This document shows positions 1 to 29,981 of a stretch of DNA of 29,981 nt, piece after piece (within the stretch, counting starts at the first letter, position 1; each line of letters starts with the position of its first letter). The notes under the pieces are model-generated. The model did no database searches and was not told the DNA's origin. It saw nothing but the letters and a program-made list of their open reading frames with translations. The stretch comes from a virus. A program made the translations under genes and the position numbers. The stretch lies in the IMG/VR virus record IMGVR_UViG_3300021960_000342, positions 1-29,981 of that record. One strand, given 5' to 3'.

Positions 1-2348
1 TTGTTTTAAAGGCAAGTCAGCTTAATGTTAATAGTACCACGGATGCTTCTTTAGCGACTTTTATTGAAACAGGTGCGGTATCTTTATATCATAACAATGC
101 ACTTAAACTAGCCACAACAGCCACAGGCGTAGATGTTACAGGTATTATTGTATCTGACGGTATGTCTACAAACACCTCTGGTACATCTAACTTTATAGCA
201 GGTGTAAACGCAGGTAACTCAATAGCCTCTGGCGGTGACAAAAATGTGCTTATAGGCGATGAGGCAGGTACTGCGATTACTACGGGTGATAGAAATACGG
301 CTGTCGGATTTGAAGCATTAAAGACAGAAGATGCACATGGCAGAAATGTTGCTATAGGGTATCATGCACTAGAAGATTTAAATGCAGGTGCAGATGCTTT
401 AAACATAGGTATTGGTTATAATGCAGGTGCAAATCTTACTACAGGTATACGAAACACTTTAATTGGTGGAAATGCAGCTGATGATTTAACAGATGCTGAC
501 GATAATGTAGCTATAGGAAGACAGGCTTTAAGCTCAGATACTTTAGGCAGTAAATCTGTAGCAATTGGTAATGACACTTTATTTGCACAAAACTTCACCA
601 GTGCTACTGATTCTTACAACACAGCAGTTGGTTATGCCGCAGGTGCAGCAATTACAACAGGTGTATCTAACACAGCAATAGGTGCACTTGCATTAGATGC
701 AAATACCACCGCATCCAACAATACGGCTGTTGGGTATCAGGCTTTAACAGCAAATACAACAGCTGCTCTAAATACAGCCGTTGGTTATCAGTCTATGGAT
801 GCTAATACCACAGGAGTTAGCAATACCTCTGTTGGTGGTCATTCTTTAGGCGCAAATGTAACTGGAAATAGCTTAACCGCTGTTGGTTCAAATGCTTTAC
901 TTGTCAATACAACATCAAGTAACACTGCTGTTGGTGCTAACGCTGCTTATAGCAACACATCAGGACATATAGATGCTTTCGGAGTAAACGCTGCTTATAG
1001 CAACACCACAGGTAATTACAACAGTGCCTTTGGCCAGCAAAATGGTTACTATGCAGCATTACAACACAACACCACAGGCAGTTCTAATGCGGCTTTTGCA
1101 ACAGGTGCGTTGGGGAATACTACCACAGGTAGTTCTAATACGGGGATAGGTGTAGCTGCTCTCTACTCCAACACCACCGCCAGCGACAACACTGCCGTTG
1201 GGTATCAGGCTGGGTATGCAATTACTACTGGTCAAAAAAATGTAGCGATTGGTGGTACTGCTTTAAAAACAAGCGCAACAGGGTATTTCCAAACAGCAGT
1301 TGGCTATGGGGCTTTAACCAATTCTAATTACACAGCGAATGTTTATGCTTATAACACCGCAGTTGGTTACAACGCAGGAACAGCAAACACTACAGGTAAA
1401 GTAACAGCGGTAGGTGCAAGTACTTTACAATCAAATACGACAGGAATTAATAACGCAGCGTTTGGTGGTGCGACTGACGGATTTGGTGCTGCTTTACAGG
1501 CTAACACCACAGGCAGTAATAATACCGGTTTGGGTTATGGAGCTTTAACTGCAAACACCACCGCATCCAGCAACACTGCAGTTGGGTATTATGCAGGTTT
1601 AGTAGTCACAACAGGTGTACAAAATACCTTTGTAGGTGTCCAAGCTGGTGATGGCACTGATGATGGTAATAACAACACAGCCGTTGGTTATTTAGCACTT
1701 AGTGCTAACTGTGGTAGTCATAATACTGCTATTGGACAAGGTGCTGCATCTGTTTGTACAGGGGCAAATAATACTTCTTTAGGAAGTGGTGCAGCGGCAG
1801 CACTCACTTCAGGTAGTAACAATCTGCTTCTAGGAAAAGACGCAGGAATTACAGGTAGTCCCGGTGGTTCAATAGGAACAAGTAGTAATAAAATTGTACT
1901 TGGTGATGAGAGTATAGCTGAAGCTAATATTCAAGTAGATTGGACTGTAGCCTCAGACCAACGTGATAAAACAGACTTTACAGCCCTAGACTTAGGCTTG
2001 GACTTTGTTAAAGCACTAGCTCCTGTAACATACAAGTGGGACAAGCGTTCCAAATACGGTGACAAGTCTGCTGATGACTATGATCTTGCTGCACAGTCTC
2101 CAGACGGTACGCACAAAGAAGATTGGTTAGACATAGGCTTTAAAGCTCAAGAGGTTCAAGCACTTGAAGAAGCTGCTGGATATACAACTGCCTCTAAGAA
2201 AAACCTTACTGTATCTACATCAGATGATGGCAAGCAAATGGGTCTTCAGTACAGCAAGTTTGTACCAATCCTAGTAAAAGCAATTCAAGAACTCTCCGCA
2301 AAGAACGATGCCTTAGAAGCACGTATCACAGCCCTAGAAGGAAACTAA
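1..2348 (+). CDS. Tail fibre protein with YadA-like repeats and C-terminal S74 chaperone (5' end outside window)
   Basis: Probable receptor-binding tail fibre. An ATG lies at 162, but the same frame is open back to the window edge (from base 3). The upstream 53 codons encode a stretch (GAVSLYHNNALKLATT, then TGVDVTG) typical of the interior of marine phage fibres, so the real start lies left of the window. Most of the protein is a degenerate array built on N-T-A-V-G-Y-x-A, like the left-handed beta-roll of trimeric autotransporter heads. The last ~130 residues are an intramolecular chaperone (peptidase S74): a Ser-Asp-Gln-Arg motif with the Ser codon at 1953-1955, where this family cuts itself, then a WLDIGFKAQEV segment and a terminal coiled coil (AIQELSAKNDALEARITAL). 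In the family, the chaperone trimerises the fibre and is then released. The domain call is firm; the role in host recognition is inferred. Confidence 0.9.
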   Translation, partial: VLKASQLNVNSTTDASLATFIETGAVSLYHNNALKLATTATGVDVTGIIVSDGMSTNTSGTSNFIAGVNAGNSIASGGDKNVLIGDEAGTAITTGDRNTAVGFEALKTEDAHGRNVAIGYHALEDLNAGADALNIGIGYNAGANLTTGIRNTLIGGNAADDLTDADDNVAIGRQALSSDTLGSKSVAIGNDTLFAQNFTSATDSYNTAVGYAAGAAITTGVSNTAIGALALDANTTASNNTAVGYQALTANTTAALNTAVGYQSMDANTTGVSNTSVGGHSLGANVTGNSLTAVGSNALLVNTTSSNTAVGANAAYSNTSGHIDAFGVNAAYSNTTGNYNSAFGQQNGYYAALQHNTTGSSNAAFATGALGNTTTGSSNTGIGVAALYSNTTASDNTAVGYQAGYAITTGQKNVAIGGTALKTSATGYFQTAVGYGALTNSNYTANVYAYNTAVGYNAGTANTTGKVTAVGASTLQSNTTGINNAAFGGATDGFGAALQANTTGSNNTGLGYGALTANTTASSNTAVGYYAGLVVTTGVQNTFVGVQAGDGTDDGNNNTAVGYLALSANCGSHNTAIGQGAASVCTGANNTSLGSGAAAALTSGSNNLLLGKDAGITGSPGGSIGTSSNKIVLGDESIAEANIQVDWTVASDQRDKTDFTALDLGLDFVKALAPVTYKWDKRSKYGDKSADDYDLAAQSPDGTHKEDWLDIGFKAQEVQALEEAAGYTTASKKNLTVSTSDDGKQMGLQYSKFVPILVKAIQELSAKNDALEARITALEGN
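162..1850 (+). repeat. Protein-level repeat array of the tail fibre (NTAVGY-type)
   Basis: Roughly two dozen degenerate units carry N-T-A-V-G or N-T-A-I-G, usually followed by an Ala/Gly-rich turn and an N-T-T-G or N-T-T-A motif. Many DNA blocks recur nearly verbatim, for example 'aacaccacaggcagt' and 'gctgttgg...gct'. Such arrays recombine easily, which makes this a likely region of strain variation. Confidence 0.8.
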
Positions 2349-2351
2349 ACA

Positions 2352-2573
2352 ATGACTGACACACCAACCACAGAAGAAATCGCACAGCACTACACAGCGA
2401 TGGGTCACTCAGTTGACCTCCTTAACGCTGGTCAACCAGAGGGCATGGAAGATGCCGATTGGACTGACACAGTGTCCCGCAATGTAGAGCATCTGGAACT
2501 CATGGTGGCAAAAGACTACTGGACTACAGAAAGTATGACTGCTGCTAACTCTGCAATTGCAGCAAACTCGTAA
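2352..2573 (+). CDS. Small acidic phage protein, paralogue of the next gene
   Basis: 73 aa, unrecognised. It begins 3 nt after the fibre stop, so it is almost certainly co-translated. The protein is acidic and predicted helical, without a signal peptide or membrane segment. Its C-terminal half (SRNVEHLELMVAKDYW, then TAANSAIAA) aligns with that of the following gene (TRSVGYLKHQKDTYSDW, then TAINSAITAA), and both start with a TT/TA-x-EI motif. The two are therefore diverged tandem duplicates. The place directly behind the fibre gene would suit an accessory of the fibre or a tail-tip component, but nothing in the sequence proves that. Confidence 0.7.
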   Translation: MTDTPTTEEIAQHYTAMGHSVDLLNAGQPEGMEDADWTDTVSRNVEHLELMVAKDYWTTESMTAANSAIAANS

Positions 2574-2583
2574 GGATAAATAA

Positions 2584-2856
2584 ATGACACGTACAGCAGA
2601 TGAAATTACACAAGCCCATGCAGCTTGTTTAGGTGGGGCAAGCACAATCAATAGTGTTATTGCTACTCACGCTAAAGGCGATAGTGCAACAGATAAAGAC
2701 TTTGGGCATGACCTGACGCATGATGAAAAGAAAGAACGTGTTACACGTAGCGTAGGCTATCTAAAACATCAGAAAGACACATACAGTGATTGGGATAGCA
2801 AAGACTTTACTGCTATTAATTCTGCTATTACAGCAGCCGATAGCTTTACAGGATAA
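2584..2856 (+). CDS. Small phage protein, paralogue of the preceding gene
   Basis: 90 aa, unrecognised. A GTAAGGATAA stretch before the ATG supplies the ribosome binding site. It is related to the preceding 73-aa protein over about 30 C-terminal residues (K/E-x-x-TRSVGYL pattern, aromatic YSDW, then F-TAINSAITAA). It differs by a longer, charged middle rich in His, Asp and Lys (HDLTHDEKKERV). It is soluble, with no cysteine pair and no membrane segment. No function is assigned. Confidence 0.7.
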   Translation: MTRTADEITQAHAACLGGASTINSVIATHAKGDSATDKDFGHDLTHDEKKERVTRSVGYLKHQKDTYSDWDSKDFTAINSAITAADSFTG

Positions 2857-2859
2857 GTT

Positions 2860-3114
2860 GTGGAAATCAACTGGACACTAGTAACAATAGCAGGGGCATT
2901 ACTAGCCCAAGGTGCTGCTGTTGTGTGGGCAGTGTCCAGTATGGTGTCTGACATTAAGTATAACAAAGCTAACATATCTGAAGTACGTATAGACAGTGCT
3001 AGACTAGCTGATAATATACATGAGAATGACGTAATGATTGCACGTATTGATGCAAATGTAGAAGCAATTAAGGAAGCATTAAATGTGGTTACGACTAGCC
3101 ACGCAAAGAGATAA
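2860..3114 (+). CDS. Small inner-membrane protein with N-terminal TM helix and helical tail (holin- or spanin-like candidate)
   Basis: 84 aa starting with GTG; AGGATAA lies 6-7 nt upstream and no better start is available. Residues ~6-28 form one hydrophobic segment rich in Ala, Leu and Val. The rest is a charged, probably coiled-coil helix with regular Ile/Leu/Val spacing (ISEVRIDSARLADNIHEND, then IDANVEAIKEAL). One-TM proteins with this architecture sit beside tail-fibre genes in many phages, where some act as pinholins or i-spanins. That function is a guess from size, topology and position; a structural or membrane-tethering role fits equally well. Confidence 0.65.
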   Translation: MEINWTLVTIAGALLAQGAAVVWAVSSMVSDIKYNKANISEVRIDSARLADNIHENDVMIARIDANVEAIKEALNVVTTSHAKR

Positions 3115-3118
3115 TTAA

Positions 3119-3598
3119 ATGATTGACCCCATCACAGCTTTTGCTGCAGCTAATGCAGCATTTAAAGGGGTTAAGATGCTTGTAGGGGCTGGCAGAGAGA
3201 TACAAGATGTATCCCAGCAGCTAGGGGCATGGTACGGTGCAGTAGCTGACATTACTAGGGCTGAGTCCCAACGTAAAAACCCTACGTGGTTAGACAAGCA
3301 GACACACGGTACTGACAACATAGAACAAGAAGCAATGGACATTATTGTTCGTAAGAAGACATTGCTTGAGAAAGAAAAAGAAATAAAGTTTATGTTAGAC
3401 TACAGGTTTGGTCTTGGCACATACGATGAAATGTTAGGTATGCGTAGGCAAATACGTAAGGAACGTGAAGAGACTGTGTATGCAGCAATGGAAGCTAAAA
3501 GGCAGATGGCTAACAATGCAGCTATAGGTGGCCTATCATTACTAATCATTGGTGTATTAGGTGGAGGCATATATCTGATATCACTAGGAATTGGTTAA
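3119..3598 (+). CDS. Conserved marine-phage protein with C-terminal membrane segment
   Basis: 159 aa. The N-terminus (MIDPITAFAAANAAFKGVK) with a following 'GAGREIQDVSQQLGAWYGA' block is of a type I associate with many marine tailed phages; its function is unknown. The middle (~65-130) is strongly charged and helical (LLEKEKEIKFML and MRRQIRKEREE), and the last 25 residues (~134-158) form a Gly/Leu/Ile-rich membrane helix. This suggests a tail-anchored protein with its charged domain in the cytoplasm or virion lumen. It begins 4 nt after the previous gene and its stop overlaps the next start (TAATG). Confidence 0.7.
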   Translation: MIDPITAFAAANAAFKGVKMLVGAGREIQDVSQQLGAWYGAVADITRAESQRKNPTWLDKQTHGTDNIEQEAMDIIVRKKTLLEKEKEIKFMLDYRFGLGTYDEMLGMRRQIRKEREETVYAAMEAKRQMANNAAIGGLSLLIIGVLGGGIYLISLGIG

Positions 3599-3861
3599 TG
3601 ATTAATCTTGTTGTGTTACCCCTTGTGTTAGCAGGGCTGCTAAGTCATCCTGAGTTTGTACAGTGTCACCTAGCAAAAAGAGTTAAAATACAAGGAGAAA
3701 AGGTTTGCATTTACCGTGGACCTAATGGTACAATAGGATATCATTACCCTATGTTTAAGTTTAGTGAATGCCCTAAGACGTATATGTGTAGATACACACC
3801 TAACGCTAAGAAGAAAGTATCAGTTCAAGATATACTTGACGGATTAAAGGACGGATTTTAA
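3598..3861 (+). CDS. Small exported, cysteine-containing protein
   Basis: 87 aa; its ATG shares one base with the previous stop (TAATG), a sign of translational coupling. The first ~20 residues (MINLVVLPLVLAGLLS) are a hydrophobic signal-type segment without a convincing lipobox. The remainder is basic and holds four cysteines (about residues 23, 37, 58, 63), enough for two disulfides. Exported with disulfides, it would act in the periplasm or on the envelope. Position next to two membrane proteins could indicate a lysis or envelope role, but there is no recognisable enzyme motif. Confidence 0.6.
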   Translation: MINLVVLPLVLAGLLSHPEFVQCHLAKRVKIQGEKVCIYRGPNGTIGYHYPMFKFSECPKTYMCRYTPNAKKKVSVQDILDGLKDGF

Positions 3862-3863
3862 TA

Positions 3864-6167
3864 ATGATTAATACTAAATTTGCAGGTTTTACTTTAAAGC
3901 AAAAGCATACACTTGCTAAAGGTATGGGCTTTGATGGCAAAGCAAATAATAAAGAAATAGATAATTTTATTAACTCAAATCCACAAAACTCTAACACTTA
4001 TGCTATGTATGTGAATGCAGCAAAAAATGCAGTGGGGGGTTTTATGTCTAAGGGCAGAGCAAAAGGTATGTCTCAAGGTGGTGCTTTTTTTGATCAACCT
4101 TTTATTGGAGGGGGTTCAAGAGAATTTGCAGAAAAAAATTATGGTCAGGTTGGTCCCCCAAACTCTACTCTTCAAGGTAATAATCCTACTTTAATAGATA
4201 AAGTAAATAATTCTTTAAAAACACCTAAAAGGCTAAAGCCAGTAGAAGACCCCGGTAATTTTTCAGAATCAGACCCCGGTGTTTGGCAACATATTCACAA
4301 CAACTTTAGTAATAACCAACATCAAGCGGTTATTAAAAATAACGTTACAGGTGCGCAACAAGCTAGTGGGGGTTACTACGCAACCAGAGCGGAAGTAAAT
4401 GCAGCATTAGCACCTGTATTAGAGTCTATGAATAAACCTCATGAAGACTATAAAAAGAAAAAATCTGAGTACGACAAGAAGAAAAAAGCTTTTGATGCTT
4501 ACACAGCTAACGTAGCAGAGATAGAAAGAGTTGGTGAAGAAAAGAACCAAGTTATTGGGGATATTTCATATGCTGCTGTTACTTCTCCTGCAGAGATGGC
4601 AACTAAAACTAAAGTTGATACTATTACAGAGTCTGAAGATCAACTTATTGACAAAGCCACAGGCCAAGTTTCTGGTACTCCTTCTGCAACAGCTACTACT
4701 GCAGGGGCTACTACTGCAGATACTTCTGCTGACGTAGCTACAGAAACAATATCAGCAGCCAGTATTGCGGATAAAACTAAAGCTGAAGCTGACAAGGTAA
4801 CAGCAGCACAAGGTGCTGTATCTGAAGATGAACAAATTACTGCTGCTAAAGGAAGCTTGAGCAGTACTGGCACAGATGATATTGTTAAGATTACTGATCC
4901 TACTCAGATAGTTCCCCCTCCTGCTCGTAAGGTAGAAGAAGGTGAGATGATTAGTGGTTCTGCTGTAGATATGGCTGCAGTAAAAGAAGCCACTGACATT
5001 CAAGCTGCTACTGCTGATCCTAGTAAAAGAGCTACAGTACAGGGACAGCTTGAAAGTTTAATGCAAGACTTTGAGGGTGGCGATACTCCTTCTTGGGCTG
5101 CAGGAGCTATGAGATCGGCAACAGCACAGATGTTAGCACGTGGTCTAAGCTCTAGTAGTATGGCAGCACAGGCTATTGTACAAGCCGCTATGGAGTCTGC
5201 GCTACCTATCGCACAACAAGATGCACAAGTAGTAGCACAGTTTGAGGCACAAAACTTAAGTAATCGTCAACAGACTGCTTTGTTTGCTGCACAACAACGT
5301 GCTGACTTTCTTAAGTTAGACTTTAATCAAGAGTTTCAAGCACGTGTAACTAATGCTGCTAAGATTAGTGACATTGCTAACATAAACTTTACTGCTGACC
5401 AGCAAATAGCTTTAGAAAATGCAAGGTTGACACAGACTACAAATCTTGCTAATATGTCAGCATTAAACGCTAAGGTTATGGCTGATGCTGCTGCTATGAG
5501 TCAGATGGATTTAACTAACCTATCTAATGAGCAACAAGCTGCTGTGCAGAATGCTCAGAACTTTTTACAGATGGATATGGCTAATTTAAGTAATCTACAG
5601 CAGACTTCTATGTTTAAAGCTCAAGCGGTACAACAGGCACTACTTACTGATGTTGCCGCTGAGAACGCCGCTAAACAATTTAATGCGACCAGTAAAAATC
5701 AAGCTTCTCAGTTTATGGCAAGTCTTAAGTCACAGGTTGATCAGTTTAATGCGACTCAAACTAATGCAATGAATCAATTTAATGCTGGTGAAAAAAACGC
5801 ATTATCTAAATTTAATGCAGAGATGCAAAATCAAAGAGATCAATTTAATGCTACTAACACTCTTGTTGTTGCTCAAGCTAACGCTCAATGGCGTCAAAAT
5901 ATTGCTACTCTTAACACCGCCGCTAAAAATGAAGCTAACATGGCTGACGCCAAGTTTCAAAATGGTTTTACTGAAAATGCTATTAATCAAATTTGGCAAC
6001 GTGAAAGAGATATGATGGCTTATGCTTTTACCGCTTCGGAAAGTTTAAAAGAAAGAAATCTTAAAATATTAATAGCAGATAAAAACTTAGAGAGCGTTCG
6101 TGATCAACTAGATCAAGCTGAAGATGCAGCTAGGTCTGAGTTTTGGTACAGATTTCTATTTAGTTAA
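3864..6167 (+). CDS. Large virion protein with Asn-phased 11-residue helical repeats
   Basis: 767 aa, probably an internal or tail-associated virion protein in the place of T7 gp15. Three parts are visible: residues 1-190, Gly/Asn-rich; 195-390, low-complexity Lys- then Ala/Thr-rich; ~453-705, a long helical array with exact 11-residue periodicity, Asn or Asp at position 1 and often Phe or Leu at position 11. 'QFNA' recurs in several units. No cysteine and no membrane segment was seen. It is followed at once by a transglycosylase gene, which fits an ejectosome cluster. Assignment rests on composition, size and context, not on a named family. Confidence 0.7.
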   Translation: MINTKFAGFTLKQKHTLAKGMGFDGKANNKEIDNFINSNPQNSNTYAMYVNAAKNAVGGFMSKGRAKGMSQGGAFFDQPFIGGGSREFAEKNYGQVGPPNSTLQGNNPTLIDKVNNSLKTPKRLKPVEDPGNFSESDPGVWQHIHNNFSNNQHQAVIKNNVTGAQQASGGYYATRAEVNAALAPVLESMNKPHEDYKKKKSEYDKKKKAFDAYTANVAEIERVGEEKNQVIGDISYAAVTSPAEMATKTKVDTITESEDQLIDKATGQVSGTPSATATTAGATTADTSADVATETISAASIADKTKAEADKVTAAQGAVSEDEQITAAKGSLSSTGTDDIVKITDPTQIVPPPARKVEEGEMISGSAVDMAAVKEATDIQAATADPSKRATVQGQLESLMQDFEGGDTPSWAAGAMRSATAQMLARGLSSSSMAAQAIVQAAMESALPIAQQDAQVVAQFEAQNLSNRQQTALFAAQQRADFLKLDFNQEFQARVTNAAKISDIANINFTADQQIALENARLTQTTNLANMSALNAKVMADAAAMSQMDLTNLSNEQQAAVQNAQNFLQMDMANLSNLQQTSMFKAQAVQQALLTDVAAENAAKQFNATSKNQASQFMASLKSQVDQFNATQTNAMNQFNAGEKNALSKFNAEMQNQRDQFNATNTLVVAQANAQWRQNIATLNTAAKNEANMADAKFQNGFTENAINQIWQRERDMMAYAFTASESLKERNLKILIADKNLESVRDQLDQAEDAARSEFWYRFLFS
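5220..5978 (+). repeat. In-frame 11-residue (33-nt) repeat array in the 767-aa virion protein
   Basis: Counting in steps of 11 from residue 453 to 705 gives an unbroken register of about 23 units. Position 1 is Asn in most and Asp in several (N464, D486, N497, N508, N519, N530, D541, N552, N563, N574, D596, N607, N629, N640, N651, N662, N673, N684, D695). Position 11 is commonly Phe or Leu. Units such as QFNATSKNQAS and QFNATQTNAMN are near copies. Hendecad spacing predicts a slightly right-handed amphipathic helix. Confidence 0.85.
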
Positions 6168-6176
6168 GGAAAATAA

Positions 6177-6926
6177 ATGTCATACGCTAATTATCAAAAA
6201 GCCCCTACAAGTGCTGCAGAAAAAGCTTTAAATCTTTCGGCTGGAACTGGTGCGCTTAAAGGTGGAGAACCAATATATAAAACCAGTGAGTCTGATTTAC
6301 CAGAAGCTAAGTTAAAAGGTTTTATGAATCGTCCTTCTGTTTTAGAGCAAAGACAATCTAATTTTAAAGAAAGTATAATGGAATATTTAGTAGCAGAAAA
6401 TAAAGCTCTGGCTGATCAGGCAAGTATCTATGAATCTAAAATGTTTGATGAAGATGAAAAAATTAATAGGGCTTTAGGTATTAATTTAACTCGTGGACCT
6501 AAAGATTCATCTACACGCGGTCCTGAAGAGGTTTCTGGTACTGTTGCTAAAATAGTAAATGCAATTAGTATGGCTGAGAGCAGTGGGGGTAAAAATACAA
6601 ATCACCCTCTTGTTAAAAAAGGTATTTACAAAGGTCAAAGAGCTATTGGTGAATATGCTATTATGCCCGGAAATGTATCACAATGGACAAAGCAAGCCCT
6701 TGGTTATGAAATGTCAGTAGAGGACTTTAAAGATAATCCTGACGCACAAGCTTATGTTACAGAATATAAAATAAATGAGTATTACAACAAGTACGGTACG
6801 GTTGAAGACGCTGCATCTGTTTGGTTTACAGGAAAACCTGTAAAAGAAGCTGGTAATGTTAGTGATGGATATACAACTGCACCTAAGTACTTACAAAAAT
6901 TTATGGGTTTCTATAAAGGAAGATAA
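6177..6926 (+). CDS. Virion-associated lytic transglycosylase-like protein (SLT/lysozyme fold)
   Basis: 249 aa. The N-terminal ~118 residues look like a disordered, charged linker. The C-terminal half resembles soluble lytic transglycosylases: AISMAESSGG carries the candidate catalytic Glu (E134) in the E-S-S/G context of the family, followed by an 'AIGEYAIMPGNVSQW' block (usual form G-x-x-Q-x-M-P) and a helical tail (YKINEYYNKYG, then AASVWFTG). Such enzymes cut peptidoglycan locally so that DNA can cross the envelope on infection. In T7 this domain is fused to gp16; here it is a separate gene between large virion proteins. The usual Gln of the G-x-x-Q motif is replaced (GEYAIMP), so activity is probable but unproven. 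Confidence 0.75.
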   Translation: MSYANYQKAPTSAAEKALNLSAGTGALKGGEPIYKTSESDLPEAKLKGFMNRPSVLEQRQSNFKESIMEYLVAENKALADQASIYESKMFDEDEKINRALGINLTRGPKDSSTRGPEEVSGTVAKIVNAISMAESSGGKNTNHPLVKKGIYKGQRAIGEYAIMPGNVSQWTKQALGYEMSVEDFKDNPDAQAYVTEYKINEYYNKYGTVEDAASVWFTGKPVKEAGNVSDGYTTAPKYLQKFMGFYKGR

Positions 6927-6931
6927 AAAAT

Positions 6932-7414
6932 ATGATGTACGATAGACCAATTCCGGGACAGTCTCTTACTACTGAACCTAAGAACGCTCCTTATGAAAAC
7001 CCACCTGAAATTGTTGACGTTGATGAGGCTATTATGCATCATTTAGATCGTTTAAATAATGAAGATGCTGCTGATGATATCCTAGATTTTATTGAATTAG
7101 GGGTAGACGTTAAGACTTTGACTGAAGCTGTTATGCGTAGTGCTGTTATGCAAGGTGTCCATAGCATAGATATTAGTTTAATTATAGGCCCAGTATTACA
7201 TGAGTTTATACGTGGTATTCCTTTAGCTGCTGGTATTGATTTTAAAGAAGGCTTTGACGACGAAGAAGAGTCAAAAGCAAAAATGTATTCTCGTAAAATG
7301 TCTTCCGCAAAGAAAACATTAGAAAGATTGGGGGCAGATAAAGCTCCCAAGCAAGAAGATAAAGAACCAGTAGTAGAAGATAAACCCACTGGTCTAATGG
7401 CAAGGAGAGCTTAA
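6932..7414 (+). CDS. Conserved phage virion-cluster protein, function unknown
   Basis: 160 aa, no cysteine, no membrane helix. The N-terminus is Pro-rich (RPIPGQSLTTEPKNAPYENPP), a pattern I associate with small proteins in the virion clusters of marine phages. A helical, hydrophobic middle (~30-100) is followed by an acidic patch (DFKEGFDDEEESK) and a Lys/Glu-rich, likely disordered tail. Position between the transglycosylase and the next virion gene suggests a chaperone or minor component of the ejected complex; this is an inference from context only. Confidence 0.6.
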   Translation: MMYDRPIPGQSLTTEPKNAPYENPPEIVDVDEAIMHHLDRLNNEDAADDILDFIELGVDVKTLTEAVMRSAVMQGVHSIDISLIIGPVLHEFIRGIPLAAGIDFKEGFDDEEESKAKMYSRKMSSAKKTLERLGADKAPKQEDKEPVVEDKPTGLMARRA

Positions 7415-8458
7415 ATGGCTATAAGTTTTGCAGGTCTACTAGAGGGCCAAAAGGGTTTAGCGGCGGAACAAGCTGCTGCTGCTAAGGCACAAGAAGACAA
7501 AGAGTGGCGGGAACTTATTCGTCAAGATAGCATTGATGCTAAAGAACAAGCTCAAGCTAATTTTATGCGTGGTATTAAAGACAAAAGATTTACTGTTCTT
7601 GCAGCCGCTGGTACAAAATATTTTAATGATCGTAAACCTACTGAGAAAATGACACAGGACTTAACCTTCCTTAACAATTTAGTAGGAGAAGTAGAGGGTG
7701 GCAGTAACTGGTTAGATAGCCTTGGCAACAACCCCGCTTTAATATCAAAAGCTGCTGATGCTGTAAGAATAGCTAAGGAAAAAAATAACTATCCTGTTAT
7801 TGGTCAAGACTTAGTAGATAATTTTATAATTATTGGCGCAAGTAATGACCCAGACGCAGCACTACAAGAGTTTGCTAATACGGGTGATTTGTATCGTCAG
7901 TTTGCTGAAGGTGACATTCAAGATGATGAGTTTTACTTTGACTTTCTTGCAAGAGTTTCTACACCTGTTGCTGCTTCTACTAGCACGTATAAAATTATTG
8001 ATCCAAAGAAACTGGGTATGGCACTTCCGGGTGGTGAAGATTATACAGCACAAAGTAAACTGTACGAAAAAGAAGTTAATAAAAGAATGACAAACAGGTT
8101 TCAAGAGCTTACTACTTTAGTTCAAAGTTTACCTGATAACACTCCAGAACGGAGAGCAGCAGACGCCGAGCTTGTTAAAGTGACAAATGCACAAAATGGA
8201 TCGCAAAATAATAATGATACCCTTAGAGATCAATTGTTTGGCGATAGCGCTTGGGACTACTTAGCAGAAACATATAAGAGCAATCCTCAAATGTTTGGTA
8301 ACGGAGCTTTCGCAAGACCGGGAGGCCCAGCGCCTGTTGAAACTCCTACAGTACGTGAACCTCAAATTGGAGAGAGAACAGATCAACCGGGATCAGATGG
8401 TAAATATCGTATTTGGGATGGAAATGCTTGGGTTCCAGAAGATGAGTTTCAACAATGA
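7415..8458 (+). CDS. Probable virion protein, function unknown
   Basis: 347 aa starting directly after the previous stop, with CAAGGAGAGC as an excellent ribosome binding site. The first ~70 residues are Ala/Gln/Glu-rich and helical; the middle is mixed, with no recognised motif. The end is Pro/Gly-rich and closes with a small aromatic module (GKYRIWDGNAWVPEDEF), like short 'WDG-W' motifs that sit at the end of some phage structural proteins. The stop overlaps the start of the 1284-aa gene by four bases (ATGA), so the two are probably made in a fixed ratio. Confidence 0.6.
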   Translation: MAISFAGLLEGQKGLAAEQAAAAKAQEDKEWRELIRQDSIDAKEQAQANFMRGIKDKRFTVLAAAGTKYFNDRKPTEKMTQDLTFLNNLVGEVEGGSNWLDSLGNNPALISKAADAVRIAKEKNNYPVIGQDLVDNFIIIGASNDPDAALQEFANTGDLYRQFAEGDIQDDEFYFDFLARVSTPVAASTSTYKIIDPKKLGMALPGGEDYTAQSKLYEKEVNKRMTNRFQELTTLVQSLPDNTPERRAADAELVKVTNAQNGSQNNNDTLRDQLFGDSAWDYLAETYKSNPQMFGNGAFARPGGPAPVETPTVREPQIGERTDQPGSDGKYRIWDGNAWVPEDEFQQ

Positions 8459-11400
8459 GTAGTGCATTAGATAGTCTTCCAGAAGGCTTTACTTTTGGAG
8501 GTAGGTCTTCCTCACAAGTTGAGCCAGAAGAAATTGCAACACCTAGCAGTGCATTAGATAGTCTTCCAGAAGGCTTTACTTTTGGAGGTAGGTCTTCCTC
8601 ACAACAACCTGCACCTCAAGAACAAACTCAAGATACTGTACCTCTACCTGCTACTGTTGATACTCTTGAAAAAGGTACCTACACTGAAACTGATTTAAAA
8701 GATGATAAGTATTACGGTATCGTGTCTGAGTACATGAAGAACCGTTACAACATTGAAGAATCCGATGACTACAATAGAGAAGAAATAACCACCATGTTTA
8801 TGAATAACATGCGGGGTTTTGCTGGTGGTAATACTGTACGTGCAATCTCTGAGGTTGCTTATCTTAACGGTCTTAGTGAAGAAAAACTATCTAAAGTGGG
8901 AGAAGCATATACTCTGTTTGAGGGTATGGCTAATCTATACAGTGATGAAACTAGCTTTAGTGAAGCTGCTGGGGGTACGTGGGACTACGTTCGTTCTGCT
9001 TTAGCTGATCCAGTAAACTTAGTAAGTCTAGGTGTAGGTAAAGTTTTTGCTAGTGCTGGGACTAAGGTTGCTATTAAGTCTGCACAGGGACTAGCTAAGG
9101 CAGCTATGAAGCGTGAGCTAGCAAGGGGAGCTACAAAGGAAGCTGCAGAAGAAGCAGGAAAAGCTATTTTTAGGAAACAAGCGGAGCGTCTTAGTCGTAA
9201 GTCTTCACTTGAGCTTGCTAGAAAACAAGGTAAAAAGTCTGCCATAAAAGAAGTAGTGGGTTCAGTGGGAGTAGACATTGTACAGGCAGCAGGTACGGCC
9301 TACGCCTATGAGAAGTCAATGGTACGTACTGATGTGCAAGATGAAATAAGTCTTCATTCTGTAGGTTTAGCTGCAGTAGGTACAATGATTCTTGGTGGTA
9401 CAGTTGGTGCGCTTACTGTAGCAAGGTCTGCTAAGTCTGGGGGTTTAGAAACATTAGGCACTGAAGCCCTATCTTTACCCAGTGGTGTTAATCCAAACCT
9501 ACAGCCCTTGGAAAGTATGACCGACATGTTTGGTTTTAATTTCTTTGAGGGTGAAAAAGTTATTAAAAATATGACCCAGAGAAACCCTGAGACTGGAATG
9601 GACGAAGCTATAGAAGGTACTGTAGTAGGTTTCAAGAAGGGTCAAGTGTTAGTGCAGCTACCAGATGGTAACACACAGTTACTGAGAAGGGCTGACCTAC
9701 GCCTTGCTGATAATACTATTACTGGTGGTAATGAGGGAGCAATAGGGGGTCGTAATGGCTGGGAAGCTGCTGTGTCACGTGGGTATGCTGTAGAGCTTAT
9801 CAATAAACAAAGAAAAAATAACGAACTTGCTCTTTCTGATCCTAATTTTGTTGGGCCACCAGTCTCTCCTAAACCTAAAAGTTTAAACGAACTAGATCAA
9901 GATTTCTTTAAGACCTTACTATTGGGTAATAAAGAGTTGAGGGTTAGAGGTATTGTTGAGGCAATGGCAGAGCAGGGTTACATCTTTCAGAAAAGAAATA
10001 AAGATGACACCATCACTAGGTTTGTAACTGATGCTCTTAGAAGCACTGGTGCAGATTCCACTGCTCATCGTAACGTACTTACAAAGTTTATGGAAGACTT
10101 TACTAAAGCTACAGGAATTACTAAAGTAAATTTAGGTGTTATTGGTAAAGGAAATGTAGATAAACTAGAAGATCTTAACATAGATAACTTCGCTGACTAT
10201 CTTAGCTTTAGAACAAGTGATGCGGCTAAGACACTTAACAACTGGTCACAGGCTCAAGAAGCATTAAGGGTGACAGAACTTAAACTAGACAATACAACTT
10301 ATGATGATTGGTTGAGAGCTGCTGTTTTACAGGAATCACCTGATGAAGTGCCGCTAAATGCTCTTGGTAAGTTTTTAGACAAGTACGTAAATGAGGGAAT
10401 AAAGGCAAATCAAAACAGGGTTATTAGGCTTCTTGTTTCTAACCCTTCTACTTCTGCATTAAACTTAGTTGGTTGGGGTGCGGCTACTGGAATTAACTCT
10501 GTTGCTGACATTGGGGTAGGAATCGTACAACTAAATATTGCTGCTACATACAAAATATTTGGTAAAAATGAAAAGGCGTCAGAACAACTACGTCAAGCAA
10601 GTTCTTTGTTTATGGCTAATAAACAGAGGTTAAGAAACTTAGTAGACTCTGAGATGACTTACGATGCCTTCAAAGCGTTAGGAAATAAAAACCCACAACT
10701 AATGAAAGACTTAACTGAAACTCTCAGTGGTGGTGTAGATGCTGGTAAAATGTCTAGTTTTGACCCAAAGAAAACAATAGCAGGTCAAGGTGCGGATAAG
10801 TTTATTGATACTGTACAAACATTAACTTTTGTTAAGGCTCAAGATGCATTTACAAAATCTCAAGAGTTTACATACCAACTGGACAAAAGGCTCCGTAAAG
10901 ATTTCAACAAGAGTTGGAGTGAGTTTTTCTCTGATGAAAATGCTGATGTAGCTATGAAAACATTTAAGTTTAAACAAGCAATAGCAGACGCAGTTGTAGA
11001 GACACAAGCTGCTACTTTCTCTAAATCTTTTGCTGACACAGGTGCATTTCCAAAGTTTATTGAAGAGATGCGTAACATACCCGGTGTAGGTTTAATTGTA
11101 CCCTTTGGTCGCTTCTTTAATAATACCCTTAACTTTATCGTTGAAGGGACGGGTGTAGCCATGCCTTTAAAGCTTGCAACAGGCAGGTATAAAACAAAAT
11201 CACAAAAAGAACTTGCAATGAAAGCTGGTATTGGTTGGGGTATAGCGTTGACTTATGCTGATCAAGAAAAGTTTAATAGGGAGCAAGGATTAAATTGGGA
11301 TCAATACAGAGATAGAAATGGTGCAGTAATAACAGTTAAGTATGACTTCCCTATTTCACACCTTAAAGCTGGGGCTGCTATGTTATCTTATGTACTTAAT

Positions 11401-12309
11401 GACCAAAAAATTCCACCAGACATGTTAAAAGATATGAGTGACCAGTTGGGATTTGGTTCTATTACACGCCAATTAAATCAAACAGTAGATGGTTTGGGTA
11501 GTACTTTATCTCTAGCTGTAACAGGAGATGAGGCAGCAATAAAAGAACTTAAGAAGGTTTCTGGTAAAATGTTGAGTCAAGTAGTTTCTGGTGTGACTAG
11601 AGCTGTAGACCCCATCAATCAAGTAGTAGGTTTAGCTAGGGGTGAAGATGGTATTTCTATAGACAGGAGACAGAACGGACGAGTATTAAATGATAGTCTT
11701 CGTTACATGGATCAAATTATTGGTGCTGTTAAAGGCGACTTAGCCCCTCAAAGATTTAATGCAGCCACGGGTAAGAAAGATCAAGATGCAACTAAACTTG
11801 TAGGTGTTCGTGAGGTTAAAGTAACTGACACAGCGAAGATGATGAACATGATTGGCAAACCTTCGTTTAAAGCTGATGTATCTATAAATACTGCTGGCTC
11901 TGCCGAAGGTAGCAATAGATACGCTGAAGTGTTTCACAGCTTTGTGGAGTATAGGGCTGGTAAACTTATTAGAAGTGACCTTATGAACGACGACAAGTAT
12001 TCTCTAACAGATAGACAGAATCAGGTTGAAACGGTACTAAAAGAGGCAAAAGGATTAACTGAAGCCTTTATGGAGTTAGGTGCTGTTCAATCTAATGACA
12101 GGATTTTGTTTAAGATGTTGAAGTTAGTAGGAAAAGCTAACAGCGTTAAAACTTTAGATAAGGTAGTAAAAGAGATGGGCGTATACGATTCCTTCTCAGA
12201 CCTTGCAGATGTTGAATCTGAGTCTGAGGTTCTTGATCAACTTGTTTTAATTGGTGCCTACTTAGATGGCGAAAAATACAGGCAGAAGATACTACCTAGA
12301 CCCTACTAA
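8455..12309 (+). CDS. Giant internal virion protein (T7 gp16-like position)
   Basis: 1284 aa, the largest gene here and the last of the rightward block. The N-terminus contains two copies of an SALDSLPEGFTFGG module. An acidic region and a helical Ala/Lys-rich segment (~210-300) follow, then several hydrophobic stretches (around 300-330, 670-700 and 880-935) that could cross or lie on a membrane. Size, terminal place in the virion cluster and membrane-active look match DNA-ejection proteins such as T7 gp16, but the transglycosylase domain is on a separate gene and no direct sequence motif to gp16 is visible. Expected role: packed in the head, ejected to form the trans-envelope channel. Confidence 0.7.
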   Translation: MSSALDSLPEGFTFGGRSSSQVEPEEIATPSSALDSLPEGFTFGGRSSSQQPAPQEQTQDTVPLPATVDTLEKGTYTETDLKDDKYYGIVSEYMKNRYNIEESDDYNREEITTMFMNNMRGFAGGNTVRAISEVAYLNGLSEEKLSKVGEAYTLFEGMANLYSDETSFSEAAGGTWDYVRSALADPVNLVSLGVGKVFASAGTKVAIKSAQGLAKAAMKRELARGATKEAAEEAGKAIFRKQAERLSRKSSLELARKQGKKSAIKEVVGSVGVDIVQAAGTAYAYEKSMVRTDVQDEISLHSVGLAAVGTMILGGTVGALTVARSAKSGGLETLGTEALSLPSGVNPNLQPLESMTDMFGFNFFEGEKVIKNMTQRNPETGMDEAIEGTVVGFKKGQVLVQLPDGNTQLLRRADLRLADNTITGGNEGAIGGRNGWEAAVSRGYAVELINKQRKNNELALSDPNFVGPPVSPKPKSLNELDQDFFKTLLLGNKELRVRGIVEAMAEQGYIFQKRNKDDTITRFVTDALRSTGADSTAHRNVLTKFMEDFTKATGITKVNLGVIGKGNVDKLEDLNIDNFADYLSFRTSDAAKTLNNWSQAQEALRVTELKLDNTTYDDWLRAAVLQESPDEVPLNALGKFLDKYVNEGIKANQNRVIRLLVSNPSTSALNLVGWGAATGINSVADIGVGIVQLNIAATYKIFGKNEKASEQLRQASSLFMANKQRLRNLVDSEMTYDAFKALGNKNPQLMKDLTETLSGGVDAGKMSSFDPKKTIAGQGADKFIDTVQTLTFVKAQDAFTKSQEFTYQLDKRLRKDFNKSWSEFFSDENADVAMKTFKFKQAIADAVVETQAATFSKSFADTGAFPKFIEEMRNIPGVGLIVPFGRFFNNTLNFIVEGTGVAMPLKLATGRYKTKSQKELAMKAGIGWGIALTYADQEKFNREQGLNWDQYRDRNGAVITVKYDFPISHLKAGAAMLSYVLNDQKIPPDMLKDMSDQLGFGSITRQLNQTVDGLGSTLSLAVTGDEAAIKELKKVSGKMLSQVVSGVTRAVDPINQVVGLARGEDGISIDRRQNGRVLNDSLRYMDQIIGAVKGDLAPQRFNAATGKKDQDATKLVGVREVKVTDTAKMMNMIGKPSFKADVSINTAGSAEGSNRYAEVFHSFVEYRAGKLIRSDLMNDDKYSLTDRQNQVETVLKEAKGLTEAFMELGAVQSNDRILFKMLKLVGKANSVKTLDKVVKEMGVYDSFSDLADVESESEVLDQLVLIGAYLDGEKYRQKILPRPY
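8461..8604 (+). repeat. Perfect 57-nt direct repeat, in frame, 87 nt apart
   Basis: Bases 8461-8517 and 8548-8604 are identical over all 57 positions; the preceding Ser codon differs (AGT against AGC). They encode SALDSLPEGFTFGGRSSSQ twice, separated by a 10-codon linker. Identity at silent sites points to a very recent duplication. Confidence 0.97.
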
Positions 12310-12515
12310 TCTTCCTCCTCTAACATAAAGTCTGCCCACTCATATGATGACCTTTTTACCTCAGTCATATTTAAAGCCCCTCTACTACTTGAAAGTATTC
12401 CAGCAAGAGCTTGTCCTGCTAGATACCTTCGGGAAGTGAGGGGCTTAAGTGTTCTAGGTGTACGTTTTTTGTTAGCGTATTTCTTGGCTTCTTCGGCTAA
12501 GTTTTTTTGACTCAA
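12306..12515 (-). CDS. Small basic protein at the convergence point
   Basis: 69 aa, unrecognised. The only upstream start is TTG (13-15 bases inside 12515), with AAGG about 9 nt before it; the next Met is at residue 50. The N-terminal half is very basic (KKYANKKRTPRTLKPLTSRRY), the end acidic. Its stop (TAG) overlaps the stop of the opposing virion gene by three bases. An alternative is that part of this frame is not coding and instead holds the structured element at 12374-12446. Support for the gene is the unbroken continuity of leftward packing and the charge pattern. Confidence 0.5.
   Translation of the reverse strand: MSQKNLAEEAKKYANKKRTPRTLKPLTSRRYLAGQALAGILSSSRGALNMTEVKRSSYEWADFMLEEED
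12374..12446 (-). other. tRNA-like folded element (9-bp outer stem, three inner hairpins)
   Basis: A perfect 9-bp inverted repeat (AAGCCCCTC / GAGGGGCTT) encloses 55 nt. On the minus strand it can be drawn as a near cloverleaf: a 7-bp outer stem, an anticodon-like stem GCAGG/CTTGC with one wobble pair around a 7-nt loop, and a TACT/AGTA stem around the loop TTCAAGT, which fits the T-loop consensus. Against a real tRNA: no proper D-stem, C instead of U before the putative anticodon, T-A instead of G-C closing the T-loop, no CCA. It overlaps a predicted gene. Confidence 0.3.
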
Positions 12516-12657
12516 TGTTCTTTACCTTATCTAAATTAAGAAAGTAGGCTTTGTTAAAACCATACTCCCAATCTCTATTATCTTTAGAGTTTTTACGGTA
12601 AGGATTAGAAATATTACCTACCGTAAAGTCACGTCTACCTCGTTCGTATGGCTTCAC
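12472..12657 (-). CDS. Small phage protein resembling ribosome modulation factor-type proteins
   Basis: 61 aa with a GTG start that overlaps the previous stop (GTGA). The central pattern, a basic 'YERGRRDFTVG' start, then NPY, then 'DWEYGFNKAYF', follows the G-R-x-A ... NP(Y/F) ... W-x-x-GF/W layout seen in RMF-like small proteins of phages and bacteria. RMF binds ribosomes and silences them in stationary phase; whether the phage versions do so is not known. The similarity is short, so this is a suggestion only. The C-terminal tail is basic and overlaps the next gene by 44 nt. Confidence 0.6.
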   Translation of the reverse strand: MKPYERGRRDFTVGNISNPYRKNSKDNRDWEYGFNKAYFLNLDKVKNIESKKLSRRSQEIR

Positions 12658-12908
12658 TTATGTACCTCTTTCATAGCTTCTCTCATTCTCTGCATGTACC
12701 AGTCAGCCTTATCCATATCTTCCACAGGATTTTGTTTGTACCTGTGACGGTGTTGATATTTAATCATGTTGCCATGACAGTATGCGATAAAACCTTCAAT
12801 ACCTAGTACCTGTCTAATGTAATCAATACATTCTATTTCTCCTGTGTTGTAGTGTAAGGGTTTACTTACAGGATTAAAGTTATCTTTTGGTAAAGTCCAC
12901 TTAGTCAT
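12654..12908 (-). CDS. DUF3310 family protein
   Basis: 84 aa, about the length of the core family. The DUF3310 signature is complete: HYNTGEIECIDYI, then a GNMIKY core, basic HRHRYK, and a closing DMDKADWYMQRM. The family is widespread in phages and sometimes labelled 'nucleotide kinase-like', but no activity is established. ATG is preceded by AAGGAAGTAAC. It is the first gene after the strong promoter at 12936-12964 and is followed by two small overlapping genes, making a three-gene late-leftward unit. Confidence 0.85.
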   Translation of the reverse strand: MTKWTLPKDNFNPVSKPLHYNTGEIECIDYIRQVLGIEGFIAYCHGNMIKYQHRHRYKQNPVEDMDKADWYMQRMREAMKEVHK

Positions 12909-12935
12909 GTTACTTCCTTGTTTAGTTTCAACGCA

Positions 12936-12964
12936 ACTATATCATATGTGGATTTGTTTGTCAA
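12936..12964 (-). promoter_or_regulatory. Sigma70-type promoter for the DUF3310 gene
   Basis: On the minus strand: TTGACA (12959-12964, 6/6), a 17-nt spacer and TATAGT (12936-12941, 5/6). It lies in one of the few intergenic gaps, with the DUF3310 start 28 nt downstream of the -10 box, leaving room for a short leader and the AAGGAAG ribosome site. It implies use of host RNA polymerase. Confidence 0.85.
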
Positions 12965-12967
12965 TGT

Positions 12968-13189
12968 CTATACACCCTTATCCACATTAAAGGGAAATGA
13001 AGTGCATTTACTCATTGCCTCTGCACTTTCATTTGGTCTTGAATTGTAAAGCCTTATCATATCCGCTTCTCTCCATTTTTGACAGGATTCTTCGGTTGTA
13101 AAAGCAGTGTTTGGCGAAAATACTATAAAAGTTTTTTCACTTGTTGTTGGTTCTATCATCATCATTACTACTGTATAAACCCATATCAT
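12968..13189 (-). CDS. Small protein with hydrophobic N-terminus, unknown
   Basis: 73 aa, unrecognised. ATG with GGAGAAGTAAT upstream. The first ~12 residues (MIWVYTVVMMMI) are hydrophobic but short, so this may be a weak signal anchor or an exported protein; two cysteines are present (about 36 and 62). The remainder is polar (TFIVFSPNTAFTTEESCQKW) and could be a small periplasmic domain. It follows endonuclease VII by one base. The next gene downstream has its own promoter, so this is likely the last gene of the RNR-endonuclease transcript. Confidence 0.6.
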   Translation of the reverse strand: MIWVYTVVMMMIEPTTSEKTFIVFSPNTAFTTEESCQKWREADMIRLYNSRPNESAEAMSKCTSFPFNVDKGV

Positions 13190-13190
13190 A

Positions 13191-13619
13191 TTACTTCTCC
13201 TTTTGTTTTTGTATATGATCTTCCAGATAAATTTTAGCTTTTGTTACTCTTTCAAGGCTATCTTTAAATGCACCTAATCCTGTATTACAGTTAAAGCAAA
13301 CCCAAGCTCTGAAGGTTTCAGTATCATGGCAGTGATCTAACACCCAAGACTGCAGCATTTTTTGACCTGTCCTGCTTAACTCTTTTATATCTCTATTACA
13401 GATAGGGCAACAATAATTATCATCAGGATAGCAGTGTAAAGTTTTTAAGTGTCTTATCAAACCTGATTGATTTCTTTTACAAGTTCTACATTTTCTTTTT
13501 ATCTCTCCTGCTGCTAACTGTTCAAAGTTATCAACTGGTTGGACTATACCACAGTTGTTACATTCTAAGCCCTCTTCACAAGGAGAAGGACTTAGTTTTT
13601 CAAAGAGTTCAAGTTGCAT
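13191..13619 (-). CDS. Endonuclease VII-like HNH resolvase
   Basis: 142 aa. The C-terminal half holds the full endonuclease VII pattern: C71-P-I-C74 zinc ligands, D95-H96-C-H98 catalytic centre, and C108-F-N-C111-N112, equivalent to the Cys-Cys, Asp-His and Cys-Cys-Asn set of T4 gp49. A second CxxC pair (C20/C23 and C44/C47) in the N-terminal half looks like an additional zinc ribbon for DNA binding. The enzyme resolves branched replication and recombination intermediates before packaging, or acts as a homing-type nuclease. The ATG overlaps the RNR stop by one base (TAATG). Confidence 0.9.
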   Translation of the reverse strand: MQLELFEKLSPSPCEEGLECNNCGIVQPVDNFEQLAAGEIKRKCRTCKRNQSGLIRHLKTLHCYPDDNYCCPICNRDIKELSRTGQKMLQSWVLDHCHDTETFRAWVCFNCNTGLGAFKDSLERVTKAKIYLEDHIQKQKEK

Positions 13620-15571
13620 TAAGTAATGTCTACCATTTCACAAACATCACCAGTACATGCCATTGTTTGCATACCGCTAGTGTTATCTTCCTGTTCGTAT
13701 TCAGCCAACTTAGACCAGTCAATACCCTTGGGCATAACAGAAAGAAGATTACGATAAGCTGTAACATCTACATCCTGATACGGTGCCTGTTGATATGTGT
13801 GTTCATTAAAGGGTAGGAAGGAGACACCTGACATTTCATCAAAGTGTTTATACACAAATGCTCCTACTTCAAACCATTCATCAGACTTAACGTTGATCGT
13901 TACACTAGGCTTATGTTCACACCAGTTACGTTGATACATCAACCACATTTCTAGTTGCTCTAGTGCTGTCATATCAGCAGTACACACAGCTCCTTCTGGT
14001 GCTTGCATGGGAAAACTAAACACAGTAGTAGCATCAGGCTTCATAACATCAGGTTCACTAGGGATACCTGAGTCAATCATAAACTGAGTCAATGGGTCTT
14101 TATTATCTCCACGCACAGTACGGATATAATAGGGAGAGTGACGAGCATGAATGCCAGAAGATGAGTCAACCAGTTGGGAAACTGTTCCACTGGGCTTGAC
14201 ACAAGTAATAGCAGTGCTATGAGGGATACCAAGACGGTCAGCCCACTCAGCGTTAGTAGAAATAGCCACATTTTTAAGCTCCTCCAACGTACTAGCTAGA
14301 CCTTTATTGTCTAGGGTCATCAGCTTGTTATCCATTATCCCCGTGAGTGACACACCGAGCAATCTTTCTGCCGCTGTGTTGGTGTTCCACACCTTACGCA
14401 AGTATGGAAAGTGGGTGTAGGTGGATTGAATGGTTCCAAGTATAGTTGCAATGCGGACTTTTCTTCCAAGGTCTTCAAAACTATCCGTAGCACGGACAAC
14501 AACTTCCGTAAGATTACAGAACTGATTCGGCCTAAGAATGATTTCTGAACATGGGTTGGTTCCGAACTCATAGCAAGACTCCCTACGGCCATTTTTTGCA
14601 GCTTGTTTAATTGATGCTTCTCTGTTGAATATTCCTCGTTCTCCACTACCACTCTCCATAAGGGCTGTCCATTCACGCATGAATGACATACTATCAGGTT
14701 TATCTGTGTATGCTACAGAATTATTAGCCAAGGCTCTATGCCCCGCATTCTCCCACCAGTTACCTGACTTAGCATGACGCATACGGTCATCAGAAAGGTT
14801 AGACAAACTGATCATAGCACTACGGCGTACACCACCTACCACTACTACCTCACCGATCTTGCACATCAGGTCATGACATTCTATACTAGATAGCCTACGC
14901 CCCTGTGCTTGTTTGAAAGTAGTAACAGCAAAGTTAAACAGATCAACCAACGGAGCAGGACCAGATGCTCTGCCACCAAACGTCTTAAGTTTAGCACCAG
15001 CAGGTCTTACTTTAGACACATCCCATTTAGGGATTTCACCAGCCCATAGGAGTGCCAAAACTTGTCTCAGCCCTTTAGCCCATCCTTCCTTGCTGTCCTT
15101 GATGACAACACACGTTTCGCTTTGGAAAAGAGTAGGAACATCAGGGAGTTTAGTAATGAACTGACGCTCAACACTGAAACCAACCCCCGTCCCGCAAAGG
15201 AGGATGAACATAGCCTCATCAAAAGACTTAGGATCATCTACGGGTAAGTAGGAGCAGTTATACATACAGGTATTGTCACGTGAGGAAGCCTTACCTGCTG
15301 TCATGAGTGACCTCATACTGGGCATGACCTCAAGTGATAGTAGGTGATGCCTAATACCTTCAACTTCTGACTGGTTCTCTAACCCTGTAAGAGAGTCATC
15401 TAAGGTAGTACCTCCACTGCATTCAGGCAGTAATGGCTTTACAATATTATCTATATAACGTTCTACTGTTTCTCCCCATGTTTCACGGCGTCCTTCATCT
15501 TCAAGCCATCGTGCATAACGACTGGTTGCAATAAAAGTCTGATAGTCTGTTGGTAGGTAGTTGTTATTCAT
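13619..15571 (-). CDS. nrdJ: Adenosylcobalamin-dependent (class II, monomeric) ribonucleotide reductase
   Basis: 650 aa. Reduces ribonucleotides to deoxyribonucleotides with a B12-derived radical. Key residues by comparison with Lactobacillus leichmannii RTPR: C106 (its C119), N339, C341 (thiyl radical, C408), E343 and C352 (C419) in NPCSEI...FCNLTEV, the same 11-residue spacing, and a terminal redox pair C639/C644 (CTGDVC). Substrate-loop motifs GTGVGFSVE and KPSGTVSQLVDSSSG are intact. It is ~90 residues shorter than RTPR, 54 of them missing between C106 and C341, where RTPR carries its effector-binding insertion. It needs B12 from the host or environment. No class I or III subunit is nearby. 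Confidence 0.95.
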   Translation of the reverse strand: MNNNYLPTDYQTFIATSRYARWLEDEGRRETWGETVERYIDNIVKPLLPECSGGTTLDDSLTGLENQSEVEGIRHHLLSLEVMPSMRSLMTAGKASSRDNTCMYNCSYLPVDDPKSFDEAMFILLCGTGVGFSVERQFITKLPDVPTLFQSETCVVIKDSKEGWAKGLRQVLALLWAGEIPKWDVSKVRPAGAKLKTFGGRASGPAPLVDLFNFAVTTFKQAQGRRLSSIECHDLMCKIGEVVVVGGVRRSAMISLSNLSDDRMRHAKSGNWWENAGHRALANNSVAYTDKPDSMSFMREWTALMESGSGERGIFNREASIKQAAKNGRRESCYEFGTNPCSEIILRPNQFCNLTEVVVRATDSFEDLGRKVRIATILGTIQSTYTHFPYLRKVWNTNTAAERLLGVSLTGIMDNKLMTLDNKGLASTLEELKNVAISTNAEWADRLGIPHSTAITCVKPSGTVSQLVDSSSGIHARHSPYYIRTVRGDNKDPLTQFMIDSGIPSEPDVMKPDATTVFSFPMQAPEGAVCTADMTALEQLEMWLMYQRNWCEHKPSVTINVKSDEWFEVGAFVYKHFDEMSGVSFLPFNEHTYQQAPYQDVDVTAYRNLLSVMPKGIDWSKLAEYEQEDNTSGMQTMACTGDVCEMVDIT

Positions 15572-15774
15572 CTGTCTTCGCCCATTCTCATACGAAATAT
15601 TTCTCTTCTTCCAGTCTTACCTAAGTTTGCTTCAAAGATAGTCTTAGCTTTCTCAAGTAGGATACAAGCAAACAGCAAGGTTTCTTCCCTGCTGTCGCAC
15701 ATCATAATCTGTTGGTCAATAGGCTTTATCAACTCATTGGCACGTATTTGTATCTTACTCTTTTTACCTCTCAT
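15568..15774 (-). CDS. Small basic protein upstream of RNR, unknown
   Basis: 68 aa from the ATG at 15774; a GTG two codons earlier is possible, but AAGGGAG lies at the right distance (5 nt) from the ATG only. It is basic and helical (RGKKSKIQIRANE at the start, GRREIFRMRMGED at the end), with a Leu/Ala-rich middle (EETLLFACILLEKAKTIF). No family is recognised. It overlaps the MazG-like gene by a few bases and ends in ATGA with RNR, so it is translated with both nucleotide-pool enzymes. Confidence 0.6.
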   Translation of the reverse strand: MRGKKSKIQIRANELIKPIDQQIMMCDSREETLLFACILLEKAKTIFEANLGKTGRREIFRMRMGEDR

Positions 15775-16099
15775 CTCCACTCCCTTTTAAAGTTCCTCTA
15801 GATTCTCGTCCGTCTAGCTTAACCATGTTTTGTGTAATAACAGATGCTAAGTTAAAGTTGTAGTAGTTGGCTAGTGCCGTAGTATAGAACAGAACATCAC
15901 CCAACTCACCAAGGATAGCTTCAGGTGTTACTTTTGTTTTGTCACGGATACGTTTCTTAATCTTACCCGCTACTTCTCCCGCCTCTTCACAAAGGCCAAG
16001 AACATTTTCATTTAGTCTGTCCTGTGGGTCTGTAATGATCTTACGTTCTACCCACTCACTATAGCCTTGGAAGGCTTTCATATCTTCTTCAGTTATCAT
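15764..16099 (-). CDS. MazG-like nucleotide pyrophosphohydrolase
   Basis: 111 aa, one MazG domain. The metal-binding helices show E38-E39-A-G-E42 (LCEEAGEVAGKI) and E65-L-G-D68 (GELGDVLFY), the EExxE...ExxD signature of the all-alpha NTP pyrophosphohydrolases. These enzymes hydrolyse (d)NTPs or alarmone-like nucleotides; phage copies have been linked to recycling host nucleotides or tuning the host stress response. Start ATG is preceded by GGAAGTAAAAG and overlaps the previous gene by 11 nt. Neighbouring RNR supports a nucleotide-pool role. Confidence 0.88.
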   Translation of the reverse strand: MITEEDMKAFQGYSEWVERKIITDPQDRLNENVLGLCEEAGEVAGKIKKRIRDKTKVTPEAILGELGDVLFYTTALANYYNFNLASVITQNMVKLDGRESRGTLKGSGDER

Positions 16100-16292
16100 C
16101 TTTTACTTCCTCAACCAGAGATTTTTTTAGTTTGTTTAGCAGTAAATCAGCAATAAGATTTAAGCTATACAGTTGATACTCAAGATTAGTTTTAACATTG
16201 TTGTTTTTTACCAATTCAGCTAAAACTTTATTTTGATCTTCGGTAAAGTTTTCGGTATCGTATTCTACGTCATTTAGAGTTACTTTAGTCAT
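16089..16292 (-). CDS. Small acidic helical protein, unknown
   Basis: 67 aa. Begins MTKVTLNDVEYDTENFTEDQ, a start I associate with a family of short phage proteins without a known function. The rest is a leucine-rich amphipathic helix (YQLYSLNLIADLLLNKL) ending in acidic residues. It is probably a small helical hairpin that binds a partner protein. The ATG lies inside the end of the 54-aa gene just upstream (8-nt overlap) and its own end overlaps the MazG-like start, so all are co-translated. Confidence 0.7.
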   Translation of the reverse strand: MTKVTLNDVEYDTENFTEDQNKVLAELVKNNNVKTNLEYQLYSLNLIADLLLNKLKKSLVEEVKDDN

Positions 16293-16449
16293 TTAGTGTT
16301 ACCTCACAGTTTGTTATTTCTACATCGTCTATATCGTGCATAATATTATACATCAGTTCTTTTATCACAAGGGGGCTAGAAGGATTATCCACCTCTAAAA
16401 AATTAGCGGTGTGGTCTACTTCTATGTTTAAGATTATTTCATATTTCAT
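16285..16449 (-). CDS. 54-aa acidic protein (short gene)
   Basis: Hand-found frame: MKYEIILNIEVDHTANF at the start and DIDDVEITNCEVTLND at the end. Alternating hydrophobic residues (YEIILNIEV and VEITNCEV) suggest two or three beta strands around a helix, a small alpha/beta fold. Two in-frame ATGs exist, 16455 and 16449; AGGGG lies 3 nt from the first and 9 nt from the second, so 16449 is chosen. It fills the gap between a strong promoter and the next gene and overlaps that gene by 8 nt, which supports it as real. No function known. Confidence 0.75.
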   Translation of the reverse strand: MKYEIILNIEVDHTANFLEVDNPSSPLVIKELMYNIMHDIDDVEITNCEVTLND

Positions 16450-16464
16450 TGTCATAATCCCCTA

Positions 16465-16492
16465 GTTATACTCAACTACACACATTTGTCAA
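16465..16492 (-). promoter_or_regulatory. Sigma70-type promoter for the MazG-RNR segment
   Basis: Minus strand: TTGACA (16487-16492, 6/6), 16-nt spacer, TATAAC (16465-16470, 5/6). It stands in the gap after the 84-aa gene. The expected start of transcription is near 16458, only a few bases before the ATG at 16455, so the first reading frame may be leaderless or translated from 16449. It would drive the 54-aa gene, the MazG-like gene, RNR and endonuclease VII. Confidence 0.82.
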
Positions 16493-16494
16493 CC

Positions 16495-16749
16495 TCAATC
16501 ATCATAAACTCCTTGGGGGTATTCACCCTCAAGCTCAAGAGGTTCTATGTTTTTATCAAAGTATTTCCTCCACTCGTACGCTCCATCCAAAGAGTCAAAC
16601 CAAAAGTTGTGTTCATCTATTTTTTTGTCCACTTCTACTTTACACACCAATAGATACGCAAAGTCTTCTGGTAATTCATCTCTCTCAGGCATATCTTCGC
16701 GGGATATTGGCCCTTCAATAATACCCCACACCTTAACTGCACTACTCAC
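16495..16749 (-). CDS. Small acidic protein, unknown
   Basis: 84 aa with GTG start at 16749, overlapping the nuclease gene before it. AAGG sits about 9 nt upstream of the GTG. The sequence is acidic with many aromatic residues (EHNFWFDSLDGAYEWRKYF), compatible with a small globular alpha/beta protein, and contains no metal or nucleotide motif. Being the last gene before the promoter at 16465-16492, it closes the transcript that runs down from the replication genes. Confidence 0.65.
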   Translation of the reverse strand: MSSAVKVWGIIEGPISREDMPERDELPEDFAYLLVCKVEVDKKIDEHNFWFDSLDGAYEWRKYFDKNIEPLELEGEYPQGVYDD

Positions 16750-17104
16750 TATCTTTACCTTTCCAGTTTTTTAACAATTCCATATAGTGATCCATACCAA
16801 CAACAACAAGCCAAGGCTTTCTGTCTGATCTATAGAACACTACAGGCTCTCCTTTAGCATGGTTAGAGGCTTGCTCCAAGTACCCATACACAGTTTTTAG
16901 TCCTTCTTTTCTTCTTTTTACCTCAATAGAAAGAGGTATCTTTTTTCTAGCAGCAGGACTTAATTGTATATCTTCACCTGTATCACCCATAGTTGTGGAC
17001 TTGATATCATCAGGCTCAAACTCTGAAAAGGTTTCAAGTAGTTTGTCTCTTACTTCTTGTTGACCTGTACGACCCTTAGCTTTAGCTGCACTTGTCTTAG
17101 GCAC
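16742..17104 (-). CDS. PD-(D/E)XK family nuclease (Holliday-junction-resolvase-like)
   Basis: 120 aa. The nuclease core is visible: D45 in GEDIQLS and the E61-V-K63 pair in LSIEVKRR, separated by a loop, then a Gln/Tyr-rich helix (YLEQASNHAKG) and a strand pair (PVVFYRSDRKPWLVVV). This is the layout of RecB/Hjc-type small nucleases; T7 uses a PD-(D/E)XK enzyme (gp3) to cut branched DNA and degrade host DNA. Here endonuclease VII is also encoded, so this one may have the host-DNA or replication-fork role. It overlaps the exonuclease gene by 8 nt. Confidence 0.8.
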   Translation of the reverse strand: MPKTSAAKAKGRTGQQEVRDKLLETFSEFEPDDIKSTTMGDTGEDIQLSPAARKKIPLSIEVKRRKEGLKTVYGYLEQASNHAKGEPVVFYRSDRKPWLVVVGMDHYMELLKNWKGKDSE

Positions 17105-17795
17105 TTGGTGGCTCCCATATTTGACCTACTTCTCTTCTTAGCCATAGGAGCCTAGCATTCTCAATGACACGCTTTTTGTCACCATCGTATGCATCAACGC
17201 AAGCATCCCACAATTCAATCTCAGTGTTGCAATTAAGTAACAACTTCTTTGCTTTTACTGGCCCACACTTGTACAGGCCAATAATATTGTCAGCGGAGTC
17301 ACCAGTAAGTATCTGAGTGTAGAAGAACTTAAGTCCTTGAAATTCTCCTACGACAGAAAACAGCCTCTTACTCAGATTATAGTGGTAGCAAGGTATCTGT
17401 AGCATGTCCTTATCAATACTAGCAACAAGGGCGTTCTTGCCATAGCTAGTGGCTTCTATTGCTATCAGATCGTCTGCTTCCTCCTCACTGCTAACGATTG
17501 CACCGTACTTGTTGCACATATGCTCTCTGATAGCAGGTAGATGTATTGGTTTAGCCGAGTCCTTACGGTTGCCTTTATATGTAGCTGTCTTTGCTATATC
17601 AAATCTGAAGTTCCCTTTACCTGTAAGGAAGACTTGATGGTTGCCTTCCGTGAAGTATTCAGAGTCATCTAAGGCTGTAGAGACCAAGCTATCTGTCTTC
17701 AACAAGGCTTCTTCAACAGTAAGATCGTTAGAGGAAAACCCCGCACGATAGGCTATGATATCACCATCAATTAGGGTTTTCCAATTCTGTTTCAT
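17097..17795 (-). CDS. 5'-3' exonuclease, FEN/T7 gp6-like
   Basis: 232 aa, close to the size of a compact FEN domain. Acidic metal ligands appear in order: D10/D12 (LIDGD), the E104-E105-E106/D108-D109 cluster, D128/D130 (SIDKDMLQI) and D166/D169 (LTGDSADNI). The helix-hairpin-helix that follows (GLYKCGPVKAKKLL) departs from the usual G-x-x-G-x-G but keeps its spacing. The expected job is removing RNA primers and resecting DNA ends, and breaking down host DNA. It lies directly after SSB in a replication cassette. Confidence 0.88.
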   Translation of the reverse strand: MKQNWKTLIDGDIIAYRAGFSSNDLTVEEALLKTDSLVSTALDDSEYFTEGNHQVFLTGKGNFRFDIAKTATYKGNRKDSAKPIHLPAIREHMCNKYGAIVSSEEEADDLIAIEATSYGKNALVASIDKDMLQIPCYHYNLSKRLFSVVGEFQGLKFFYTQILTGDSADNIIGLYKCGPVKAKKLLLNCNTEIELWDACVDAYDGDKKRVIENARLLWLRREVGQIWEPPSA

Positions 17796-18334
17796 TAGAA
17801 GGGAATCTCGTCTTCTAATACCTTGTTAGCTGCTTTGACAGGGGGAGGGCTACCCACAGACTCGTAGACAGGCACACCAGAACTACCAGTGTGTTCTACA
17901 AGTTCATGGACATCAATCCGATCCAGTCGGCTACCTACAGTCCCGTACTTAGTGTCATAGACTGATAGGTACACATCAGCAATAGTACCATTGCCTAGCT
18001 CACCATCCTCAAAGTTCCAAAGCTTATTACTTCCAGCCTTGTAGATTTCTGGTGCGCCACTACTAAAGTCAAAGCCGCTGTTGAATTTACGGTCAACTTT
18101 AGTCACCATCCCACGCCCCTCTGAGTCAGGTTTGAATGTACGAGGGAACCCAGTAGCTTTTAGAAGCTCCATGTTCTTGTCATCAAGGATGATGTTGACA
18201 GTGCAAGCACCATCATACTGCTCGTAGGTTCCCGGAACTGAGTCCGTAGCTTTGTAACCTACCTTGTCACGATTCTCTTTGAACACTTTTGCCCACTCAA
18301 GAACCGCTCTTAATTTAACTCCACGTTGTGCCAT
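17795..18334 (-). CDS. Single-stranded DNA-binding protein, T7 gp2.5-like
   Basis: 179 aa. The overall layout, a basic/aromatic OB-fold core (LWNFEDGELGNGTIADVYLSV) and a short acidic C-terminal tail closing in EDEIPF with a terminal Phe, matches gp2.5-type SSBs. In T7 the tail with its final Phe binds the polymerase and helicase and competes with DNA. The call rests on fold-type features, size and the setting between DNA polymerase and exonuclease. The start is at the end of the leader CCTCCTTT on the plus strand (AAAGGAGG). Confidence 0.85.
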   Translation of the reverse strand: MAQRGVKLRAVLEWAKVFKENRDKVGYKATDSVPGTYEQYDGACTVNIILDDKNMELLKATGFPRTFKPDSEGRGMVTKVDRKFNSGFDFSSGAPEIYKAGSNKLWNFEDGELGNGTIADVYLSVYDTKYGTVGSRLDRIDVHELVEHTGSSGVPVYESVGSPPPVKAANKVLEDEIPF

Positions 18335-18346
18335 CTTTGGCCTCCT

Positions 18347-20191
18347 TTAATGTATGTCGGCATAGGTTGCGCCGTACTGCACATCTATACCAAGGTCTAC
18401 GTTCAGTTGCAAGTGCTTATTTAACATTTTTATCGCATCTTGCAAAGTTTCTGTGTGTAGTGCTTCATCTCCTTTTTTTACTACATTGATTGTCTCGTCA
18501 TGAAACTGTCCAATCAGGTTGGGTCTTTCTGATCTATAGTTATAGACCCACCTGTCAAAACAGTATGCTCCTGTACTCTGGTTAAGAGTAGAGAATACAT
18601 CCTTCTTAAAGCGTAACGTATGCCAGAACTTGCTGACAGGGTTTTGTACCCACATCTGACCACCAATATTTCTAACTGGTTGATCGTCTACAAATTCTGT
18701 TACTGCTTTGTTTCGTTCCCAATAAGCCGTAAGCAAACTTCCAGCTTGTCCCACTGACATACCAGTTTCTCTGGAAAGTTTAGCTGCTCCTACGCCATAA
18801 GTAGCAGAGTAATTAACCACCTTATAATTCTTACGCAGTGTCTTTAAACTCTTCTCCCCACTGTTATGCATATCTATTTGTTTCTGAGTAATGGCCCCAG
18901 AATGTAACGCCAGATCAAGGTGAGGGTCAAAACCATCTTTACTCATTTCTTTAACATAGTCGGGGTCATAGGGCTGCATGTAGTGTCGCTTAGTGGTATC
19001 TTCAAGTGAGGTCATATCAGCACCACAAAGAGTGTGATCATCATCAGGTGCAAGTAAACAGCCTCTTACTTCCTTCCCCCAAGGCTTATCAACTCCTGGG
19101 AGATTAACCAATGGCTTGCTGTGTTTGAAGCGTAGGGTGTTAGTGAGACCTGCTATTTCTGCCTTAACAAAGCCGCCAACCTGACACTCCAAGAAACCCT
19201 TGAAGATAGCAAGTCTGTGTTGAATTACAGTAAGGCCGTCAAGTACAGCTACCGCTTTATCCTGTTCCACAAGTAGTTGTACAGAGCGAGTAAGCTCACC
19301 ATCTTTACGCACTTGAGGTATTCTTCTTTCTGATCCATCTTCTTCTTTTACGTACTTGTGTGTGCAGGGTTCCCACCCCATAGAATACAGCCAGTCTTTG
19401 ACTTGATCAGATGACTTAGGATTAGCGGGTTCAACACCTTTTACTACCTTCAACTCACCTTCATAGCCACTAGGCATACCATACTCTTCAAGCAAAGCAT
19501 CCCACCTCTTACCATAGGCTGAACGTGTACCATCTTCTTTGTCACACTTCTTAGGCTTAGTTGCCACCTTGTACAGCTTGTTCATAGGCATAACATCAAC
19601 AAGCTCCGCTATCTTCTGGTCTTGCTGTGCTGTCAGGTCTGCTACACACTTCTCAGCTAGATCAACATCAAGTCTCCACCCCTGCTGTTCTGCTTCTGCG
19701 GCACACTGCATTTTATATGTCAGATATTGCAGGTACTTATTTAGAAGGAGTTTGTCTTGTTCGTACACTCTTCTAAACTTAAAGATTAAGTCCTGCCATA
19801 AGTGATAGTTGATCTTAACATCCTCTTCACATCTATGGGCATACTCCTCCTGAGTCAGACCCTTCCAGTCCTCAATCACAGGCTTTGGTATTCCAAAGTC
19901 CTCACCAAAACTTGCAAGTCCATGTTTGGGTCTGTCAGTGTTCATCACCCAAGACATAGGAAGGGTATCGTAGTAGGAGCAGTTAAGCTCTATACCTAAC
20001 AACCTTTCAAGTACAGGGACGTCATACCTAATGATATTATGCCCAGTTATATGGCTCTGTTTAGACAGTAAGCTACGCATATCATCATAGTCAAACAATG
20101 TCTTTACATCCAAGGTGTCTGGATAGGTGTAGGAGAGGCAGTGTATCTTTGTGGGATTTAAACCATTAGTCTCTATATCAAATATTATCAT
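18347..20191 (-). CDS. Family A DNA polymerase with 3'-5' exonuclease (T7 gp5-like)
   Basis: 614 aa (T7: 704). Exonuclease: D5/E7 in FDIETNG (Exo I), N52...D57 in HNIIRYD (Exo II), D124 in RCEEDV (Exo III; the tyrosine common four residues before this Asp is replaced by R120). Polymerase: motif A D392 in CGADMTSLE, motif B R453...K457...Y461 in RKNYKVVNYSATYG, motif C H564-D565-E566. The residue matching E. coli Pol I F762 is Tyr (Y461), as in T7. No obvious thioredoxin-binding loop could be placed by eye. It starts with ATGA overlap to the helicase. Confidence 0.95.
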   Translation of the reverse strand: MIIFDIETNGLNPTKIHCLSYTYPDTLDVKTLFDYDDMRSLLSKQSHITGHNIIRYDVPVLERLLGIELNCSYYDTLPMSWVMNTDRPKHGLASFGEDFGIPKPVIEDWKGLTQEEYAHRCEEDVKINYHLWQDLIFKFRRVYEQDKLLLNKYLQYLTYKMQCAAEAEQQGWRLDVDLAEKCVADLTAQQDQKIAELVDVMPMNKLYKVATKPKKCDKEDGTRSAYGKRWDALLEEYGMPSGYEGELKVVKGVEPANPKSSDQVKDWLYSMGWEPCTHKYVKEEDGSERRIPQVRKDGELTRSVQLLVEQDKAVAVLDGLTVIQHRLAIFKGFLECQVGGFVKAEIAGLTNTLRFKHSKPLVNLPGVDKPWGKEVRGCLLAPDDDHTLCGADMTSLEDTTKRHYMQPYDPDYVKEMSKDGFDPHLDLALHSGAITQKQIDMHNSGEKSLKTLRKNYKVVNYSATYGVGAAKLSRETGMSVGQAGSLLTAYWERNKAVTEFVDDQPVRNIGGQMWVQNPVSKFWHTLRFKKDVFSTLNQSTGAYCFDRWVYNYRSERPNLIGQFHDETINVVKKGDEALHTETLQDAIKMLNKHLQLNVDLGIDVQYGATYADIH

Positions 20192-21762
20192 GTACCCTCC
20201 GTCAATATGGTTGTTTCAGGATCGTAATAGACTGACCCTGCATGACCTAACTTAGCAAACGGTCTATTTTTGTCAAGGATAAAGTTAGTAGTATTCTGTA
20301 ATACTTCATCATCAGTCTCAGTGTCACGGTCTATCTTGATACAGATGATTGCTTCCTCTTCCAAAGATGCAGCATACTTGGTACGACCATCATCATTGAC
20401 CTGAGAGATAAAGATCACCCCAATGTTCAACTCCTTGGCAAGTTGTGCTGCACGTGAGCCTAGTGTAGTAAGCGTACTGGTAGCACCATCAACCCCTGTG
20501 TTAGACAGGTATGCAAGGCGCTGTACGTGGTCTATAAAGATGTAACCAGCTCCATACACAGTAGCAGCAAGACGAATGTACTCTAGTAGCTTGAGGGGGT
20601 CATCATGTGACCTCATCTCAAACACAATGGTACGCTCACCCTTGGTTGCTACCTTAGCTGCTTCTACTACTTTATCCTCAGAGATACCATTCTCAGCAGC
20701 ATCATCCTTTGTACGAACGTTTAACCCTAGATGATAGGTAGCCATAGCACGATAGGTAGTAGACTTCATCTCTTCCATATGCAGTAAGGCAATGCGTACA
20801 TCAGGTGTCTTTAATAGACCTGTCTCAAAGTAACGGATCACCTCAGTCTTACCTGTACCACGTGGTGCTTTGATGAATGTAATCCCACCCTTTACCAAGC
20901 CCCTAGTCTTATCATCAAGACCTGTGTGACCTGTGGGTACGTACTCGTAGGGGTTCTCATTACGGATTGCTGCTTCTACCTCTTCATCAGAGCAGAAGAA
21001 GTTATCAGGTGAGTACCGTTGTGGCTTTAGTGCAGCCCACTTAAGATCATCCGTGTCACCACTGGTTAAGAAATCATTGGCATCCTTATGCTTTGACATA
21101 GGAACATACCAGAACTTATCAGCCAATGCCTCATACAGTTTATCAGCAGCACGTCTACCTGCATCATCCAACTCACCCGCATACACCACTTCCTTGAAGG
21201 AGTTTAGGTAGGCATGGTTAGCCTTAATAAACTTCTCTCCTATGGATGCGCTGGGCAGGGACTTGACAGGATACTTCTGCCCAAGGACTTGGTAAAGAGA
21301 AGCAGCATCAAACTCCCCCTCAGTGATGTATATACGTGTAGCAGAACCAGCATTAAAATCAGGGCCAAACAACTTAGCCATGCCTAGTCCTCTGTCCTTC
21401 ACCCACGAATTAGACTTGTCATTATAGTCACGATACTTGACTGTGTGAGGATACTTGTAGGCGTATCGTACTGGTACGCCACCCTCACCTGTCTGTATCT
21501 GTATACCGTACAGTTGACAGATGCTCTCGTCCAAACCACGTATATCTTTGTAAGTAACACCTGTTACTGGTATATCCATAGGTTTAACCCTTTCTACTAC
21601 TGGATAGTCTTCTTTCGCCCAATCAAACACTTTCTTTCCTCTCTTTGCGGGATATGACTCCCCACAGCTATGACAAAACCCATAGCCGCCATCATTCCAA
21701 TTAAATGCATCACTTGATCCACAGGCTTCAAACGGACACGCTAGATGTGGGTTGTCTGTCAT
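20188..21762 (-). CDS. Primase-helicase (T7 gp4-like)
   Basis: 524 aa. The order is complete: N-terminal zinc ribbon with C9, C14, C30, C33; TOPRIM primase core (ITEGEFDAASLYQ ~146-157; GELDDAGRRA ~196-205); linker; RecA-type hexameric helicase with Walker A 299-306 (APRGTGKT), Walker B 408-411 (IFID) and H412; a QVNDDGR-like arginine/Gln motif near the end of the helicase. It unwinds the fork and primes the lagging strand, working with the polymerase translated just after it. The first zinc pair is spaced C-x4-C rather than the C-x2-C of T7. Confidence 0.95.
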   Translation of the reverse strand: MTDNPHLACPFEACGSSDAFNWNDGGYGFCHSCGESYPAKRGKKVFDWAKEDYPVVERVKPMDIPVTGVTYKDIRGLDESICQLYGIQIQTGEGGVPVRYAYKYPHTVKYRDYNDKSNSWVKDRGLGMAKLFGPDFNAGSATRIYITEGEFDAASLYQVLGQKYPVKSLPSASIGEKFIKANHAYLNSFKEVVYAGELDDAGRRAADKLYEALADKFWYVPMSKHKDANDFLTSGDTDDLKWAALKPQRYSPDNFFCSDEEVEAAIRNENPYEYVPTGHTGLDDKTRGLVKGGITFIKAPRGTGKTEVIRYFETGLLKTPDVRIALLHMEEMKSTTYRAMATYHLGLNVRTKDDAAENGISEDKVVEAAKVATKGERTIVFEMRSHDDPLKLLEYIRLAATVYGAGYIFIDHVQRLAYLSNTGVDGATSTLTTLGSRAAQLAKELNIGVIFISQVNDDGRTKYAASLEEEAIICIKIDRDTETDDEVLQNTTNFILDKNRPFAKLGHAGSVYYDPETTILTEGT

Positions 21763-21916
21763 CTGATTCTATACCTTTCCGTATTAAGTGGACAAAACCT
21801 ACATTGAATATAGCAGCATATGTTTCAGGATCAAGCTCTAATTGCAACGTAGCGCTACCATCTTCATGATCTTCTATATCTGTGATCTTGATTGGTTTAT
21901 TAATATATTCACTCAT
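21728..21916 (-). CDS. Small acidic protein upstream of primase-helicase
   Basis: 62 aa, unrecognised. It begins MSEYINKPIKITDIEDHEDG and has alternating strands (ATLQLELDPETYAAIFNVGF) consistent with a compact alpha/beta fold. The final 11 codons overlap the start of the helicase, indicating coupled translation. It follows ThyX by three bases. No catalytic motif or membrane helix is visible. Confidence 0.65.
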   Translation of the reverse strand: MSEYINKPIKITDIEDHEDGSATLQLELDPETYAAIFNVGFVHLIRKGIESDDRQPTSSVSV

Positions 21917-21919
21917 CTT

Positions 21920-22603
21920 TTATCCCCTTAATGACTCTACTGATACTGGAAATAAGTTAATCATTTCACTCAGTATATATTCTGCAACTAACCTAGTCTC
22001 GTACTGAGTGTCCAGCTTACATCTTAGATTGCACATATCCATGAAGGCGTCAAGACTACCTGACCAATACCATTCAGTCATGGTGCTTTGTGGCAACACC
22101 ATACGTGCTTGTTCTGGGCATACTCCTGCATTAAGAAGACCATGGTAACAATATAAAGCATCTTCATAAGCAAGGCTAGGCATTGGGGTCCAACCATCAT
22201 CAGAAACGTTCTCTGTCCAATACTTGTCTATATCCACTATACCAGCACTACCCTGCTTCTTATCATCAGCCCTACCTCGCCATTGATCAGGCATAAAGAA
22301 CTCAGGGTCATCATCCACATACCTGCGACTAATCTCATTCCACCGTAGGAACTTGTGCTTGACCAACTGCCTAGCTACAAAGATAGGAGCCTTGACATGA
22401 AAGGATGCAAAGGCATGACCAAAGGGTGACATATGTTTATGCTTGGCTAAATACTTTATTAGTTTAGCATCCTTGTCTTTTAGTTTAGGTGGACCCCACT
22501 GATCACTCATATCCATTTCACTAACCTTACCAAAGGATACACGTGCTGCATTGACTACAGACAGGTCACTACCCATGTGGTCTATGTATGTTACTTTAAT
22601 CAT
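21920..22603 (-). CDS. thyX: Flavin-dependent thymidylate synthase
   Basis: 227 aa, normal length for ThyX. Makes dTMP from dUMP with FAD, NADPH and methylene-THF. Recognised by NAARVSFGK near the start, the motif region VKHKFLRWNEISRRYV (residues 81-96; 'KHK...S' in place of the usual RHR-x7-S) and PQSTMTEWYWSGSLDAFM. The Ser is S92. The two Arg-to-Lys changes keep positive charge and the 7-residue spacing, so function is likely retained. A good ribosome site (AAAGGAGAGAAGT) precedes the ATG. It fits the nucleotide-supply role of the RNR and MazG-like genes. Confidence 0.93.
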   Translation of the reverse strand: MIKVTYIDHMGSDLSVVNAARVSFGKVSEMDMSDQWGPPKLKDKDAKLIKYLAKHKHMSPFGHAFASFHVKAPIFVARQLVKHKFLRWNEISRRYVDDDPEFFMPDQWRGRADDKKQGSAGIVDIDKYWTENVSDDGWTPMPSLAYEDALYCYHGLLNAGVCPEQARMVLPQSTMTEWYWSGSLDAFMDMCNLRCKLDTQYETRLVAEYILSEMINLFPVSVESLRG

Positions 22604-22657
22604 ATACTTCTCTCCTTTATGATGTAGGGGTCATAAACATTACCTATGATCTGAGGG

Positions 22658-22837
22658 TCATATGTCATCCTGTTCTCCCAACCAGATTTTAATTTCATTA
22701 GGATCATACATATCCCAAAAGGGAGTATCTTGTAACTCCCCATCTACCATGTATTGAATCGGTGCCTCATCCCCTAGCTCTGGATGTTCATATAAAGGAA
22801 CTCCACCAATGACACCTATTTGATCTAGTATTTTCAT
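22658..22837 (-). CDS. Small acidic protein, unknown
   Basis: 59 aa from the ATG at 22837, whose bases overlap the preceding stop (ATGA). A TTG start six codons earlier exists but would lie in the previous gene without a ribosome site. The protein is acidic with Pro/Tyr/Trp patches (VPLYEHPELGDEAPI and DTPFWDMYDPNEIKIW). It looks like a small folded domain rather than a coil. It is followed by a 54-nt gap before ThyX, which carries the ThyX ribosome site. Confidence 0.65.
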   Translation of the reverse strand: MKILDQIGVIGGVPLYEHPELGDEAPIQYMVDGELQDTPFWDMYDPNEIKIWLGEQDDI

Positions 22838-22998
22838 ACTCCTGTTCCCATCCAAAGTTTTAACTCAGCCTTAGCTTTAAGCAACTCACCCTGAAGCTCT
22901 ACCTTACGCATCTCAAGGGTTTTAGCTTGTGTCTCCCAGTAGGCCACATCACGTTTGAGTGCGCCTATCTCTTTTAAAAGTTCCTCTCTAGCTTTCAT
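22834..22998 (-). CDS. Small coiled-coil protein
   Basis: 54 aa from ATG 22998, chosen because a perfect AAGGAG stands 6-7 nt before it; a longer frame to 23067 would run through the preceding small gene. The body is a Lys/Glu/Leu helix with heptad-like spacing (EELLKEIGALKRDV, then TLEMRKVELQGELLKAKAEL). Probable parallel or antiparallel coiled coil acting as a protein adaptor. No further function can be read. Confidence 0.7.
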   Translation of the reverse strand: MKAREELLKEIGALKRDVAYWETQAKTLEMRKVELQGELLKAKAELKLWMGTGV

Positions 22999-23113
22999 CC
23001 TTATCTCCTTTGTGTTTCTGTTTACGGATAGAAGGCTTCTTCTTATCAGGAATAACCTTCTGCCCATATTTAGGTTGGCGTAAATCCTTAGCCATAGGAT
23101 TAGGCTTCCTCAT
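22988..23113 (-). CDS. Very small basic protein (short gene)
   Basis: 41 aa: an MRKPNPMAKDLRQPKYGQ start followed by a Lys-rich tail (KKKPSIRKQKHKG). Its 'NP-x-A-K-x-L-R' opening and extreme basicity match a type of ~40-60 aa protein common in T7-like phages, of unknown function. Its ATG overlaps the end of a preceding 21-codon frame (ATGA) and it overlaps the coiled-coil gene by 11 nt. Strong basic charge suggests RNA or DNA contact. A start at the internal ATG (NPM) is possible. Confidence 0.65.
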   Translation of the reverse strand: MRKPNPMAKDLRQPKYGQKVIPDKKKPSIRKQKHKGDKDES

Positions 23114-23120
23114 GTCATAC

Positions 23121-23150
23121 TAAAAATAAACAAGGCGAAAAGAATCGCCT
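23121..23150 (-). terminator. Rho-independent terminator after the integrase unit
   Basis: Minus strand: AGGCGA, loop TTCTTT, TCGCCT (23133-23150), followed by TGTTTATTTTTA. A perfect 6-bp stem with a U-rich tail lies just after the integrase and its 57-aa partner gene. It also overlaps a 21-codon frame that would otherwise be a candidate microprotein. Confidence 0.75.
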
Positions 23151-23168
23151 CTAATACTAGGTTATCTG

Positions 23169-23342
23169 TCAGCATAGTCTTAACCTCAACTTTCCTTTGA
23201 TACGGTTGGCTTTCTTTTCTTCTGCCCGTCTAATAGACCTTGCAGATAGACTTTTAGATTTACATAACTTATGCCACCCTGATTTTTTTGCAATAGTTCT
23301 TGATATTGAAGAGGTCTTAATATGGTGTGGGCTGATAGTCAT
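23169..23342 (-). CDS. Small, strongly basic protein coupled to the integrase (short gene)
   Basis: 57 aa, hand-found. AGGAG lies 6 nt before an ATG that overlaps the integrase stop (ATGA), so it is made with the integrase. It is rich in Lys/Arg (about 19 of 57) with little acidic residue (SISRTIAKKSGWHKLCKSKS, then SARSIRRAEEKKANRIKGK). Small basic proteins next to tyrosine integrases are often recombination directionality factors, but no Xis fold can be recognised here, so that role is only a candidate. Transcription stops at the hairpin just after it. Confidence 0.7.
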   Translation of the reverse strand: MTISPHHIKTSSISRTIAKKSGWHKLCKSKSLSARSIRRAEEKKANRIKGKLRLRLC

Positions 23343-24268
23343 CTTTTTCTCCTATTAAGAGCTGCGGTTGCAGTCTCCAAGTTATGTTTGTTGTAGGGAT
23401 TTAAACTTGCTACATTTTTATGTCCTGTAGCTGACATGATCTGTAAGCTGTCAGCTCCTCCTTTTATCATCTCAACAATAGCAGTCTTCCGTAAGTCACC
23501 AGCCTTAAGCTCGTCAGGCAACCCTGCAGCCTCCTTAACTTGGTTGACTAGGATACCTACCTGACCACACGTGTATGGCCTGTACGCCCTGTCCTGCTTC
23601 CTGTAGTGGGGTACTACGTATGGTTGGAAGCCCCAATGAAGCTGCTGCTCTGTTAGCATCTCATTCATCTGCTCGTCAATAGGTAATTCTACCTCTGCCC
23701 CACGCTTAGTCTGTTTGATGGTTGTTACCCCACCCTCCAAGTCTATGTTGTCCCACTCCAAGTTGCGTATGTCCACAGGTCTTTGACCCCATTCATATGC
23801 AAGCATAACAAGCAGACCTATGTTTCTCCACTTGAAATCAGAGAAAGCAGTATCAAGGAATGATACGACCTGATTGTTAGTCCACACCACTGATCTTGTT
23901 TCTGTAGTCCTCTTGTGAACCTTAGACATTGGGTTACGGTCTAACAGATCAAGCCCCACGCACATATTGATTAGCATGGAAAAGATGCGGGACATTTCAT
24001 TGGCATGACTGACACTAACATCTTCAGCCCAATCATTGTACATAGTGTCGCACATCTGAGGAGTAAGTCTGTCTAACTTTACTCCCCCAATCCTCTTTGC
24101 CCCTACGTATCCAGAACACAATCTAAGTAGGCAATAGTGGTACGTCCTGTGTGTGTTACGTGATAGTTCTCGGAACCTTGGGGTGTTAAAGTAGTAGGTA
24201 ACTACTTCTTCTATCGTAGAGGTGGAATGTAAGCCTACCCCTACTTTTCTACTTTTTCTTGGTCTCAT
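23339..24268 (-). CDS. int: Tyrosine-type integrase/recombinase
   Basis: 309 aa, typical two-domain size: N-terminal SAM-like core-binding region (~20-110) and catalytic domain. Active-site set: R163 (EWGQRPVDIRNLEW), K188 (TKRG), R260 (GDLRKT), H283 (ATGHKN) and nucleophile Y292 (NPYNKH). The usual HxxR histidine is Gly (G257). It would insert or excise phage DNA at an att site, so the phage may be able to lysogenise. It has a ribosome site GAGG 5 nt before ATG and an unusual 132-nt leader. No attP core or tRNA fragment was found near it by eye. Confidence 0.9.
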   Translation of the reverse strand: MRPRKSRKVGVGLHSTSTIEEVVTYYFNTPRFRELSRNTHRTYHYCLLRLCSGYVGAKRIGGVKLDRLTPQMCDTMYNDWAEDVSVSHANEMSRIFSMLINMCVGLDLLDRNPMSKVHKRTTETRSVVWTNNQVVSFLDTAFSDFKWRNIGLLVMLAYEWGQRPVDIRNLEWDNIDLEGGVTTIKQTKRGAEVELPIDEQMNEMLTEQQLHWGFQPYVVPHYRKQDRAYRPYTCGQVGILVNQVKEAAGLPDELKAGDLRKTAIVEMIKGGADSLQIMSATGHKNVASLNPYNKHNLETATAALNRRKR

Positions 24269-24280
24269 GTAATCCTCACT

Positions 24281-24352
24281 ACTATAAGTATTACTTAAAG
24301 TTTTTACTTACTACGTCTACTTCAAAGTAGTAGTATTTAGGATACTTAAAGT
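24281..24352. promoter_or_regulatory. Cluster of four ACTT-n-AAGT elements in the integrase leader
   Basis: Plus-strand reading: ACTATAAGT (24281-24289), ACTTAAAGT (24293-24301), CTACTTCAAAGTAG (24317-24330, a perfect 6-bp palindrome around CA) and ACTTAAAGT (24344-24352). All share ACT-(n)-AAGT. They may be operators for a small regulator or arm-type sites for the integrase; the sequence does not distinguish these. Confidence 0.6.
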
Positions 24353-24353
24353 A

Positions 24354-24391
24354 ATTATACACCTTCTATTCCCTATAGAAAGGGCTGTCAA
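24354..24391 (-). promoter_or_regulatory. Possible integrase promoter with internal inverted repeat
   Basis: Minus strand: TTGACA at 24386-24391 and TATAAT at 24354-24359, but 26 nt apart, too far for a normal sigma70 promoter. TAGAAG sits 17 nt from the TTGACA as a poor alternative. A perfect inverted repeat TTCTAT/ATAGAA (24364-24380, 5-nt loop) lies between the two boxes, as an operator would. Treat as a candidate. Confidence 0.4.
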
Positions 24392-24400
24392 GGGGGTATT

Positions 24401-24772
24401 TCAATCTTTTTTCATAGCAGTTATGAAAGGTTTGTTAGTATCAGACTTTAACCCAAGATACACTAGGTAGGTTTCATGTACAGGTTTCCCATCCTTATCG
24501 GTGAAGTTACCTGATCTGTAGGGGTTGTAGCTGACAGAAGTTGATTTATACTCAGTGGTAGTAACACCATCTACCCAAGGTTCATGTATTACTCCTCTGA
24601 CAAAAGCATGGACATTCTTTCTGCCCTCCTTCAACACCCTTTTTCTACCTGCCTTTTGCACTACAAACTTTACACCCTCAAGCATAATAGATTTGGTGTA
24701 ATCAACCACCTTACCTTTATGTCTAACAGAGAAGACTTTTTTGTGGAAGTTAAAATACACATCTACTTTCAT
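24401..24772 (-). CDS. Conserved phage protein, unknown function
   Basis: 123 aa. Opens with MKVDVYFNFHKKVFSVRHKG and carries a basic, positively charged centre (KFVVQKAGRKRVLKEGRKNVHAFVRG), a combination I associate with conserved phage hypothetical proteins of unknown role. A beta-rich end with repeated Ser/Tyr/Thr follows. The basic core suggests nucleic-acid contact. Its ATG overlaps the previous stop (TAATG). It is the last gene before the integrase leader. Confidence 0.7.
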   Translation of the reverse strand: MKVDVYFNFHKKVFSVRHKGKVVDYTKSIMLEGVKFVVQKAGRKRVLKEGRKNVHAFVRGVIHEPWVDGVTTTEYKSTSVSYNPYRSGNFTDKDGKPVHETYLVYLGLKSDTNKPFITAMKKD

Positions 24773-25140
24773 TACATTACCCTTTCATATTCCATCATGT
24801 GTTTTAGTCGTTTATTCATCTTATGCCTAATCTCCCCAACAGTAGCAGATTTAAGAGACTTGTCAGGCAACTCATCACCCATACCTGATATTTTAAACAC
24901 AACACCAGTAACAGTATTACGCACCCTAAATACTTTGTATTTGTTGGTTGTCACCCTTTGGGTATTCTTTCCCACAGCACCAGAAGTAGACCTCCTACCC
25001 TCCTTATTTCCTATGAGGGTTCTCTTTCTCCCACGAACAGAACAAGGGCTACACCCCAACTTCTCCCCGATCTGAACACCTGTCAGACCGAGGTTGTAAA
25101 GGCGTAGCATCTCTGCTGTGTTTTTGTCATTCCATTTCAT
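24772..25140 (-). CDS. GcrA-like helix-turn-helix regulator
   Basis: 122 aa. The first ~42 residues have the GcrA layout: WND at residue 3-5, a helix ending in LYNLGLTGVQIGEKLG, then CSPCSVRGRKRTL, i.e. HTH with the W...L..LW...LS...IA..LG pattern and a basic recognition end. GcrA is an alphaproteobacterial cell-cycle regulator that works with sigma70 and methylated promoters. The rest (43-122) is basic and unrecognised and not the GcrA C-terminus. A role in redirecting host transcription or timing phage genes is plausible. Clear RBS (AGGAG, 8 nt). Confidence 0.7.
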   Translation of the reverse strand: MKWNDKNTAEMLRLYNLGLTGVQIGEKLGCSPCSVRGRKRTLIGNKEGRRSTSGAVGKNTQRVTTNKYKVFRVRNTVTGVVFKISGMGDELPDKSLKSATVGEIRHKMNKRLKHMMEYERVM

Positions 25141-25151
25141 ATTGCTATCTC

Positions 25152-26168
25152 CTATAAAGCGTTAGCGTGTTTGACAGTATAGTTGCTCTCGCTGATGCCC
25201 ATCTCGTCAAGCAGGGTGTCATACCTGTAACCATAGGAGTGCAGCAACTTAGCAACAGCCTGTGGGTTCTCTGCTAGTACATCCTCAATACGTAGTAACT
25301 CTACGTTTTCTGAGAAGCCATCGTCATCGTCATAGTAGTCAAAGGCTGATCTGTACGTACTACCATTGTAGCCAGTAATGTCACCCCAACCACGTGCCCA
25401 GTCAACACCCCACAGGCACTCAGGCTCTGCGGTATGGTCACGCACAAACACCAGACGGGACCAGTCAGCCTTGATAAGACGCTCGGACAGCTCATTGGCA
25501 TACCGCAAGTCCTGTGTCTCATTGGACGTATGCTGTCTGTAGTAACCCACACTGACATTGGTACACTCGGACACAACACTAGCATACTCGTTGCTGTCAG
25601 TGTATGAGCCACCATCGTCAGGCTGCAACTGAGGCATACCTAGGGCATCGGACAGGCTCTCAGCAAACTCATCAGACGCAGTACGGTAGGATGACTGATG
25701 CGTGATGATAGACTTGTCACCATACCGATCAAAGGATATGACAGCCTTGACCCCATCAAGCCACTGAGGTCTAGCCTTGACCAACGCCTGACTACCCAAG
25801 CAACCAATCTCTTCTGCTGAATGGACAACATACGTACCAACAACACCCGCCTCAATCATATTGAGCATGAGCCAGATACCAGTGGTACAGTCAGCACCCA
25901 AACAGGATGAGGTAGCAGGATCAGCAACAGAAGCCACGTCATTGATGACTAGGACATTCTGCATACCACCCTGCTTGTGTACTGTATCGTGGTGAGCAGT
26001 GAAACAGATAGGTGGATACTGACCAGTCTCATCACTGATAATCTTGATGTAATTGCCATGCACATCTGGATAACCAAACACAGGTTCCAAGAACCGCTGA
26101 CAAAACAATCGTTGCGCCTCACAACCATCAGGCCGCATATACCGCAACATCTCTACTAAACTAAACAT
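25152..26168 (-). CDS. Zinc metallopeptidase-like protein (clan MH, M20/M28/M42 type)
   Basis: 338 aa. A full two-metal site is visible in order: H59-H-D61 (AHHDTV), D93 bridging aspartate (LGADCTTG), E119-E120 general base and ligand (HSAEEIGCLG), D147 (SFDRYGD), and a late His (H213, RQHTSN). Family enzymes are aminopeptidases or carboxypeptidases/deacylases. The last ~90 residues are unrecognised, acidic and Tyr-rich (DYYDDDDGF). No signal peptide, so it should act in the cytoplasm. This is unusual cargo for a podovirus. It starts within the preceding gene's stop (TAATG). Which substrate it cuts is unknown. Confidence 0.8.
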   Translation of the reverse strand: MFSLVEMLRYMRPDGCEAQRLFCQRFLEPVFGYPDVHGNYIKIISDETGQYPPICFTAHHDTVHKQGGMQNVLVINDVASVADPATSSCLGADCTTGIWLMLNMIEAGVVGTYVVHSAEEIGCLGSQALVKARPQWLDGVKAVISFDRYGDKSIITHQSSYRTASDEFAESLSDALGMPQLQPDDGGSYTDSNEYASVVSECTNVSVGYYRQHTSNETQDLRYANELSERLIKADWSRLVFVRDHTAEPECLWGVDWARGWGDITGYNGSTYRSAFDYYDDDDGFSENVELLRIEDVLAENPQAVAKLLHSYGYRYDTLLDEMGISESNYTVKHANAL

Positions 26169-27877
26169 TATGCTACTTCTCCTTCTTTTTCTTTTACTAC
26201 TGGATGATACAAACCTGTTTTTCCTAGTTGAACATAATCATCATCATCCTCTGCCTCATCCCTAGATACATGGGAATCATTGCCATCTGCATCTGTAACA
26301 GTCACAAGCTCTGAGAGTGGATATAGTTCAGTGTCCCAATCTGAGGTAAAGTATTCATCTATGTTATTAGGTGATATATACATATCCTCATACTCACAGA
26401 ATGTAACGTCCTCCTCCCGCCACCAATCACCATCAGTACAGTACAAAGCATAGCCGTCTAGGTTACTGTCATGCACCATGTATGAATTAGAACCCCAACG
26501 AGTAACTCTATTAACTGAGGTCATGTTGTCATTGTGGTAGTAGCAGTCATCAACCTCACATTGTGAATGAGTATTGTGATAGCAACTCTCGCACATGGAG
26601 GTACTAGTACACTCGGAGTAGTACTGATCGTCCTCATGCATACTGTCACCACACTCCTCACAACAGTAATCATTACCCTCAAGAACACCACGGTATGAAC
26701 CAGCATTGATACCACCACGCTGATCAATCTGCAGGTAGTCACTGTCCAACTCAGTGAGGCGTGTAGGTTCCACATCAAGATAGGGGGCGACATAACCACC
26801 ATTGACATAGGGTATGTTGAGCATCTTAGCACCCTCCCAACCGCTATGCCTGAATACATCCCAACTATCATCTGCCCTAGTAGCCTCAATAGCCTTGCCC
26901 ATAGTGGTCATAGCTTGTTCTGATAGACCATACAGAGGTCCAGCCCTAGGCTTGTCAGGGTCAGTAGTAAGAACAACACAACGCCCTGCTACCTTACCGT
27001 CAGGCTCCTCAACCCAATAGATAGTAAAGTCACCACTAGCATAAGCCTGAGCAGGATGATGAGGCAAAGTATCCTTGTGGTAGTTGTCATCTGAGTAGAG
27101 GTAGGAAGGACGTAAGCATGAGTTACCCAGAAACTTCCTATAGCAACCAGTGTCAGGGTTCTCGTTAGTACCCAACGCGCCACCATATGCTTTCTCAAAG
27201 TCAGCACGTGATTTACCAGACTTGAGGGTGAGGTCTTTGGACACCATCTCAGCACGAAATGCATCGCCCAATATCTCAATCTGAGCATCGCAGAAGTTGG
27301 GGAACATAGACTTGAACGCTCTGCCCACCTTCATAGCAACCCTACGGCTACCATCCACATCACGAACAGCATCAGCATGGTTCTTGAACAGGGATATCTT
27401 ACCCTTGAACTCCTCAGAACGCTTTGGGTTGAAGTACCCCAACCTCTGACCAGTATTCATATACTGGCCTGAGTTGTTACAGATACCACGCGCCATATGC
27501 CAACCCGCAATCCAATTACGATCACGCACTTGATCCATAATGAACCGCTTTAGCTTACGGTCTGAGGTACATCCCGCATAGCCATAGTCATATTCAGCAT
27601 CATAGCCCCATGTTTCTAGCATGGCATCACTCTCAAGTTTAGTGACTTTGAGGCCATAGCGTGTCTCTTGGCCTATATGCCACCAAGAGGTTACGTGAGC
27701 GTCATCACTAACAGGTATGATGACATTGCCACCAACAAGGTGGTCACCATCCTCACTTACAAGGGCACCATCTTCCTGTACATTTAGTTCCTGCCCCTCA
27801 TAGCAGGACTCTATGCCCCCCAACTGGGAGACATAGTTATCGCAAATATCTTCTATCGTAATTTGGAATCTAGGCAT
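26168..27877 (-). CDS. Large acidic protein with central Cys/His zinc module, unknown
   Basis: 569 aa. No enzyme family is recognised. Residues ~405-448 form a cysteine- and histidine-rich module (C405, C406, C409, H414, C423, C429, C432, H434, H437, C440, C445, H448), which reads as two interleaved zinc sites in a cross-brace arrangement. The long N-terminal part (1-400) has several conserved-looking aromatic blocks (WHIGQETRYGLKV, NWIAGWHMARGICNNSG) and an acidic Asp/Glu-rich end. Upstream neighbour is an HTH regulator, downstream the metallopeptidase: an early-region host-interaction role is plausible. RBS AGGAGGGCTAAGG. Confidence 0.7.
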   Translation of the reverse strand: MPRFQITIEDICDNYVSQLGGIESCYEGQELNVQEDGALVSEDGDHLVGGNVIIPVSDDAHVTSWWHIGQETRYGLKVTKLESDAMLETWGYDAEYDYGYAGCTSDRKLKRFIMDQVRDRNWIAGWHMARGICNNSGQYMNTGQRLGYFNPKRSEEFKGKISLFKNHADAVRDVDGSRRVAMKVGRAFKSMFPNFCDAQIEILGDAFRAEMVSKDLTLKSGKSRADFEKAYGGALGTNENPDTGCYRKFLGNSCLRPSYLYSDDNYHKDTLPHHPAQAYASGDFTIYWVEEPDGKVAGRCVVLTTDPDKPRAGPLYGLSEQAMTTMGKAIEATRADDSWDVFRHSGWEGAKMLNIPYVNGGYVAPYLDVEPTRLTELDSDYLQIDQRGGINAGSYRGVLEGNDYCCEECGDSMHEDDQYYSECTSTSMCESCYHNTHSQCEVDDCYYHNDNMTSVNRVTRWGSNSYMVHDSNLDGYALYCTDGDWWREEDVTFCEYEDMYISPNNIDEYFTSDWDTELYPLSELVTVTDADGNDSHVSRDEAEDDDDYVQLGKTGLYHPVVKEKEGEVA

Positions 27878-27879
27878 CC

Positions 27880-28269
27880 TTAGCCCTCCTTAGTTTCTAC
27901 TAGGCCAACAACCTGAGTAGAGGTTACGTTAACGGTCTGTACAGTATCACCTATCTGTACTACATCCTTTACAGCCTGTAGGTCAAGATAAAATTTGTTC
28001 CCCACAAGATAGCCAGTAACTTTATGGTCTGGGGTTGTATGGCTCGTCATAGTACTCATAGTAGGTGCATCATCAGTAGAAGTAGAATACTTATCAGTCA
28101 ACGTCTTCTGACGGTCTACATGATACATAACCGCCTGTTGAGTAATACCCAAATCTCTAGCAATAGCAGAATGGCGAACCCCTGCATCTGCCATCGCAAT
28201 CAACTTAACTCTGTTGAATGCAGTGAGTTTATTAGGGACCATCAGGTTAGTTTTTGTAGTGGTAGTCAT
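27880..28269 (-). CDS. HTH DNA-binding protein
   Basis: 129 aa. Residues ~19-52 are a typical helix-turn-helix (FNRVKLIAMADAGVRHSAIARDLG, recognition helix ITQQAVMYHV) of the resolvase/sigma-4-like type. The remainder has Ser/Thr-rich linker and a beta-rich C-terminal domain (GYLVGNKFYLDLQAV, GDTVQTVNV). Probably a transcriptional regulator of the early leftward genes, with its own operators unknown. A strong RBS (AGGAGGGCTACAAT) precedes it. Confidence 0.75.
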   Translation of the reverse strand: MTTTTKTNLMVPNKLTAFNRVKLIAMADAGVRHSAIARDLGITQQAVMYHVDRQKTLTDKYSTSTDDAPTMSTMTSHTTPDHKVTGYLVGNKFYLDLQAVKDVVQIGDTVQTVNVTSTQVVGLVETKEG

Positions 28270-28290
28270 ATTGTAGCCCTCCTAGGCTTT

Positions 28291-28312
28291 AAAACCTATG
28301 CAACCCCATAGG
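28291..28312 (-). terminator. Hairpin before the HTH gene, weak terminator or attenuator
   Basis: Minus strand: CCTATG, loop GGGTTG, CATAGG (28295-28312), then TTTTAAAG. Only 6 bp and four U residues, so termination would be partial. It sits between the 37-aa membrane gene and the HTH gene's ribosome site. The rest of the gap (28313-28375) contains a further ACACT/AGTGT inverted repeat and no recognisable promoter. Confidence 0.4.
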
Positions 28313-28375
28313 CAGGGTAGTGCAAAAGCGCACCACAGGATACACTCACCATGCAAGTGTACCCTCTGGTATGTT

Positions 28376-28489
28376 TTAAGCAGGGGTATAGATAGGGAAT
28401 AGAGACACTGCCCATACTAATAGCAGAAACAGTGTCATCCATATGAGGTTCTCAGTGAATACACCAAGAGCCTTCCAAAAGATCACCAT
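28376..28489 (-). CDS. 37-aa single-pass membrane microprotein (short gene)
   Basis: Hand-found: starts MVIFWKALGVFTENLIW, continuing into a Leu/Val/Trp-rich segment (~16-32), ends in FPIYTPA. AGGA lies ~4 nt before the ATG, and the start overlaps the previous gene's stop by 7 nt. One transmembrane helix with an aromatic belt; nothing outside it. Two small membrane proteins in a row near the start of an early region may mean superinfection exclusion or host-membrane modification, but this is speculation. Confidence 0.7.
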   Translation of the reverse strand: MVIFWKALGVFTENLIWMTLFLLLVWAVSLFPIYTPA

Positions 28490-28671
28490 AACTTCCTACA
28501 GGTGAGTAGCAGGGGAATAAAGGCAACAACTGCTGCTGCTACCCCTAATCCTAATCCTGAGACAATCACCATAGTGTCACAGTGAAGGTCTATGAAGGTC
28601 TCAACAACCCCCATAAATATTGAGTCCCACCAATAGAACGGGAACTCTGGTTGACTGCATTGTTCTAACAT
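28483..28671 (-). CDS. Small membrane protein (62 aa)
   Basis: Started at ATG 28671, which overlaps the preceding stop (TAATG) and has AAAGGTG 5-6 nt upstream; a start eight codons earlier would lie inside the previous gene without a ribosome site. Residues ~34-57 form one long hydrophobic segment (MVIVSGLGLGVAAAVVAF), flanked by basic CRK at the end; the first 30 residues are polar with three aromatics (FYWWD). Probable inner-membrane protein with cytoplasmic C-terminus. No family recognised. Confidence 0.7.
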   Translation of the reverse strand: MLEQCSQPEFPFYWWDSIFMGVVETFIDLHCDTMVIVSGLGLGVAAAVVAFIPLLLTCRKLW

Positions 28672-28859
28672 TATGTCACCTTTGCTTGTTGCCATATGCT
28701 TATCTTTTTACCATCAGCATATGCTTGAATTTGAAGGTTATGCACCTCCTCCCTAGTCATAAGACCTAGGTACACTACAGGGCCAGTCGCCCCGCATTTA
28801 AAACCCCTAACTAAATCAGGGTTGTTTGCTTGTTCTCTGGTCATATCAATAACTCGCAT
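28671..28859 (-). CDS. Small protein, unknown
   Basis: 62 aa. No ribosome site is visible for ATG 28859 or for the ATG five codons later; the start may be reached through the 14-nt overlap with the upstream gene. It has two similar short blocks, MTREQANNPDLVRGF and MTREEVHNLQIQAY, suggesting an internal duplication of a helix. No membrane segment, one cysteine. No function can be read. Confidence 0.55.
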   Translation of the reverse strand: MRVIDMTREQANNPDLVRGFKCGATGPVVYLGLMTREEVHNLQIQAYADGKKISIWQQAKVT

Positions 28860-29196
28860 AGAAGTAGAAATCTATGCACTTCCTATCGGATAGGTCCATA
28901 GCATCCTTAAACTGTTCAAAAATAGGAGATATGATATCATCATAATACTCCCTATCCCCTGTCTGTTCCCATAGATGCAAGGAAAGTACAGGGTCTGCAA
29001 GGAACCGTGTCATCATATACAAGGCATGTGCATCCATAGTAATTGGTGTTGAACCATCCATGAAATCGTCTTCAGAGTCGCCACCAGCCCCAAACATACA
29101 AACAAGAGTTAGAATAGGGTCATTACCCCTCCACTCATATTCGGCCTCTAGGCGGCCCATGTCGCCCAAAGCGACCATACGCATATCCAAGCCCAT
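28846..29196 (-). CDS. Acidic protein with MGLDM start, unknown
   Basis: 116 aa. The N-terminus (MGLDMRMVALGDMG) resembles a broad group of phage proteins that begin MGLDM but whose function is unknown. The protein is acidic (GAGGDSEDDFMDG) and aromatic at the C-terminus (DFYFYASY). Probably a soluble domain. It starts one base after the 58-aa gene's stop. Confidence 0.6.
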   Translation of the reverse strand: MGLDMRMVALGDMGRLEAEYEWRGNDPILTLVCMFGAGGDSEDDFMDGSTPITMDAHALYMMTRFLADPVLSLHLWEQTGDREYYDDIISPIFEQFKDAMDLSDRKCIDFYFYASY

Positions 29197-29197
29197 G

Positions 29198-29374
29198 CTA
29201 TATCCTCTCTAGCTTGACATTGAACCCATGACGCAAAGCATCCTCATAACACTCTACTGCATCGGCTTTTCTTGTTGTGGCCTTCCAACATATCACACGG
29301 TCTGCATCATAGAACACCACCTTCCATGTAGGGAGAGACACTTGCTCCCCATACAAGTCAGCAAAACTTTTCAT
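29198..29374 (-). CDS. 58-aa protein (short gene)
   Basis: Hand-found, with a perfect AAGGAG 6 nt before ATG 29374. Begins MKSFADLYGEQVSLPTW, ends ALRHGFNVKLERI. Strand-helix pattern (TWKVVFYDADRVICWKA, then a DAVECYEDALRHG helix) suggests a small alpha/beta fold. Two cysteines (29 and 42). It directly precedes the MGLDM-type gene and follows a terminator, so it may be expressed by read-through. Confidence 0.75.
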   Translation of the reverse strand: MKSFADLYGEQVSLPTWKVVFYDADRVICWKATTRKADAVECYEDALRHGFNVKLERI

Positions 29375-29401
29375 CTACTACTCCTTCCTAAGTTTAGCCA
29401 T

Positions 29402-29438
29402 AAAAAAACCCCCTGCATCTCTACAAGGGGTTCTTTTG
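29402..29438 (-). terminator. Rho-independent terminator
   Basis: Minus strand: AACCCC, loop of 14 nt, GGGGTT (29407-29432), followed by seven consecutive U residues. It stands directly behind the 60-aa gene and just ahead of the next ribosome site, without a clear promoter in between, so it may act as a partial attenuator. The plus-strand tail (TTCTTTT) would allow weak bidirectional use. Confidence 0.75.
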
Positions 29439-29448
29439 ATAACTTAAC

Positions 29449-29631
29449 TTATGAGTAAGAACGCTGCATCCTGTCTTGTTCGTTCATAGCCCATGCAACA
29501 TCCTTCTGGACGTTGATTACACTTGGGTCTTCATCCCATACACCCACCATCTGAGCGAGTTTGTCCCGCCCTTCTTTTTCTTTCTTCTCAAGACGGTCTG
29601 CCTCAATCTGAAAATATTCAAAGATAAACAT
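29449..29631 (-). CDS. Small charged helical protein, unknown
   Basis: 60 aa. Perfect RBS (CCTAGGAGGGCTA) before ATG. A Glu/Lys-rich helix (QIEADRLEKKEKEGRDKL) is followed by a polar end (AWAMNEQDRMQRS). No family recognised. First gene read after the hairpin at 29677-29696 and last before the terminator, so it forms a one- or two-gene unit. Confidence 0.65.
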   Translation of the reverse strand: MFIFEYFQIEADRLEKKEKEGRDKLAQMVGVWDEDPSVINVQKDVAWAMNEQDRMQRSYS

Positions 29632-29676
29632 ATTTAGCCCTCCTAGGCATTAGCTGATGCTGATTACATCTGTAAA

Positions 29677-29696
29677 CGGGTGAATACTCCCACCCG
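29677..29696 (-). terminator. Weak hairpin between two small genes
   Basis: CGGGTG (29677-29682) and CACCCG (29691-29696) form a perfect 6-bp stem with an 8-nt loop. On the minus strand it is followed only by TTTAC, so it is a poor Rho-independent terminator. The remainder of 29632-29713 contains a ribosome site and no promoter. Confidence 0.4.
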
Positions 29697-29713
29697 CTTA
29701 GGGTTATAATCAA

Positions 29714-29905
29714 TTAGTCTAGGTCAATTACCCATTTATCCCCAATGAATTTCGCCACAAGAATAGTAGCGTACCACTCATCATCCATTACTGTAGCCTC
29801 TGGTCTCCCTGAGTGGTTAATATAAGTATCAATAACCCTAACAGTTTTGATACCTTTATAAACTCCCCACCCACTATTTATAATGGTCACTTCAATATTA
29901 TTCAC
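29714..29905 (-). CDS. Small beta-rich protein, unknown
   Basis: 63 aa, GTG start at 29905 overlapping the previous stop (GTGA), with GAGGAG 8 nt upstream. Begins MNNIEVTIINSGWGVYKGIK and alternates strands throughout (VRVIDTYI, EWYATILVAKFIGDKWVI), as in a small all-beta or SH3-like fold. No metal or membrane motif. Confidence 0.65.
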   Translation of the reverse strand: MNNIEVTIINSGWGVYKGIKTVRVIDTYINHSGRPEATVMDDEWYATILVAKFIGDKWVIDLD

Positions 29906-29981
29906 AGCCCATACTCCTCAAGCAAAGCAGCCAATTCGCCACGTTGAAATTCTTGAGCTAAAACGGGGGTCAAGTCGTCAT
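29902..29981 (-). CDS. C-terminal end of a gene that continues beyond the window
   Basis: Open frame to the right edge of the window; the last 25 codons read DDLTPVLAQEFQRGELAALL then EEYGL and stop (TGA), overlapping the next start. An acidic amphipathic helix. The start lies outside the window, so nothing can be said about the whole protein. Confidence 0.6.
   Translation of the reverse strand, partial: DDLTPVLAQEFQRGELAALLEEYGL

Follow-up and report, generated by a model that had tools for sequence, protein, structure and literature searches.

A protein with proline-free hendecad repeats from an HMO-2011-type marine phage, a putative helical genome-delivery or rod protein

What is the function of a phage protein in which one long region is built of 11-residue blocks and nothing else? 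The question is raised by a 767-aa protein that is encoded in a 29,981-bp virus record. This record, the whole stretch of DNA that was analyzed, is referred to as the window. By its sequence, the window phage is an HMO-2011-type short-tailed marine phage. Phages of this type belong to the most abundant and most widespread groups of marine viruses (PMC9038755). Our literature search returned no studies of DNA delivery by HMO-2011-type phages, no virion proteomics for the group and no description of the protein family. A preliminary description of the window had reported about 23 unslipped 11-residue repeats with an Asn/Asp register, and had proposed a membrane- or DNA-lining rod. The observation is confirmed and considerably strengthened by the analysis given here, while the interpretation is partly supported. 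All features are listed in Table 1.

Table 1. Layout of the repeat protein gene and of the genes downstream of it (positions in the window).
Feature	Position	Strand	Basis or remark
Repeat protein ORF, 767 aa	3864-6167	+	belongs to a family of 358 unique proteins
Three-helix mini-domain, N-terminal (residues 11-61)	3894-4046	+	AlphaFold block means of about 95-97 (residues 11-50)
Variable Pro/Ala/Thr-rich region (residues 62-389)	4047-5030	+	mostly low AlphaFold confidence
Conserved head preceding the repeats (residues 390-452)	5031-5219	+	invariant columns (W-A-x-A ... RGLSSSS ... LPIAQQDA)
23 hendecad blocks (residues 453-705)	5220-5978	+	block division, family phase model
Array blocks 1-13 (N-terminal)	5220-5648	+	bulk chiefly on stripe 2-6-10; 22-residue alternation
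Array blocks 14-23 (C-terminal)	5649-5978	+	bulk chiefly on stripe 4-8-11 (F at 11, I/V at 8)
Conserved helical C-terminal tail (residues 706-767)	5979-6164	+	conservation, AlphaFold
Transglycosylase-like protein, 249 aa	6177-6926	+	matches glycosylase/minor tail and tape-measure proteins
Helical partner, 160 aa	6932-7414	+	near-universal neighbor of the repeat gene
347-aa protein, T7 gp15/P22 gp20 position	7415-8458	+	position and size only
1284-aa protein, T7 gp16 class	8455-12309	+	resembles internal virion protein D from T7-like phages of Pelagibacter

The array consists of 23 blocks with zero slip, as had been described. Position 1 is N in 15 blocks and D in 5 (together 20/23), the exceptions being A475, K585 and M618. 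Ala occupies position 2 in 15 of the 23 blocks, and position 11 is F in eight and L in two, with Phe found mostly in the last third of the array. The concentration of N/D at position 1 has a z of 8.4; none of 100,000 residue shuffles was as high (the maximum being 5.8), which rules out chance as the origin of the pattern. Self-identity has maxima at lags of 11, 22, 33, 44 and 55, and is highest at 22 and 44. There is a 22-residue alternation (NLSNxQQ... / NAQ...), which is weaker than the 11-residue period. Tandem Repeats Finder detected no tandem repeat in the DNA under the array. This rules out a DNA tandem repeat as the origin of the array; the pattern is thus kept at the protein level.

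Homologs were collected from 415 loci, which yielded 357 unique proteins (358 with the window protein). They were gathered by scans with short peptide patterns, one of them within the repeat, so that members devoid of this motif are under-sampled. A search of isolates by tblastn is free of this bias, and none of the nine isolate proteins examined departs from the phase. With a dynamic-programming phase model, 341 of the 358 proteins are divided without slip and 17 with one slip. In a model-free check, all of the 81 dereplicated proteins that were tested had their best self-identity lag at 11, 22 or 33. The 11-residue phase is therefore kept among homologs. The register at position 1 had been called invariant, which is too strong a word, as N and D together account for 76% across 142 dereplicated homologs. 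Anchor distances fall into one set of 60, 82, 104, 137, 148, 214 and 258 residues (all 5 mod 11) and another of 149, 160, 215, 226, 270 and 314 residues (all 6 mod 11), the latter with three outliers that look like search-pattern mismatches. An initial pass had given classes 6 and 8 mod 11; a second Trp, 35 residues downstream, had apparently also been matched. The array is lengthened and shortened in whole 11-residue units only.

Proline does not occur in the repeats (0/41,970 residues), while it makes up 5.1% of the residues elsewhere in the same proteins. Between anchors picked without the phase model, 4 of 59,667 residues are proline. Glycine accounts for 1.2% of the repeats. The AlphaFold model shows helix over nearly the whole repeat region, with no beta structure and no globular fold, at low to moderate confidence (mean pLDDT 63.8, pTM 0.28, and about 45-63 for residues 501-580). 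Blocks 14-23 lie mostly inside an unbroken 124-residue helix (residues 577-700, block means mostly 75-80). Most of residues 433-572 are also in helices, and breaks are predicted at 483-488, 505-510, 531 and 573-576. The model is that of a monomer and carries no information on oligomers. The repeats, which had been suspected to be helical, are predicted to form a very long 11/3 (hendecad) alpha-helix. They share with hendecad coiled coils an in-phase repeat, the lack of proline and a core spacing of 4-4-3 (2-6-10 and 4-8-11). Hydrophobic power at a period of 2.75 led us to consider beta or 3-10 structure. The 11-residue unit has its fourth harmonic at this period, and both structures were rejected because of the lack of proline and the helical predictions.

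Array size ranges from about 11 to 81 blocks among the 358 proteins. After dereplication, block numbers bunch near 16, 23, 32, 41, 52, 62, 71 and 81. This clustering was matched by none of 2,000 jittered nulls and is still seen among the 71 proteins that the strictest dereplication leaves. It may be due in part to shared ancestry. In long members, block similarity recurs at lags of 5 or 6, 10, 15 or 16, and 20 blocks, so that arrays are likely to grow by modules of ~110 residues, as judged by these similarities. Array length varies within one phage type: the DNA polymerase of a record with 51 blocks is 67% identical to that of the window, and a homolog of the HMO-2011 Hc3-like (head closure) protein is encoded in three records with long arrays (51, 61 and 71 blocks). 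These three records were also considered with a long-tail tape measure protein in mind, which would be found in long-tailed phages and would follow the tail in length; the Hc3-like homolog was the observation made.

Modules of 5 and 10 blocks might be hairpin units, with the array split into antiparallel helices of 22-55 residues that fold back into a bundle. The bunching of array lengths about every 9-10 blocks, the similarity lags in long members and three of the predicted breaks (483-488, 505-510 and 573-576) are consistent with such a fold. We nevertheless consider it improbable, since repeats with virtually no proline and so little glycine have no evident turns, the 124-residue helix is predicted without interruption, and hairpins need no strict 11-residue phase across each break.

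The faces of the predicted helix were analyzed on an 11/3 wheel for the whole family. Charge is directed to +34 degrees (positions 5, 9 and, in part, 1) and amide residues to -140 degrees, so that the two directions are 174 degrees apart (p = 0.03 upon permutation of positions). There are two hydrophobic stripes, 2-6-10 and 4-8-11, which are almost opposite each other. The two-stripe moment of the family is 6.75, compared to a single-stripe moment of 0.48. When positions are permuted, p is 0.18 for the two-stripe strength by itself and 0.005 for the ratio of two-stripe to one-stripe moment. Bulk on 2-6-10 and bulk on 4-8-11 have a correlation of -0.50, the third most negative among 4,620 triple pairs. 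The bulky stripe is 2-6-10 (L, V, M) in the N-terminal half and 4-8-11 (F, I, V) in the C-terminal half of the array; in both, the opposite stripe consists of Ala, Asn or Gln. If only bulky residues are considered, the last nine blocks have one dominant stripe, 11-4-8, with 4-4-3 spacing. Overall, Ala, Gln and Asn make up 47.5% of the repeat residues and charged residues 15.5%.

The two-stripe wheel of the family argues against a helix that lies on lipid, and it suits a wall helix of a multi-helix tube. A membrane-lying amphipathic helix with a single hydrophobic stripe, which the preliminary description had envisaged, is therefore not borne out. Apolipoprotein, synuclein and LEA repeats do share the 11/22-residue periodicity and the scarcity of proline. 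The family differs from them in that a single lipid-binding face is absent family-wide, the repeats are rich in amides and Ala with few charges, and indels are confined to whole units, a bar on non-multiples of 11 that is stricter than surface binding needs. An assignment of the repeat protein to this class is thus very improbable.

The window protein has no match in Pfam (and no S74 domain) or in PHROGs, but its relative from CRP-3 matches phrog_6121, a PHROG of virion structural proteins. Searches with the protein and with the family profile found no sequence relatives in the PDB up to E = 1, and Foldseek found no PDB match below E = 3. Against BFVD, Foldseek returned three matches below 0.001 (two unnamed, one from an uncultured phage) and a weak match to a 'DNA transfer protein' (0.2). 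The repeat protein represents an undescribed family, as far as these searches reach. Roseobacter CRP phages, Puniceispirillum phage HMO-2011 and SAR11 phages encode relatives of the repeat protein, the 160-aa protein and the 1284-aa protein; for the repeat protein, there are remoter relatives in phages of Rhizobium, Sinorhizobium, Vibrio, Aeromonas and Pseudoalteromonas.

Some observations on the records that were compared are given here in their own right. The product of HMO-2011 gene 44 (L082:5034-6542) has matches to head closure Hc3 (5e-7) as well as to an 'amidase' PHROG (3e-107); its amidase label is doubtful. In record G007 (that of L191), a DNA polymerase homolog (C1:37468-39527) is in two pieces that are ~200 bp apart, with a TAA in the first match; an intron, an intein remnant or a frameshift is possible. 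The same two phage contigs (L091-L094) are contained in two MAGs, Flavobacteriales TMED123 and Neomarinimicrobiota MED589. As these are named for different phyla, MAG binning of the contigs is uninformative on the host. In the window itself, a 728-aa tail protein (162-2348) has ~24-residue NTAVG/NTTG repeats, which are probably a beta-solenoid, and a C-terminal S74 chaperone (Pfam, 9.7e-9). An integrase of the phrog_1 family is encoded at 23339-24268 on the minus strand of this HMO-2011-type fragment. A 569-aa protein without a PHROG match (26168-27877, also minus strand) has a Cys-rich, zinc-ribbon-like stretch (CCEECGD...CESCYH).

Genes downstream of the repeat gene are spaced by 0-10 bp or overlap, and the repeat gene is the first in a cassette whose last gene is gp16-like. 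The 1284-aa product of this last gene matches internal virion protein D with 1e-4 to 6e-4 in tblastn, and with 3e-12 in a pairwise BLASTP comparison (residues 80-319). It also has a duplicated motif, SSALDSLPEGFTFGGRSSSQ, within its first about 55 residues. The gene for the 160-aa partner follows the repeat gene at 270 of 275 loci, in most cases one or two ORFs downstream, and the repeat protein is likewise encoded in each of the 22 isolate records with the partner. The partner is a confidently predicted helical domain (AlphaFold pLDDT 88.6), yet no fold relative was found in the PDB. The 249-aa transglycosylase-like gene is optional, with homologs at 9 of the 275 loci.

The repeat gene precedes genes at the gp15 and gp16 positions, which is the order found for T7 gp14 and P22 gp7. 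The cassette thus resembles the podophage ejection sets (T7 gp14/gp15/gp16, P22 gp7/gp20/gp16, DEV gp73/gp72/gp71) in gene order, in its gp16-like last gene, in long helices and, in the window, in the nearby transglycosylase-like gene. It differs from them by the extra 160-aa partner. No 11-residue array was found in the T7 or P22 ejection proteins examined, and homology to T7 gp14, P22 gp7, gp15 or gp20 is undetectable. Gene order, a seemingly shared G-[SN]-S loop and a Gly-rich C-terminus had suggested that the repeat protein might be an enlarged T7 gp14 or P22 gp7. This was rejected, as the hhalign probability is below 1%, which does not exceed that of reversed controls. The gene context, together with the virion-structural PHROG match of the CRP-3 homolog, suggests that the repeat protein is part of the virion. 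That it is ejected, as the preliminary description considered likely, agrees with the gene neighborhood, which is the evidence for it.

We favor, with somewhat less than even confidence, that the repeat protein belongs to an ejection cassette and that its hendecad helices build a straight tube or bundle. The long helix would then probably serve as the wall of a tube or rod for genome delivery. In each helix, 2-6-10 and 4-8-11 would be sticky stripes, with a charged/Asn face formed by 1-5-9 and a Gln/Ser/Thr/Ala face by 3-7. Parallel copies would stand side by side in a ring, 2-6-10 of one helix on 4-8-11 of the next, so that bulky residues of one helix pack on Ala, Asn or Gln of its neighbor. 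Such packing would lead to a straight tube or bundle with the charged face outward and the amide face towards a lumen. After ejection, the assembly may conduct DNA to the cell envelope or across it. Gain and loss of whole blocks only would be expected in such an assembly, because indels of other lengths would shift the faces out of register along it.

The closest known system is DNA pilot protein H of phiX174, a decameric alpha-helical tube that passes DNA across the cell wall and is built of 3 hendecads and 11 heptads (PMC7354561). Asn, Gln or Arg occupies 18 of 23 inward positions of H (PMC7354561). When its three hendecads (PMC7354561) are placed on the wheel, charge is opposite amide, and the second moment is slightly larger than the first. 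The repeat protein is like H in its hendecad blocks, its Gln-richness and a charged face that opposes an amide face. It is unlike H in having 23 hendecads (up to 81 in relatives) rather than three plus heptads, and in belonging to a double-stranded-DNA phage of another type. The PDB search up to E = 1, which would include the solved H domains, revealed no sequence relation to H. A DNA-lining rod, one of the two options in the preliminary description, is possible and is preferred by us because the amide-rich face opposes the charged face as in the H tube (PMC7354561).

Several results speak against a tube. The wheel statistics are modest, the last nine blocks are single-striped by their bulky residues, and the monomer model has low confidence. 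There is no homology to gp14, gp7 or gp15 and no PDB match, and some relatives have S74-like ends (see below). Straight arrays of 50-81 blocks would measure about 83-134 nm, which is far beyond what the envelope needs and is hard to reconcile with any simple tube that spans the periplasm. Such arrays would also exceed the width of a capsid for a genome of this size, and this bears on yet another reading, in which the helix bundles as an internal core or scaffold rod around the portal, or organizes capsid DNA, with no DNA channel. The cassette context would be compatible with this, and DEV gp72 forms a helical ring that surrounds the portal before ejection (PMC10925440). We regard an internal rod as unlikely, as the long arrays would have to fold or coil.

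The main rival to the tube is a trimeric tail needle or central fiber, because an S74-like domain has been added after the conserved tail in about 13 of 314 complete relatives (one confirmed by Pfam, 6.7e-6). S74 domains are a mark of trimeric fibers. The repeats would form a right-handed hendecad trimer, a rod of variable length, and the C-terminal S74 chaperone would aid folding in some phages. The gene is located downstream of fiber genes in HMO-2011 and in the window, lengths of about 11 to 81 blocks are reminiscent of the variation in external fibers, and the single 11-4-8 stripe of the last nine blocks could be the core of a trimer. The protein would then resemble, as a helical rod with S74 at the C-terminus of some relatives, the tail needles and S74-chaperoned fibers of the P22 gp26 and endosialidase types. 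However, a trimer requires one core stripe, while the family average is two and the dominant stripe switches sides between the halves of the array. In addition, most homologs, including the window protein, are devoid of S74, and the gene is linked to the 160-aa partner and the gp16-like cassette. The termini are also the opposite of those of an N-anchored fiber: the tail is conserved, and the part N-terminal to the repeats varies from 61 to 1329 aa among relatives. We therefore hold a trimeric rod to be a serious possibility that is rather unlikely. With respect to the termini, we also observed that the mini-domain is present in 122 of the 358 family proteins, mostly at the N-terminus as in the window protein, that a CWVAREVYG-type (CWVARE) domain has been added after the tail in 7 relatives, and that C-terminal domains after the repeats are interchangeable among relatives (L090, L202, L195, L205, L373; L082, L395).

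The repeat protein is best filed with the helical genome-delivery or rod proteins, as a new variant with a putative function. If the tube reading holds, it is tempting to speculate on a length-tunable conduit, although we give this a low chance. One group of short-tailed phages would build an amide-lined helical tube, and the count of 11-residue blocks would determine how long it is, ~10-block modules being gained and lost. Tube length, ~20 to 130 nm if straight, would then be a quantized, evolving trait. The family provides hundreds of natural variants of one very regular helix, in which the register survives while the length varies several-fold. It is thus a direct test bed for the assembly of hendecad helices, and for the question of a fixed length of ejection tubes in podophages.
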